Position numbers and translations under genes: made by a program. Below, piece by piece: positions 1 through 64,000 of a stretch of DNA of 64,000 bases. Positions within the stretch are counted from its first letter, which is position 1. Each line of letters opens with the position of its first letter. The DNA comes from Noviherbaspirillum saxi (GTDB lineage: Bacteria > Pseudomonadota > Gammaproteobacteria > Burkholderiales > Burkholderiaceae_D): the NCBI RefSeq assembly GCF_003591035.1, contig NZ_QYUO01000001.1, forward strand, positions 3,038,001 to 3,102,000, read 5' to 3'. The notes under the pieces are model-generated. The model was not told the DNA's origin, did no database searches, and worked only from the letters and a program-made list of their open reading frames with translations.

Positions 1-2
1 GC

Positions 3-686
3 CGCGCCACGGAAAAGAAGGCGCGCGAGTCGTGGCATATGCTCACGATTATGGCAGAGTTTATCGAGTCGACCGAACGGCTCGCGGAGTTGCGGCCGGC
101 AGTGTCGATCTTCGGATCGGCGCGTACCAAGACTGACGATCCGGCCTACCAGAAAGCCATCGATATCGCGCGCCGCTTGTCCGACGCGGGGCTGGCCGTC
201 ATTTCCGGCGGCGGACCGGGCATCATGGAAGCCGCCAACAAAGGAGCTTTCGAGGGCGCTTCGTCGTCGGTCGGGCTGAACATCCAGCTGCCGCGAGAAC
301 AGAAAGGGAATGAATGGCAGGATATCTCGATCAGCTTCCGTCATTTCTTCGCGCGCAAGGTCGCTTTCGTCAAATATGCGGATGCCTATGTCGTGCTGCC
401 CGGCGGCTTCGGCACGCTTGATGAGCTGACCGAAGTGCTGACCCTGATCCAGACCGGCACCTCGCGTCGCATACCGGTGATACTGGTCGGTACCGCATTC
501 TGGGGCGGCCTGCTGGACTGGTTTCGCACGACCCTGCTGGCCGATGGCATGATCGAAGCCAAGGACCTGGATCTGGTACAACTGATTGACGAACCGGCAA
601 ACGTGGTCGATGCCATCTTTGCATTTTATGAAGCGCGCGAAGATCTGCTCACGCCCGCCAGCAAGGAACCGGGCGCATATTTGTGA
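3..686 (+). CDS. LOG family protein (5' end outside window)
   Basis: This is a Lysine decarboxylase-like (LOG/TIGR00730) protein; the family includes cytokinin riboside 5'-monophosphate phosphoribohydrolases that release the base from nucleoside monophosphates. Counted from the ATG at 39, the phosphate-binding motif GGGPGIMEA lies at residues 57-65 and the family hallmark PGGFGTLDE at 121-129. The frame stays open to the left edge of the window without a stop and that upstream peptide (ending KKARESWH) resembles the N-terminal extension of Burkholderiales homologues, so the true start is probably outside the window. The next gene lies about 100 bp downstream on the same strand. Physiological substrate unknown. 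Confidence 0.88.
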   Translation, partial: RATEKKARESWHMLTIMAEFIESTERLAELRPAVSIFGSARTKTDDPAYQKAIDIARRLSDAGLAVISGGGPGIMEAANKGAFEGASSSVGLNIQLPREQKGNEWQDISISFRHFFARKVAFVKYADAYVVLPGGFGTLDELTEVLTLIQTGTSRRIPVILVGTAFWGGLLDWFRTTLLADGMIEAKDLDLVQLIDEPANVVDAIFAFYEAREDLLTPASKEPGAYL

Positions 687-784
687 CAAAGGCTGCCGAA
701 GACCGGGGTGCGGTTTGTTAGAATGTTGCGTTGGGGCTTGAGTTTTTCGCTCTTCATCGTATTCACAACAAGATAAGCTTTGTT

Positions 785-1225
785 ATGCGCACATTTTTGG
801 TCCGGTCCCTCATGGTGGCATGCGTTGCAGCTTTTGCAATGTCGCTGACGGCAAGGGCTCAGCAACCCGTCGGCAATACGCCGCCCCCTCCCGCCCTGCA
901 ACCCCTGGACGAGGGCGAAGAGCCTGCGGTGACCATCCGCCAGCCGGACCGGCAAGGCAAGACGACGGAAAAACGTGCGCCGGGCGGCAAAGTCACCGAA
1001 ATCAAGGTGACGAGCGGCGGCAGCACCTATTACCTCAAACCCAATGATTCCTCCGGCAGCGCCTTGCCCGGCGACGGCCAAGCCAGCAGCATGCGGGCTG
1101 CGCAATGGGAAGTGCTGGAATTCGACTTCAGCCGGCCACAAGAGGCAAAAGAAGTCGAAGCCGCGCAGTCCGGACAAGCCGATCTTGCGCCCGTGCCGCC
1201 CTCACCCACACCTGCGCGGAAGTAA
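785..1225 (+). CDS. DUF2782 family exported protein
   Basis: A 146-residue protein with a signal peptide (basic MRTFLVR, hydrophobic stretch, cleavage after the ARA at about residue 24) followed by a proline-rich linker and a DUF2782-like domain (EEPAVTIRQ ... GGSTYYLKP ... WEVLEFDF). I chose the ATG at 785 because it places the signal peptide at the N terminus; an in-frame upstream start at 731 would add 18 non-signal residues. It lies about 40 bp upstream of thrB on the same strand, and DUF2782 genes are usually found beside polA/thrB in this order. Function unknown; probably periplasmic. Confidence 0.8.
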
Positions 1226-1266
1226 GCGCCCAGTTTTCCCGAACCCTTTCTTTTTCGATTTCGCTC

Positions 1267-2223
1267 ATGGCAGTCTTCACTCCGGTCAATCTGGATGACC
1301 TTACCGACTGGATGCACCAGTTCAAGCTTGGCAAGCCGCTCGCCATCAAAGGCATTGCCTCCGGCATTGAAAATTCCAACTTTTTCCTGACGACCGAGAC
1401 CGGCGAATTCGTCCTGACGATTTTCGAACAACTGAGTTTTGCGCAACTGCCGTTCTATCTGCATTTGATGCGCCACCTTGCCGAGCGCGGCGTGCTGGTG
1501 CCGGTACCCATTGCCAACCAGCAGGGAGAAATCATCCATACGCTGCACGGCAAGCCGGCATCCATCGTGACCAAGCTGGAAGGCGCCTCCCAGCTTGATC
1601 CCAGGCCCGTACATTGCGCGGCAGTCGGTGCGATGCTGGCCAAAATGCATATGGCCGGCGAAGACTTCGGCATTCGCCAGCCGAATCTGCGCGGGCTGGA
1701 CTGGTGGCAAGCCACCACACCGGTGGTACTGCCGTATCTGCCGGAAGACCAGCAACATCTGTTGCGCGCGGAAATCCATGCGCAGGAAGCCTTCGCCGCT
1801 TCCGCCATCTACCGGCAGTTGCCGCATGGCCCGGTCCATGCGGATCTGTTCCGCAACAATGTCATGTTTGACGGCGAACGTCTGACCGGTTTCTTCGATT
1901 TTTACTTTGCCGGCTGCGATACCTGGATCTTTGACGTGGCTGTGACGGTCAACGATTGGTGCATCGACCTTGAAACCGGTGCGCTCGACTTTGCCCGCGC
2001 ACGTGCGATGCTGGATGCTTATCATGCGGTACGCCCGTTCAACGAAGCAGAAAAGCATGCCTGGAAACCGGTGCTGCAAGCCGGCGCACTGCGTTTCTGG
2101 TTGTCGCGGCTGTACGATTTCCATTTGCCGCGCGAAGCCGAAATGCTGACCCCACACGATCCGACGCATTTCGAACGCATCCTGCGCCAGCGTATCGAGA
2201 ACCCGGTTCCCCAACTATATTAA
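1267..2223 (+). CDS. thrB: Homoserine kinase ThrB (aminoglycoside-phosphotransferase type)
   Basis: Phosphorylates L-homoserine with ATP, the step that commits aspartate-family carbon to threonine. The 318-residue protein has the APH-fold homoserine kinase architecture (TIGR00938) rather than the GHMP fold: N-terminal lobe [10 protein letters not shown] (32-41), catalytic loop HADLFRNN (191-198) and metal-binding segment FFDFYFAG (209-216). The ATG at 1267 gives the usual family N terminus (MAVFTPV); the frame extends further upstream but only through sequence out of frame with the DUF2782 gene. The following membrane protein gene begins 2 bp after the stop, so the two are probably cotranscribed. 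Confidence 0.95.
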
Positions 2224-2225
2224 GA

Positions 2226-3008
2226 ATGGAAAAATTACCCGCAAATGCCGGTTGGCTCTGGGTGAAGGAAGGCTTTGCGCTATTCCGCAAGCAGCCCGCC
2301 GAGATGTCAACGCTGTTCCTTGCCTACATGTTCCTGATGCTTGCTTTAGGCATCGTGCCGCTGCTCGGCCAGATCCTGCCGATGGTCCTGATACCGGTGT
2401 TTTCGATGGCTTTCATGCAAGCCTGTACCCAGATCGAAAAAGGCAAGAAGGTCTATCCCAACCTGTTGCTGACCGGATTCCGCTCGCCCGCCTTTCCTTC
2501 GCTGCTCAAGCTGGGCGTACTGTATCTGGTCGCCGCCGTAGCTGCGGTCGCCGCTTCTGCATTGATCGACGGCGGCGTGTTCTGGCAAGTCATGAGCAGC
2601 GACCAGGCGCTGGACCGGGACACGATTCGCAATTCCAACATGTCATTGGCGATGCTGTTTTCAGCGGCGGTCTACACGCCGGCCGCCATGGCATTCTGGT
2701 ATGCGGCGCCGTTGATTTTCTGGCAAAAAATGGGGGTCGGCAAGGCCGTGTTCTACAGCTTTTTTGCCGTCAAGCGCTCGGGCAAGGCATTTATCGTATA
2801 TGGATTGTCGTGGCTGCTGATCGGCGTCCTGATGCCGGCCATGGTCAGCAGCCTGATCGCGATGCTGGTCGCCAAGGCCTTCGTTGTGATGCTGGTTCTG
2901 CTGCCCTTGTCCCTGATGCTCACGGTCATCATGTACTGCTCGTTTTACCCGACCTACACAAGCGTTTTCGGCCATCCGGAGACGACGGGAGCTGCCATAC
3001 CGGAATAA
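2226..3008 (+). CDS. BPSS1780-family integral membrane protein
   Basis: A 260-residue hydrophobic protein with about five to six membrane segments (roughly residues 25-60, 95-115, 145-165, 190-215 and 220-245). The N-terminal pattern NAGWLWVKEGFALFRKQP is typical of the BPSS1780 family of betaproteobacterial inner-membrane proteins, commonly found beside thrB and uvrD. It starts 2 bp after thrB, suggesting translational coupling. No catalytic motif is visible and no function is established for the family. Confidence 0.82.
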   Translation: MEKLPANAGWLWVKEGFALFRKQPAEMSTLFLAYMFLMLALGIVPLLGQILPMVLIPVFSMAFMQACTQIEKGKKVYPNLLLTGFRSPAFPSLLKLGVLYLVAAVAAVAASALIDGGVFWQVMSSDQALDRDTIRNSNMSLAMLFSAAVYTPAAMAFWYAAPLIFWQKMGVGKAVFYSFFAVKRSGKAFIVYGLSWLLIGVLMPAMVSSLIAMLVAKAFVVMLVLLPLSLMLTVIMYCSFYPTYTSVFGHPETTGAAIPE

Positions 3009-3104
3009 GGCTTTGCGGTTAGTGTCGAGAGGCAACAAAGTAACTATACTTCCCTTGTCTCCCCGACCGGTTGCATCAGGCATCCATTCCGCAAAGGAAT
3101 TCCG

Positions 3105-3472
3105 ATGATCAAGAAGATCGGAATCCGCCGGCTCAAGCTGGGCCACGACTGGGCGGCTTCGAATGGTGCAAATTCCATTTCAATCCGCAGCATGTGCAAA
3201 GCTTCATGCGTTGCGTCGGCATTTATCCGGTGGGTACGCTGGTGCTGCTGGAATCGGGCCGTCTTGGTGTCGTGACTGAGCCGCATGAGACCAATCTGCT
3301 GGCGCCGAAGGTCAATGTGTTTTTCAGCACCAAGTCCAACACCTATATCAAGCCGATACAGGTGGATTTGTCCAAGCCGCTGGGCATGGGCGGCGGCGAC
3401 AAGAGTGTCAGCCATCAGTCGCCGGAAAAGTGGCGTGTGGATCCGATGAAGTTTTTCAATCTTTCAGCGTAG
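3105..3472 (+). pseudogene. Remnant of an HD-GYP c-di-GMP phosphodiesterase (internal deletion)
   Basis: Two pieces of one gene lie in different frames. An ATG at 3105, preceded by a good ribosome site (AAAGGA), encodes MIKKIGIRRLKLG, the start of the DUF3391 domain that precedes HD-GYP domains. About 15 codons on, that similarity ends and another frame (open from 3071) encodes the family C terminus: HFNPQHVQSFMRCVGIYPVG, then LESGRLGVV and SPEKW. Intact homologues have about 400 residues, so around 300 codons including the whole HD-GYP catalytic core are missing and the junction is out of frame. The C-terminal piece alone (133 codons from a TTG) is unlikely to be functional. Confidence 0.75.
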
Positions 3473-3489
3473 CCACGATGCCGATTTCG

Positions 3490-5763
3490 CTATCCGCCCA
3501 CCCGTTCCAGCTTCGCGATATTCAAATCCAGCAGCTTCATCCCGTGCCTGCCGAAATTGATATGCGCGCGTGAATTGGTGCCGCTGCCTTCGATATTGAC
3601 GATCACGCCTTCGCCGAACTTCTGGTGCGCCACGGTTTCGCCGATGCGCCAGCCGACATCCTTGCGCACGAAGCTTTGCGCGATGGTGTTGACGCCGCTT
3701 TCGGGCGCATCATCCCATGCCGACTTCTTGTTGCCGAACCAGTGGTGCTGCAGCTTGGGCGACAGCCATTTCAGCGCGCCTTCCGGCAGTTCATCGAAAA
3801 AGCGCGACTTCATGTTGTAGCGCGTCTGGCCATGCAGCATGCGGGTCTGCGAAAAGCTCATATACAGCCGCTTCTTGGCGCGCGTGATCGCCACATACAT
3901 CAGGCGCCGCTCTTCTTCCATGCCGCCTTCTTCCTTCGCGCTGTTCTCATGCGGGAACAAGCCTTCTTCCAGGCCGGTGATGAATACCGCATCGAATTCC
4001 AGGCCCTTGGCGGAATGCACGGTCATCAGCTGCAGCGCATCCTGGCCGGCCTGCGCCTGGTTGTCGCCGGCTTCCAGCGAAGCATGCGACAGGAAGGCCG
4101 ACAGCGGTGACATTACCGTGGGCAGTGGCGCGTCAGCATCGATCACTTCATCGCCATTGGGCAGCGGCGTACCGGCGGTGGCCTGTGCCTTCGGCCCCAG
4201 GAAAGCCGGCGAATCGATACCGAAACCTTCTTCCGACACGAACAGCATCGCCGCACTGACCAACTGCTCCAGGTTTTCGATGCGGTCGGCGCCTTCCTTT
4301 TCGGTCTGGTAATGCGGAATCAACCCGCTCATGTCGAGCATGACCTTGACCATTTCCTGCAGCGGCAGGTTTTGCGTTTCAAAGCGCATCGCCTCGACCA
4401 GCTTGACGAAGGAACCGAGCGACGAACCCGCCTTGCCCGCAACATAAGGCACTGCCGCATACAGCGAAATGCCGTACTGGCGCGAGGCATCCTGCAGCTG
4501 CTCGATCGAGCGCGCACCGATACCGCGCGTCGGAAAATTCACCACGCGCAGGAAGGCCGAGTCGTTGTGCGGATTGTCCATCAACTGTAGGTAGGCAATC
4601 GCATGCTTGATTTCAGCACGTTCGAAAAAGCGCTGTCCGCCATACACGCGGTAGGGAATGCCGGCGGTGAACAAGGCGTGTTCGATCACGCGCGACTGCG
4701 CATTGGACCGGTACAGGATCGCAACCTCGCTGCGCAGCGCGCCCTCATTGATCAGGCTCTTGGCTTCCTCGATGATCCATTGCGCTTCCTGGATATCGCT
4801 GCTGGCTTCATAGATGCGGACCGGCTCGCCATGCCCCGCGTCGGTGCGCAGGTTTTTGCCGAGACGCTTGCTGTTGTTGGCGATCAGCGTATTGGCGGTA
4901 TCGAGGATGTGGCCGTGCGAACGATAATTCTGTTCCAGCTTGATCAGGTTTTGCACGCGGAATTCGCGTTCAAAGGCAACCATGTTGCCGACATTGGCGC
5001 CGCGGAATGCATAGATGCTCTGGTCATCGTCGCCGACCGCGAATACGGCATTGTGTTCGCCGGCCATCAGCTTGAGCCAGTTGTATTGCAGGTTGTTCGT
5101 GTCCTGGAATTCGTCGACCAGGATATGGCGGAAGCGCGATTGATAATGCTCGCGCAACGGCTGGTTGCGGCTCAGCAGTTCATAACTACGCAACAAGAGT
5201 TCGGCAAAGTCGACCACACCTTCGCGCTGGCACTGATTGTCATATGCGTCGTAAAGTTCGACGAAGCGGCGATTGTATTCGTCATGCGCTTCGACATCCT
5301 TGGCGCGCAAGCCCTGGTCTTTTGCGCCATTGATGAAATACATCAGATTGCGCGGCGGGTATTTTTCATCGTCGACATTGAGCGCCTTGAGCAGGCGCTT
5401 GATCATCGATAGCTGATCGGCGGAATCGAGAATTTGAAACGTCTGGGGCAAGCCGGCGTCGCGATAGTGGGCGCGCAACAACCGATTGCACAAGCCGTGG
5501 AAGGTGCCGATCCACATGCCGCGTGTATTGATCGGCAACATTGCGGACAGGCGCGACAGCATTTCCTTCGCGGCCTTGTTGGTAAACGTCACCGCAAGAA
5601 TGCCGGTTGGAGAAACCTGTCCGGTCTGCACCAGCCATGCGATACGTGTTGTCAGAACGCGGGTCTTTCCGGAGCCCGCACCGGCCAGGATCAGCGCCGG
5701 CTGCGCCGGCAAAGTGACTGCCGCAAGTTGCTCGGGATTGAGATTATGGAGAAGATTTTGCAT
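3490..5763 (-). CDS. uvrD: ATP-dependent DNA helicase UvrD/Rep family
   Basis: A 757-residue superfamily 1A 3'-5' DNA helicase acting in nucleotide-excision and mismatch repair. Visible motifs: Q-motif/NLNPEQ at residues 7-12, Walker A AGAGSGKT (27-34), motif Ia TFTNKAA, DExx box VDEFQDTN, motif III VGDDDQSIYAFRGA, motif IV QNYRS, motif V TVHSAKGLEFD, motif VI YVAITRAKK, and a C-terminal Tudor-like segment VAHQKFGEGVI. I chose the ATG at 5763 (MQNLLHNLNPEQ); the frame extends about 34 codons further upstream but that part is not family-like. It is transcribed leftwards, downstream of the thiamine operon, and convergent with the HD-GYP remnant. Confidence 0.95.
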   Translation of the reverse strand: MQNLLHNLNPEQLAAVTLPAQPALILAGAGSGKTRVLTTRIAWLVQTGQVSPTGILAVTFTNKAAKEMLSRLSAMLPINTRGMWIGTFHGLCNRLLRAHYRDAGLPQTFQILDSADQLSMIKRLLKALNVDDEKYPPRNLMYFINGAKDQGLRAKDVEAHDEYNRRFVELYDAYDNQCQREGVVDFAELLLRSYELLSRNQPLREHYQSRFRHILVDEFQDTNNLQYNWLKLMAGEHNAVFAVGDDDQSIYAFRGANVGNMVAFEREFRVQNLIKLEQNYRSHGHILDTANTLIANNSKRLGKNLRTDAGHGEPVRIYEASSDIQEAQWIIEEAKSLINEGALRSEVAILYRSNAQSRVIEHALFTAGIPYRVYGGQRFFERAEIKHAIAYLQLMDNPHNDSAFLRVVNFPTRGIGARSIEQLQDASRQYGISLYAAVPYVAGKAGSSLGSFVKLVEAMRFETQNLPLQEMVKVMLDMSGLIPHYQTEKEGADRIENLEQLVSAAMLFVSEEGFGIDSPAFLGPKAQATAGTPLPNGDEVIDADAPLPTVMSPLSAFLSHASLEAGDNQAQAGQDALQLMTVHSAKGLEFDAVFITGLEEGLFPHENSAKEEGGMEEERRLMYVAITRAKKRLYMSFSQTRMLHGQTRYNMKSRFFDELPEGALKWLSPKLQHHWFGNKKSAWDDAPESGVNTIAQSFVRKDVGWRIGETVAHQKFGEGVIVNIEGSGTNSRAHINFGRHGMKLLDLNIAKLERVGG

Positions 5764-5837
5764 CCACCGATTATAAGCCCGTGGCGCAACATGCTCGCGG
5801 CAATATCGGCTGCCACATGCCCGCATGGACCGGCATG

Positions 5838-5865
5838 TTGACAGTTTGCTTAGGCAAACTGTCAA
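5838..5865 (-). terminator. Perfect 12-bp inverted repeat after thiE
   Basis: TTGACAGTTTGC (5838-5849) is followed after four bases by its exact complement (5854-5865). It lies 5 bp beyond the thiE stop and about 75 bp before the uvrD start. A U-tract is lacking, so it may be a weak terminator, an mRNA-stabilising hairpin or an operator for uvrD. Confidence 0.45.
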
Positions 5866-5870
5866 GACTG

Positions 5871-6479
5871 CTATGCGAACAGACTGGCGAAACCACGCGC
5901 CGCAGTTTCGGGATCATCCACCATATATACACTGCTGATCGCAGCCACCATGTCGGTACCAAGCGCAACCAATGGAGTTGCATTTTCCCGGGTCATGCCA
6001 CCAATGACGACGTTGGGCAAAGGCACTTCGGCCTTCGCCTCGGTGATGATTTCGGGCGACGTATGGAAGTCGTATTTCTTTACGCGCGAAGGATAAAAGC
6101 CGCCGAATGCCACATAGCTTGCGCCGGCGGCATGCGCCTCTTGCGCAAGCGACAGCGTGCCGTAGCATGACGCGCCGACAATCTTCGTCGGCCCGACCAT
6201 CGCACGTGCCTGCGCCACTGACGCATCGGTGCCGCCGACATGAACGCCGTCGGCATCGATCTCTATGCACAGTTCCACATGGTCGTTGATGATGAAGGGG
6301 CGTGCATAACGGCGGCAGAGTTGCTGCAACGCTTGCGCCTGCTCGCGGCGCAACGCGGCCGCTGCGGTCTTGTGCCGGTATTGCACCAATGCGGCGCCGC
6401 CACGCAGCCCCGCTTCCGTTACCCGCACCAGTTCTTGTGTGTCATCCCAATCGGGTGTGACCAGATATAAACCTTTCAT
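5871..6479 (-). CDS. thiE: Thiamine-phosphate synthase ThiE
   Basis: Condenses HMP-pyrophosphate with the thiazole phosphate carboxylate to give thiamine monophosphate. The 202-residue TIM barrel shows YLVTPD near the N terminus, the pyrophosphate/Mg region QYRHK and INDHVELCIEIDADGVHVG, and IGGMTREN near the end. The segment FGGFYPSRVKK replaces the more usual GPxFPTxTK loop; similar variants occur in other Burkholderiales. I chose the ATG at 6479 because it overlaps the thiD stop in an ATGA arrangement; the frame itself runs 28 codons further upstream inside thiD. Last gene of the thi operon. Confidence 0.92.
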   Translation of the reverse strand: MKGLYLVTPDWDDTQELVRVTEAGLRGGAALVQYRHKTAAAALRREQAQALQQLCRRYARPFIINDHVELCIEIDADGVHVGGTDASVAQARAMVGPTKIVGASCYGTLSLAQEAHAAGASYVAFGGFYPSRVKKYDFHTSPEIITEAKAEVPLPNVVIGGMTRENATPLVALGTDMVAAISSVYMVDDPETAARGFASLFA

Positions 6480-7267
6480 GCATTGTTCTCCAAAGTCGCA
6501 CTGCGGTCCGGAATACGCTGACCGTCGGCGATCGCGTACGAAGATATCAGCGCATGCTGGCAATATGCCTGCGCCGATTCAAGTGCCTCGGACATCGGTT
6601 TGCCAAGCGCCAGCAAGGCCGCGATCGCCGACGCCAGCGTGCATCCGCTGCCGTGAAAATGTCCATTCAGCCTGGGCCAGGTCCAGGTGTGCTGACCGCC
6701 ATGCGAATACCAGCGGTTGACGACATCGGGTTCCTGACCATGCCCGCCCTTGATCAATACGTTGGGGCACTGGAACAAAAGCTTGTCGGCCTGTGCTTCG
6801 ATGCGGCGCTCTCCGCCGCACAGCACTTCGGCCTCGGGCAGGTTGGGCGTGATTATCGTCGCCAGCGGCAGTAGCATTGCCATCGCCTGCAAGGGATTGT
6901 CTTGCGACAAGGTATCGCCATGGCCGCTGGCCAGCACCGGATCAAGCACCACATGCAGATCCGGCTTGCGTTCCCTGAGCAATTTGATCGTTTCGGCGAT
7001 TGCCTCGGCGTTGGCGCGGTTGCCAACGATGCCGATTTTCACCGCGGCCACGTCTATTTTTTCAATCAATACCTGTGCCTGCCGCTGCACCAGTTGCGCC
7101 GATACGGCTTGCACCTGATACACCCTGTCATTGTCCTGCACGGTAAGCGCAGTAATGACTGACAACGGGTGCGCACCCAGCGCGGCGATAGCCTGAATAT
7201 CGGCCTGCACGCCGGCTCCGCTGCTGGGATCGGATCCGGCGAACACCAGCACGCTTGGTCGCATCAC
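6476..7267 (-). CDS. thiD: Hydroxymethylpyrimidine/phosphomethylpyrimidine kinase ThiD
   Basis: Ribokinase-fold enzyme that phosphorylates HMP and HMP-phosphate to HMP-pyrophosphate for thiamine synthesis. Within 263 residues: substrate motif [15 protein letters not shown] (10-24), [12 protein letters not shown] in the middle, [16 protein letters not shown], and the catalytic anion-hole motif [13 protein letters not shown] near residue 205. It overlaps thiE at its 3' end (ATGA) and thiG at its 5' end by the same four-base arrangement, so thiG, thiD and thiE are translationally coupled. Confidence 0.94.
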
Positions 7268-8070
7268 GTTGCCCGGCCTTCCATCGGCGACGATGGCGAT
7301 GCGGCAAAACGCTTGGCGATGCGCCCGGCGAGATAGGCTTCGCGCCCCGCTTCAACCGCCAGCTTCATCGCGCGCGCCATGCGGATCGGGTCGCGCGCAC
7401 CGGCGATCGCGGTATTCATCAATACGCCGTCGCAACCGAGTTCCATCGCAATCGCCGCATCGGAAGCGGTCCCGACACCGGCATCGACCAGCACCGGCAC
7501 CTTGGCCTGCTCGATGATCAGCGACAGGTTCCATGGATTGAGGATGCCCATGCCGGAACCGATCAGCGACGCCAGCGGCATCACCGCGACGCAACCGATC
7601 TGTTCGAGCATCCTTGCCTGGATAGGATCGTCGCTGCAATAGACCATCACATCGAAGCCATCCTGCACCAGGGTCTCGGCAGCCTTCAGGGTTTCCGGCA
7701 TGTTGGGAAACAGGGTCTTCTCGTCCCCCAAAACTTCCAGCTTGACCAGCTTGTGGCCGTTCAACAATTCCCGCGCCAGTTGCAAGGTGTAGACCGCATC
7801 CTTGGCGTTGTAGCAGCCTGCGGTATTCGGCAGGATGGTATAGCGCGAGGGCGGCACCACATCGAGCAGATTCGGCGCGCTTGGGTCTTGCCCAATGTTG
7901 ACGCGCCGGATTGCCACAGTAATGATGTCGGCGCCGCTGGCTTCGGTCGCGGCACGGGTTTCTTCCAGGTCGCGGTATTTGCCGCTGCCGACCAGCAGGC
8001 GGGAGCCGTAGGTCTTGCCGGCGATGGTGAGCCCCTGATCGCTCTGAGTGATGCTGTTTTGATTGCTCAT
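7264..8070 (-). CDS. thiG: Thiazole synthase ThiG
   Basis: Forms the thiazole phosphate ring from 1-deoxyxylulose 5-phosphate, dehydroglycine and ThiS thiocarboxylate. The 268-residue TIM barrel carries [14 protein letters not shown] (21-34), [19 protein letters not shown] with the expected imine-forming lysine region, and [11 protein letters not shown] with [10 protein letters not shown] near the C terminus. An AAGGAG ribosome site sits just upstream of the ATG. thiG should follow thiS directly, but here a DUF559 cassette of about 440 bp separates them, so thiGDE transcription must either read through the cassette or use a promoter of its own. Confidence 0.95.
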
Positions 8071-8152
8071 GAAATCTCCTTAATGCACTGAGTTTTTTTG
8101 CCAACTATTCAGAGAAGAATGTGATGGGCACAGTATCCTTGCCATAGCTACG

Positions 8153-8210
8153 CTCTCCCTCCCCTTCAAGGGCACCCGGCATAGGGGGAGGGCTGGGGTG
8201 GGGATGGGTT
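8153..8210 (+). repeat. Left arm of the DUF559-flanking inverted repeat
   Basis: Contains CTCTCCCTCCCCTTCAAGGG followed, after an 11-base interruption, by GGGGGAGGGCTGGGGTGGGG and ATGGG. The reverse complement matches the arm at 8554-8593. The last 15 or so codons of the DUF559 gene (PSPPQPSPYAG) are encoded by this arm. Confidence 0.75.
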
Positions 8211-8549
8211 CAAAACATTCCAAATCATCTGAACCACTGCATCTGTTTCGGTCAACACTTCGTTATTCCAAAATCGCAAGACAGTGAATCCAGCGATAGA
8301 CAACTTCGCCGAACGAATTTCGTCGTACTGATGGTTCTCCACGTGCTGAGACCCATCGACTTCAATAACAAGCTTCCGTTCCAGACAGACAAAATCCAAT
8401 ACGTAGGTATCGAATGGATGTTGGCGTCGAAATTTGCAGCCCAGTTGTTCTCGACGCAAACGCTGCCACAGCTTTTGTTCGGCGTCGGTCATTGTTTTTC
8501 TCAATGACTTTACGGCGGGTCTGACAAATGTGTTTGTTTGTCCTTGCAT
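8166..8549 (-). CDS. DUF559 (Vsr-like fold) endonuclease-domain protein
   Basis: A 127-residue protein of the DUF559 family, related by fold to very-short-patch-repair and other PD-(D/E)XK-like nucleases. Typical family segments: KSLRKTMTDAEQKLWQRLR (14-32), LGCKFRRQHPFDTYVLDFVC, the acidic KLVIEVDGSQH strand, and AGFTVLRFWNNEVL. Nuclease activity has not been shown for most members, so this is a family-level call. The ATG at 8549 gives the standard N terminus and begins 4 bp inside the right repeat; the C terminus runs into the left repeat. It is in the same orientation as the thi genes that it separates. Confidence 0.82.
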   Translation of the reverse strand: MQGQTNTFVRPAVKSLRKTMTDAEQKLWQRLRREQLGCKFRRQHPFDTYVLDFVCLERKLVIEVDGSQHVENHQYDEIRSAKLSIAGFTVLRFWNNEVLTETDAVVQMIWNVLNPSPPQPSPYAGCP

Positions 8550-8553
8550 TACT

Positions 8554-8593
8554 TACCCCATCCCCACCCTACCCCTCCCCTTGAAAGGGAGGG
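8554..8593 (-). repeat. Right arm of the DUF559-flanking inverted repeat
   Basis: On the minus strand it reads CCCTCCCTTTCAAGGGGAGG then GGTAGGGTGGGGATGGGG, matching the left arm but without its 11-base interruption. The core CCCTCC-CTTTCAAGGGGAGG is itself palindromic, so the single-stranded form would fold into a hairpin. Confidence 0.75.
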
Positions 8594-8649
8594 AACTTCA
8601 AGGTCTTGCCAACTTGCAGTTAAAAATCGGCCTCTGAAAGTCTCACTAT

Positions 8650-8850
8650 TCAACCACCACCAATCGCACGCACGATATCGACCCGATCGTTCGGACAAAG
8701 CAGCCGTTCAACCCACATCTGCCTCGGCACGACTTCGCGATTGATCGCCACTGCCAGCGACTTGCCAACCAAATCCAGCGAAGCAATTAATCCCTGCACG
8801 TTTTCATTGTCGGCAACCGCATGCGGCACACCGTTCAATTCAATCTCCAT
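8650..8850 (-). CDS. thiS: Sulfur carrier protein ThiS
   Basis: A 66-residue ubiquitin-fold protein whose C-terminal glycine is adenylated and converted to a thiocarboxylate that supplies sulfur to ThiG. It begins MEIELNGV and ends in Ile-Gly-Gly-Gly, giving the required terminal Gly-Gly. The start follows the thiC stop by 5 bp with AAGGG overlapping the thiC terminus, so translation is coupled to thiC. The gene is too small to stand out in the longer open frame that begins inside thiC. Confidence 0.9.
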   Translation of the reverse strand: MEIELNGVPHAVADNENVQGLIASLDLVGKSLAVAINREVVPRQMWVERLLCPNDRVDIVRAIGGG

Positions 8851-8855
8851 GGCCC

Positions 8856-10781
<1,926 letters not shown>

Positions 10782-10838
10782 CTAAAACGATAAAGCGAAG
10801 GAGCGGCGGAAGAGTGGTGCGTGTTTCCGGTTGCTTCC

Positions 10839-10930
10839 CTTCGCTGGCATTATCCAGATCAGGTTCAAGGGTATTTCTCACCCGGCGTGCGCTTGATTCA
10901 ACAATTTCAAGCGGGCCAGGACCCCTAGCA
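10839..10930 (-). promoter_or_regulatory. TPP riboswitch (THI element)
   Basis: On the minus strand the region reads from AGGGGTCC through the conserved GGGTGAGAAATACCC block to CCTTGAACCTGATCTGG and ATAATGCCAGCG, the diagnostic THI-box sequences (pyrimidine-sensor CUGAGA-like helix and the ACCUGAUCUGG/UAAUNCCAGCG pyrophosphate-binding part). It ends about 70 bp before the thiC start, the usual place for TPP-dependent repression of thiC expression. Confidence 0.95.
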
Positions 10931-10956
10931 TTGGTCATGTGGCATGACTTCGGCGA

Positions 10957-10984
10957 ATTATACGCGGATCTGCGCGGATGTCAG
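10957..10984 (-). promoter_or_regulatory. Probable thiC promoter
   Basis: On the minus strand CTGACA (10984-10979) is followed after 16 bp by TATAAT (10962-10957), which would start transcription some 20 bp before the riboswitch. A TATAAT at 10998-11003 on the plus strand could be the -10 box of valS, though its -35 is poor; the two promoters would be back to back. Confidence 0.6.
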
Positions 10985-11033
10985 CCATCGCGTCCTTTAT
11001 AATGGTTAGTTTCGCAGAAACATAAGTTAAATC

Positions 11034-13847
11034 ATGGAATTAGCCAAGTCTTTCGAGCCCGCCGAGATTGAGAAACACTGGCATACGGAATGGGAAAAGC
11101 GCGGATACTACACCGCGACCACCGATGCCGGTAAACCTGCATTCAGCATCCAGCTGCCGCCACCGAATGTCACCGGCACGCTGCATATGGGACATGCGTT
11201 CAACCAGACGATCATGGATGGCCTGACCCGTTACTACCGGATGCGCGACCACAATACCGCCTGGATTCCCGGTACCGACCACGCCGGCATCGCGACGCAG
11301 ATCGTCGTCGAACGCCAACTCGATGCGCAAAAGATTTCACGCCACGACCTCGGCCGCGAGAAGTTCCTGGAAAAGGTGTGGGAGTGGAAAGAGCATTCCG
11401 GTTCGACCATCACCGGCCAGATGCGCCGCATGGGCGCATCCACCGACTGGAGCCGCGAATACTTCACGATGGACGAAAAAATGTCCAAGGCCGTGACCGA
11501 AGTCTTCGTACGCCTTCACCAGCAGGGGCTGATCTATCGCGGCAAGCGCCTGGTCAACTGGGACCCGAAGCTGCTCACCGCAGTGTCCGACCTCGAAGTG
11601 GTATCGGAAGAAGAAGACGGCCACATGTGGCATATCCACTATCCGCTGGCCGATGGCAACGGCCACATCACGGTCGCGACGACTCGTCCGGAAACCATGC
11701 TGGGCGACGTCGCGGTTGCGGTGGACCCGACCGACGAACGTTACACCGCGCTGGTCGGCAAGCTGCTGAAGCTGCCGCTGACCGGACGCGAAATTCCAAT
11801 CATCGCCGACGAGTACGTCGACAAGGAATTCGGCACCGGCTGCGTCAAGATCACGCCGGCGCACGACTTCAACGACTATGCGGTCGGCCAGCGCCACAAT
11901 CTTGAAAAGATCAGCATCCTCACGCTCGATGCGAAGATCAATGAAAACGGCCCGGCCAAATACCATGGCATGGACCGCTACGATGCGCGCAAGCAGATCG
12001 TGACCGACCTTGAGGCCGAAGGCTTGCTCGAACTGGTCAAGCCGCACAAGCTGATGGTCCCGCGCGGCGACCGCACCGGCGTCGTGATCGAGCCGATGCT
12101 GACCGACCAGTGGTTTGTCGCGATGAGCAAGCCGGCGCCGGAAGGCACGCACTTCCCCGGCAAGTCGATCGCCGAAGTCGCCCTCGAAAAGGTGTCCGGC
12201 GGCGAGATCAAGTTCGTGCCCGAGAACTGGGCCACGACCTACAATCAATGGCTCAACAATATCCAGGACTGGTGCATCTCGCGTCAGCTGTGGTGGGGCC
12301 ATCAGATCCCGGCATGGTATGACGACGAAGGTAATATCTACGTCGCGCGCAACGAAGAGGAAGCGCAGGCGCAGGCTGGCGGCAAGACGCTGAAACGCGA
12401 AAGCGATGTGCTCGACACCTGGTTCTCGTCCGCGCTGGTGCCCTTCTCTTCGCTGGGCTGGCCGGAAGAAACGCCGGATTACAAAATGTTCCTGCCGTCG
12501 TCGGTGCTGGTCACCGGCTTCGACATCATCTTCTTCTGGGTTGCGCGCATGGTGATGATGACCACGCACTTCACCGGCAAGGTGCCATTCGATACCGTAT
12601 ACGTGCACGGCCTGGTGCGCGATGCGAGCGGCCAGAAGATGTCCAAGTCCAAGGGCAATACGCTGGACCCGATCGACCTGATCGACGGCATCGATGTCGA
12701 AGCGCTGGTTGCCAAGCGTACCACCGGCCTGATGAATCCCAAGCAGGCGGAAAGCATCGCCAAGGCGACGCGCAAGGAATTCCCGAACGGCGTTCCGGCC
12801 TTCGGTACCGATGCGCTGCGCTTCACGATGGCAAGCTATGCTTCGCTCGGCCGCAACATCAACTTCGATCTGAATCGCTGCGAAGGCTATCGCAACTTCT
12901 GCAACAAGCTGTGGAATGCAACGCGCTTTGTGCTGATGAATACCGAAGGCAAGGATTGCGGCTTCGATGGCGCATCCTGCGGCGAAGGCGGACGCGATTT
13001 TTCACAAGCCGATCGCTGGATCGTATCGCTGCTGCAGCGTACCGAAGCCGACGTGGAAAAAGGCTTTGCCGATTACCGCTTCGACAATATCGCTTCCGCG
13101 ATCTACAAGTTCATCTGGGACGAATACTGCGACTGGTATCTCGAAGTCGCGAAGGTACAAATCCAGAATGGCAATGAAGCCCAGCAGCGCGCAACGCGCC
13201 GCACCTTGCTGCGTGTGCTCGAAACCGTGCTGCGCCTGTCGCATCCGGTCATTCCATTCATCACCGAACAGCTGTGGCAAAAGATTGCGCCAATGACCGA
13301 CCGCCGGCTCGATGCAGCCGGCGAATCGATCATGCTGCAAGCCTACCCGCAGCCGAACGCGGAAAAGATCGATGACAAGGCGGAAACCTGGATGACGCAG
13401 CTCAAGGCCATGACGGATGCATGCCGTAATCTGCGCGGAGAAATGCAATTGTCGCCTGCACAGCGCGTCCCGCTGGTTATCGAGGCGAGCGGTGAAGAAC
13501 AGGCGCATGTGCAATCCTTCGTGCCCTACCTGCAGGCATTGGCGAAGCTGTCCGATGTGCAGGTAGTCAGCACCTTGCCGGAATCGCCGGCGCCGGTCTC
13601 GGTAGTCGGTACTGCCAAGCTGATGCTGAAAGTGGAGATCGATGTCGCGGCCGAACGCGAACGCCTGTCGAAAGAGGTCGCGCGACTCGAAGGCGAGATC
13701 ACCAAGGCCAACGCCAAGCTCGGCAATGAAAGCTTCGTCGCCCGTGCCCCTGCTCAAGTCGTAGCTCAGGAGAAAGAGCGTCTCGTGACCTTTGGAGCCA
13801 CGCTGGAAAAACTGCGCGAGCAGTTTGAGAAACTGCAAAAAAGCTAA
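11034..13847 (+). CDS. valS: Valyl-tRNA synthetase
   Basis: Charges tRNA-Val; class I synthetase of 937 residues, a usual length. The HIGH signature appears as HMGH (51-54, in [12 protein letters not shown]) and KMSKS at 535-539. Between them lies the CP1 editing domain ([15 protein letters not shown], and the [15 protein letters not shown] segment that contributes to hydrolysis of Thr-tRNAVal). The anticodon-binding domain and a C-terminal coiled-coil arm (about 860-935) follow. Transcribed divergently from the thiamine operon. Confidence 0.97.
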
Positions 13848-13927
13848 GAATCCCGTACGGGACACTTGGGTCTGTCGCGCTATACCAGCAGCGGCAGCCC
13901 CAACGGTACTTCAGGAGACAGGACACT

Positions 13928-14377
13928 ATGATCAGAATAATGATTGGCTACGGCATCGCCATCGCGGCGCTTGCCGGATCTGCCGCGTGGGCGCAGGACG
14001 CGTCGCCGGTGGGCTTATGGAAAACCATTGATGACGAGACCGGCAAGCCGAAGTCGCTGGTGCGGATCACCGACAATGGCGGCGAATTGCGCGGCAGGAT
14101 CGAGAAACTTTTCCCGGAAGCCGGCGCGGAACCCAATCCTAAATGCGACAAATGCGAAGATGCACGCAAAGACCAGCCGATCGTCGGCATGACCATCATC
14201 ACCGGCATGAAAAAAGACGGCAACGAATACAATGGCGGCCAGATCCTCGATCCTGGCAACGGCAAGGTTTACAAAAGCAAGATGTCGCTCAACGATGGCG
14301 GCAAGAAGCTGGATGTGCGCGGCTATATCGGTGTGCCCATGCTGGGCCGGACCCAGACCTGGGTGCGCGCGGAGTAA
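13928..14377 (+). CDS. DUF2147 domain exported protein
   Basis: A 149-residue protein with a signal peptide (residues 1 to about 22, cleavage after AAWA) and a DUF2147 domain: VGLWKTIDDETGKPKSLVRI, then GGELRGRIEKLF, a CDKC pair, GMTIITGM and WVRAE at the end. Members are small, probably periplasmic beta-rich proteins of unknown function. It follows valS by 80 bp and ends at a strong terminator. Confidence 0.82.
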   Translation: MIRIMIGYGIAIAALAGSAAWAQDASPVGLWKTIDDETGKPKSLVRITDNGGELRGRIEKLFPEAGAEPNPKCDKCEDARKDQPIVGMTIITGMKKDGNEYNGGQILDPGNGKVYKSKMSLNDGGKKLDVRGYIGVPMLGRTQTWVRAE

Positions 14378-14394
14378 GCAGAACCGGCAGAAAC

Positions 14395-14437
14395 AAAACC
14401 CAAAGGGCGCCCGCATTGCAGGCGCCCTTTGGGTTTT
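14395..14437 (+). terminator. Strong intrinsic terminator, likely bidirectional
   Basis: A perfect 17-bp stem (AAAACCCAAAGGGCGCC with its complement) and a 9-base loop, with A and T runs at the two ends. It lies between the DUF2147 gene (plus) and the convergent hydratase gene (minus) and can serve both. Confidence 0.9.
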
Positions 14438-14474
14438 GAACAGTTTGCTTTACGTCGTTGAATCAAATCCCGAT

Positions 14475-15299
14475 TCAAACAAAGGAAATCGTCAATCCCG
14501 GCAGACTGACACCCGAAAACGCGGAGGTCCAGGTTTCACCCGGCTTGATCGGGCACACATCGGTCCAGGTACCGGTGGTAATGATTTCACCCGCCTCCAT
14601 CGGTGCAAATTGCGGCTGCTCGCGCAGCAATTGATGCAGATGCCATAAGGCGTGCAAGGGGCTGCCGAGCACATCGCTGCCGAAGCCGGCCGATCGCAAT
14701 TCGTCGCCACAGGACAGCGACAGGCTGGCATTGGCCAGTACATCGGCCAGATTGCGCCGGCTTGCCGCCGACAGCATTCTTGGCTCTCCCACGATCAGGG
14801 ATCCATGCAGACCGAATGCGGCGATCGAATCGGCCATTTCAAATTTCCAGCCAGGGAAAGGGCAAATCACGATTTCGAATGCATGCGCCATCCATTCGAT
14901 GCAATCGGCAAGCTCTTCCATCGTCGCGTCGGGAGCCGGTGTGGAACCAAGCTTGAATACCAGCTCCGGACCGATGCGGGGTTGCGTCGCGCCGAGCAGG
15001 CTCTGGATGCCGCGATTGTCTTCGGTAAAACGCACGGTGGCATCGAATACCGGAGTCCAGATCGGGGTGCGGATCGGCTCGCGCTCGCCATACTTGGACC
15101 ATATCTTGCGATTGGTAAAGCCGATTTTTCGCCCGATTGGAGTTTCCCCTTGTGCAATACGAATGTCCATGGTGCAGCGGACGATGTCATAGCTGTCCGC
15201 AATGGAAAGGGATGATTCCGCGGACAACGGCGGCATGAGCTGCGCCCGCGCCCGCGCATCGAGCAGTTGATGCGCATAGCGGTTGGCTTGCGTGGACAT
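14475..15299 (-). CDS. 2-keto-4-pentenoate hydratase family protein
   Basis: A 274-residue member of the MhpD/hydratase-decarboxylase family, which hydrate 2-oxopent-4-enoates in meta-cleavage pathways or act on related oxo acids. Recognisable parts are GRKIGFTNRKIW (about 58-69), the acidic PRIGPELVFKL metal-binding segment, and SFEMADSIAAFG-like and LGSPLHALWHL blocks. No other catabolic gene is nearby, so the substrate cannot be deduced. I prefer the ATG at 15299 (MSTQANRYA); a second ATG two codons upstream is equally possible and neither has a strong ribosome site. Confidence 0.82.
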   Translation of the reverse strand: MSTQANRYAHQLLDARARAQLMPPLSAESSLSIADSYDIVRCTMDIRIAQGETPIGRKIGFTNRKIWSKYGEREPIRTPIWTPVFDATVRFTEDNRGIQSLLGATQPRIGPELVFKLGSTPAPDATMEELADCIEWMAHAFEIVICPFPGWKFEMADSIAAFGLHGSLIVGEPRMLSAASRRNLADVLANASLSLSCGDELRSAGFGSDVLGSPLHALWHLHQLLREQPQFAPMEAGEIITTGTWTDVCPIKPGETWTSAFSGVSLPGLTISFV

Positions 15300-15305
15300 G
15301 AGCAT

Positions 15306-15589
15306 GGTGGAAAACTCGATCGGGGGATGGGGAACGGGTTGGACACCGCATCCTGTAGCTAGCCGTACAGCCTTTACGTGGCATTGCCGCAGGCATGCGC
15401 TTTTTCAAACAAAAAAGTGCGACCGTGCTTTAACAGGCCATTATAAGGTGATCTTTGCCGATTCTTTGCGCAAGACAAAAATTACCGTATTACTACGCAT
15501 GTCAAAGTAGCAACCTAAGTATTAACGAGTTGATCAGACTAGCTTTGCGGCAGAAGGTTGCAGTCGGGTCGTCAGAGCCGGTACCCGGC
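15306..15589. other. Intergenic region, hydratase-ruvB
   Basis: About 284 bp without a plausible gene. It holds an A/T-rich segment and an isolated minus-strand TATAAT at 15445-15440 that could be the hydratase -10 box, but no convincing -35 partner. Confidence 0.4.
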
Positions 15590-16654
15590 TTAACCGGATT
15601 GCTGTTCCCACAAGTCACCGGTCGGACCTGTACGCGGGGCCGTGACACCGAAATGGGTATAGGCAGCCGGCGTAGCAATCCGCCCGCGCGGCGTACGCTG
15701 CAAGAAACCTTGCTGGATCAGGTAGGGTTCCAACACATCTTCAATGGTGTCGCGCTCTTCGCCGATCGCCGCCGCCAGGTTGTCCAGACCGACCGGGCCG
15801 CCGTTGAACTTGAACAGCACAGCTTCCAGCAGCTTGCGGTCCATGAGGTCGAAGCCGACCGCGTCCACGTCCAGCATCTTCAGCGCAGCATCGGCCATCA
15901 CGCGGGTGATTTCGCCATTGCCCTTGACTTCTGCATAGTCGCGCACGCGCCGCAGCAGGCGGTTGGCAATTCGCGGCGTGCCGCGACTGCGCTTGGCGAT
16001 TTCCAGCGCGCCGTCGGGGACAATGACTGCATGCAGCAGCGACGCGCTGCGGGTAACGATTTTGGCAAGTTCTTCCGGAGTATAAAACTCCAGCCGTGCG
16101 ACGATGCCGAAGCGGTCGCGCAGCGGGTTGGTCAGCATGCCGGCCCGCGTGGTCGCGCCGACCAGCGTAAACGGCTGCAGGTCAAGGCGTACGGAACGTG
16201 CCGCCGGGCCTTCGCCGATCATGATATCGATCTGATAATCTTCCAGCGCCGGATACAGGATTTCTTCAACGACCGGTGAAAGCCGGTGAATTTCATCGAT
16301 GAACAGGACGTCATTCGGTTCCAGGTTGGTCAGTAACGCCGCCAAGTCGCCGGCGCGCTCAAGCACCGGGCCGGATGTCTGACGCAGGTTGACCCCCATT
16401 TCTCGGGCGATGATATGGGCAAGCGTTGTCTTGCCCAAGCCGGGCGGTCCGAACAGCAGCGTGTGGTCTAGCGCTTCGCGGCGCTGGCGCGCAGCGGTGA
16501 TGAAAATATCCAGCTGGGCATGAATTTTTTCCTGTCCGACATATTCGTCAAGATGCTTCGGCCGCAATGCGCGTTCGATGGCCTCTTCGTTGGAAGAAGC
16601 CGGTGTGGCGGCAATGATTCTTTGTTCGCCAAAGTTATCGGTCTGAATGCTCAT
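15590..16654 (-). CDS. ruvB: Holliday junction branch migration ATPase RuvB
   Basis: The 354-residue AAA+ motor that drives branch migration of Holliday junctions in a complex with RuvA. Walker [10 protein letters not shown] (69-77), Walker [10 protein letters not shown], sensor GATTRAGML, and the arginine finger region RDRFGIV are present, followed by the C-terminal winged-helix domain ([15 protein letters not shown]). It follows ruvA by about 35 bp in the same direction. Confidence 0.97.
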
Positions 16655-16689
16655 CCTGGGCCTGTCGTCGGTTAGTCTTTACGGCTTCA

Positions 16690-17268
16690 TTACGCTTTCG
16701 ACAGCGCCTTCAACGCAAGCTTGATGCCTTCGGAAACGCCGGCACCCGCTGGCACCTGCTTCAAGGCCAGCATGGCTTCCTTGTCGGAATATCCCAGCGC
16801 CACAAGTGCATTGAGAATATCGGAAGTCGCATCGCTATGCGGCGCGCCACCGACCGCGCCAAGATCGGCGCCCAACTTGCCCTTGAGTTCGAGCAGCAGA
16901 CGCTCGGCAGTCTTTTTGCCTATGCCCGGTATCTTGGTCAGACGTCCAGCTTCCTGCAGCGTAATTGCCTGCGACAAATCGCCCACCGACATGCCGGACA
17001 GAATGGACAGCGCGGTGCGCGCGCCAACTCCGGAAATCTTGATCAATTGCTTAAAGACATTGCGCTCTTCAACGCTGCCAAAACCATAGAGCAAATGAGC
17101 ATCTTCACGTACTGCCATATGCGTGAGCAGCACGACCTTTTCGCCCATTGCGGGCAGGTTATAGAAGGTGCTCATGGGCACATCGACTTCATAGCCGACC
17201 CCGTTGCAATCGATCAGCAACTGGGGCGGATTTTTCTCAAGCAGGGTTCCGGAAAGGCGGCCTATCAT
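16690..17268 (-). CDS. ruvA: Holliday junction DNA helicase subunit RuvA
   Basis: A 192-residue protein that binds four-way junctions and loads RuvB. It has the N-terminal OB fold ([12 protein letters not shown]...VGYEVDVP), two helix-hairpin-helix motifs ([15 protein letters not shown] and [17 protein letters not shown]) and the flexible-linked C-terminal RuvB-binding domain ([16 protein letters not shown]). I start it at MIGRL (17268), the family N terminus, three codons inside a longer frame. Unlike in most relatives, ruvC is not immediately upstream: an opposite-strand gene intervenes, so ruvAB needs a promoter between 17269 and 17383. Confidence 0.95.
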
Positions 17269-17383
17269 AGATAACAAGTCGAAATAAAGTCAGTTGCATG
17301 ATACAGGACAATTGGTCCCCATCCCAATGACGCAAAGGCGTGCTTCTTGCGTGGCAAAGCATTCCGGACAAGGATATTTCCCG

Positions 17384-17950
17384 ATGAAAGAAACTCCAAT
17401 ACAGGACATGCAAGACGTAAATATTTTTCGCTTCACGCCTGAACGCAAGTCGGGGCAGTTTAGCCTGCGGCAATTATTTAAACGGCGAATGCTCCAGTTC
17501 ATCCAACGTGTCGCGCATAGCAGTGTAGTGCGCACGCCTCTAGCTTGGGCGGGCACCCTGTTCGGCATCGCATGGGCATCGCCGCTCACTGCAGCCGGCT
17601 TGCTGCTGGCTTTGCCGATTGTGGTATCGCGCGGGCATGTGCAGCTGGTGCGCGGACATACGGTGGCCTTGCTGGTGCGCGGGCCGCTCGCCGATTTCAT
17701 GCTGCGCCGACATCCGTTTGGCGTAATGAATGCCATGGCGATAGGCCACGTGGTGATTGCCTCGGACGAAGGTCTGTCTTCGCGCGTACTGATCCACGAA
17801 CTGACCCATGTCAGGCAAGCCGCACTCTGGGGTCCGTTGTTTCCGTTTGCCTATCTTGCGTCCAGCGCCTGGGCCGCATTGCGCGGCAAGGATGCGTATT
17901 GGCATAACCGCTTTGAAGTCGCCGCGCGCAGGTCCGAGAAACGCTTCTAG
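17384..17950 (+). CDS. Putative membrane protein with a HELTH (HExxH) motif
   Basis: A 188-residue protein I cannot assign to a named family. It begins MKETPIQDMQ after an AAGGA ribosome site 9 bp upstream; a longer frame from 17294 is less likely. A basic segment (30-50) leads to a hydrophobic region (52-80), and a zinc-protease-like motif HELTH occupies residues 138-142 with a glutamate at 178 that could be a third ligand, after a second hydrophobic patch (150-166). This pattern suggests a small membrane-associated metalloprotein, but activity is not demonstrated by sequence. It lies on the strand opposite to the ruv genes, between ruvA and ruvC, with only 9 bp to the convergent ruvC stop. 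Confidence 0.65.
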   Translation: MKETPIQDMQDVNIFRFTPERKSGQFSLRQLFKRRMLQFIQRVAHSSVVRTPLAWAGTLFGIAWASPLTAAGLLLALPIVVSRGHVQLVRGHTVALLVRGPLADFMLRRHPFGVMNAMAIGHVVIASDEGLSSRVLIHELTHVRQAALWGPLFPFAYLASSAWAALRGKDAYWHNRFEVAARRSEKRF

Positions 17951-17959
17951 GGCAAAATC

Positions 17960-18502
17960 CTAGCCGATCAGCCGGCCTCGCCGCACACGCAAGCCTTTCT
18001 TCGCAAGCGCCGGCGCGAGTCCGCCGAGAGTGGACAATACGTCCCCGCTGTGCGCATGGCAGATCGCGACACCCAGCGCATCAGCCGCGTCGGTACTCGG
18101 CATCCCTGACAGCAGCAGCAGGCGCTGCACCATATCCTGCACCTGCTGCTTCTGCGCCTTGCCGTGACCAACGACCGCCTGCTTGATTTGCAAGGCGGTG
18201 TATTCCGCCACCGTCAGGTCGGCATTCACCAATGCGCAAATCGCAGCGCCGCGCGCCTGGCCGAGCAGCAGTGTCGATTGCGGATTGACGTTGACGAAAA
18301 CCTTTTCAATCGCGGCGCAATCGGGGGAATAGGTGCGAATGATTTCGGACACGCCGGCCAGAATAGTCTTCAGGCGTTGCGGCAGATCCGCGTCCGGGGT
18401 CTTGATGGTACCGGATGCGATATAACGGAGTTTGGTGCCCTGTTTGTCGATGACGCCAAAGCCGGTAGTACGCAAGCCTGGATCGATGCCGAGGATTTTC
18501 AT
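17960..18502 (-). CDS. ruvC: Holliday junction resolvase RuvC
   Basis: The 180-residue nuclease that resolves Holliday junctions. The first catalytic aspartate is D7 in [12 protein letters not shown]; the others fall in AAIEKVFVN (Glu), and in the C-terminal [14 protein letters not shown] block. The start at 18502 (MKILGIDPG) is the family N terminus; the frame continues 78 codons upstream, but that extension passes through a repeat element and is not coding. It ends 9 bp from the convergent HELTH gene. Confidence 0.96.
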
Positions 18503-18619
18503 TGTACCGATCGATGGCGGGCGCCACGCAAGAGGAAGTAAGACTGGGACGGTATGCTGGTCATGGTTGGTTCGCTCTAGCATTCGCGCCATAAGGTGAA
18601 CGCGATTCACGTCTGATTC

Positions 18620-18779
18620 TAGAGCAGTTTCACCCTGACTGTACCGCCGATGCCGGACGCTTTGCCCGCGGCACGGCGTTGCGGTTCCTTGCCATGGCTC
18701 GCCATGTCGCGTCGCCGCGCCTTGTTCCACGGGCAAATCGCCTCGGCCTCGACTGGCAAGTCAGGGTGAAACTGCTCTA
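18620..18779. mobile_element. MITE-like fold-back element, copy 1 (160 bp)
   Basis: The element begins TAGAGCAGTTTCACCCTGAC and ends with the exact complement; the perfect terminal inverted repeats are 21 bp and have TA at both outer ends. The interior is itself an imperfect palindrome (for example GCTTTGCCCGCGG against GATTTGCCCGTGG), so the whole unit can fold back. It differs from the copy at 51011-51170 at only three positions. It lies between purH and ruvC and encodes nothing. TA ends suggest mobilisation by an IS630/mariner-type transposase (inference). Confidence 0.85.
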
Positions 18780-18842
18780 GCGAATCGGCAAGCGTCAACC
18801 AAACGAATTTACCTTGAACGGCAAGCGGCGCAGCGTAAGGGC

Positions 18843-18912
18843 AACAAAGGCGCGCGAACCTCGCACGCCTTTGTTCTCAAGACCGGACCGGGCTCGCGTT
18901 GCGAGCCGGTCC
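18843..18912 (-). terminator. Two hairpins downstream of purH
   Basis: AACAAAGGCG (18843-18852) pairs with CGCCTTTGTT (18866-18875), and GGCTCGC (18891-18897) pairs with GCGAGCC (18901-18907). Both lie just past the purH stop. Neither is followed by a clear U-tract on the minus strand, so termination efficiency is uncertain. Confidence 0.45.
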
Positions 18913-18930
18913 TGCATAGAGAGTTGCACA

Positions 18931-20505
18931 TCAATGACGGAAGTGGCGCGTACCGGTGAACAGCATCACCACGCCACGCTCGTCGGCTGCATCGATCACT
19001 TCCTGGTCGCGCATGGAGCCGCCCGGATGAATCACGCATGTCGCGCCGGCATCGACCACGACATCGAGGCCGTCGCGAAATGGGAAGAAGGCGTCGGACG
19101 CGACCGCAGTGCCGGTCAGCGACAGGCCTGCATTCTGCGCTTTGATCGAGGCAATGCGCGCCGAATCGATGCGGCTCATCTGACCGGCACCGACGCCCAT
19201 GGTCATGCCATTGGCGCAGAACACGATCGCATTCGATTTCACGAACTTGGCGACGCGCCAGGCAAACATCAGATCCTGCATCTGCTGCGGCGTCGGCTGT
19301 TTCTTGGTCACGACCTTGAGTTCGGCAACGGCAACGTTCTTTGCGTCAGGCGACTGCAGCAGCAGACCGCCGCCGACGCGCTTGAAGTCATAGGCATTGA
19401 CGGCGTTGGCCAAGGGGATTTCCAGCAAGCGGACGTTTTGCTTGGCAGCGAATACCTGCTTTGCTTCCGCTGTAAATGCCGGCGCGATCAACACTTCGAC
19501 GAATTGCTTGGCCACCGCTTCGGCTGCCTTGCCATCTAGCTCGCGGTTGAACGCAATGATGCCGCCGAACGCGGAAGTCGGGTCAGTCTGCAATGCCTTG
19601 CTGTAGGCCTCGAATGTCGACGTGCCGACCGCCACGCCGCATGGATTCGCATGCTTGATGATGACGCAGGCAGTCTCTTCGAAAGTCTTCACGCATTCCC
19701 AGGCGGCGTCGGCGTCGGCGATATTGTTGTAAGACAGTTCCTTGCCCTGCAGCTGGCGGTAATTGGCCAGCGAGCCGGTGACCGGTGCGAGGTCGCGATA
19801 GAACGCTGCCGACTGGTGCGGGTTTTCGCCGTAACGCATTTCCTGCACTTTTTCGAAATGCATGTTCAGTGTCTGCGGATAGGCACTGCGCGTCGCATGC
19901 TGCTTGTCTTCACCGAGCGCGGTCAGATAATTGGTGATCGCGCCATCGTATTGTGCGGTATGCGCAAACACTTTCTTGGCCAGCGCAAACTTGGTGTCGT
20001 AACCGACTTCGCCATTGTTCGCTTTCATTTCATCCAGCACGCGGCTGTAGTCGGCCGGGTCGCAGACCACCACCACGTCCTTGTGGTTCTTGGCCGAGGA
20101 ACGCAGCATGGTAGGACCGCCGATGTCGATGTTTTCAATCGCGTCTTCCAGTGTGCACTGGTCCTTGGCCACGGTTTGCTGGAACGGATAGAGATTCACG
20201 ACCACCATATCGATGGTTGGAATGCCATGCTGTTGAAGCGCGGCCACATGCTCGGGAAAATCCCGGCGCGCCAGAATGCCGCCATGGACTTTCGGGTGCA
20301 AGGTCTTGACACGACCATCAAGCATTTCCGGAAAGCCGGTGTAGTCAGCCACTTCGGTGACTTTCACGCCATTGTCGGCGAGCAGCTTTGCGGTGCCGCC
20401 AGTGGACAGGATATTGACGCCTTGTGCCGCAAGCGCCTTGGCGAAGTCGAGTACACCCGTCTTGTCGGAGACGGAAATCAATGCTTGTTTGATCATGATG
20501 GACAT
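18931..20505 (-). CDS. purH: Bifunctional AICAR formyltransferase/IMP cyclohydrolase PurH
   Basis: Catalyses the last two steps of IMP synthesis. The N-terminal third is the IMP cyclohydrolase domain ([31 protein letters not shown]); the rest is the transformylase domain with [25 protein letters not shown] (catalytic Lys-His region) and [11 protein letters not shown]. Length 524 is normal. Two starts are possible, ATG at 20505 or MIKQALIS at 20496; neither has a strong ribosome site. Lies downstream of fis in the dusB-fis-purH order common in Burkholderiales. Confidence 0.96.
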
Positions 20506-20585
20506 GCAGTAAGTGATGGATAACGTAAACGGTGGCGCTTAGGCGCCGCTTGCTTGGGCTCCTGCAAAACCGCTTACGTTATGAA

Positions 20586-20819
20586 TCACAGCAAGCCGTG
20601 CTGTTGCAATTTCTTGCGCAGTGTATTGCGATTGATGCCGAGCATGTCGGCAGCCATGGACTGGTTGCCGTCGGCCCGCTCCATCACCACTTCCAGTATC
20701 GGCTTTTCCACCGTAAAGACCACCATTTCATAGACATTCGACGGTTGTTGCTCGCCGAGATCCTTGAAGTATTTTTCAAGGCTTTTCTTGACGACGTCCT
20801 GGATATTGTCTTTGCTCAT
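20586..20819 (-). CDS. fis: Fis family DNA-binding protein
   Basis: A 77-residue nucleoid protein/transcription factor homologous to Fis. The C-terminal helix-turn-helix (NQSMAADMLGINRNTLRKKL, about 52-71) is clear and the N-terminal half matches the dimerisation/Hin-activation region in length. It follows dusB by 29 bp on the same strand, the classical dusB-fis operon, and likely controls rRNA and metabolic promoters. Confidence 0.93.
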   Translation of the reverse strand: MSKDNIQDVVKKSLEKYFKDLGEQQPSNVYEMVVFTVEKPILEVVMERADGNQSMAADMLGINRNTLRKKLQQHGLL

Positions 20820-20848
20820 GGGAATCTGTATTGGTGTTTTTATTCGGG

Positions 20849-21865
20849 TCAGGCGGCCAGCTTTTGCGCGGCAAGGCCGTATTGTAACCGTTCGCCGTAT
20901 TGCAATTGCGATTCGAAAAAGCTGTCTACTGCCGCCAGCTGTTCGTCACATTCTTCCATCCGGTTCATGCGCTGGCGGAAGTCTTCACCGCCGGGCAGGT
21001 CGCGCACATACCAGCCGATATGCTTGCGTGCGGTGCGCAAACCCATGAAATCGCCATAGAACACATAGTGGGCGCGCAAATGTTCATTCATCAGCTTGCG
21101 CACTTCGGTCACCGCGGGCGCAGGCAAATACTGCCCGGTTTCCAGAAAATGGACGATCTCCCGAAAAATCCACGGCCGTCCCTGCGCGGCGCGGCCGACC
21201 ATGATGGCATCGGCGCCGGTGATAGCAAGTACCTGCCTCGCCTTTTCTGGCGTAGTGATGTCGCCATTGGCAACAACCGGGATCGATACCGCAGCCTTGA
21301 CGGCAGCAATAGTGTCGTATTCAGCGTTGCCGCTATAGCCATCGGCACGCGTGCGGCCATGCAGGGTAAGCATCGCGATGCCGGCTGCTTCCGCCATCCG
21401 TGCAATCGACAACGCATTCTTGTTTTGCCGATCCCAGCCGGTACGAAATTTCAGCGTGACGGGCACATCGACCGCTGCAACCACGGCGTCGAGAATGGTG
21501 CCCACGAGCTTTTCATTTTGCAGCAGCGCCGAACCGCACCAGCTATTGCAAACCTTCTTTACCGGGCAGCCCATGTTGATATCGATGATTTGCGCGCCAC
21601 GATCGACATTGAATTTTGCGCTTGCGGCAAGCATGGCCGGGTCAGCGCCTGCGATCTGGACCGCCTTGGGTTCCATTTCACCGTCGTGATTGATCCGGCG
21701 CGAGGTTTTTTCGCTGGCCCACATACGCGGGTCGGACGCGGCCATTTCGGATACTGCATAGCCGGCGCCAAGCTGCTTGCATAGCTGACGGAAAGGCCGA
21801 TCCGTTACTCCAGCCATGGGAGCAACGAAGACATTGTTACGGAGGAAATGAGGACCGATATTCAC
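20849..21865 (-). CDS. dusB: tRNA-dihydrouridine synthase DusB
   Basis: Flavoenzyme that reduces uridine in the D-loop of tRNA. The 338-residue protein shows FVAPMAGVTDRPFR, the catalytic-cysteine segment with NMGCPVKKVCNSWCGSALL, TLKFRTGW, LHGRTR and NGDITTPEKA, AIMVGRAAQGRPWIF. I start it at GTG 21865 (VNIGPHFLRNN), which matches the family N terminus; the open frame extends a further 179 codons through non-family sequence. The ribosome site is weak. Forms an operon with fis. Confidence 0.93.
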   Translation of the reverse strand: MNIGPHFLRNNVFVAPMAGVTDRPFRQLCKQLGAGYAVSEMAASDPRMWASEKTSRRINHDGEMEPKAVQIAGADPAMLAASAKFNVDRGAQIIDINMGCPVKKVCNSWCGSALLQNEKLVGTILDAVVAAVDVPVTLKFRTGWDRQNKNALSIARMAEAAGIAMLTLHGRTRADGYSGNAEYDTIAAVKAAVSIPVVANGDITTPEKARQVLAITGADAIMVGRAAQGRPWIFREIVHFLETGQYLPAPAVTEVRKLMNEHLRAHYVFYGDFMGLRTARKHIGWYVRDLPGGEDFRQRMNRMEECDEQLAAVDSFFESQLQYGERLQYGLAAQKLAA

Positions 21866-21965
21866 AGGATGGGTTTGCGCAAGCCAAACCGCTATTTTAG
21901 CCGGTTCGGCTAGTCCATCATATGCACAAAAATGCGGCAGTGCAGTTATCCGGCGCCGCCGCGCT

Positions 21966-22619
21966 TCATCGGGCAAGCTCGTCCAGGGCGGTGAGTTCCA
22001 GTGGCTCCAGATGGGTGACATCGCCCCAGTGTGCCAGTCCGAGTGAAATGCCGTCCCAGGTAAAGCGATTGACGCTGGCGTTGAAGATATCGAAAGTGCG
22101 CTCCTGCGCGAAATCCATCCCGTGCGCGGCACGATAGGCGCATTCAAGCACGCCGCCGTGAGATACCAAGGCAACTCTCCGATATTTGCCCGCGCTGACA
22201 ATTCGTGTGATGGCGGCAATTGCACGCGTCGAGAATTCGCGCATTGTTTCGGCCACATGTACGCCCCTCGGAAAGCGGGCATCGATGTCCCGCGCCTTCC
22301 ATGCCGCAAAAGCATCCGGATAGCGCTCGCTGATATCCGCGTAGAGCATGCCTTCGAACGCGCCGTAGCAGCGCTCGCGCAAGCCCGGCTCAATCTGCAC
22401 ACTCACGCCTCGAGGCGCGGCGATCGCCTCGGCGGTTTGCCGGGCGCGCAGCAAGTCGCTGGAAAACACAGCATCAAGCTGCTCGCCCGCCAGCGCCCGC
22501 CCGAGCGCTACCGCCTGCCTCTGCCCTTCCATGTTGAGCGGAATATCCAGATGGCCTTGCAAACGTTTTATAGCATTCCAAGCGGTCTCGCCGTGGCGGA
22601 TCAAGAGAATTTCTGTCAC
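21966..22619 (-). CDS. Histidine phosphatase family protein (GpmB-like)
   Basis: A 217-residue member of the phosphoglycerate mutase/acid phosphatase superfamily. The phosphohistidine motif LIRHGETAWN (6-15), the second arginine in SDLLRARQTAEAI, the LRERCYGAFEG acid segment and the second catalytic histidine in LVSHGG are all present. Members act on varied phosphoesters; the substrate cannot be told from sequence. Transcribed towards dusB. Confidence 0.88.
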   Translation of the reverse strand: MTEILLIRHGETAWNAIKRLQGHLDIPLNMEGQRQAVALGRALAGEQLDAVFSSDLLRARQTAEAIAAPRGVSVQIEPGLRERCYGAFEGMLYADISERYPDAFAAWKARDIDARFPRGVHVAETMREFSTRAIAAITRIVSAGKYRRVALVSHGGVLECAYRAAHGMDFAQERTFDIFNASVNRFTWDGISLGLAHWGDVTHLEPLELTALDELAR

Positions 22620-22634
22620 AGGGTCTCCGTTTGC

Positions 22635-23276
22635 CTATCGCGCGCCGGCGACTTGCGGATTCAGGGTGTAGGTACCGACGATCTTTGCCTCGCCGAGGAT
22701 ATGGCCGCGCATGGCTTCACGTACTTGCTGTCCGGTGAACTTGCCGCTCGCATCCAAACGGTCGACATCAAGCGCGAACAAGGTGAATACATAGTGATGG
22801 ACGATCGCATCATTCCATGGCGGGCATGGGCCGTCGTAACCGCAATAGTCGCCAGCCATATTGGGATCGCCGGCAAACCAGCCGGTATAGTCGTTGAGGC
22901 CATGACGGCCGGGACGACTCCCACCGATATCCGGACCGGGCTTGCCGCGAGCGGTGACTTCGCTGCTGTACTGCGCGGCTGCAATTGAGGCCATCGAGGG
23001 CGGCAAGTCGATCAGGGTCCAGTGAAAAAAGTCAACGCGCGGCAAATCCGCCGGCACAGTTTTTCCCTCTTGGTTGACATCGTCGCCGCGCGACGGCACA
23101 TCGCGATCATGGCAGATCAGTACGAGCGATTTTGTGCCGCTTGGCAAGTCGCTCCATGCGAGATGCGGATTCCGGTTGGTCGACAGCGCGACATGCGCAG
23201 CCGGATCAATCACGCCAAAGGCAAATTCGCCGGGAATCGGTTCGCCATTCTTGAATGAATCGCTCCAGAGTTTCAT
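22635..23276 (-). CDS. YbhB/YbcL (PEBP) family protein
   Basis: A 213-residue phosphatidylethanolamine-binding-protein-like protein (Raf kinase inhibitor-like in bacterial annotation). Characteristic strands include NPHLAWSDLPSGTKSLVLICHDRDVP and the anion-pocket PRVDFFHWTLIDLP, CGYDGPCPPWND and HHYVFTLFALD. No signal peptide, so cytoplasmic. The biochemical role of bacterial PEBP proteins is mostly unknown. It ends 15 bp upstream of the phosphatase start. Confidence 0.88.
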   Translation of the reverse strand: MKLWSDSFKNGEPIPGEFAFGVIDPAAHVALSTNRNPHLAWSDLPSGTKSLVLICHDRDVPSRGDDVNQEGKTVPADLPRVDFFHWTLIDLPPSMASIAAAQYSSEVTARGKPGPDIGGSRPGRHGLNDYTGWFAGDPNMAGDYCGYDGPCPPWNDAIVHHYVFTLFALDVDRLDASGKFTGQQVREAMRGHILGEAKIVGTYTLNPQVAGAR

Positions 23277-23355
23277 ATGCTCTCCTTTTGCTGGTTATAG
23301 GCAGTTGCGCGGTATCGCAGACTCAAAATCGCCTGCATCGACTGCGTATTGTCGT

Positions 23356-23811
23356 TCAAGTCTGCACTTGCGGTTTGACCTGCAACCAAAATGTTACCGG
23401 TCCATCGTTGGTCAAGGATACTTGCATGTGCGCACCAAAACGTCCTGTCTCCACGCATGCATGACTTTCTCTGGCACATGCAACAAAATGCTCAAACAGG
23501 CGACGCCCCTCGTCGGGTGAAGCGGCCGGCGTAAACGAAGGGCGCGTACCGGAACGGGTATCAGCGGCGAGTGTGAATTGCGGTACCAGCAGCAGGCCGC
23601 CTTGCACATCGGCGACGCTGCGATTCATCTTTCCGGCATCGTCAGCGAACACGCGATAAGCCAATAGCTTGGCCAGCAAAGCGTCGGCTTCCTTTTCGGA
23701 GTCATAGCGTTCGGCGCATACCAGTACCATCAAGCCGGCACCGATTTGACCAACCGTCGCACCATCAACCAGCACACGCGCTTCGAGCGCGCGCTGCAAC
23801 AACGCAATCAT
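23356..23811 (-). CDS. dtd: D-aminoacyl-tRNA deacylase
   Basis: Hydrolyses D-aminoacyl-tRNAs (and glycine mischarged on tRNA-Ala), protecting translation. The 151-residue DTD fold has the substrate-pocket segments [12 protein letters not shown] (about 73-84), the SGTRPSF motif and the conserved Gly-cisPro pair in NDGPVTFWL near the C terminus. It starts 4 bp beyond the tyrS stop in the same direction, a sensible pairing because tyrosyl-tRNA synthetase can activate D-tyrosine. Confidence 0.93.
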
Positions 23812-23815
23812 CGGA

Positions 23816-25072
23816 TCAGGAAAGCGTCACGCGCGCAAACTTGCGCTTGCCCACCTGCAAGACGAAGGTTCCTGCATCGACCTTCAAGCCTTTGTCACTC
23901 ACGGCGTCGCCATCGATACGTACCCCCCCCTGCTCGACCATACGCAAGGCTTCGGACGAAGAAGGACAGAGATTGGCTTGCTTGAGCAGTTGGCCGATAC
24001 CGAGCGGCGCTCCGGACAGGCTGAGCTCAGGAATATCGTCCGGGATGCCACCCTTGGCGCGGTTGTCAAAATCCAGCAACGCATCTTCCGCCGCTTTCTG
24101 TGAATGGAAGCGCGCAACGATTTCCTGCGCCAGCAGCACTTTGATATCGCGCGGATTGCGGCCTTCTTCGACTTCTTTACGGAACTGCGTGATTTCGGCA
24201 ATCGAGCGGAAGGACAGCAACTCGTAGTATCGCCACATCATGGTGTCCGAAATGCTCATCAGTTTTCCGAACATGGTATTGCCGGGCTCCGTAATACCAA
24301 CGTAGTTTCCCTTGGACTTGGACATTTTTTCGACGCCGTCCAGTCCTTCCAGCAAAGGCATGGTCAGGATGCACTGCGGCTCTTGTCCATAGTCCTTTTG
24401 CAGTTCGCGCCCGACCAGCAAGTTGAATTTCTGATCGGTGCCGCCAAGCTCGAGATCGGATTGCAAGGCGACTGAATCGTATCCCTGCATCAATGGATAG
24501 AGCAATTCATGCACGGAAATAGGCGTACCAGCTTTGAAACGTTTTGTAAAATCCTCACGTTCCAGGATGCGCGCCACAGTATATTTTGCGGAGAGCTGGA
24601 TCATTCCGCGTGCACCCAACGGATCCGACCATTCGGAGTTGTAACGAATCTCGGTTTTTGCGGGGTCGAGCACCAGACTGGCTTGCGCGAAGTAGGTTTT
24701 CGCGTTTTCTTCGATCTGTTCGCGGGTAAGCGGCGGACGGGTGACATTGCGGCCGGATGGGTCGCCGATCATCGACGTGAAATCGCCGATGAGAAATATC
24801 ACGTTGTGGCCCAAGTCTTGCAGTTGCCGCATCTTGTTCAGCACTACGGTATGCCCGAGGTGCAAATCGGGAGCAGTAGGATCAAGTCCAAGTTTGATGC
24901 GCAACGGTTTGCCGGTTTTTTCTGATCGCGCGAGCTTTTGTGCGAATTCGGATTCGATCAACAGTTCATCGACCCCGCGTTTGGCCACTGCCATGGCTTC
25001 CTGAACGGAATCCGATAAAGGCAGGGGCTGCGTTGATTTATTGTCGTTTTGCAATGTCTTGGAGGCGTCCAT
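23816..25072 (-). CDS. tyrS: Tyrosyl-tRNA synthetase
   Basis: Class I synthetase charging tRNA-Tyr, 418 residues. HIGH is HLGH at 71-74 ([15 protein letters not shown]) and KMSKSKGN follows GLDGVE at about residue 252. The C-terminal S4 RNA-binding domain is recognisable ([18 protein letters not shown]). The long N-terminal extension and the HLGH spacing correspond to the second bacterial TyrRS type (often called TyrZ). Cotranscribed with dtd. Confidence 0.95.
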
Positions 25073-25123
25073 GTCTGAGAAAAAATAAGATTTAAGTGCG
25101 AATTAGCAATACCATGTGTTTGG

Positions 25124-25129
25124 TATAAT
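25124..25129 (+). promoter_or_regulatory. Possible -10 box for mepM
   Basis: TATAAT inside TTTGGTATAATCGCC, about 190 bp before the chosen mepM start. A TTAGCA 15 bp upstream is the only -35 candidate, with short spacing. If used, mepM has a long structured leader. Confidence 0.4.
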
Positions 25130-25224
25130 CGCCGCTACTTTTCAGCCTTGTAAGTGACAATAGCAGCGGTGGAAAAAGCGGAGCTTGCAATACGATTCGT
25201 GTGGATTCGAATCAGGACAGGAAG

Positions 25225-25250
25225 TGCTGCCATTCGATGGAATGGCAGCA
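25225..25250 (+). other. Perfect 11-bp hairpin in the mepM leader
   Basis: TGCTGCCATTC pairs exactly with GAATGGCAGCA across a GATG loop. No T-tract follows, so it is not an intrinsic terminator. It lies about 70 nt before the mepM start, or within its coding region if the GTG at 25201 is used. Confidence 0.55.
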
Positions 25251-25320
25251 GTACGCATCCAGCTGGATTGCGCATCCCGGTGCAAGCTCTTTGGCTAAAC
25301 AGCAAATTCTAACTTATTGC

Positions 25321-26688
25321 ATGCTCCCTACAGACAAATTCCTGAGCCTGGGCTCGAGCAGCAAGCTACTTTTCGGCGCGTCGCGCAAAACCCGCATTCT
25401 ATCCATGTCGGCGTTGTTCATGGCCGTCTGCGCTTTTGGTGCGGCTGGCGTAGCGCCGATGGCACCCGACGCCGCAAATCTTCCGGTTCGGTCAATCACC
25501 GAAGAACTCGCGGTCCCGAGCCTGTCCGAACAGATTGCACAGTTACAGGCTGCGGATCAAACCTTTCTGCGCGAAGAAAAAGTACGGCCAGGCGACACGT
25601 TGGCCACCCTGCTTGCCCGGCTTGGCGTACATGACGACGCCGCCGCCAACTTCATCAAATCCGACAAGATCGCATACAGCGTGCTGCAGTTGAAAGCGGG
25701 ACGTCGCGTGCACGCACAAACGGACCGCGACGGACAACTGCAGCGCCTGATGACAACGCTCGTCGACAACACCGGCCAGCCTACGAAGAACATCGTGATA
25801 TCGCGGGAAAGCAATGGATTTACGGCGGCCGAAGCATCGGCCAAGCTAGAACGCCGCGTCGATATGCATTCCGGGGAAATCCGCTCATCACTGTTTGCAG
25901 CAACCGACGCGGCGCAAATTCCGGACAGCGTCGCTAGCCAGATTGTGGACATGTTCTCCACCAACATCGATTTTGCTTCGGATCTGCGTAAGGGCGACCG
26001 CTTCAATGTGGTGTACGAAACCTTCTGGCAAAACGGCGAGTTTGTTCGCCCTGGCCGGGTACTCGCCGGCGAATTCGTCAACGGAAACAATAGATACCAG
26101 TCCGTATGGTTTGACGAACCGGCCAGTAAGCAGGGCGGCGGATATTATTCATTCGACGGCAAGGCCCTGAAAAAAGCGTTCCTCAAATCGCCGCTTGAAT
26201 TTTCACGCGTGTCGTCCGGCTTCTCGATGCGGCAGCATCCGATCTCCGGACAATGGCGACAGCATCAAGGGGTGGATTTCGCTGCGCCGACCGGTACTCC
26301 GATCCGTGCTTCTGGCGACGGGGCCGTGGAATTCGCTGGCGTCCAAGGCGGTTACGGCAATATTGTCATTATCAAGCACTGGAATAACTATACGACCGCT
26401 TATGCACACATGAGTCGCTTTGCCAGCGGGATGCAAAAAGGCATGAAGGTGAACCAGGGTGACGTGATCGGCTACGTAGGTTCGACTGGCTGGTCGACGG
26501 GGCCACATCTACATTATGAATTCCGTGTCAACAACCAGCCACGTGATCCAATGTCGGTGGATGTCCCCAATGCTCAACCGCTGGCTGGCGCTGAATTGCA
26601 GCGCTTCCGGATGGTAGCAAGTGAAATGAGTCATCGGTTCGCATTGCTTGCTCCGAAAGACAGTGGCATCAAGCTGGCATCTAAATAA
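25321..26688 (+). CDS. mepM: M23-family murein endopeptidase (MepM-like)
   Basis: A 455-residue envelope protein: N-terminal signal anchor (about 25-50), a LysM-like/OapA segment (KVRPGDTLATLLARLGV), and a C-terminal lysostaphin-type M23 domain with HQGVDFAAPTGTPIRASGDG (first zinc ligands) and the STGPHLHYEF motif (HxH ligand). Such proteins cut D-Ala-mDAP crosslinks to allow peptidoglycan growth. I start it at ATG 25321 (MLPTDKFLSL); a GTG at 25201 would add 40 residues through a hairpin. It precedes anmK, which recycles cell-wall sugars. Confidence 0.9.
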   Translation: MLPTDKFLSLGSSSKLLFGASRKTRILSMSALFMAVCAFGAAGVAPMAPDAANLPVRSITEELAVPSLSEQIAQLQAADQTFLREEKVRPGDTLATLLARLGVHDDAAANFIKSDKIAYSVLQLKAGRRVHAQTDRDGQLQRLMTTLVDNTGQPTKNIVISRESNGFTAAEASAKLERRVDMHSGEIRSSLFAATDAAQIPDSVASQIVDMFSTNIDFASDLRKGDRFNVVYETFWQNGEFVRPGRVLAGEFVNGNNRYQSVWFDEPASKQGGGYYSFDGKALKKAFLKSPLEFSRVSSGFSMRQHPISGQWRQHQGVDFAAPTGTPIRASGDGAVEFAGVQGGYGNIVIIKHWNNYTTAYAHMSRFASGMQKGMKVNQGDVIGYVGSTGWSTGPHLHYEFRVNNQPRDPMSVDVPNAQPLAGAELQRFRMVASEMSHRFALLAPKDSGIKLASK

Positions 26689-26709
26689 TCCGGCGCTGCG
26701 ACAACAACA

Positions 26710-26757
26710 AACCGTTCTGTGGCCTGTAGAATCGACAGGCTACTGAACGGTTTTTTT
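26710..26757 (+). terminator. Intrinsic terminator ending at the anmK start codon
   Basis: AACCGTTC (26710-26717) pairs with GAACGGTT (26745-26752) and an inner GCCTGT/ACAGGC extends the stem; T7 (26751-26757) follows and is directly followed by the anmK ATG. It should end mepM transcription, yet it occupies the place where the anmK ribosome site would be. Confidence 0.8.
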
Positions 26758-27888
26758 ATGCCTGAATCCCAACTTATCATCGGCCTGATGTCCGGTACCA
26801 GCCTGGACGGCGTCGACGGCGTGCTCGCCGCCTTTTCATCTTCGGATAATGCGCCTGCGCACATTGATACGGTGGCGACCGCGTATCTTCCTTTCCCTCC
26901 CGTTTTGCGCAAAGAGCTAATGCGCTTGCAAGCCCCGGGAGACAATGAGATTCACCGCGAAGCGCTGGTGGCAAACCAGTTGGCGGAGCTGTATGCAGAA
27001 TGCGTTGACAAGCTTTTAAGTGAGACAAGTGTCGATCCAACGCAAGTGCGCGCGGTGGGTGTTCATGGGCAAACAATACGACATCGGCCGGAACTAGGAT
27101 ATACACGACAAACCAATAATCCCGCGTTGATCGCTGAGCTGTGTGGTGTCGATGTGATTGCCGACTTTCGTAGTCGGGACATTGCGGCAGGGGGCCAAGG
27201 CGCTCCGCTGGTCCCGGCATTCCATCAGGCGGTTTTTGGCAACAGCGATACGGTGCGCGTGATTGCCAACATTGGCGGGATAAGCAACATTAGTGTATTA
27301 GGGTGCGACGGAGATATATTAGGCTTTGATACCGGCCCCGGAAATGTGCTGATGGATGCCTGGGTCGCAGAACATAGAGGTGTCGCCTATGATGCCAATG
27401 GTCTATGGGCATCAGGAGGCAACGTTGTATATGCCCTTCTCGCAGATATGCAGGCCGAACCCTACTTAGCCGTTGCGCCGCCAAAAAGCACCGGCCGCGA
27501 CTTGTTTCATCGTGCCTGGTTGGCACAAAAGCTAGCCGGTTTTCCAAATCTCAATGCACAGGATGTGCAAGCGACCCTTGCTACGTTTACCGCGACGACT
27601 TTGGCCGACGCAATCGCACAAAACGCCCGCAATGCATTAGAGGTATATGTGTGTGGAGGCGGGGCCTATAACGCGCATTTGATGCAATTGTTACAGCAGG
27701 CACTGGGGGAGCGAAATCATCCCGGACTTGTACATTCAACCGACATATTGGGGGTTTCGCCGAACCATGTCGAGGCGTTGGCTTTTGCCTGGCTAGCCTA
27801 CCGCCACATTAATCGGGAAGCAGGAAATCTCTCAGCGGTGACTGGAGCGAAGGGCTCACGCGTCCTTGGGGCGCTTTATCCGAAGTAA
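26758..27888 (+). CDS. anmK: Anhydro-N-acetylmuramic acid kinase
   Basis: Cleaves the 1,6-anhydro ring of anhMurNAc and phosphorylates it, allowing recycling of cell-wall sugar. The 376-residue sugar-kinase fold protein begins with the ATP/phosphate-binding IIGLMSGTSLDGVDG (residues 6-20) and has VGVHGQTIRHRP, VADFRSRDIAAGGQGAPLVP-like and NIGGISN segments, DTGPGN and the C-terminal VYVCGGGAYN. The ATG at 26758 is the family start but has no Shine-Dalgarno, being preceded by the T-tract of a terminator. Confidence 0.93.
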   Translation: MPESQLIIGLMSGTSLDGVDGVLAAFSSSDNAPAHIDTVATAYLPFPPVLRKELMRLQAPGDNEIHREALVANQLAELYAECVDKLLSETSVDPTQVRAVGVHGQTIRHRPELGYTRQTNNPALIAELCGVDVIADFRSRDIAAGGQGAPLVPAFHQAVFGNSDTVRVIANIGGISNISVLGCDGDILGFDTGPGNVLMDAWVAEHRGVAYDANGLWASGGNVVYALLADMQAEPYLAVAPPKSTGRDLFHRAWLAQKLAGFPNLNAQDVQATLATFTATTLADAIAQNARNALEVYVCGGGAYNAHLMQLLQQALGERNHPGLVHSTDILGVSPNHVEALAFAWLAYRHINREAGNLSAVTGAKGSRVLGALYPK

Positions 27889-27921
27889 TATGAATAATAC
27901 TCTTGCGGTATAAGAGGATGG

Positions 27922-27958
27922 CGGCATTCTTTTCGGCCCTTTTTTGAACGCCGTTTTT
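27922..27958 (+). terminator. Probable anmK terminator
   Basis: CGGCATTC (27922-27929) pairs with GAACGCCG (27946-27953) with one mismatch, followed by TTTTT. The 16-base loop is larger than usual. Confidence 0.55.
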
Positions 27959-28025
27959 CGCATTGCGTCGGGATGAGGCGAGCAGCGAGGGAGCGGTGGT
28001 GCTTGGTGCGTGGGCCGCACAAAGT

Positions 28026-28059
28026 AAAACGCCCCCGGCGGTTGGGCTGGAGGCGTTTT
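28026..28059 (-). terminator. Terminator of the rRNA operon
   Basis: AAAACGCC and GGCGTTTT form a stem just beyond the 3' end of 5S rRNA; on the minus strand the stem is followed by a U-rich stretch (TTTTACTTTG). Confidence 0.75.
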
Positions 28060-28069
28060 GGGGGTACGA

Positions 28070-28184
28070 GCCTGACGATGACCTACTTTCACACTGGTTG
28101 CAGCACTATCATCGGCGCGAAGTCGTTTCACGGTCCTGTTCGGGATGGGAAGGGGTGGGACCGACTCGCTATGGTCATCAGGCA
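28070..28184 (-). rRNA. rrf: 5S ribosomal RNA
   Basis: On the minus strand the sequence runs from TGCCTGATGACCATAGCGAG through the conserved CCCATCCCGAACAGG block to the complementary 3' end GTCATCGTCAGGC. About 115 nt; ends estimated from terminal pairing. Last gene of the rrn operon. Confidence 0.93.
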
Positions 28185-28337
28185 TAACTGGTAGTGTTGC
28201 TTGCAGGATCGTTATTGCTAATCCGTCAAACAACGCAATCTGGGAAGAAGTAGTGCGCAGGGGTTCTGCGCTTATTTTGGCGGGCGTGATGTCCAATCGG
28301 GCATACGCTTCATACTTGTGTATAACTACCAAGGTTA

Positions 28338-31217
<2,880 letters not shown>

Positions 31218-31512
31218 TATAACGTTGGCTTCTGTCGCCAGAATCCCGTTATAAAGTATGAGTTTGAATATGCCGTAGTCCAGACTACTCGCGTGTTACC
31301 ACGAGAACTCTTTCCTACCTATGATTGATACAATCACAACCCACCAGTATCTCCCAACGCGCTCATCACGAACGCATCAGTCCATACTGATAAATTCTTT
31401 ACTACTTCTTCCAGATTGTTAAAGAACAAAAACAGCCAATGATCTCAAAAGATCAAACCTAAATCGCCCGCGCCCCACGGCGCCCCGACTTAGGTTTGAT
31501 GTCTCAAAGAAG

Positions 31513-31588
31513 TGGTGGAGGTTGACGGGATCGAACCGACGACCCCCTGCTTGCAAAGCAGGTGCTCTCCCAGCTGAGCTAAACCCCC
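31513..31588 (-). tRNA. tRNA-Ala (UGC)
   Basis: A 76-nt cloverleaf in the 16S-23S spacer. On the minus strand it begins GGGGGTTTAGCTCAGCTGGG, has anticodon TGC in CTGCTTTGCAAGCAG, the T-loop GGTTCGATCC and an encoded CCA end. Confidence 0.96.
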
Positions 31589-31598
31589 GAAACTTTGA

Positions 31599-31675
31599 TG
31601 GTGGGTCTGGTTGGGCTCGAACCAACGACCCCCGCGTTATCAACACGGTGCTCTAACCAACTGAGCTACAGACCC
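31599..31675 (-). tRNA. tRNA-Ile (GAU)
   Basis: A 77-nt cloverleaf in the 16S-23S spacer. On the minus strand it begins GGGTCTGTAGCTCAGTTGG, has anticodon GAT in GTGTTGATAACGC, the T-loop GGTTCGAGCC and an encoded CCA end. It lies 10 bp from tRNA-Ala. Confidence 0.96.
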
Positions 31676-31801
31676 GTTCGGATCAGTACCTAGCCAAACC
31701 CCCGGCAGACTGTATTGCGTGCCGACTGCCGACTTACACTGTTCTTGCTGTCTCTACCAACATACCGATAAGTGTGAACGCTTGACGCGATGGCTTTACT
31801 C

Positions 31802-33335
<1,534 letters not shown>

Positions 33336-33600
33336 AATCTCTGTTTGTGCCATTGCTGGCAACCTCCGAAGAGGCGTCGCCCACTCAAAATACTGACAAG
33401 TAACATCTTGCGATGCTTACCTATATTTCTTCGTGAGCACTTGATACTTGTGTAATGCCAATGGCCGAAACCATCAGCTCCACCCCACCAAGCGCCCACA
33501 CTTATCGGCTGTTAGTTGTTAAAGATCACCTGCTCGCGCCAGATTCACATCTGTCGCAACGCCGTCAAATCGTTGTGTTTGTCAGCAGCAGAGAAACGAG
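33336..33600 (-). other. rrn leader region
   Basis: About 265 bp between the P1 promoter and the 16S 5' end, the usual place for BoxA/BoxC antitermination and RNase III pairing. I see no coding sequence. A second, weak minus-strand promoter-like pair (TTGACG, 17 bp, AATCTG) occurs around 33545-33573. Confidence 0.5.
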
Positions 33601-33629
33601 ATTATGCAGCATGCTCCGGAAATCGTCAA
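33601..33629 (-). promoter_or_regulatory. rRNA operon promoter P1
   Basis: On the minus strand TTGACG (33629-33624), a 17-bp spacer and CATAAT (33606-33601). The upstream side is A/T-rich, compatible with an UP element and Fis sites; fis is encoded in this window. Confidence 0.75.
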
Positions 33630-33773
33630 CCACCTGACTCGATTTATCTGCAACGTTCTACTTGAGCAATAGCGCCGCTGGATGATTTAATTTGACCGCC
33701 TCGAAAAGCAATATGCTCCGGCACATGCAAGCTGAAAAAATTCAAGCAGGCTTATAGCCGGAGCATAAAGAGA

Positions 33774-33800
33774 AAAAGCGCAGGGCTGGCCTGCGCTTTT
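33774..33800 (-). terminator. Terminator downstream of erpA
   Basis: AAAAGCGCAGG (33774-33784) pairs perfectly with CCTGCGCTTTT (33790-33800) over a five-base loop, followed on the minus strand by a T-rich tract. Confidence 0.85.
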
Positions 33801-33824
33801 GCTTTTTGAATATGCTGCAAATGT

Positions 33825-34175
33825 TTATGCGGAGAACGAAGAGCCGCATCCGCAAGTCGTTGTCGCATTCGGGTTCTTGATTACGAACTGCGCCCCTTCC
33901 AGATCATCTTTATAATCAATTTCGGCGCCGACTAAATATTGGTAGCTCATCGAATCGATCAACAACTGGACGCCATTCTTTGCCATAGTTGTGTCGTCTT
34001 CGTTGACGATTTCATCAAAGGTAAATCCGTACTGAAAACCGGAGCAGCCGCCGCCCTGCACGAATACTCGGAGTTTAAGATCAGGATTACCCTCTTCCTC
34101 AATCAACTGAGCAACTTTCGCAGCTGCACTGTCGGTAAAAAGGATAGGGGCGGGCATTTCGGCAACGGCATTCAT
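33825..34175 (-). CDS. erpA: Iron-sulfur cluster insertion protein ErpA
   Basis: A-type carrier that delivers Fe-S clusters to apoproteins, including those of isoprenoid synthesis. The 116-residue protein has the three conserved cysteines: C44 ([11 protein letters not shown]) and C108 and C110 in the CGCGSSF tail. Usually found near anmK in Burkholderiales; here the rRNA operon lies between them. Ends at its own terminator. Confidence 0.95.
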
Positions 34176-34231
34176 GTGAGGGCTCCTGCTAAAGCAAAGG
34201 TCAATGCTTGATTATAGACGCTTGAGAAAAT

Positions 34232-34621
34232 TCACGTATTTGACAAAGCAAGCTTGAGGACGGGTTCGCTAACCTGATCATGTGTCAGCTTACCAGACAC
34301 CAAGGCACCGCCATGCATTTCCAGAGCCTTGTAATACACATCTCCTGTTATGCGAGCACGAGGCTGTAATTCAAGCAGTTCCGAAGAATGCACCGGTCCT
34401 ATGATTTCCCCGTTAACAACGAGATGCGCGACCCGAACCTCACCTTCGACTTTTGCATGTTCGGAAATGACCAGCATACTCGGCTCGTCACCATCTGCTA
34501 TAACATTGCCCTTGACGTGACCATCAATGCGCAACCCGCCTTGAAAATGCACATCACCATGGATATTAGTTGAAATTCCGATCAGGCTGTCGATCGTGCC
34601 TTTTGTCTTGCGGCCTAACAT
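34232..34621 (-). CDS. Bactofilin-family polymer-forming protein
   Basis: A 129-residue protein built largely of a right-handed beta-helix typical of bactofilins (DUF583): repeated short strands such as DVHFQGGLRIDGHVKGNV, KVEGEVRVAHLVVNGEIIG, and ARITGDVYYKALEMHGGALV. Bactofilins polymerise without nucleotide and organise envelope growth or polar machinery. I start at MLGRKTKGTID (34621); the frame extends 40 codons further into the upstream gene. The upstream gene ends 13 bp before it, so the pair is likely cotranscribed. Confidence 0.9.
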   Translation of the reverse strand: MLGRKTKGTIDSLIGISTNIHGDVHFQGGLRIDGHVKGNVIADGDEPSMLVISEHAKVEGEVRVAHLVVNGEIIGPVHSSELLELQPRARITGDVYYKALEMHGGALVSGKLTHDQVSEPVLKLALSNT

Positions 34622-34634
34622 GTTCAGTCTCCTT

Positions 34635-35393
34635 TTACAAACTTGCTGACTGTTGCGCCCGAATTTGACCTTTCTCGAGCACTCGCGCCTGGACCTGCTT
34701 GGTCGTAGCACCTTCTGGCAAAGTAAGGACGCCTTCCACACGCTGATAATACCGAAAGCTCAGCTTAAACTTTTCCTGTTCTGCCGGGCTGATATCCGGG
34801 AAAGTCATCATAACACTCTTGCCACTCTGCAAAATAGGCACAATCAATTGGAGATTCCCGGCAAACAACTGATCTCCCTTGCCGCCTTGCATGATGAGCA
34901 AACGATAACGCACCTGATTCGGCGCGACTTGATCAATCTTCAATCGACGAATGGTTATGCCTTGGGGACCGGTAGCATTTGGCAACAAACTCTCAAAAAA
35001 CGCGAGGTCTTCTTTTAATCTGACGTTTTCTGACTCAACTATTTTTAGCTGCGCAGCAAGTTGTTTTTGTGCCGATCGCTCTATATTGAGCTGGCTTTCA
35101 GCAGCATTTGCAGTTGCCGAAAATTGATCGCGTTCAATAGTGAGCGCTTCCACACGCTCCTTGTACTTGGCTACCTGTGCGCGGGCGTTTTCCGGATCAA
35201 ACCCGGGCAAGCCGCGTCCGGTATCATAAGTCCACATCGCTGCAGCACCTATGACGCCGACCACAATAACGAAGAGTGCGCGTAACGGCCACGGCAGTTC
35301 TCGCCGGATCGTCAGTTTGGGCGACGAGGTCAGCATACGCCGACGCCATAGTCGATATTTTGCAGCGCCGAATGGGGAACTGGTTTGGGTCAT
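34635..35393 (-). CDS. DUF6776 family membrane-anchored coiled-coil protein
   Basis: A 252-residue protein with a basic N-terminal tail, one membrane segment (about 35-55, PLRALFVIVVGVIGAAAMW), a coiled coil (about 70-130, heptads rich in Lys/Glu/Gln) and a C-terminal beta-rich periplasmic domain (ITIRRLKIDQVAPNQVRYRL...). The topology matches DUF6776. Sitting next to the bactofilin gene it may be a membrane partner of that polymer (inference). Confidence 0.75.
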   Translation of the reverse strand: MTQTSSPFGAAKYRLWRRRMLTSSPKLTIRRELPWPLRALFVIVVGVIGAAAMWTYDTGRGLPGFDPENARAQVAKYKERVEALTIERDQFSATANAAESQLNIERSAQKQLAAQLKIVESENVRLKEDLAFFESLLPNATGPQGITIRRLKIDQVAPNQVRYRLLIMQGGKGDQLFAGNLQLIVPILQSGKSVMMTFPDISPAEQEKFKLSFRYYQRVEGVLTLPEGATTKQVQARVLEKGQIRAQQSASL

Positions 35394-35408
35394 GCGACAG
35401 TTAATTAC

Positions 35409-36452
35409 TTACGGCAATACGGGGATGTGCATCAATCCTGCACCTTCTTCAATGCCGAACATGATATTCATGCATTGCACTCCCTGACCTGCAGCCCCCT
35501 TAACCAAATTGTCTTCCACTACCAAGATCACGAGCAAGTCACCTCCGTCGGGCTGGTGAACGGCAATGCGAAGCTTGTTCGAAGCCCGCACCGACCGGGT
35601 TTCAGGATGACTACCCGGCGGCATTACGTCAACGAATCGTTCGCCTTTGAAGTGGTTTTCGTACAACGCTTGAAAGTCTGTATTTCGAGCCTCAGGCAAG
35701 ATCGTTGCATATAAGGTGGAATGGATGCCACGAATCATCGGCACCAGATGCGGTACAAACGTCAGTCCAATCTTTCTACCTGCGATTGCCTGCAATCCTT
35801 GCGTTGTTTCGGGCAGATGACGATGCCCCTTTACACCGTATGCCTTGAAGTTGTCCGCAGCCTCCGCTAACAAAGTATGGACTTCAGCCTTGCGCCCAGC
35901 CCCGGAAACACCGGACTTGCAATCAGCAATCAGCATTGCCTCATTGACCAACGGTTTTTCCTTGGCAAGCAACGGCGCATAACCAAGCTGCATTGAAGTC
36001 GGGTAACAACCTGGCAATCCGATGATGCGAGCGTTTTTGATCGCTTCCCGGTTCACTTCTGGCAAACCATAGACGGCTTCTTCCAAGATATCCGGGCAGG
36101 AGTGTGGCATGCCGTACCACTTCTCAAAAACTGCGGTGTCCTTGATACGAAAGTCAGCGGCCAAATCGATTACCTTAACCCCTGCGGCAAGCAGCTCACG
36201 TGCCTGCGCCATTGCGACTCCGTGTGGCGTGGCAAAAAACACTACATCGCATTCGGTCAATTTCGCTTTGTCGGGCGAAGAAAATGCGAGGGAGACATGA
36301 CCTCGCAATGAAGGATACATGTCTGCAACCAGCATCCCGTCTTCCTTGCGAGACGTTATCGCAGTGAGCTGCACTTCTGGATGGGCGGCCAGCAGGCGTA
36401 GCAGTTCAACGCCCGTATATCCTGTACCTCCGACGATGCCAACTTTGATCAT
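35409..36452 (-). CDS. argC: N-acetyl-gamma-glutamyl-phosphate reductase ArgC
   Basis: NADPH-dependent third step of arginine biosynthesis. The 347-residue type 1 ArgC has the Rossmann motif [17 protein letters not shown] (residues 5-21) and the catalytic cysteine in [13 protein letters not shown] (about 145-157), then [10 protein letters not shown] and [12 protein letters not shown]. The start is MIKVGIVGG at 36452; upstream in-frame codons are not family-like. Downstream of rpsI, separated by a terminator. Confidence 0.95.
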
Positions 36453-36574
36453 GTTCTTTCCTTGCTGAAGAATTGAGTGCGATTTTGAAATTTTAACAGT
36501 GCATCGCCAAGTACTTACCTGCCCTGCCGTTAAGGCGTATTCAAAATACCCATATCGACTGCAGCACAAAAGCA

Positions 36575-36606
36575 AAAAGCCGCCAGGCGCATACCTGACG
36601 GCTTTT
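36575..36606 (-). terminator. Terminator of the rplM-rpsI operon
   Basis: AAAAGCCG with inner CAGG pairs with CCTG and CGGCTTTT; on the minus strand it is followed by T-rich sequence. It lies 20 bp beyond the rpsI stop. Confidence 0.85.
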
Positions 36607-36626
36607 CGATACTCTGAAAACGCAGA

Positions 36627-37019
36627 TTAGCGCTTGGAGAACTGTTTTGCGCGACGTGCTTTGCGCAGACCAACTTTCTTACGCTCGACTTCACGTGCAT
36701 CACGAGTGACGAAACCGGCTTTTGCCAGATCGCTCTTCAGGCCCGCATCATAGTCAATCAGCGCACGAGTAATGCCATGACGAACAGCACCTGCCTGGCC
36801 GGATTCACCGCCGCCATGCACGTTGACCATGATGTCGAAACGCTCGACATTGCCAGTCAGTTCCAGCGGTTGACGGATGACCATCAGACCAGTTTCGCGC
36901 GAAAAGTATTCCGCTGCCGGCTTGCCGTTGACAACGATATTACCGCTGCCAGACTTGATAAAAACACGAGCCACTGCACTCTTGCGACGGCCGGTTCCGT
37001 AGTTGTAGTTACCGATCAT
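36627..37019 (-). CDS. rpsI: 30S ribosomal protein S9
   Basis: A 130-residue small-subunit protein. Hallmarks are [13 protein letters not shown] (8-20), [22 protein letters not shown] in the middle and the invariant basic tail [16 protein letters not shown] whose C-terminal arginine contacts P-site tRNA. It follows rplM by 9 bp in the universal L13-S9 operon. Confidence 0.98.
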
Positions 37020-37028
37020 GTCCGTTCC

Positions 37029-37457
37029 TTAGATTTCGAGTGCTTTTGGTTGCTGGGCAGCGTGCGGATGTGTGCCATTGGCATACACTTTCAGCTTCTT
37101 GATCATCGCGTAGCCAAGCGGGCCTTTAGGCAACATGCCCTTGACAGCCTTCTCCAGCGCACGACCCGGAAAACGCTGTTGCATTTTCAGGAAATTGGTT
37201 TCATAGATACCGCCCGGATATGTCGAGTGGCGATAATAGATCTTGTCGAGAGCCTTGTTGCCGGTCACGCGCAGTTTGTCTGCGTTGATGACAACAATGA
37301 AATCGCCCGTGTCGACGTGCGGGGTGAACTCAGGTTTGTGCTTGCCGCGCAGTCGGAGTGCCACTTCGCTGGCAACACGTCCGAGGACTTTGTCCGTTGC
37401 GTCAATCACGAACCACTCGCGCTTTACCTCATGGGCTTTAGCGGAAAAGGTCTTCAT
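37029..37457 (-). CDS. rplM: 50S ribosomal protein L13
   Basis: A 142-residue large-subunit assembly protein: [19 protein letters not shown] near the N terminus, [27 protein letters not shown] and [19 protein letters not shown]. First gene of the L13-S9 operon, with its own promoter about 100 bp upstream. Confidence 0.98.
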
Positions 37458-37559
37458 GATGATGTCCTAAATAAATTAACTCGCTCAAATGGTGGTTCCA
37501 CACTTGCTTCATGCGGACTCTGCCTTGTTATCTTTTCCTGAGCGAACGGAAAGCCTGAA

Positions 37560-37589
37560 AGTATAGCCTTTTCAAAGACTTGGCGTCAA
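37560..37589 (-). promoter_or_regulatory. rplM-rpsI promoter
   Basis: On the minus strand TTGACG (37589-37584), an 18-bp spacer and TATACT (37565-37560), about 95 bp before the rplM start. The flanking GGCTATACTTTC is shared with the sRNA promoter upstream. Confidence 0.75.
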
Positions 37590-37610
37590 ATCGATATTGA
37601 GCAGAATATG

Positions 37611-37641
37611 AAAAAAAGCCCGAAACAAATGTTTCGGGCTT
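37611..37641 (-). terminator. Terminator of the candidate sRNA
   Basis: AAGCCCGAAAC (37616-37626) pairs perfectly with GTTTCGGGCTT (37631-37641) over ACAAAT-type loop bases; on the minus strand a run of seven T follows. No protein gene on the minus strand ends upstream of it, which is what pointed to an RNA gene. Confidence 0.85.
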
Positions 37642-37712
37642 AATCCACACCAAAGGAGGAGGTGGAGGAGACAATCGATCGGCCGCAGGGTAAATATATC
37701 TTAACGACCAGC
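37611..37712 (-). ncRNA. Candidate small RNA with an anti-Shine-Dalgarno loop
   Basis: A free-standing transcription unit with no gene: promoter at 37719-37747, then about 100 nt lacking any ATG, ending in an intrinsic terminator. In the middle (37645-37665 on the minus strand) CCAC and GTGG can pair to present a loop containing TCCTCCTTT, complementary to Shine-Dalgarno sequences, as in several known trans-acting sRNAs with exposed UCCUCC loops. The end points are predicted; no sequence family was recognised. Confidence 0.55.
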
Positions 37713-37718
37713 AAGGAA

Positions 37719-37747
37719 AGTATAGCCAAATGCATTGTGCATTGCAA
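37719..37747 (-). promoter_or_regulatory. Promoter of the candidate sRNA
   Basis: On the minus strand TTGCAA (37747-37742), a 17-bp spacer and TATACT (37724-37719), a near-consensus sigma-70 promoter facing the terminator 80 bp away. Confidence 0.65.
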
Positions 37748-37956
37748 GAAAGCGTCCTTAAATTTCGGGTCTAGACGCCAAACATTAGAAAAAACCCTTA
37801 TGAATCATAACCTTGGAAATTTCATATTGTGAGCACATGCGTCACATTGCGATGCCCTGACGGCCGCAAAATAGAAGGCGTCACCTTGCTCAGCTAATCC
37901 AATAAGTACTTTGAAAGAAGCTAAAATATTTGTTTTACTTTTTTGCGAGACGACGA

Positions 37957-38400
37957 ATGGAATGCACGGTGCGTTGGATGGGACCCTCGGGGATGACTTT
38001 TCTAACAGAGACAGGATCCGGACACGTCATCGCGATGGATGGTGCCCCTGAAGGCGGCGGACGGAATCTTGCGCCTCGTCCAATGGAAGTAGTGCTTGCA
38101 GGGACCGGGGGGTGTACGGCCTATGATGTTGTGCTGATACTTCGCAAAAGCCAGCAAGACGTGCGAGGGTGCGACGTGACATTGAAGTCAGAACGAGCCG
38201 AAAAGGATCCCAAAGTATTCACCAAGATCCATTTCCACTTTACCGTTCGCGGCCGCAATCTGAAACCCAATATCGTCGAAAGAGCGATCAAGCTTTCACA
38301 TGAAAAATACTGCTCAGCCTCCATCATGTTGGAAAAAACTGCCGAAATAACCCATTCCTTCGAAATCATCGACGATTTGGTCGACGCAGTAGCGCCATAA
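37957..38400 (+). CDS. OsmC family protein
   Basis: A 147-residue member of the OsmC/YhfA family of small thiol proteins, some of which reduce organic hydroperoxides. The two family cysteines are C53 (LAGTGGCTAYDV) and C119 (HEKYCSAS). Start at ATG 37957 (MECTVRW); a longer frame from a TTG is less likely. Convergent with coq7, a pairing common in Burkholderiales. Closer to the YhfA branch than to the osmotically induced OsmC peroxidase, judged by its N-terminal WMGPSGMTFL pattern. Confidence 0.87.
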   Translation: MECTVRWMGPSGMTFLTETGSGHVIAMDGAPEGGGRNLAPRPMEVVLAGTGGCTAYDVVLILRKSQQDVRGCDVTLKSERAEKDPKVFTKIHFHFTVRGRNLKPNIVERAIKLSHEKYCSASIMLEKTAEITHSFEIIDDLVDAVAP

Positions 38401-38491
38401 CGAAAAGGTGAAACTGCGCTAACTTGTGAGAGGCGCGACGATACTGTGGCTGGAAGCCAATTTGCCAACACGCGTCCTCTTTGGTTATTGG

Positions 38492-39121
38492 TTATACATG
38501 GTAAGCAGTCGTTGTCATTACCTTTGCCATTGTTCGCATGGCGCCGCGCACAGGGGCTGGCATCACGGTAGCGCCCAGCTCTTGCGCCTTTGCCCCATGC
38601 GCCACTTCGTCAATCCGCATCTGATCGACGATTGCACGTGATTTCAAGTCCTGCTCTGGCAATGTGCGGAGATGTTCAACAAGGTGCGCCTCGACCTGCC
38701 GCTCTGTCTCGACAACGAATCCAAGGCTACGTGCGTCTCCTAGCTGAGCCGCAATGACTCCAATGGCATACGATCCGGCGTACCAGAGCGGGTTCAGAAG
38801 ACTTGTTTGCGAACCCAATTCCCGCAAGCGCTCAGAGGTCCACGCTAGGTGGTCTTCTTCTTCGCGGCCAGCTTGCCTGAATTGTTCCCTAAGCGCTTCA
38901 CTCTTGGCAAAGCGGCTTTGCGAATCATATAACGCCTGCGCGCACACTTCGCCCACATGATTAACCCTCATGAGCCCTGCACTATGGCGCCGCTCGGCGT
39001 TGTCAAGCAAATTGTCTTCGAGTCGTAATGCCGGATTTTGGCGTGATGAGGTAGCCACTCCGGCGACCGTCCTTAACATTTTGTCAAATCCAGTTATCCA
39101 ATGATCGATATCTATCATCAC
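38492..39121 (-). CDS. coq7: 2-polyprenyl-3-methyl-6-methoxy-1,4-benzoquinone monooxygenase Coq7
   Basis: Di-iron hydroxylase that adds the C6 hydroxyl late in ubiquinone synthesis. The 209-residue ferritin-like helical bundle carries iron-binding glutamates and histidines in [34 protein letters not shown] and [11 protein letters not shown]. Two adjacent ATG codons could serve as start. Likely peripheral on the inner membrane. Confidence 0.93.
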
Positions 39122-39402
39122 CGCTCCATGTGCTTTTAAAAATTGTTACTGAAACAAATAAATGAAATCTCTAACTGGCGGAGCTCTCATCTAACTTTTT
39201 GTCGACTTGAATGGCTCGTTAAATTTTCACAAAGCACGTCAAAATTTACTTCTAAGCAAGTCCATGACCTTTCCCTGAAGATGACCAATTACCAAGTAAT
39301 TGCCTATATGGAAACGGATCGGAAGTTTCTGTTGTTGAGAAGCCACATAAACCGTGGCTATTCCTCTCCGCGGCCAAATTGTCTTTGCTGAAACAGGCCA
39401 CT
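39122..39402. other. Intergenic region, coq7 to porin 1
   Basis: A/T-rich, no supported gene. Short open frames on both strands lack ribosome sites and family resemblance. It must hold the coq7 promoter (leftwards) and the distal part of the porin 1 promoter region (rightwards). Confidence 0.5.
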
Positions 39403-39538
39403 TTTGATGAAATCACCATTAGCTTCTTGATCAGAAGGTCGGAGGTTTCGGCGGGGACGCTACCACTAGTGACCACGCTGAGGGAAATAAAAGGCAATTC
39501 AAAAAAATTTTAGCACGCCAACCCTTGGAGATTTATTA
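39403..39538 (+). promoter_or_regulatory. Conserved upstream region of porin 1
   Basis: Shares several blocks in the same order with the region before porin 2: TTTGATGAAATCACCAT, TTCTTGAT, the palindrome CACTAGTG (39464-39471), AAATTTTAGC and a ribosome-site block CCCTTGGAGATT just before the ATG. Likely common promoter/5' UTR inherited by duplication. Confidence 0.6.
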
Positions 39539-40543
39539 ATGAAAAAGTCGCTTCTCGCACTGGCAGTTCTTGGTGCATTTGCAGGTGCAGCTCAAGCACA
39601 ATCCGCTGTTACGATCTATGGCTCGTTCGATGGCGGCGTGCGCTATCGCACAAACGTGGACGCAGCTGGTAACAACAATGTGACCATGAGCTCCAATGGC
39701 ACGTTTAACTCCAACCGTATTGGTTTTCGTGGCGTCGAAGATCTCGGCGGCGGTCTGAATGCCCACTTCACATTGGAAACAGGCTTCAACACTGGCACCG
39801 GCGCACTAAACAATACGGCAAACCGCCTCTTCGAGCGTACCGCTTCGGTCGGTCTGGGCGGCAGCTGGGGCAGTGTTGACCTTGGACGTCAGTACACCAA
39901 CGCGTTCCAAACCATCGCTTCTTACGATCCGTTCAGCTACAAGTACCCAGGTATCGCGGATGCGGTCGCTGCAACGGCGGGCACTCGTTATGACAACGAC
40001 ATCAAATATGTTGGCAAATTTGGTCCGGTAACTGCACGTGCAGAATATGCTCTTGGCGAAGTAGCTGGCAACACCAGCGCAAGCTCCGCAAAGTCCATTG
40101 CGGGCACTTTCAGTTCTGGCGCATTCACTGCTGGCGCGGCTTATACCCTGCGCGAAGATGCAACCGGTACTTTTGACACAGACCACTGGACTGTTGGCGG
40201 CGCTGCTAAGTTTGGCCCTGCCCGTGTTGCAGTCGGCTACGCAAATCAAGAAGCTGACAACGCAACTCCAGTTGATGCAAAAACCCGCTGGATGTGGATT
40301 GGCGGCAACTTTGCTCTGACCCCTGCTTTTGAACTGACCGCTGCGTTCTACAAGACAAAGCTGAGCGGCTCAACTGTCGGTGACAAGGATAACTTGATGC
40401 TGGGCGCGACTTACGCACTGTCCAAGCGCACCAATCTGTACACACTGCTCGACACACAAAAGTATGATGGTGCAGCACGTGTTGCGGCGGCGGGTAACAG
40501 CCGTCAGCGTGGCATTGCAGTCGGCGTGAATCACCTGTTCTAA
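39539..40543 (+). CDS. Gram-negative trimeric porin (tandem copy 1)
   Basis: Outer-membrane general-diffusion porin of the Burkholderiales family (16-stranded barrel). Signal peptide MKKSLLALAVLGAFAGAAQA (1-20), mature start QSAVTIYGSFDGG, turn motif GFRGVEDLGGGLNAHFTLE, and the C-terminal aromatic signature ending in Phe (VNHLF) recognised by the BAM complex. Length 334 is typical. The gene is followed by its own terminator, then by a second porin gene 424 bp downstream. Confidence 0.94.
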   Translation: MKKSLLALAVLGAFAGAAQAQSAVTIYGSFDGGVRYRTNVDAAGNNNVTMSSNGTFNSNRIGFRGVEDLGGGLNAHFTLETGFNTGTGALNNTANRLFERTASVGLGGSWGSVDLGRQYTNAFQTIASYDPFSYKYPGIADAVAATAGTRYDNDIKYVGKFGPVTARAEYALGEVAGNTSASSAKSIAGTFSSGAFTAGAAYTLREDATGTFDTDHWTVGGAAKFGPARVAVGYANQEADNATPVDAKTRWMWIGGNFALTPAFELTAAFYKTKLSGSTVGDKDNLMLGATYALSKRTNLYTLLDTQKYDGAARVAAAGNSRQRGIAVGVNHLF

Positions 40544-40587
40544 ATATCTATTTGGAGCACTTCCGCGAACTAATCGCGGTTTATATG

Positions 40588-40612
40588 GAAAAGCCCACAA
40601 CGTGGGCTTTTC
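40588..40612 (+). terminator. Terminator of porin 1
   Basis: GAAAAGCCCAC (40588-40598) and GTGGGCTTTTC (40602-40612) form an 11-bp stem with a three-base loop, followed by TTTTA. Confidence 0.9.
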
Positions 40613-40649
40613 TTTTATCTACACAATTCTTTATCGTCGGCACAGCATA

Positions 40650-40713
40650 TTGAGGACATCCTAATACCGCGTTCTCTGCGAGAATTTGCAGTATTTGAAA
40701 TGTCCCGCCTCAA
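40650..40713. other. Imperfect 64-bp hairpin between the porin genes
   Basis: TTGAGG (40650-40655) pairs with CCTCAA (40708-40713), and inner CAT/ATG, AATAC/GTATT and TTCTC/GAGAA blocks pair in order. An A-run follows on the plus strand, so it is not a plus-strand terminator. Confidence 0.5.
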
Positions 40714-40832
40714 AAAAACGCACCAATTCAGTGCAAATTCCTTTCTTTTTGATCATATATCGTTGTACCTCCACCACAAAAATGTGAAAACCGATGCCAA
40801 AACCGAAATTCCCTTTGTCCTGACGGCCGATA

Positions 40833-40966
40833 TTTGATGAAATAACCATCGCGTTCTTGATTAAATAATTAAGAAGCAAAGCTTTCTGGCAGGGGCGTTT
40901 AACACTAGTGGCCTTGCCGAACGCACTACTAAAAATTTAGCTCGATAAACCTTTGGGGATTATTCA
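40833..40966 (+). promoter_or_regulatory. Conserved upstream region of porin 2
   Basis: Contains the blocks also found before porin 1: TTTGATGAAATAACCAT, TTCTTGAT, CACTAGTG (40903-40910), AAAAATTTAGC and CCTTTGGGGATT before the ATG. Spacing between blocks differs by about 10 bp. Confidence 0.6.
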
Positions 40967-41989
40967 ATGAAAAAATCGCTTCTCGCGCTGGCAGTCCTGG
41001 GTGCATTCGCAGGTGCAGCTTCTGCACAGACTAACGTCACCATCTACGGTGTTGCAGACGTCGGCATTCAGCGTATCGATACAGATACCACGTCCGCTCG
41101 TTGGGGCCTGGACAGCGGCATCCAGTCCGGCAGCCGTCTCGGCTTCAAGGGCAGCGAAGATCTCGGTGGCGGTCTGTCCGCAATCTTCACTCTGGAAAGC
41201 GGCTACAACATTGACACTGGTACAAGCGCACAAGGTGGCCGTCTGTTCGGTCGTCAGGCATTCGTTGGCCTGAGCGGTGGCTTCGGCGCCGTCAAGTTCG
41301 GTCGTCAATACACACCGATCTTTATCGCACACGACACGATCGACCCGTTCGGTACAGGCATCGTCGGTGATGCAAGCGGTATCTCCGCAACATTCAATCC
41401 ATACGGCGTTCGTATGGACAACACCGTCAACTACTCGCTGACAGCTGGCCCGATCTCCGGTCAAGTCGCGTATGGTTTCGGTGAAGTTGCTGGTTCGACC
41501 TCCGCTAACCGTCAGATCGGCGCATCGCTTGGTTACGCAAATGGCCCGCTGACCGTTGTTGGTGCCTACCACGATCAAAACGGAGCTGGAACAACTGCGG
41601 CAAGTGTTGATGCGCGTACTGCTTTCATCGGTGGCGTATTTGACCTCCGCGCAGTGAAGTTGCATGCTGCATTTGCTGACAACCGTGCTGAAACAACCAC
41701 TGGCGGCGCTACAACTCTGCGTAACCGTGACTACATGCTGGGCGTGAGCGCTCCGATCGGCGCTGGCAACGTCATGGCGTCGTATGCACGTAAGGACGAT
41801 CGTCGCGCTGGCATTGCCAATGCGGATGCTGACTTCTGGGCAGTTGGTTACACCCACAACGTGTCCAAGCGTACCAACCTGTACACTTCCTACTCCATCA
41901 TCAAGAACGACCCGGCTTCGACACTGGGTTCGGGCGTTGCTGGTTCGGACATCAGCTGGTTCAACGTTGGCGTTCGCCACAAGTTCTAA
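40967..41989 (+). CDS. Gram-negative trimeric porin (tandem copy 2)
   Basis: A 340-residue outer-membrane porin paralogous to the preceding gene: near-identical signal peptide (MKKSLLALAVLGAFAGAASA), mature QTNVTIYGVADVG, LGFKGSEDLGGGLSAIFTLE, FGRQYTPIF and a C-terminal Phe (GVRHKF). The two proteins diverge in the loops between strands, so they may differ in pore selectivity. Codon use is strongly biased, as expected for a highly expressed protein, and produces a long spurious antisense frame. Confidence 0.95.
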   Translation: MKKSLLALAVLGAFAGAASAQTNVTIYGVADVGIQRIDTDTTSARWGLDSGIQSGSRLGFKGSEDLGGGLSAIFTLESGYNIDTGTSAQGGRLFGRQAFVGLSGGFGAVKFGRQYTPIFIAHDTIDPFGTGIVGDASGISATFNPYGVRMDNTVNYSLTAGPISGQVAYGFGEVAGSTSANRQIGASLGYANGPLTVVGAYHDQNGAGTTAASVDARTAFIGGVFDLRAVKLHAAFADNRAETTTGGATTLRNRDYMLGVSAPIGAGNVMASYARKDDRRAGIANADADFWAVGYTHNVSKRTNLYTSYSIIKNDPASTLGSGVAGSDISWFNVGVRHKF

Positions 41990-42034
41990 TTGCTCGCGGA
42001 CGTAAGTCTGCTGTGATTTAACTTTGCTGTATTG

Positions 42035-42058
42035 AAAAGGCACCTTCGGGTGCCTTTT
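42035..42058 (+). terminator. Terminator of porin 2
   Basis: AAAAGGCACC and GGTGCCTTTT form a 10-bp stem closed by a TTCG tetraloop, followed by T-rich sequence. Confidence 0.93.
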
Positions 42059-42186
42059 CTGCTTTCCGACTATATGGAATGGGTTTCTCGGCAATATGCG
42101 GAAATAAAACTATAAGGGTCTCTGTTGATCTTCTAATCTTGTTATTCAGAAAGTTCAAACATGTCCATCAAGCTGCTGACCGACAA

Positions 42187-42996
42187 TTACACAGAAGTCC
42201 GTTTCTTTGGTCGAAAAACTGCAGTGTCTGCATAAAAACCCCTGTCCTGCCCGCCCCACCATCCGGGAATGCCAAGCACTGGCAGCGGCATAAAATCAGC
42301 CGTTTTCAAATCGCCTTTGAGTGTAGCGACTGCCGCATCATCCAACCAGCGGCGGCGGTCTTCCATCGATGACGTGAAATAGGCCGGTTCGGCCACAAGA
42401 ACTCGAGCATGGGCAGTAATTGCCTTGAAAGGTGTTACTAACTTTTCAATCAGCGCATGGCCGAATAACCAAGTGTCACAGTCGCTGGCAAATTGCTCCC
42501 GCCGCTCAATCCAGACTTCAGTCCAACGATGCGCTCGCAAATCCTCGACAAGACCAAGATCGCGCACAACTAACAACGCTGCATTTTCATCAAAAATAGT
42601 CGCCGCATCTCTAAGCGGCCCGCGTCGTGGCGGAGAAGTCGGCGCAACCCGTGGTAGCTCTTCCAGTGCCATTGCCTGCAGGGCATTGAGCCGAACTTTT
42701 GTCTTTGGGAAGTGAAGCCAGACTAAGGCATTGAAAAAATCGTGGAGATTGTCTCGAGTCGGCACCGCGCCGGTCTGACTGATAAACGCTTCATACGCGA
42801 TATCTGGTGGCAAACTGGCTTGTGGCACAAAATGGATCGGCAAGCCGCGGTGGTTATACAGTCCAAGGTCAGCCGCCGCCGCATTTAGCGCATCACGCCA
42901 ATTGTGTGCATGTATCAGCGGCTCTGCTATTGAACGCAGCGGCACAAGCCATGGACTGCCCCAGTCAATTGCCTCAAAAAGACGGACACCGGTCAT
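42187..42996 (-). CDS. DUF3025 domain protein
   Basis: A 269-residue protein of the DUF3025 family, found in many beta- and gammaproteobacteria. Family-like segments include LPIHFVPQASLPPDIAYE, TRDNLHDFFNALVWLHFPKT (about 80-99) and the C-terminal LPVLGIPGWW. No signal peptide, so probably cytoplasmic; no known activity. It lies 60 bp downstream of pyrC on the same strand and may be cotranscribed. Confidence 0.83.
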   Translation of the reverse strand: MTGVRLFEAIDWGSPWLVPLRSIAEPLIHAHNWRDALNAAAADLGLYNHRGLPIHFVPQASLPPDIAYEAFISQTGAVPTRDNLHDFFNALVWLHFPKTKVRLNALQAMALEELPRVAPTSPPRRGPLRDAATIFDENAALLVVRDLGLVEDLRAHRWTEVWIERREQFASDCDTWLFGHALIEKLVTPFKAITAHARVLVAEPAYFTSSMEDRRRWLDDAAVATLKGDLKTADFMPLPVLGIPGWWGGQDRGFYADTAVFRPKKRTSV

Positions 42997-43056
42997 GACT
43001 GTGTCCGCATGTGCGGTTCCAATTCCATTGCTTGCCTTGTTGCGATTACCAGCGCT

Positions 43057-44115
43057 TCAAACAAGCTTCCAGTGGATTTGCTCACCACCGTTCAGTGGAA
43101 CAACAGTGGCCTCCCCCATAGGGACTTCTGCGGGCAAGGTCCAGGATTCCCGCTGCAAAGTTACGGTACCCGTATTGCGCGGAAGTTGGTAAAACGACGG
43201 GCCGTTGAAACTGGCGAACGCTTCCAGCTTATCCAATGCGCCAGCCTGCTCGAACGCTTGTGCATACAGTTCCATCGCATGCAAAGCGGTGTAGCAACCG
43301 GCACAGCCGCAGGCGTGCTCTTTCAGGCCTTTGGGATGGGGCGCGGAGTCGGTACCAAGAAAGAACTTGGTGTTTCCTGATGTCGCCGCCCGTACGAGTG
43401 CCTGACGATGCTCTTCGCGCTTAAGCACAGGCAAGCAGTAAAAATGGGGTCGGATACCGCCCTTGAAGATTTCATTGCGGTTGTACAGCAAATGATGGGC
43501 GGTAATGGTTGCGCCGATCGGTCCTTCCGCCTCGTCGACATATTGTGCCGCGTCGCGTGTCGTAATGTGTTCAAAAACGACTTTCAGCGCCGGCATGTCG
43601 TGTCGCAGCGGCTGCAGCACACGATCGATGAAAACTGCTTCGCGGTCGAACAGATCAATATCTGTATCGGTGACTTCGCCATGGACAAGAAATGGCATCC
43701 CGACCTCTTGTATGACTTCCAGCGTCTTGTAGCATTTTTTTAATGCGGTGACACCCGCGTCGGAATTAGTCGTCGCACCTGCCGGATAGAGCTTGACCGC
43801 ATGGATGAACCCGCTATCTTTCGCACGGCGGATTTCGTCAGGCGGGGTATTGTCAGTCAGGTAAAGCGTCATTAGAGGCTCGAATTGCATGCCTTCTGGC
43901 AATGCCGCAAGAATTCGCTCGCGATAGGCGGCAGCCTGTGACGTAGTCGTGACCGGAGGCTTGAGATTCGGCATGACAATCGCACGCCTGAATTGGCGTG
44001 CGGTATGGGGCAGGACACTGGCCAGCGTTGCGCCATCGCGCAAGTGTAAATGCCAGTCGTCGGGGCGCGTCAGCGTGATGCTGGAAGGAGAAGAGTTAGC
44101 TTGAGAATTGGACAT
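43057..44115 (-). CDS. pyrC: Dihydroorotase PyrC
   Basis: Type II dihydroorotase closing carbamoyl-aspartate to dihydroorotate in pyrimidine synthesis. The 352-residue TIM-barrel amidohydrolase has zinc ligands in [10 protein letters not shown] (H22, H24), the carboxylated lysine in [14 protein letters not shown], histidines in LVHGEVTD and FEHITT, and the catalytic aspartate in [11 protein letters not shown]. The start gives a short Ser-rich N-terminal tail before the conserved TRPDDWH. Confidence 0.95.
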
Positions 44116-44183
44116 GTCGATTCTTTCGTGTAGGTCGCTATTTTACCTGCGGACGTCCATGAAAGAACCCGGCTCCACCAGCA

Positions 44184-44216
44184 AAAAGGCCGATTCCGCA
44201 GCTTGCAGAATCGGCC
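44184..44216 (-). terminator. Terminator of the glt operon
   Basis: GGCCGATTC (44188-44196) pairs with GAATCGGCC (44208-44216); on the minus strand TTTTT follows. It lies about 30 bp past the gltL stop. Confidence 0.9.
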
Positions 44217-44247
44217 CATGGCGGTATTTCATGCCGGCAGGCAATAA

Positions 44248-44973
44248 TCAGTGAATGATTTTTGCGAGGAAGTCGCGTGCGCGCTCCGAACGCGGCGCTC
44301 CGAAAAATTCTTCCTTGGTACAGTCTTCGACGATGAAGCCCTTGTCCATGAACACCACACGGTTCGCAACTTTTTTGGCGAAGCCCATTTCATGCGTCAC
44401 AACCATCATGGTCATGCCTTCCTGCGCGAGACCAACCATGACATCGAGCACCTCATTGATCATCTCGGGATCGAGCGCCGACGTCGGTTCATCGAACAGC
44501 ATAGCAATCGGGTCCATCGACAACGCACGCGCAATGGCCACACGCTGCTGCTGGCCGCCGGAAAGTTGGCCCGGAAACTTGTCCTTTTGTGCCAATAGGC
44601 CGACGCGATCCAGATACTTCAAGCCCTTCTGCGTTGCTTCCTCTTCGCTACGGCCAAGCACCTTTACCTGGCCGATTGTCAGATTCTGCCGGATCGAGAG
44701 ATGAGGAAACAATTCAAAATTCTGGAACACCATCCCGATACGCGCACGCAGCTTGGACAGGTTTGTCTTCGGGTCGCCGACTGCAATTCCATCTACCTTG
44801 ATCTGCCCCTTCTGAAACGGTTCCAGACCGTTCACCGTTTTGATCAGTGTCGACTTGCCCGAACCGGACGGACCGCAGACAACCACTACCTCTCCCTTGG
44901 ACACGCTGGTCGTGCAGTCGGTAAGGACTTGAAAGCTGCCATACCATTTGCTGACATCGTTTAATTCAATCAT
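44248..44973 (-). CDS. gltL: Glutamate/aspartate ABC transporter ATP-binding protein
   Basis: The 241-residue ATPase of a polar amino acid importer. Walker A GPSGSGKST (about 34-42), Q-loop MVFQNFELFPH, signature LSGGQQQRVAIARAL, Walker B AMLFDEPTSALDPE and switch histidine VVTHEMGFA. Last gene of gltI-gltJ-gltK-gltL; 85 bp follow gltK. The substrate assignment comes from the operon and the binding protein. Confidence 0.92.
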   Translation of the reverse strand: MIELNDVSKWYGSFQVLTDCTTSVSKGEVVVVCGPSGSGKSTLIKTVNGLEPFQKGQIKVDGIAVGDPKTNLSKLRARIGMVFQNFELFPHLSIRQNLTIGQVKVLGRSEEEATQKGLKYLDRVGLLAQKDKFPGQLSGGQQQRVAIARALSMDPIAMLFDEPTSALDPEMINEVLDVMVGLAQEGMTMMVVTHEMGFAKKVANRVVFMDKGFIVEDCTKEEFFGAPRSERARDFLAKIIH

Positions 44974-45058
44974 GTTTTCTCCTGAATTCTGTTCTGAAGC
45001 ATTCTGTTTTTAGCCGGCCAGCGCCCTACCCGTGATCACACGGGCAGCTCGCCAGCAG

Positions 45059-45748
45059 TTATCGAATAATCGCGACCTTCTGCTGCAGACGCTTGACCAA
45101 CAGGGACAAGCTGAAACACAGCACAAAGTAGACAACCGCGACGAACAGGTACATCTCAACCAGACGTCCGTCGCGCTGGGCGACTTTCGAAGCAGCACCA
45201 ACGAAATCGGTAATCGACAATACATACACCAGCGAGACATCCTGGAACAGGACGATCGTTTGTGTCAGCAATACCGGAATCATGTTACGGAAAGCCTGCG
45301 GCAAGACGATGTTGCCCATGGTTTGCCAGTAATTCATCCCGAGCGCTTGCCCCGCCCACACCTGTCCGCGCGGGATCGACTGGATACCCGCCCGCATGAT
45401 TTCGCAGTAATAAGCAGCTTCAAACAAAATGAAGGTGATCAACGAGGACGTGAATGCGCCCACCTTGATCGGTTCATTGGCACCGATGATCCAGGCGCCG
45501 ATATAAGGAACCAGAAAGTAAAACCAGAAAATGACGAGCACCAATGGAACCGAGCGGATCAGATTCACATAGGTGGTCGCCACCGTCGAAATAAGCTTGT
45601 TGCTCGACAAGCGCATCATCGCAAGCAGGGTACCGATGACAATGCCGCCAACCATTGCCAGCCCGGTCAATTCCAGCGTGAATGCCATCCCGGTCTGGAA
45701 CAGGTAGACCCAGCTGCGTTCGATGACGTCGAAATCAAAGTTGATCAT
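45059..45748 (-). CDS. gltK: Glutamate/aspartate ABC transporter permease
   Basis: A 229-residue inner-membrane permease of the HisM/GltK type with about five transmembrane helices and the EAA loop AAYYCEIMRAGIQSIPRGQVWAGQ-like region (residues about 110-135) that contacts the ATPase. It starts 2 bp after the gltJ stop, implying translational coupling. Confidence 0.9.
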   Translation of the reverse strand: MINFDFDVIERSWVYLFQTGMAFTLELTGLAMVGGIVIGTLLAMMRLSSNKLISTVATTYVNLIRSVPLVLVIFWFYFLVPYIGAWIIGANEPIKVGAFTSSLITFILFEAAYYCEIMRAGIQSIPRGQVWAGQALGMNYWQTMGNIVLPQAFRNMIPVLLTQTIVLFQDVSLVYVLSITDFVGAASKVAQRDGRLVEMYLFVAVVYFVLCFSLSLLVKRLQQKVAIIR

Positions 45749-45750
45749 GC

Positions 45751-46494
45751 TTACTTTCCTCCCGTTCCGGAAGTAATGTAGCCAGGCACCGCCACCTTCT
45801 TTTCAATGAAGCGCATCAGGTTGACGACGACGATATTGACCAGAATGTAAATGATGGTGGCGGCAGTGAAGGCTTCGAATACCTGAAAGGAAAACTCCTG
45901 CATCGAGCGCGCTCTGGCAGTCAATTCCATCAAACCAATCGTGAGCGCCACTGCGCTGTTCTTGATGATATTTAGAAATTCACTGGTGAGCGGCGGGATA
46001 ACAATGCGAAACGCCATCGGCAGCAACACATAGCGATACGTTTGCGGCAAGGTCAGACCAAGCGCAGTACCCGCCATTTTTTGGCCGCGCGGCAGAGCAT
46101 TGATGCCCGCGGATACCTGCACCGCGACGCGCGATGAGGTAAAAAAGCCAAGGCAGATCACTGCAGTAACGAACGGTGCGTTCGGCAATTGTTTAAGCCA
46201 GTCGCCTATCGCTGTCGGCACCAGTTCCGGCATGACGAAAAACCACAGGAACATTTGCACCAGCAGAGGTATGTTGCGGAACAGCTCGACATAACCATTG
46301 GCCAGGCGCACTGCCCACTTGTGCGGCATCGTGCGGATGGTCCCGATGATGGCGCCAAGGATGAGCGCCATGACCCATGCGATCAGCGCGGTTGCCAGTG
46401 TCCAGTACAAACCCGCCAACAGCGTGTCCATGTAGGTGCCGATGGCGTCGGGAGATCGCTCCCAGAAAATGCCCCAGTTCCAGTTGTAATTCAT
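45751..46494 (-). CDS. gltJ: Glutamate/aspartate ABC transporter permease
   Basis: A 247-residue inner-membrane permease, partner of gltK. N-terminal NWNWGIFWERSPDAIGTYMD is typical of GltJ; the EAA loop is around SAGINALPRGQKMAGTALG (about 140-160). Separated from gltI by 158 bp that include an intrinsic-terminator-like hairpin. Confidence 0.9.
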   Translation of the reverse strand: MNYNWNWGIFWERSPDAIGTYMDTLLAGLYWTLATALIAWVMALILGAIIGTIRTMPHKWAVRLANGYVELFRNIPLLVQMFLWFFVMPELVPTAIGDWLKQLPNAPFVTAVICLGFFTSSRVAVQVSAGINALPRGQKMAGTALGLTLPQTYRYVLLPMAFRIVIPPLTSEFLNIIKNSAVALTIGLMELTARARSMQEFSFQVFEAFTAATIIYILVNIVVVNLMRFIEKKVAVPGYITSGTGGK

Positions 46495-46606
46495 ATCATG
46501 CCCTCGTTTCTTGCTGAAGTCTGTTTGTTTGCCTGCATCCGAGAATGCCGCGGCGTGGCGCGTGACTGTCTAACGTCGCCGTTTCATTGAAATCAGTTCA
46601 CTACAA

Positions 46607-46634
46607 AAAACGGGAGGCGCCTGCCCCCCGTTTT
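46607..46634 (-). terminator. Terminator-like hairpin between gltI and gltJ
   Basis: AAAACGGG and CCCGTTTT pair around a GC-rich centre, with TTTTTT following on the minus strand. It lies 20 bp after the gltI stop and would reduce gltJKL transcription relative to gltI, which is needed in excess. Confidence 0.8.
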
Positions 46635-46652
46635 GTCCTATGCCGTTACCGC

Positions 46653-47558
46653 TTATTTGTAAGCGGCCGGGTCACCGGAATCAGTTGGACTCGCAATGAC
46701 TTTTTTCAGCTGATCATTCATCGGCCAGTTCAGATTGACACCCTTGGGTGGGATCGGCGACTGGAACCATTTTGCATAGATGCGGTTGATGTCGCCGGAC
46801 TTGAATACCGCGACAATCGCATCGTCCACCACTTTCTTGAATGCCGGATCGTCGCGACGCATCATGATGCCGTAGGGCTCGAGCTCAAGCGCGTCCTTGG
46901 TGATCGAGTAATCGGCGGGCGACTTGGAATTCGCCGCCAGCGATGCCAGCAGAATATCGTCCATCAGGAAGGCAACTGCACGGCCGGTCTCAACCATCAG
47001 GAAAGCCTCGGCATGATCCTTGGCCGACAAGATGTTCAAGCCCAGATTCCTTTCGGTATTGAGACCGGTGATCTGACGCATCGACGTTGTACCGGCAGTC
47101 GACACCAGGGTCTTGCCCTTCAGGTCGTTAAGCGAACTGACGTTCGCCGACTTCTTTGCCAGGAGACGGTTACCCGATACGAAGGTAGTCGGGGCAAATG
47201 CAACCTGCTTCTGACGCTCGATATTGTTGGTGGTCGAACCGCACTCAAGGTCAATGGTGCCGTTGGCCATCAGCGGGATACGCGTTGCCGAAGTAACCGG
47301 ATTCAACTTGACGTTCAGCTGGGTCAGGCCAAGATGCTTTTGCAGCGCCGTGACGGCCTTCAGGCACAGGTCGATCGAATAGCCTTGGTACGACTGCTTG
47401 TCGTCGAGGTAGGAGAACGGAATCGAAGAGTCCCGAACACCCAGTGTAATGGAGCCCGAATCCTTGATCTTTTTCAGTGTGCCGCTCTCTTGAGCTTGCG
47501 CGGCTCCTGCGATGACCCCTGCGCCGATCAGGACAGCGATCAATTTTGCTAGTTTCAT
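46653..47558 (-). CDS. gltI: Glutamate/aspartate ABC transporter substrate-binding protein
   Basis: A 301-residue periplasmic binding protein of the family 3 (SBP_bac_3) type. Signal peptide to about residue 23 (AGAAQA), then ITLGVRDSSIPFSYLDD, GYSIDLCLKAV, the binding-site DLECGSTTNNIERQKQVAFA, STAGTTSMRQI and the C-terminal IYAKWFQSPIPPKGVNLNWP. A strong ribosome site (AGGAGA) precedes the ATG. First gene of the transporter operon. Confidence 0.93.
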   Translation of the reverse strand: MKLAKLIAVLIGAGVIAGAAQAQESGTLKKIKDSGSITLGVRDSSIPFSYLDDKQSYQGYSIDLCLKAVTALQKHLGLTQLNVKLNPVTSATRIPLMANGTIDLECGSTTNNIERQKQVAFAPTTFVSGNRLLAKKSANVSSLNDLKGKTLVSTAGTTSMRQITGLNTERNLGLNILSAKDHAEAFLMVETGRAVAFLMDDILLASLAANSKSPADYSITKDALELEPYGIMMRRDDPAFKKVVDDAIVAVFKSGDINRIYAKWFQSPIPPKGVNLNWPMNDQLKKVIASPTDSGDPAAYK

Positions 47559-47748
47559 TTTATCTCCTGGAAAAAAAGTAGCAAGTTAGTGTACCAAAAG
47601 CTATCTTTATTAAGCATGATTTCTGTTCGATTTAAGGCGGATAGATAGCTCTATTTCCTTGTAATCGAACATGTTCTTGTTTTTGCTGTTGCGCAATACG
47701 TACTTTTACGGATCAGCTCCTTAGGAATAAGGCTTCATCAACCGTCCC

Positions 47749-48455
47749 TTAGTCGCCCACCTTGTCGGTCGGAAAACGGAAGGTATCCCTCAGTAAATGC
47801 CCCATAGGCATGTTCATGTTGATTCCTTTGGGCGGGATCGCGGTTTTAAACCATTTGCCATAGAGCTTAAGGATTTCGCCATCGTGGATGATTCGGCATG
47901 ATCGCGACCTTCGATAAGCTTAAGACTGAGGGCGCGCACCTTGTCGCGCTCAATCAACAGCTTGACGATAGTCGTGCCCTTGGTCGTCACGACCTGTTTG
48001 TCGCGCAGATCCGAGCAGTTGGCGATCCCCGAATCAGTACGCACGACCATCCGTGCAGCCGCGAAAAAGTGGGGAATGGTGAAGGCTACCTGCTTGCGCC
48101 GTTCGGCATTATTGGTGGTGGATCCGCATTCGAGGTCGGCCTTGCCATCCATGATGGCCGGGATGCGGGTACTTGGTGTGACTGCGAGGTAATCGACGTT
48201 CAGCCGGTCCAGTTTCAGTTCGCGGCGAACCGCATCTGCGATTTTGACGCAGAGATCAACCGCATAGCCGATTAGCTTCTTGCCGGCGTCATAATAAGAA
48301 AACGGAACCGACGCTTCGCGGTGCGCGATGGTGATGGTGCGGCTATCCCGGATTTTTGCCAGAGTATCGGCAGCGGAGGCCGAAGTGGCGGGCAGACAGC
48401 ATGAAGCCGCCAAGCAAACGCTGAGAATACGCTTAGCCGTAGTGGCGTGGTGCAT
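47749..48455 (-). pseudogene. Decayed second gltI (internal deletion and frameshift)
   Basis: The 5' part encodes a normal GltI-like protein: signal peptide (to about residue 28), ITIAHREASVPFSYYDAGKK, DLECGSTTNNAERRKQVAF and GTTIVKLL, as far as GRDHAES near residue 190. There the usual 70 or so residues of the second lobe are missing and the frame changes; the other frame at once gives DGEILKLYGKWFKTAIPPKG, then INMNMPMGHLL and FRFPTDK, the family C terminus, ending at a TAA at 47749-47751. The product of the original frame (213 residues, stop at 47814) lacks most of lobe 2. A paralogue of the intact gltI next door. Confidence 0.85.
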
Positions 48456-48586
48456 AAGGTCTCCATCTCATGCTGCAGGGACAGCATAACGGCGGTAATC
48501 GGAATTGCAGATCTACCGCCGCGCCCTGTCTGTGCAGCCACCGGTACATTGCCGGCAGCTTGCCTGTGATCAGTGCATCCGATGTA

Positions 48587-49873
48587 TCAGGGGTAAAGCC
48601 CTCGCATTTCCCGTGCCTGCAATACGCGGGTACAAGCAACGATGAACGCGGCGGTTCGCAAGGATACTTTCTTTTCGTCCGCGAGTTGCCATACTGACGT
48701 AAAAGCCTCACGCATGATGCGTGTCAGGCGCTGGTTGATTTCATCTTCGGTCCAGAAGAAACTGGAAAAATCCTGCACCCACTCGAAGTAGCTGACGGTC
48801 ACGCCGCCGGCATTGGCGATGACATCCGGAACGATCAACACGCCTTTGTCATGCAAAATGTCGTCGGCTGCCGGTGTCGTGGGGCCATTGGCGCCTTCCA
48901 GAATGATTTTTGCGCGAATCTTTGCGGCATTGGCTTCGGTGATCTGTTGCTCGAGCGCGGCGGGAATCAGAATGTCGCAATCGACTTCCCAGAAACGGCT
49001 GCGGTCGCTCACGATATCGGCGCCGCCGAAGCCGGCGACACTGCCGTGCTGGGTAACATGCGCCTGCAGCGCCGTCACGTCAATTCCACTGTCTCGCACC
49101 ACGGTGGTGACGTGGTCTTGCACCGCAACGATCTTAGCGCCGGCTTCGACAAAAAGCCGGGCAGCAATGCCGCCGACGTTACCGAACCCTTGTACGGCCA
49201 CGCGCGCACCCTTGATCTCCAGTCCGCGTCGGGCGGCCGCTTCGCAGCCTACGACATAGACGCCACGCCCCGTCGCTTCATGCCGGCCCAGGCTGCCGCC
49301 GAGCGAGATGGGTTTGCCGGTCACCACGCCGGACGCGGTGCTCCCCTGGTTCATGGAATAGGTATCCATCATCCAGGCCATGATTTGCTCATTGGTGTTG
49401 ACGTCGGGCGCCGGAATATCCTTGTTCGGGCCGATGATGATATTGATTTCGCTGGTATAGCGGCGGGTGAGCCGCTGCAGTTCGCCCATCGACAAGGTCT
49501 TCGGATCGACCCGGACGCCGCCCTTGGCACCGCCGTACGGCACATTGACCGCGGCATTCTTGACCGTCATCCAGGCCGACAGCGCCATCACCTCGGACAG
49601 CGTGACATCCTGGTGGAAGCGAACCCCGCCCTTGCCTGGGCCGCGCGAGGTATTGTGCTGCACGCGATAGCCTTCAAAGTGGGCGATGCTGCCGTCGTCG
49701 CGTTCGATCGGCACGTCGACGATGAGGATACGTTTCGGCCGTTTCAGGGTTTCGACCCAGCGGGCCAGCGTCCCGAGGTGCGGAGTAACGCGGTCGATCT
49801 GTTCGAGATAGACGCCCCAGGGGCCGATCTCGCGCTGTGTCAGATAGGAAGGGACTTCATGTTGAATGGACAT
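48587..49873 (-). CDS. gdhA: Glutamate dehydrogenase (Glu/Leu/Phe/Val family)
   Basis: Reversibly converts glutamate to 2-oxoglutarate and ammonia. The 428-residue protein has the substrate site [13 protein letters not shown], catalytic lysine in [13 protein letters not shown] (about 113-125), [17 protein letters not shown], the nucleotide-binding GFGNVGG (about 228-234) and [12 protein letters not shown]. Length and sequence fit the hexameric, probably NAD-preferring, small type. An AAGGAG lies 10 bp before the ATG. It sits beside glutamate transport genes and a LysR regulator. Confidence 0.94.
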
Positions 49874-50028
49874 GGTGCGGTTGCTCCTTGTAAGTTCAGT
49901 CGGCCGCCATCACGGTGGCACTCGATACAGGAAGGGATGCTAGTGCAACGCATTGCACCAAATCCAATGCTTTGTAAGCATGTAACTATGCATGAAATGC
50001 ATAACTATGTCTTACCGCGAAAAATCAG

Positions 50029-51000
50029 TCACACGGCTTTTTTCGCTGCCTTGCCCGACTTGCGCGGTCGTCCGGCAACCTCGCCTCGTTCGACCAGATA
50101 TTCCCAAAGCCGCGACACGATCGGCTTGCCCGGGCGCTGAGACGAAGGTCGTTCACGGTAGAGGCGAATCTCCATGCTGAGTTCCCAGTCAGCTTGTCCA
50201 GCATCGGCGCGCGCGAGCTGTTTTTGCTTCACTTCGCGCGGCACTGCCGACTCGGGCAGAAAAGCGATGCCATGGCCTTCGAGCGCCATCATCTTCAAAC
50301 CTTCCGCCATATCGGTTTCGTAGCGCTTTTCCAGATGCAGCGGCCGCTTGGCATCGGCGAGTATCAGGTCGACCATGCGGCCAAGATAAGCATTGCTGGT
50401 ATAGGACAGAAACGGTAGCGGCGCTTTTGCACTGCCTGGCAACAGCAATTCGGGCACACCTGCTTTGTTGCAACGGGCGTAAGCGCGCAATGCTTCATTG
50501 CCGAGCGTAAGCATGTCATAGCGGCTGGCATCGAGCTGGACCGGCTGACGCGGGTGGTGATAACACAGCAGCAGATCGCAGCCGCCTTCCACCATGGTCA
50601 ACACCGCATCGTGTACGTTGAGGGCGATCAGGCGCGAGTTCAGCGTGCCAAATCCATCTTTCAGCTCCGTCATCCATTTCGGCATGAAGGTCAGCGACAA
50701 GGTGTGTGGCACCGCAAAATCGACTGTAGTGTGTGCTGTTGGGCGTTTTCCGCGCATTAGCGCACGCGCGCTATTGATCTGACCGAGCATTTCCAGCGCC
50801 TGCTCGTAAAACACTTCGCCCGCCGGGGTCAGTCGCGTCGGATAAGAAGTGCGGTCAATCAGGTCGGCGCCCAGCCATGCTTCCAGCGATTGAATGCGAC
50901 GCGAGAACGCTGGCTGCGTCACATGGCGCAACTCAGCCGAGCGGCTGAAGCTGCGTGTTTCCGCCAACGAAATGAAATCTTCCAGCCATTTGGTTTCCAT
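50029..51000 (-). CDS. LysR family transcriptional regulator (HypT-like)
   Basis: A 323-residue LysR-type regulator. The N terminus WLEDFISLAETRSFSRSAEL with VTQPAFSRRIQSLEAWLGADL (winged helix-turn-helix, residues 1-60) closely resembles the hypochlorite-responsive regulator HypT/YjiE; the effector domain follows, with a basic tail RKSGKAAKKAV. The effector is not predictable from sequence. No Shine-Dalgarno is visible: only 10 bp separate its ATG from a MITE-like element. It lies upstream of gdhA on the same strand. Confidence 0.88.
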   Translation of the reverse strand: METKWLEDFISLAETRSFSRSAELRHVTQPAFSRRIQSLEAWLGADLIDRTSYPTRLTPAGEVFYEQALEMLGQINSARALMRGKRPTAHTTVDFAVPHTLSLTFMPKWMTELKDGFGTLNSRLIALNVHDAVLTMVEGGCDLLLCYHHPRQPVQLDASRYDMLTLGNEALRAYARCNKAGVPELLLPGSAKAPLPFLSYTSNAYLGRMVDLILADAKRPLHLEKRYETDMAEGLKMMALEGHGIAFLPESAVPREVKQKQLARADAGQADWELSMEIRLYRERPSSQRPGKPIVSRLWEYLVERGEVAGRPRKSGKAAKKAV

Positions 51001-51010
51001 GGCGCTATGT

Positions 51011-51170
51011 TAGAGCAGTTTCACCCTGACTGTGCCGCCGATGCCGGACGCTTTGCCCGCGGCACGGCGTTGCGGCTCCTTGCCATGGCTCGCCATGTCG
51101 CGTCGCCGCGCCTTGTTCCACGAGCAAATCGCCTCGGCCTCGACTGGCAAGTCAGGGTGAAACTGCTCTA
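51011..51170. mobile_element. MITE-like fold-back element, copy 2 (160 bp)
   Basis: Same length and ends as the copy at 18620-18779, in the same orientation, with three single-base differences (in GTGCCGCC, GCGGCTCC and CCACGAGC). It starts 10 bp upstream of the LysR start codon and its right TA is shared with the next element. Confidence 0.85.
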
Positions 51171-51335
51171 GGAGTCTGCGCGGCAGAAGGCGTCGAAGCG
51201 AAATGGGTGGGAAAAGATCCCAGTTTGATCCCGCTTTCGAGGACTGTAGCCGTAGCTACAGCCGGAGAAACGGGGTCGAAGTGGGACTTTTCTCCGCCCA
51301 TTGCAGCCGACGCATTTCTGCCGCGCAGACTCCTA
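51169..51335. mobile_element. Second fold-back element with TA ends (167 bp)
   Basis: It begins TAGGAGTCTGCGCGGCAGAA and ends with the exact complement; inward from these 20-bp terminal repeats the arms keep pairing imperfectly (for example AAAAGATCCCAG against AAAAGTCCCAC) to a CTGTAGCCGTAGCTACAG centre, so the entire unit is one long palindrome. Its sequence is unrelated to the 160-bp element. No second copy was noticed in this window. Confidence 0.75.
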
Positions 51336-51397
51336 GTCGCCTTCCCGCCGCGAAGCAAAGTGCCGCCTCAGGCAGGCGCCAAGGCCGGTTTCTTCAT

Positions 51398-53257
51398 CTA
51401 CGCCACGATGGATTCTGCGTCGCGATCGTCGGCACGCGGGGAGGAAACAGGCACCTCTTGGCGCGCCTGCTGACGTTCCCACATCTGCGCGTATGCACCG
51501 TTTTGCGCCAACAGCTGCCCATGTGTACCGCGCTCGATGATGCGCCCATGGTCAAGCACCAGGATTTGCGAAGCATCGGCAATCGTCGATAAGCGATGCG
51601 CGATGACAAGGGTGGTGCGATCCTTGGCGATCTCTTTCAATTGCGCCTGGATCGCCTGTTCGGCACGAGAATCGAGCGCCGAAGTCGCTTCATCGAAAAT
51701 CAGGATCGCGGGATTTTTCAGCAGGGTGCGCGCAATTGCGACACGCTGCTTTTCTCCGCCCGACAACTTGAGACCGCGTTCGCCCACCATGCTGCCGTAG
51801 CCGTCAGGCAGGCTTTCGATAAAGTCATGAATATAGGCCGCCTTCGCCGCCGCCACGATTTCTTCACGCGTAGCGTCCGGCTTGCCATAGGCGATGTTGT
51901 ATTCGATCGTGTCATTGAACAGCACTGTGTCCTGCGGCACGATCCCGATCGACTTGCGCAGCGAAGTTTGCGTCACATTGCGTAAATCCTGTCCATCGAT
52001 GGTGATGCTTCCGGCATTGATGTCATAGAAACGGAACAGCAGGCGCGACAGCGTCGACTTGCCGGAACCGCTATGACCGACGACCGCAGTCGTGGTACCG
52101 GCGGCGATCGTAAAGTCGACATCAAACAGGATCTGGCGTTTTGCCTCGTAGCTGAAGTCGACATGGGCGAACTTCACTTCCGCACCTTTCACTGCAAGTG
52201 GCTGTGCATTCGGGACGTCGGCCACTTCGCGATGCTGGTCGAGCAACTTGAACAAGCGCTCCATATCGGCCAGGCTTTGTTTGATCTCGCGATAGATGAC
52301 GCCGAGAAAGTTAAGTGGAATATACAACTGGATCATGAATGCGTTGACCAGCACCAGATCACCCAGCGTCATGGTTCCGTCGATGACGCCCTGCGTTGCC
52401 CGCCAAAGAATCAGCGTGACCGCGGTCGCAATAATGAGGGATTGCCCGGTATTGAGGATAGAGAGCGATGTCTGCGATTTAACCGCGGCCGTTTCCCAGT
52501 TCTGCATGCTGTGGTCGTAGCGTCGCGCTTCATAATCTTCATTGCCGAAATACTTGACGGTCTCGTAATTGATCAGGGAATCGATTGCGCGCGTATTCGC
52601 CTTCGAATCCAGATCATTCATCGTACGGCGGAAATTGGTGCGCCACTCGGTAACCGCCACGGTGAAACCGATATAGACAAGCAAGGCCACGATCGTGATG
52701 CCGGCAAACCAGATGTCGTAATGCAGCACGAGATAACCGATCACCAAGGTAATTTCAACCAGCGTCGGCAGGATGCTGTACAGCGTGTACGACACCAGCG
52801 AAGAAATGCCGCGCGATCCGCGTTCGATGTCGCGCGTCATCCCGCCGGTCTGGCGGTTCAGATGGAAGCGCAGCGACAATGAGTGCAAATGACGGAATAC
52901 CTGCAGCGCAATGGTACGGACTGCACTCTGGGTGACCTTGGCAAATACGAATTCGCGCAGTTCGGTGAACATCGTCGTGCACAGGCGCAAGGCGCCATAG
53001 GCGACCAGAATGCCCACAGGCAGCACCAGCAAGGCCTTCGGGTTGTCCGGGCTGATCGTCATGTGATCGATCAAGGCCTTCAGCACCAGCGGCACGCCGA
53101 CATTGGCCACCTTGGCGCCGACCAGAAAAGTCAGCGCCAGCAACACCCGCCACTTGTAAGCCCACAAATACGGAAGCAGGGTCTTGAGCGTTGCCCAGTC
53201 GTTGCGTGTACCTTGATTGGCGGGAGGTTCGGAAGAAGAAACTGGGTGACGTCGCAT
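51398..53257 (-). CDS. Atm1/ABCB-type ABC exporter (ATPase-permease fusion)
   Basis: A 619-residue half-transporter: six-helix membrane domain (about 30-330) with the Atm1-like segment NRQTGGMTRDIERGSRGI and NYETVKYFGNEDYEARRYD, then a nucleotide-binding domain with Walker A GHSGSGKST (about 403-411), signature LSGGEKQRVAIAR, Walker B ILIFDEATSALD and the H-loop VIAHRLSTI. Bacterial Atm1 proteins export glutathione conjugates of metals or related sulfur compounds; that role is inferred from family membership. Divergent from the thioesterase gene. Confidence 0.88.
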   Translation of the reverse strand: MRRHPVSSSEPPANQGTRNDWATLKTLLPYLWAYKWRVLLALTFLVGAKVANVGVPLVLKALIDHMTISPDNPKALLVLPVGILVAYGALRLCTTMFTELREFVFAKVTQSAVRTIALQVFRHLHSLSLRFHLNRQTGGMTRDIERGSRGISSLVSYTLYSILPTLVEITLVIGYLVLHYDIWFAGITIVALLVYIGFTVAVTEWRTNFRRTMNDLDSKANTRAIDSLINYETVKYFGNEDYEARRYDHSMQNWETAAVKSQTSLSILNTGQSLIIATAVTLILWRATQGVIDGTMTLGDLVLVNAFMIQLYIPLNFLGVIYREIKQSLADMERLFKLLDQHREVADVPNAQPLAVKGAEVKFAHVDFSYEAKRQILFDVDFTIAAGTTTAVVGHSGSGKSTLSRLLFRFYDINAGSITIDGQDLRNVTQTSLRKSIGIVPQDTVLFNDTIEYNIAYGKPDATREEIVAAAKAAYIHDFIESLPDGYGSMVGERGLKLSGGEKQRVAIARTLLKNPAILIFDEATSALDSRAEQAIQAQLKEIAKDRTTLVIAHRLSTIADASQILVLDHGRIIERGTHGQLLAQNGAYAQMWERQQARQEVPVSSPRADDRDAESIVA

Positions 53258-53351
53258 GAAAATTGGTCTTTGGAATGGTTTATGCTGTGGCTTTAACGAT
53301 TGTAGCCCAGCGCCTGTCGTCTAACAGGTGAGGTAAAAAAGGAGAACCGCA

Positions 53352-53759
53352 ATGACAAACAAACACCAGACCACTCTTCCCGAAGGAAAAGTTCCACAAT
53401 TGCGGGTGATGCCGATGCCGGCCGATGCCAATGTGCATGGCGACGTCTTCGGCGGCTGGATCATGGCACAGGTCGACATCGCCGGCTCGCTGCCGGCGGT
53501 ACGGCGCTCCAACGGACGCGTGGCAACGATTGCTGTCAATTCCTTTGTCTTCAAGCAGCCGGTGTTCGTCGGCGATCTGTTGTCTTTCTACGCAGACATT
53601 GTCAAGGTCGGCACCACCTCGATCACCATCAATGTCGAAGTCTATGCCGAGCGCAATCGGCTGCAAGTCGAAACCGTCAAGGTGACCGAAGCGACACTGA
53701 CGTACGTGGCAACAGATGAAAAGCGCCAACGACGCCAGATCCCGCCTGTCGCCGAATAA
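53352..53759 (+). CDS. Acyl-CoA thioesterase (YciA-like hotdog)
   Basis: A 135-residue hotdog-fold thioesterase of the YciA/BACH type that hydrolyses acyl-CoAs. Family-typical segments are MPADANVHGDVFGGWIMAQVD (about 22-42, active-site Asn/Asp region), VATIAVNSFVFKQPVFVGDLL and VKVTEATLTYVA. An AGGAG site lies 6 bp before the ATG. Divergently transcribed from the Atm1-type exporter. Confidence 0.88.
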   Translation: MTNKHQTTLPEGKVPQLRVMPMPADANVHGDVFGGWIMAQVDIAGSLPAVRRSNGRVATIAVNSFVFKQPVFVGDLLSFYADIVKVGTTSITINVEVYAERNRLQVETVKVTEATLTYVATDEKRQRRQIPPVAE

Positions 53760-53841
53760 ACCACATCCGGTCCTCGACGCCCACCCTGCGGAGAGTGCTT
53801 GCTGCAAGGGCTTGGGTGTCCGACCTTTCCGCTAATTCAAC

Positions 53842-55428
53842 ATGCGAACCGACCGCCGACTCTTCCTTGCCCGCTGTATGCGGCTGACCTATCTCGCCGC
53901 GCTCTCGGCATCCTTTCCCGGCTTGGCGCTGGGCCGCACGGCATCGTACCCATTTACGCTGGGCGTTGCTTCCGGTTCCCCGCGTTCCAGGAGTGTGGTG
54001 CTGTGGACACGTATCTTGCCCGACCCGCTCAATGCCTCGTCATCGGGTTCGCAACCGTTTGCGGTGCAGTGGGAAATAGCAGAAGACGAGGCATTCAAGC
54101 GAATTGCAGCGAAGGGTACGGCAATCGCTTTGCCCGAACTCGCACATAGCGTACACGTCGATGCAAGCGGTTTGCATCCTGGTCAATGGTATTGGTACCG
54201 TTTCATGCTGGGCGACGCCGTCAGCCCGACCGGCCGTACACGTACGGCGCCAGCCGCCGATGCAACGCCATCTTCGCTGCGGCTGGCGGTCGCTTCCTGC
54301 CAGCACTGGGAATTTGGCACCTATGCAGCACACCAGCACATCGCCACTGAGGCGCCGGATCTTGTCGCTTTTTTGGGCGATTACATTTACGAATGGGGCC
54401 AGTACGACCTGGTTCACCCTGCAGCGCCGCGCAAGCGCGTCAATGAAAGCCTGACCTTGGCGGATTACCGCGCGCGGTATGCGCAATACAAGTCCGACCC
54501 GCAGTTGCAGGCGTCACACCAGGCCGCGCCATGGCTCGTAACCTGGGACGATCATGAAGTAGCCAACGACTATGGCAAGGATCGTGACGAAAGACTGGAT
54601 GCCAACTTCCTCGCGCGCCGCGCTGCAGCGTATCAGGCTTTCTATGAACACATGCCGGTGCGCCTGCCGGCTTTGCCCGACGGGCCGCAAGCGTTTGCCC
54701 ATATGCGCATCTATGACCGGTTCGACTGGGGACGGCTCGCACGCTTTCATGTGCTTGATGACCGCCAGTACCGCTCGTATCAAGCCTGCCCACCACCAGG
54801 ACGTGGCGGATCTACCTCGGTCTCGGCTGCCTGCAGTGAACGCAACGAGGCAACACGTACACTGCTCGGCGACGAGCAGGAAAAATGGTTATCGGAAGGC
54901 CTTGGATCGTCCCGTGCGCAATGGAACTTTATTGCGCAGCAGACGCTGATGGCGCAGTGTTCTCACGCACCCATTGGAAATGAAGGGGACGGCCGTTTCT
55001 GGAATGACGGTTGGGACGGCTATCCTGCGGCACGGTCGCGATTATTCCGCGAACTGATGAAGCATGATGTGGGCAATCCGGTCGTGCTGTCCGGTGACGT
55101 GCATACTTTTTATGCGGCCGAATTGCGGCCGGATTTCAACCGCCCTGTTTCCACGGACAATCCGGTCGTCGCGACTGAATTCTGCGGCACGTCCATCACA
55201 TCGAATTCGCGCCCGCAATCTCGAGTCGACCAATACCTCGCACATAATCCGCATATCAAATACGGTCGTAGCGACATGCGCGGCTACATGTTGCTGGAAC
55301 TGCAGCCCGGCCAGCTGTCGATGCGCTTCCAAGGCTTGGCAGACGTACGACAGGCAAGATCTCCGGTATCGACGATTGCCCGTTTCATCGTAGAGGATGG
55401 TAAGCCGGGACTGGTCAAAACAGGATAA
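53842..55428 (+). CDS. phoD: Alkaline phosphatase D family protein (PhoD)
   Basis: A 528-residue calcium/iron-dependent phosphodiesterase-phosphatase. The N terminus carries a twin-arginine-like DRRLFLAR (4-11) and hydrophobic core, so Tat export is likely. A Fn3-like PhoD N domain (FTLGVASGSPRSRSVVLWTRI) precedes the catalytic domain with VASCQHWE, FLGDYIYEWG, VTWDDHEVANDYG and VLSGDVHTF metal-ligand motifs. It probably releases phosphate from organic esters in the periplasm. No PHO box was identified upstream. Ends at a terminator shared with fadD. Confidence 0.92.
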   Translation: MRTDRRLFLARCMRLTYLAALSASFPGLALGRTASYPFTLGVASGSPRSRSVVLWTRILPDPLNASSSGSQPFAVQWEIAEDEAFKRIAAKGTAIALPELAHSVHVDASGLHPGQWYWYRFMLGDAVSPTGRTRTAPAADATPSSLRLAVASCQHWEFGTYAAHQHIATEAPDLVAFLGDYIYEWGQYDLVHPAAPRKRVNESLTLADYRARYAQYKSDPQLQASHQAAPWLVTWDDHEVANDYGKDRDERLDANFLARRAAAYQAFYEHMPVRLPALPDGPQAFAHMRIYDRFDWGRLARFHVLDDRQYRSYQACPPPGRGGSTSVSAACSERNEATRTLLGDEQEKWLSEGLGSSRAQWNFIAQQTLMAQCSHAPIGNEGDGRFWNDGWDGYPAARSRLFRELMKHDVGNPVVLSGDVHTFYAAELRPDFNRPVSTDNPVVATEFCGTSITSNSRPQSRVDQYLAHNPHIKYGRSDMRGYMLLELQPGQLSMRFQGLADVRQARSPVSTIARFIVEDGKPGLVKTG

Positions 55429-55437
55429 TGCTGACGA

Positions 55438-55470
55438 AAAAAAACCGCCTGCGAACCAGGCGGTTTTTTT
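55438..55470. terminator. Bidirectional terminator between phoD and fadD
   Basis: ACCGCCTG and CAGGCGGT form the stem with A8 before and T7 after, so it functions for both convergent genes. Confidence 0.9.
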
Positions 55471-55489
55471 GTTTGCGGAAGCTGATTGC

Positions 55490-57172
55490 TTACGCGGCTT
55501 TCTTTTCGTCGCGCAGTTCGCGGCGCAGAATCTTGCCGACATTGGTCTTCGGCAGTTCATCGCGGAACTCGATGTACTTCGGCTTCTTGTAGGCAGTGAA
55601 CTGTTCCTTGCAGTAGTTCATCAATTCGTCGACGGTCAGCGATGGATCCTTGCGTACCACGAAGAGTTTGACCGCTTCGCCGGAATTCGCATCTGGCACG
55701 CCGACGCATGCACATTCCAGCACGCCCGGATGCGCAGCCACGACGCCTTCGATCTCATTCGGATAAACATTGAAGCCCGACACCAGAATCATGTCTTTCT
55801 TGCGATCGACGATCTTCACGAAACCGCGTTCGTCCATCACGCCGACGTCGCCCGACTTGAAGAAGCCATCCGGCGTCATGACCTTTGCCGTCTCATCCGG
55901 ACGGTTCCAGTATCCAGCCATGACTTGCGGACCGCGAATCGATATTTCTCCAGGCTGGCCCAGCGGAACTGGCTGGCCGGCATCGTCAAGAATGGTGATT
56001 TCGGTACTCGGGATCGGCAGGCCGATGCTGCCCGAAAACTCGGTTGCAGTAGCCGGATTGCAAGTCGCCGTCGGCGCGGTTTCGGACAAACCATAACCTT
56101 CGACAATCGGGCAACCGGTGACTTTCAGCCATTTGTCGGCAACCGCCTGTTGCACGGCCATGCCGCCACCGTTGCAAATCTTCAGGCTGGAAAAATCGAG
56201 CTTGGCAAATTCGGGGTTGTTCAGCAAGCCGTTGTACAGCGTATTGACAGCCGGCAGCAGGTTGAACCGGTGCTTGCCCAGTTCCTTGATAAAGCCGGGA
56301 ATGTCGCGCGGGTTGGGAATGAGAATATTCATCGCGCCCCAACGGGTTCCCATCAGCATGCAGGCCGTCAATGCAAAGATATGGTAAAGCGGCAACGCGC
56401 ACACGATGGTCAGAGGATCGATCTTCGGTTCCTGGTTGAGCGCCGGCTGAGCCCATGCATCGTTTTGCAGGACATTCGCAATCACGCAACGGTGCGTGAG
56501 CGTCGCGCCTTTCGATACGCCAGTCGTGCCGCCTGTATACTGCAAGAAGGCCAGGTCATCGTGGTTGAGTTCGACTGGCTTGAGCGTCATGCGCGCACCA
56601 TCCGAGAGGACTTGCTTGAAGCGGATGGCATTGGGCAAGGAGAACGCGGGCACCATTTTCTTTACGTTGCGTACAACGAAGTTGACCAGCATGCCTTTGG
56701 CGGCGCCCAGCATTTCGCCCATGCTTGCGACCACCACATGCTTGACCTTGGTCCTGCCGATGACCTGCTCGAGCGTGGTCGCGAAGTTTTCCAAAATGAT
56801 GATCGCTTCGGCGCCGGAATCATTAAGCTGATGTTCGAGTTCGCGCGGTGTATAAAGCGGATTCACATTGACCACGCAATAGCCGGCGCGCAGCACGCCG
56901 GCAATCGCGACCGGATACTGCAAGACATTCGGCATCATGATGGCTACGCGCGCGCCCTTCTTCAAACCACGTGCCTGCAACCACGCGCCCACCATCTTCG
57001 ACATCCCGTCGAGTTCGCCATAGGTCATGAACTTATCCATGCATACATAGGCATTGCGAGATGCGAATTTACGGAATGACTCCTCGAGCAGATGTACCAG
57101 CGAGCGATATTGGGTCGGATCGATTTCTGCGGGTACGCCCGGGGGATAGGATTTCAGCCAAAGCTTTTCCAT
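55490..57172 (-). CDS. fadD: Long-chain fatty acid-CoA ligase FadD
   Basis: Activates long-chain fatty acids to acyl-CoA for beta-oxidation, at the inner membrane. The 560-residue ANL-superfamily enzyme shows the P-loop YTGGTTGVSKGATLTH (about 211-226), VEGYGLSETAPT, the linker DVGVMDERGFVKIVDRKKD and the C-terminal catalytic lysine in PKTNVGKILRREL. Length and order are standard. Confidence 0.94.
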   Translation of the reverse strand: MEKLWLKSYPPGVPAEIDPTQYRSLVHLLEESFRKFASRNAYVCMDKFMTYGELDGMSKMVGAWLQARGLKKGARVAIMMPNVLQYPVAIAGVLRAGYCVVNVNPLYTPRELEHQLNDSGAEAIIILENFATTLEQVIGRTKVKHVVVASMGEMLGAAKGMLVNFVVRNVKKMVPAFSLPNAIRFKQVLSDGARMTLKPVELNHDDLAFLQYTGGTTGVSKGATLTHRCVIANVLQNDAWAQPALNQEPKIDPLTIVCALPLYHIFALTACMLMGTRWGAMNILIPNPRDIPGFIKELGKHRFNLLPAVNTLYNGLLNNPEFAKLDFSSLKICNGGGMAVQQAVADKWLKVTGCPIVEGYGLSETAPTATCNPATATEFSGSIGLPIPSTEITILDDAGQPVPLGQPGEISIRGPQVMAGYWNRPDETAKVMTPDGFFKSGDVGVMDERGFVKIVDRKKDMILVSGFNVYPNEIEGVVAAHPGVLECACVGVPDANSGEAVKLFVVRKDPSLTVDELMNYCKEQFTAYKKPKYIEFRDELPKTNVGKILRRELRDEKKAA

Positions 57173-57383
57173 TGTCTGCCTCTTACATTGGTGGGATTGG
57201 TTATGCGGCCATAAATAAAAGAACGACCGATTCTTTTTTTGTTAGCGTAGATGCTATCGGGCGGCGTCCACACTTGCAAGTCTTTTACGCGACATCAGAA
57301 TAATCCTTCTAGCGAATTTATGTTTTTGCGGCGCAGCAATATCGCATAGGTGACAATTGCGGCACAGGGCTGCGACGCGCATA
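57173..57383. other. Intergenic region upstream of fadD
   Basis: No gene seen. It should hold the fadD promoter on the minus strand; I found no clear sigma-70 boxes. Confidence 0.4.
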
Positions 57384-57410
57384 AAAAAAGCGGTCATCAA
57401 GACCGCTTTT
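57384..57410 (-). terminator. Terminator of the aminopeptidase gene
   Basis: AAAAAGCGGTC and GACCGCTTTTT form an 11-bp stem over ATCAA; T-rich on the minus-strand side. Confidence 0.88.
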
Positions 57411-57467
57411 TATTTTGTGATGAGACGTAGACCTGTCGTGTCGACCAAGCGATCTGAATCGTTCGCT

Positions 57468-58559
57468 TCAACGCATGTCGTTGCCCAGCGTATTCCCGGC
57501 GGTGACCGACGTCGATTCACCCAGGCCGGCAAGTTGACGATGACGTTCATCCTTATTCAGGGTAGACAGGGAACGCACGGCAGCATAAAACTTGCCAAGG
57601 TCCTTTTGCTTCGCAAGCATGGCGCGAAAGCCCGGTACGAAATCATGGTAAGTGGCAATCGCCGACAGATGCGCATTTGACAGCGGTTCCGCGAACCAGC
57701 GATCATAACCGCTGTAGCCGCCCCAGTTCTCTTTCAGCACCAGGTATTCATCCTTGAGCGCCTGAAAGATGGCAGCCTTTTCCTTGCGCTTGTCGTCATC
57801 GCTGACATCCCGTTCATAGTTGGCCGTTAACGCCTTGCGCTGCTTGAGCAGCAGCGCCAGAAAATCGCGCTTGCGTTCCTTGTACGCGCCATAGGCCTTG
57901 CGGGTCTTTTCGTCGCCATGCAGTTCCATCCAGCGTTCAACACCTGCTTCTTCGACCGCAACGGCAAAGGACTCGTTGAATTTGGAATCACCCGGCACGT
58001 ACACCACTTGATGCGCCAGTTCGTGAAAGACCAGGCGCGCCAGCTCGCCGTCCGGATACTGGATGAAAGTCGACAGCACCGGATCCTTGAACCAGCCCAG
58101 CGTCGAATAAGCAGGCACGCCGGACACTTCGACGTCATACTTTTCCGCCCGCAGTTCGGCCGCATAGGCTTGCGCCTCACCCTTGCTGTAGTAGCCGCGA
58201 TAATTGACGCAGCCAGCCACCGGGAAACACCATTGCAAGGGCTTGAGCGACAGCTCAGGGGTGGCGACCACATTCCACATCACATAAGGTCGCTTGAGGT
58301 CGGCGTAAGTGGTGTAGCTGTCATTGTCGGGCAAGCCAAGTTCGCGGGCAGCGAATGCACGGATTTCCTTTACCCGCGTCAAGCGACTCTTCAATTTTCC
58401 TTCAGTGCCGGGACTGGAAATCCATTCATCGATCGGTCGCGCCTCCGACAGCAGCGAGAATTGCCCGTGTGCCGCCTGCACGAAATATCCGATCTGCGCG
58501 CAACCGCCAACCAAGACTGCGATCCCGCAGCATACCAATGCCCGCCACTTCATCTTCAT
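57468..58559 (-). CDS. Lipoprotein aminopeptidase (PF10023-type)
   Basis: A 363-residue predicted lipoprotein: lipobox LVGGC with the lipidated cysteine at residue 20, then a zinc-protease motif FHELAHQ (H179, E180, H183) and a downstream FNESFA (E196) as likely third ligand. This arrangement is typical of the putative bacterial aminopeptidase family PF10023. Envelope-located; natural substrate unknown. It starts 2 bp beyond the stop of the molybdopterin oxidoreductase gene, suggesting one operon. Confidence 0.86.
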   Translation of the reverse strand: MKMKWRALVCCGIAVLVGGCAQIGYFVQAAHGQFSLLSEARPIDEWISSPGTEGKLKSRLTRVKEIRAFAARELGLPDNDSYTTYADLKRPYVMWNVVATPELSLKPLQWCFPVAGCVNYRGYYSKGEAQAYAAELRAEKYDVEVSGVPAYSTLGWFKDPVLSTFIQYPDGELARLVFHELAHQVVYVPGDSKFNESFAVAVEEAGVERWMELHGDEKTRKAYGAYKERKRDFLALLLKQRKALTANYERDVSDDDKRKEKAAIFQALKDEYLVLKENWGGYSGYDRWFAEPLSNAHLSAIATYHDFVPGFRAMLAKQKDLGKFYAAVRSLSTLNKDERHRQLAGLGESTSVTAGNTLGNDMR

Positions 58560-58561
58560 TT

Positions 58562-60634
58562 CTAAGCTTTCTCCACCTGCACCAGCACGTCATAAAACGT
58601 TGGCGCGTTACCCATGTCGGCAAGACGCTGGCTGGTCACCTCATTGGCATTCTTGCCATCGGTGGCAAACTTCTTCCACCAGATGGACAAACCAACCACC
58701 AGTCCCTTGCGCGCCTTGTCGGTCACGCGCGCCGTCGCGACGAACGATCCGCGGTCATTGAAGATCCGCACTTGATTACCTGCTTCGATCCCGCGCTCGG
58801 CGGCATCGACCGGATGAATATCAAGATGCGGCGTGCCTTCCGTGTCACGCAGACTCTTCACATTGACGAAAGTGCTGTTAAGAAAGTTCCGTGCCGGAGG
58901 AGAAATCATTCCAAGTGGATAGCGTTTCGCCAACTCGGGATTACTGGCAACAGATTCATAGGGAGGAATATATGTAGGCAAAGGATCAAGTCCATCAGCC
59001 TGCATGCGTGCGCAATAGAATTCGCATTTGCCGGATGGCGTAGGAAAACCGCCATGGGCAAACGGTGCATCCGGTGCGTTCAGCTTTTGCCAGCCGCGTT
59101 GCTTGAGCGCGTCCCAATCAAAGTGGATTGCGCGCACATCGTTTCGATTGAAGGCTTGGGCAGCGATTTCATCATCGCTTTCGCGGAAACATGGATCATT
59201 GAAATCCATGCGCGCTGCGAGCAAACGAAAGATTTCCGTATTCGGCTTTGCTTCGCCCAGCGGGGCAATCGCGGCATTGTTAGCCATCATGTACAAATGG
59301 CCATAGGTTGCATGGATGTCCACATGTTCCAGTTGCGTCGTTGCCGGCAGAACGATGTCGGCATAATCGGCGGTGTCGGTCTGAAAATGTTCGAGCACGA
59401 CGGTAAACAAATCCTCGCGCGCGAAACCCTGTGCAACTTTAGGAGACTCGGGAGCGACTGCGACAGGATTGGAATTGTAGACGATGAGCGCTTCTATCTT
59501 CGGCCCGAATTGCTCCGACGCGTCGTGCAGCAATTCATCACCTATCGTGCTCATGTTGATGGTGCGCGTCGGCTTCTGCATCAAATCCGGCCGCTGCAGT
59601 GCGGCGTTGTTCTTGGGGAAGGTATCCGAACTGGATAATTGCACGCCGCCTGCCGCATGGCGCCACGCACCGACCAGCGCCGGCAGACAGCAGATGTTTC
59701 GTACCGCCATGCCGCCGCCACGCACGCGTTGCAGGCCGTAGTTAACACGAATGGCAACCGCATCGCCCTGCGTTGCGCACATGCCATAGTCGCGCGCCAG
59801 CTGTTCGACTTCTGCAACCGTGATGCCGCAGGTTTCGGCAGTGCGCTGCGGCGTCCATTCCTGCAAGCGCTCTTGTAACGCGTCGAAGCCCAGGGTGTAC
59901 TGTGCGATATAGTCGTCATCGAGCAGATTGTCCCTGACCAAGACATGCATCATTCCGAGTGCCAGTGCGGCGTCGGTACCGGGCAACAATGCAATGTGCT
60001 GATGGCATTTCTCTGCGGTCAATGAGCGGTAGGGATCGATTGCAATCAGCTTGGCGCCGCGTCGCTTTGCTTCTTGTGCACGCATCCAGAAATGCAGGTT
60101 GGAAGCGATCGGATTGCCACCCCAGATCAGGATCAGTTTGGCATTTTGAAATTGTTCGATATCGGTACCGATACGCGCACCAAGCGTGTACTTATAGCCT
60201 GCGCCACCCGCCGAAGCGCAGATTGTGCGGTCGAGCAGAGAGGCGCCCAGCCTGTTGAAGAACCGTGCGGCCATCGATTCGCCTTGCACCAGACCCATGG
60301 TGCCGGCGTAGCTGTAAGGCACGATGGCTTGCGGATCGCGGCGCGCGATGTCTTTCAATTTTCCGGCAATGGTATCGAGCGCTTCATCCCAGCTGACACG
60401 CTCGAAACGGCCTTCTCCCTTGCGCCCAACGCGCTTCATCGGATGCAGCAAGCGGTCCTTGTGATAAGTACGTTCGGTATAGCGGGACACCTTGGTACAG
60501 AGCACCCCTGCCGTGGTCGGATGATCGGGATCACCGCGTACTTGTGTTGCTACGCCGTCGTCCACGGTCACCAGCATGGCACAGGTATCGGGGCAGTCAT
60601 GGGGACAGGTGGCGCGTACTATTGATATCGTCAT
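58562..60634 (-). CDS. Molybdopterin-dependent oxidoreductase (FdhF/BisC superfamily)
   Basis: A 690-residue Mo/W-bis-MGD enzyme. N-terminal [4Fe-4S] site C10-x3-C14-x3-C18-x27-C46, then RVSWDEALDTIAGKL, IWGGNPIASNLH, and a C-terminal molybdopterin-dinucleotide-binding domain (GMISPPARNFLNSTF, LDIHPVDAAERGIEAGNQVRI). There is no Tat signal, so it is cytoplasmic. The substrate cannot be inferred: no partner subunits or maturation genes are adjacent. I chose ATG 60634 (MTISIVRATCPHDC); an ATG four codons upstream is also possible. Confidence 0.87.
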   Translation of the reverse strand: MTISIVRATCPHDCPDTCAMLVTVDDGVATQVRGDPDHPTTAGVLCTKVSRYTERTYHKDRLLHPMKRVGRKGEGRFERVSWDEALDTIAGKLKDIARRDPQAIVPYSYAGTMGLVQGESMAARFFNRLGASLLDRTICASAGGAGYKYTLGARIGTDIEQFQNAKLILIWGGNPIASNLHFWMRAQEAKRRGAKLIAIDPYRSLTAEKCHQHIALLPGTDAALALGMMHVLVRDNLLDDDYIAQYTLGFDALQERLQEWTPQRTAETCGITVAEVEQLARDYGMCATQGDAVAIRVNYGLQRVRGGGMAVRNICCLPALVGAWRHAAGGVQLSSSDTFPKNNAALQRPDLMQKPTRTINMSTIGDELLHDASEQFGPKIEALIVYNSNPVAVAPESPKVAQGFAREDLFTVVLEHFQTDTADYADIVLPATTQLEHVDIHATYGHLYMMANNAAIAPLGEAKPNTEIFRLLAARMDFNDPCFRESDDEIAAQAFNRNDVRAIHFDWDALKQRGWQKLNAPDAPFAHGGFPTPSGKCEFYCARMQADGLDPLPTYIPPYESVASNPELAKRYPLGMISPPARNFLNSTFVNVKSLRDTEGTPHLDIHPVDAAERGIEAGNQVRIFNDRGSFVATARVTDKARKGLVVGLSIWWKKFATDGKNANEVTSQRLADMGNAPTFYDVLVQVEKA

Positions 60635-60884
60635 AATTCTTTCCATAGTCGATCGCCCGGTTCTTATGGAAGACCGGGCGCTTCGTCGGATATTTTCTGG
60701 GATGCAGAAAATATTCGGTTAAAAATAGCTGATTAAGCATTGCGCAAAAGGCAGCTAAGTTCCCGCAGTCGATTGCGTAATCGATAGAATAACCTGTAAG
60801 CGATAGGCGTAATATACCGAGATTGGGCCCTACCCGCATGCTGTGCGGCAACGCTGCCGGCAGTGGACATCAATGGAGAACACC

Positions 60885-62084
60885 ATGAAGCTGATCGATC
60901 CGATCGTCGATTTTCAAGCTGAACTGCAACAAATCCGGCGGGATATCCACGCCCATCCGGAACTGTGTTTTGAAGAGCAACGAACAGCAGACCTCGTCGC
61001 GCAGAAATTGACGGACTGGGGCATACCTGTGATCCGCGGCCTGGGTATTACGGGCGTAGTTGGCATCATCAGGAACGGCTCAGGCAAGTGCGCGATCGGT
61101 TTGCGCGCGGACATGGATGCATTGCCGGTCCAGGAAATCAACACCTTTGCTCATGCCTCCAGGCATCAGGGCAAGATGCACGCATGCGGGCATGACGGAC
61201 ATGTCGCAATGCTGCTGGGGGCCGCGCATTATTTGTCCAAACACCGGAATTTCGATGGCACCGTCTATGTCATTTTCCAACCCGCCGAGGAAGGCGGTGG
61301 TGGCGCAAAGCGCATGATGGACGACGGCTTGTTTGAACAGTATCCGATGGACGCCGTATTCGGCATGCATAACTGGCCAGGCGTCCCGGTCGGCACCTTC
61401 GGCGTGACGGCCGGGCCGATGATGGCGTCCTCGAATGAATTCGAAGTCGTTATCAAAGGCAAGGGAGCACACGCCGCGCAACCGCACAAAGGCATCGATC
61501 CTATCATGGTCGCCGTCCAGATTGCGCAGAGCTGGCAAACCATCGTTACGCGCAACCGCAATCCGCTGGATGCCGGCGTCTTGTCCATTACGCAAATCCA
61601 TGCAGGCAGCGCAACCAATATCATTCCGGATGAGGCGACGCTGATCGGGACGGTACGCACCTTCAGCACCGAAGTGCTCGACCTGATCGAAGAAAGGATG
61701 CGCAACATTGCTCAACACACCGCTGCCGCATTCGATGCAACAGTCGACTTCCGTTTTCATCGCAACTACCCGCCGCTAATCAATCACGCCAAGGAAACGG
61801 CTTTTGCCGTCGAGGTGATGAAATCCATCGTTGGCGAAGAGCGGATCGATGCGCAGGTAGAACCCACGATGGGTGCGGAAGATTTTGCCTTCATGTTGCA
61901 GGAAAAACCGGGCTGCTATGTATTTATCGGCAACGGTGAAGGCGAACATCGCAGCGCCGGCCACGGCTTGGGTCCGTGCAATCTGCACAATCCAAGCTAT
62001 GACTTCAACGATGAGCTGCTTCCGTTAGGAGCGACATTCTGGGTACGCCTGGCGGAATCGTATTTGCCGGTGCCGCGCGACTGA
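60885..62084 (+). CDS. M20 family amidohydrolase (hippurate hydrolase/aminoacylase-like)
   Basis: A 399-residue M20D metallopeptidase-type amidohydrolase that would cleave N-acyl amino acids. Metal-binding motifs include RRDIHAHPELCFEE (18-31), HACGHDGHVAM (99-109, with the cysteine used by this subfamily), QPAEEGGGGAKRM and the C-terminal MGAEDFAFM. GGAG lies 6 bp before the ATG at 60885, which decides the start. The next gene overlaps its stop by one base (TGATG). Confidence 0.9.
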   Translation: MKLIDPIVDFQAELQQIRRDIHAHPELCFEEQRTADLVAQKLTDWGIPVIRGLGITGVVGIIRNGSGKCAIGLRADMDALPVQEINTFAHASRHQGKMHACGHDGHVAMLLGAAHYLSKHRNFDGTVYVIFQPAEEGGGGAKRMMDDGLFEQYPMDAVFGMHNWPGVPVGTFGVTAGPMMASSNEFEVVIKGKGAHAAQPHKGIDPIMVAVQIAQSWQTIVTRNRNPLDAGVLSITQIHAGSATNIIPDEATLIGTVRTFSTEVLDLIEERMRNIAQHTAAAFDATVDFRFHRNYPPLINHAKETAFAVEVMKSIVGEERIDAQVEPTMGAEDFAFMLQEKPGCYVFIGNGEGEHRSAGHGLGPCNLHNPSYDFNDELLPLGATFWVRLAESYLPVPRD

Positions 62085-63121
62085 TGCAGTCAACCGGCGC
62101 ACCGATAACAGGCAACGAAACGGTGGGCACGCATGCATCCGCCTTTGCGCGTATTGCGCTGGACAACATTGCACGGGAATATCCGCACAAGCTTGATCAT
62201 CTGGTCAGCAAAGACGGCGACTTGCGGTTACCGCGCGCATTGCATCCGGTGTTTTACGGCAGTTATGACTGGCATTCGTCGGTACACATGCACTGGCTGC
62301 TGGCTTCATTGCTGCGGCGGGTGCCGGATATCGCGGAAGCGGAGCGCATCGCAGAATCCTTTGATCGCCATTTCACACGCGCAAATGTCGCCGCCGAAAT
62401 CGACTATCTGCAGCACCCCGAACACCGTTCGTTTGAACGCACCTACGGTTGGGCATGGCTGTTGAAGCTGCAAGCCGAACTGAGGATGCTGGCGTTGCGC
62501 AATACGCGAGCCCAGGCCTGGTCCGATGCCTTGCAGCCGCTGGCCGACCTGCTCGTTGAGCGTTACCTGCATTATCTGCCCCTGGCCAATTATCCAATCC
62601 GTGCCGGCACGCATGCCAACAGTGCATTCGGGCTGCTGCTTGCGCTGGACTATGCGGAGCAAGTTCAGCACCTGGCGCTGCGCAAGCTGATTATCGGCAA
62701 GGCAAACAGCTGGTTCGGACGTGACCGACGCTATCCTGCCGGGTATGAACCGGGCGGCGAGGATTTTCTATCCGGCGGATTGCTGGAAGCCGCGTTGATG
62801 CGGCGTGTGGGGGACAGCTGCAGTTATGCGGATTGGTGGGAAGTGTTTTGTCCCTCGCAGCAGGATCTGCTGGTCTGGCTGACGCCGGTTGCGGTCAGCG
62901 ACCGCAGCGATCCCCGTCTGGCCCATCTGGATGGACTGAACCTATCGCGCGCATGGTGCTGGAAAATGCTTGCCGGCGAATTACCGCAGCACCTGCGACA
63001 ACCTGCAGCCGAGGCAGTCACCGCACATCTGCAGGCGTCGCTGCCACAAGCCATCGGCGGCCATTACGTTGGCACCCATTGGCTGGCAAGTTTTGCCTTA
63101 CTCGCTCTGGCCGACGACTAG
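62084..63121 (+). CDS. DUF2891 domain protein
   Basis: A 345-residue helical protein of the DUF2891 family. Characteristic segments are HPVFYGSYDWHSSVHMHWLL (53-72), FERTYGWAWLLKLQAEL, YPIRAGTHANSAFGLLLAL and GGHYVGTHWLASFALLAL at the end; conserved histidines and tryptophans suggest a glycan-handling (alpha/alpha toroid-like) fold, but no activity is known. It is coupled to the amidohydrolase by TGATG overlap. Its 3' end overlaps the convergent DUF3047 gene by 24 bp. Confidence 0.83.
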   Translation: MQSTGAPITGNETVGTHASAFARIALDNIAREYPHKLDHLVSKDGDLRLPRALHPVFYGSYDWHSSVHMHWLLASLLRRVPDIAEAERIAESFDRHFTRANVAAEIDYLQHPEHRSFERTYGWAWLLKLQAELRMLALRNTRAQAWSDALQPLADLLVERYLHYLPLANYPIRAGTHANSAFGLLLALDYAEQVQHLALRKLIIGKANSWFGRDRRYPAGYEPGGEDFLSGGLLEAALMRRVGDSCSYADWWEVFCPSQQDLLVWLTPVAVSDRSDPRLAHLDGLNLSRAWCWKMLAGELPQHLRQPAAEAVTAHLQASLPQAIGGHYVGTHWLASFALLALADD

Positions 63122-63925
63122 CGACTCTGTACCGGTACCATCGGCCGCGGCACGGATGGCGCGCTTGCGCAACAGGCGGATATCGCCATACCAGGCTTCC
63201 ACTGTCTCGCCGGTATTGTCGGTGTCGGTCAGTACGCCGACACCGATCAGTTTTCCTGGTTTCTCGCCAAATGCCTTTTCATAATCCTCGACGATATTGC
63301 GCGCAAAGCTGCGCCATTCGCCAATGCCGCGTGTTCCCTGGGCTGCGACCATCATCTTGATGCGGCTGCTATGGGTACTGCGAATGACCGTGCCGATCGG
63401 CGCCTTGTTTTCCCAGATATACATCAGCGTTGCATAGGGAAAGTCATAGCCGGTGACGACCTTTGCCGTCTCGAACAAAATCTGGTCGGCGAATGGTAAC
63501 GAGTCCTTGTCGCCATCAAAACCAAGGATGATGCGCACCGGCGAGTCTTCTGTAGCCCGTTGCGTGTTGTCGGCGGCCTGTACCAGGTCGGTTATTTTCC
63601 ATTGCCATTCCAGCCATGGCTGCTGCATCGGATCGATGGCAACCTGCTGCATCAATCCAGAAGAAGCGCTTTCCGCGCGCGCATGCAGCACAGTACGGTT
63701 TTCCTTGCTCACCAGTTGATATTGCGTCTGTTTCTTGGTGCGCAGGATCACCAGCGGCTCCCACCCGGCAGGCAATGCGCCGGCGGGACTTGCGGAGAAA
63801 ACGGATAAGCTTGTATCCCGAATTGGCTGCGTCGCTGTCGTCTCGGATGGCTTCACGGGCTGCTGCGCGCAGCCGGCAAGGCCAGCCAGCAACGTCACTG
63901 CAAGCGGTACAAAGAATCGGTTCAT
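63098..63925 (-). CDS. DUF3047 family lipoprotein
   Basis: A 275-residue predicted lipoprotein: MNRFFVPLAVTLLAGLAGC with the lipidated cysteine at residue 19, then a DUF3047 domain (LPAGWEPLVI, WLEWQWKI, RIILGFDGD, YIWENKAPIGTVI, VGVLTDTDNTGE, AWYGDIRL). The start at 63925 places the lipobox correctly; an in-frame start 19 codons upstream is less likely. Envelope protein of unknown function. Overlaps the end of the DUF2891 gene on the opposite strand. Confidence 0.84.
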   Translation of the reverse strand: MNRFFVPLAVTLLAGLAGCAQQPVKPSETTATQPIRDTSLSVFSASPAGALPAGWEPLVILRTKKQTQYQLVSKENRTVLHARAESASSGLMQQVAIDPMQQPWLEWQWKITDLVQAADNTQRATEDSPVRIILGFDGDKDSLPFADQILFETAKVVTGYDFPYATLMYIWENKAPIGTVIRSTHSSRIKMMVAAQGTRGIGEWRSFARNIVEDYEKAFGEKPGKLIGVGVLTDTDNTGETVEAWYGDIRLLRKRAIRAAADGTGTESLVVGQSE

Positions 63926-64000
63926 GGACTGGCTAGGTTTGACGTGCCTAAGCATGCTGCGGCAGCACAATGGTGTTTTCATGAATTGCCTGTTTTGGAT

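Follow-up and report, generated by a model that had tools for sequence, protein, structure and literature searches.

The window analysed here, a stretch of 64,000 nucleotides from the genome of Noviherbaspirillum saxi, contains two copies of a 160-bp repeat, copy 1 lying between ruvC and purH and copy 2 next to a LysR-type gene (Table 1). A sequence-only reading of this DNA had described the repeat as an intergenic miniature inverted-repeat transposable element (MITE) with perfect 21-bp inverted ends, a palindromic interior, unique flanks and no coding capacity, and this description was borne out. The two copies differ at 3 of 160 positions (24, 66 and 113), their 21-bp ends are perfect inverted repeats, and both are intergenic with respect to the predicted genes. 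Folded as single-stranded DNA, copy 1 reaches -52.8 kcal/mol (z = -7.3), a value that none of 200 shuffled sequences equalled. The 300-bp flanks of the two copies align no better than shuffled flanks, and the pair is therefore not a segmental duplication. One frame stays open through copy 2, with nothing to suggest a gene; a peptide-coding function was considered and rejected, the differences between copies following base pairing.

Table 1. Features of the window (positions counted from its first nucleotide).
Feature	Positions	Strand	Remarks
TPP riboswitch	10819-10936	-	Rfam match
MITE copy 1, 160 bp, TA...TA	18620..18779	+	between ruvC and purH
Left terminal inverted repeat of copy 1, TA included	18620..18640	+
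Conserved hairpin core of copy 1	18671..18727	+	zone defined by conservation; recurs in other elements
Right terminal inverted repeat of copy 1, TA included	18759..18779	-	runs on into a TTGCCA-type sequence, as do the right ends of the IS630 elements
Betaproteobacteria toxic sRNA family	37610-37673	-	Rfam match
MITE copy 2	51011..51170	+	10 bases from the start of the LysR-type gene (50029-51000, -)
Left terminal inverted repeat of copy 2	51011..51031	+
Conserved hairpin core of copy 2	51062..51118	+	positions as in copy 1
Right terminal inverted repeat of copy 2	51150..51170	-
Second hairpin element, unrelated to the MITE	51171..51333	.	abuts copy 2, terminal TA in common

Copy number and distribution

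The number of copies proved far larger than the two first reported. The N. saxi genome comprises three contigs and 6.5 Mb; compared with plasmid-borne copies, its 16S rRNA reaches no more than 93.6% identity, with Cupriavidus, Burkholderia and Caballeronia as the best matches. A search of this genome with the 160-bp sequence identified at least 40 places, dispersed over all three contigs at sites unrelated to one another; the count is a minimum, as 40 of 70 candidates were scored. Both ends could be read in 35 of the 38 own copies examined; the loci left out of the target-site and alignment counts were L039 and L040 (a fragment or the core only) and the decayed L035-L037. With the three decayed copies excluded, the 21-bp terminal inverted repeats are perfect in 13 of 35 copies and carry one to three mismatches in the other 22. 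Copy length ranges from 160 to 182 bp in 34 of 35 copies and is 191 bp in one, with two main classes of 160-161 bp (20/35) and 174-176 bp (12/35), the longer of which carries a G+C-rich central insertion of about 15 bp. No two of the 35 aligned copies are identical and the closest pairs share about 98% of their bases, so that current activity is not to be claimed: of the recent mobility suggested at the outset, mobility is upheld by the unrelated sites and by the empty sites described below, and "recent" has to be softened.

The same search extended to relatives (genomes are designated here by G numbers and loci by L numbers) again returned many copies. Including N. saxi, 10 of the 15 genomes of the genus gave a match at E up to 0.001. 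Among the matches listed, full-length copies were found outside N. saxi in G001, G007, G008 and G010, and partial matches, mostly to the centre, in G004, G012 and G013; the 40 copies from relatives used below were chosen from these genus matches. Of 145 family genomes, two contained a strict pattern combining end and centre, and these two belong to the genus. The MITE family is not strictly confined to the genus, since a looser relative, a 160-bp element with the same core and TAGAGCG-like ends (L261), sits in a genome of another genus of the family (G029). An exact scan of GTDB contigs for the 21-bp end, in which records near the N. saxi genome may be left out, found three metagenome contigs (one Polaromonas, two Burkholderiales); one has a degenerate end pair, two stop within or near the element, and their interiors are unlike that of the window element. 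Plasmid and phage collections searched with the 160-bp element yielded no match, and four lone ends in the N. saxi genome (L041-L044) had no second end within stretches of 7 kb. No description of this MITE family was found in the open-licence papers searched.

Target site and empty sites

The MITE copies occupy a TA in an oriented context. When every copy is read in the orientation of the window copies, a pyrimidine precedes the left TA in 33 of 35 own copies (T in 25, C in 8) and in all 40 copies from relatives, and a G follows the right TA in 34 of 35 and 38 of 40, respectively. One position further on, C is found in 20 of 35 own copies and 20 of 40 copies from relatives. The target can thus be written Y-TA-G, with a partial extension to Y-TA-G-C.

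Rather than being held at the same sites by all relatives, copies are absent from the orthologous places in relatives, and empty sites with a single TA were recovered. Two matches spanning the junction in the other genome were found among those listed for 18 sites. The site filled in G008 (L148) is empty in G001, where the sequence is 95% identical across the junction and contains one TA (...GTTAT-TA-GCAG...); conversely, the site filled in G001 (L169) is empty in G008, again with one TA (...CAAC-TA-GCC...). At the position of copy 1, a gap of 427 bp separates ruvC and purH in the window, whereas the gap between their matches measures 34-61 bp in 11 of 14 relatives, too little to accommodate the element; in the other three it is 238 to 1,205 bp long and filled with other sequence. 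One of these three, G010, has the 15-base word TGATTCTAGCGAATC between ruvC and purH, which reproduces the two flanks of copy 1 joined through a single TA. This third empty site rests on those 15 bases, because the remaining stretch aligns no better than shuffled sequence (score of 54 versus at most 61 in shuffles).

An IS630 group with matching ends

Genes matching Pfam DDE_3, the IS630-type domain, occur in 9 of the 15 genomes of the genus. Examination of 30 DDE_3 loci, and of further loci from a protein search, revealed IS630 elements of 1,057-1,059 bp in G008, G010 and G004 whose ends begin with TAGAGC. Compared with the right end of the window element, their right ends are identical at 23 of 26 bases in G008 (TAGAGCATTTTCACGTTGACTTGCCA), 22 of 26 in G010 (TAGAGCATTTTCACGTTGACTGGCCA) and 24 of 26 in G004 (TAGAGCGGTTTCAGCCTGACTTGCCA). 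The likeness between IS and MITE is limited to the ends, over about 26 bp, and the agreement is lower for some MITE subfamilies, with 16-18 of 26 bases in L028. G003 and G004 contain a second IS630 group, which shares the initial TAGAGC and diverges further in. The transposase is encoded in two overlapping frames, both of which NCBIfam assigns to IS630 transposase, the first with 46.6 bits, below the cut-off of 100, and the second with 144.3 bits, above the cut-off; we infer that a frameshift joins the two.

In the eight full IS copies that were read (a fifth G004 copy was left out), the base before TA is a pyrimidine in 8 of 8 and the base after it is G in 8 of 8. At the G-side end, the window element and the IS copies of G008 and G004 alike carry TTGCCA. 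With Y-TA-G and the G-side position of TTGCCA common to both, the ends, the target and the polarity of MITE and IS agree.

The search for an IS630 element with matching ends found it in relatives, and no intact one turned up in the N. saxi genome: none of the 3 of 19 own DDE_3 matches checked for their ends fits, and an end scan of the genome allowing up to 2 mismatches gave no further IS-sized pair outside the MITE copies. The close IS relative in this genome (contig 2, 1164342-1164925) is 67% identical and frame-broken, its right end has decayed to TAGGGCGCTTTGAGCCTGACTTGCCA and its left end is not recognisable. As this decayed relative is the only one seen there, the MITE family is probably stranded in N. 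saxi, unless another transposase serves it.

Insertions on stop codons

A considerable share of the own copies, 11 of 38, is placed precisely at a neighbouring gene's stop codon and supplies its TAG, a count obtained with a simple home-made gene caller that became 10 once the caller was retrained on more sequence. The proteins concerned look complete: in the six that were scanned, the domain model was matched to within 6 positions of its end. At the corresponding loci of relatives, 29 of 30 have an in-frame stop exactly at the occupied position (the position was extrapolated by 1 or 13 bases in 3 of the 29, and by 31 bases in the exception, at a sixth site). These 29 loci cover 5 of the 11 stop-codon sites, and none of them reads TAGAGC there. 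Their stops are TGA in 20, TAG in 6 and TAA in 3; since TGA, the stop of 20 of the 29, holds no TA, we infer that a TAA or TAG stop was present in the N. saxi lineage at insertion.

As a background, stop codons were counted among the unoccupied non-coding or stop sites of 464 kb of the N. saxi genome, where they make up 72 of 712 Y-TA-R, 50 of 476 Y-TA-G and 22 of 194 Y-TA-G-C sites; within the window the figure is 12 of 126 Y-TA-R sites. Against the 464-kb background, 11 of 38 represents an excess of about 2.6- to 2.9-fold, with Fisher P values of 0.0016 (Y-TA-R), 0.0025 (Y-TA-G) and 0.0075 (Y-TA-G-C), all calculated with 11 copies and for a test that was chosen after the pattern had been seen. 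Counter-selection inside genes, acting together with a TA-containing target, could by itself account for these positions and would leave no special preference for stop codons, a proposition that we consider evenly poised. It draws on the inherent overlap of Y-TA-R with TAA and TAG, where an insertion is harmless to the protein, as well as on the post hoc nature of the test and the sensitivity of the count to the gene caller; what speaks against it is the distance between 11 of 38 copies and the roughly 10% of unoccupied targets, in the window and in the 464 kb alike. The excess may partly reflect selection.

Folding and co-variation of the arms

The structure count was based on 47 of 75 usable copies, chosen mainly for being without the insertion of about 15 bp and for having well-matched ends, a choice that favours a high paired share. 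Alignment left 46 distinct copies, which come from five genomes and in which 96.9% of cells are paired versus 91.3% in shuffles. Both sides have changed in 19 of 53 pairs, and cells with both sides changed number 151 versus 46.8 in shuffles and 4-26 in slid registers. On a tree, joint paired changes on one branch amount to 26 versus 3.3 expected, and are outnumbered by one-sided changes (56 and 60). Further pair types occur at chance level (40 versus 39.4; 228 of 500 shuffles as high). This co-variation reaches the interior stem, beyond the ends. Wobble cells count 160 as G-U on the plus strand, a figure favoured by the structure prediction, and 115 as A-C for the minus strand; the minus-strand wobbles being not much rarer, the counts lean towards pairing at the DNA level. 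Arms that change together could result from arm-to-arm copying in replication as well as from selection for the folded form.

A conserved core shared with other elements

Among the 46 distinct copies, mean pairwise identity is 90% in the core zone, 82% at the ends and 74% in the arms between them. The core, about 52 bp long, is found well beyond the MITE family: a 60-base probe from G013 matched at least 37 of 145 family genomes and 14 of 44 genera at E up to 0.001, with up to six candidates scored per genome and the weakest matches close to the E limit. Outer inverted repeats were looked for at 28 core loci; 20 of these have long ends that match clearly by eye, two have partial ones and six have no trusted ends. 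About 18 of the elements with clear ends span 272-282 bp (ca. 275 bp), the outliers being L256 (236 bp), L255 (349 bp) and L261 (160 bp). Their ends include TAGAGCCTGTTATGAAC, TAGGGCCTGTT and TAGAGGGTGTTATG and are unlike those of the window element past the first bases, and the larger elements seem by eye to contain two hairpins. The N. saxi genome itself holds core elements with other ends, of about 277-282 bp (L040, at 1487-1562, L250 and L252).

In an alignment of 35 cores (37 were prepared, L034 and L255 were dropped), GTTGC, CTCCTTGCC and GCGTCGCCGCGCCT vary little and unpaired bases are conserved across genera. The outer stem varies freely and is mostly paired, three of its pairs being broken in 9 or 10 of the 35. 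Rfam gave no match at E up to 1 for six sources, plasmid and phage collections searched with the 60-nt core gave none either, and no IS-sized element with TAGAGCCTGTTATGAAC ends was found in five genomes. Judged by the ends alone, which differ from those of the window element, the elements of ca. 275 bp would be served by another transposase.

One possible reading, advanced as a tentative suggestion, is that the core is a functional module of many otherwise unrelated miniature elements of Burkholderiales, with different ends and probably different transposases. In the same tentative picture, the core would be a recognition site, or a small structured nucleic acid that aids survival or spread, around which ends are exchanged, and in its IS630-type form such an element would also insert at stop codons, leaving the protein unaltered.

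Proposed origin and alternative explanations

Taken together, the copies, the matching IS group, the oriented target and the empty sites support the initial suggestion of an IS630/mariner-mobilised MITE with a TA target. Based on sequence comparisons, the 160-bp repeat is very probably a non-autonomous MITE that would be moved in trans by the transposase of an IS630 subgroup whose ends begin with TAGAGC. In the proposed mechanism, this transposase would bind the TAGAGC... inverted ends, excise the MITE and paste it into the TA of Y-TA-G(C), duplicating the TA, the MITE end with TTGCCA beside the inverted repeat facing the G side of the target. Since a G follows the TA at either end of the MITE, a TAA or TAG stop that received the insertion in its TA would be replaced by an in-frame TAG, so that the gene would keep its length. 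The repeat is a new family of IS630-type MITE, whose oriented target, stop-codon insertions and shared core go beyond what an ordinary MITE needs; these features and the co-variation of the stem are additions to the sequence-only reading.

Other origins were weighed against this one. So long as two copies were known, a segmental duplication or an assembly artefact could be envisaged, and it is refuted by unrelated flanks, by at least 40 places at unrelated sites on all three contigs and by the orthologous empty sites. A REP/REPIN-type repeat moved by a REP-associated tyrosine transposase (RAYT) would likewise be palindromic, mostly intergenic and present in many copies per genome. REPs have GTAG as a feature of paired short hairpins, whereas the element described here is a single 160-bp hairpin with a duplicated TA and with ends and a target that match IS630, which makes a REP/REPIN origin most improbable.

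The repeat could also owe its retention chiefly to a role as structured RNA or as a regulatory hairpin (terminator or mRNA stabiliser), its mobility being historical, and this we consider unlikely, if less remote than a REP/REPIN origin. The co-variation of the stem, in cells as in joint changes, the unpaired core bases conserved across genera and the copies at the 3' ends of genes are all in its favour. Yet further pair types do not exceed chance, one-sided changes outnumber joint ones, the wobble counts fit pairing at the DNA level, the Rfam search was negative, and the element is absent from orthologous places in relatives. Mobilisation of the repeat as an IS630-type MITE is thus the preferred explanation.

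Relation to known repeats

Several bacterial repeats resemble the MITE in part. RUP, with IS630-Spn1, is likewise a short intergenic repeat with IS630-like inverted ends and a TA target, according to the available text of the sources (PMC2229807, PMC3049150); compared by that description, it differs in being 107 bp long and AT-rich and in having 9 contiguous inverted-repeat pairs, whereas the MITE has 21-bp ends, forms one hairpin over its whole length and contains a core common to other elements. With the IS630 family, relatives of Tc1/mariner, the MITE has the TA duplication in common, but it encodes no transposase, and its target is the oriented Y-TA-G and not the symmetric CTAG; a preference of IS630 for the TA in CTAG is stated in the title of a paper cited in PMC2170065. 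Correia/NEMIS and ERIC, as portrayed in the available part of PMC2229807, share terminal TA, inverted repeats and long stem-loops with the MITE and belong to other hosts, the likeness being one of description.

The BRE repeats are described in the available text of PMC3110155 as multi-copy, usually intergenic and G+C-rich elements of about 90 bp with conserved parts of 40-60 bp, found in Betaproteobacteria including Bordetella, all of which recalls the core; they differ in that some loci carry them in tandem, and the description given there does not include TA-flanked ends. Set side by side by description, the core may be the published BRE repeat.

According to a 2007 review, matching IS ends had not been sought or found for bacterial repeats, with the exception of RUP (PMC2229807). 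In the family described here, a bacterial MITE is accompanied by a matching IS group, its target is oriented and its empty sites are clean; its stop-codon insertions illustrate a simple and harmless entry into compact genomes. The shared core makes it possible to test whether non-autonomous elements carry a common functional module that is independent of the transposase.

Neighbouring elements

Other small elements were observed next to MITE and IS copies. The hairpin that abuts copy 2 in the window is near-perfect over 163 bp, with GGAGTCTGCGCGGCAGAA ends and CTA/TAG flanks, and among the matches listed is one other copy, 99% identical, on contig 3 (8931-9093). Tandem insertion at copy 2 would be easy, because the ends of both elements re-create Y-TA-G. 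In G008 (L072:869-2026), a full IS630 element adjoins a stretch of about 100 bp with TAGAGCGC inverted ends, the two having a TA in common. The left flank of a MITE copy in G001 (L162) includes a repeat of about 80 bp that occurs at some 25 or more further places in that genome, at least four of the listed places abutting other MITE copies.
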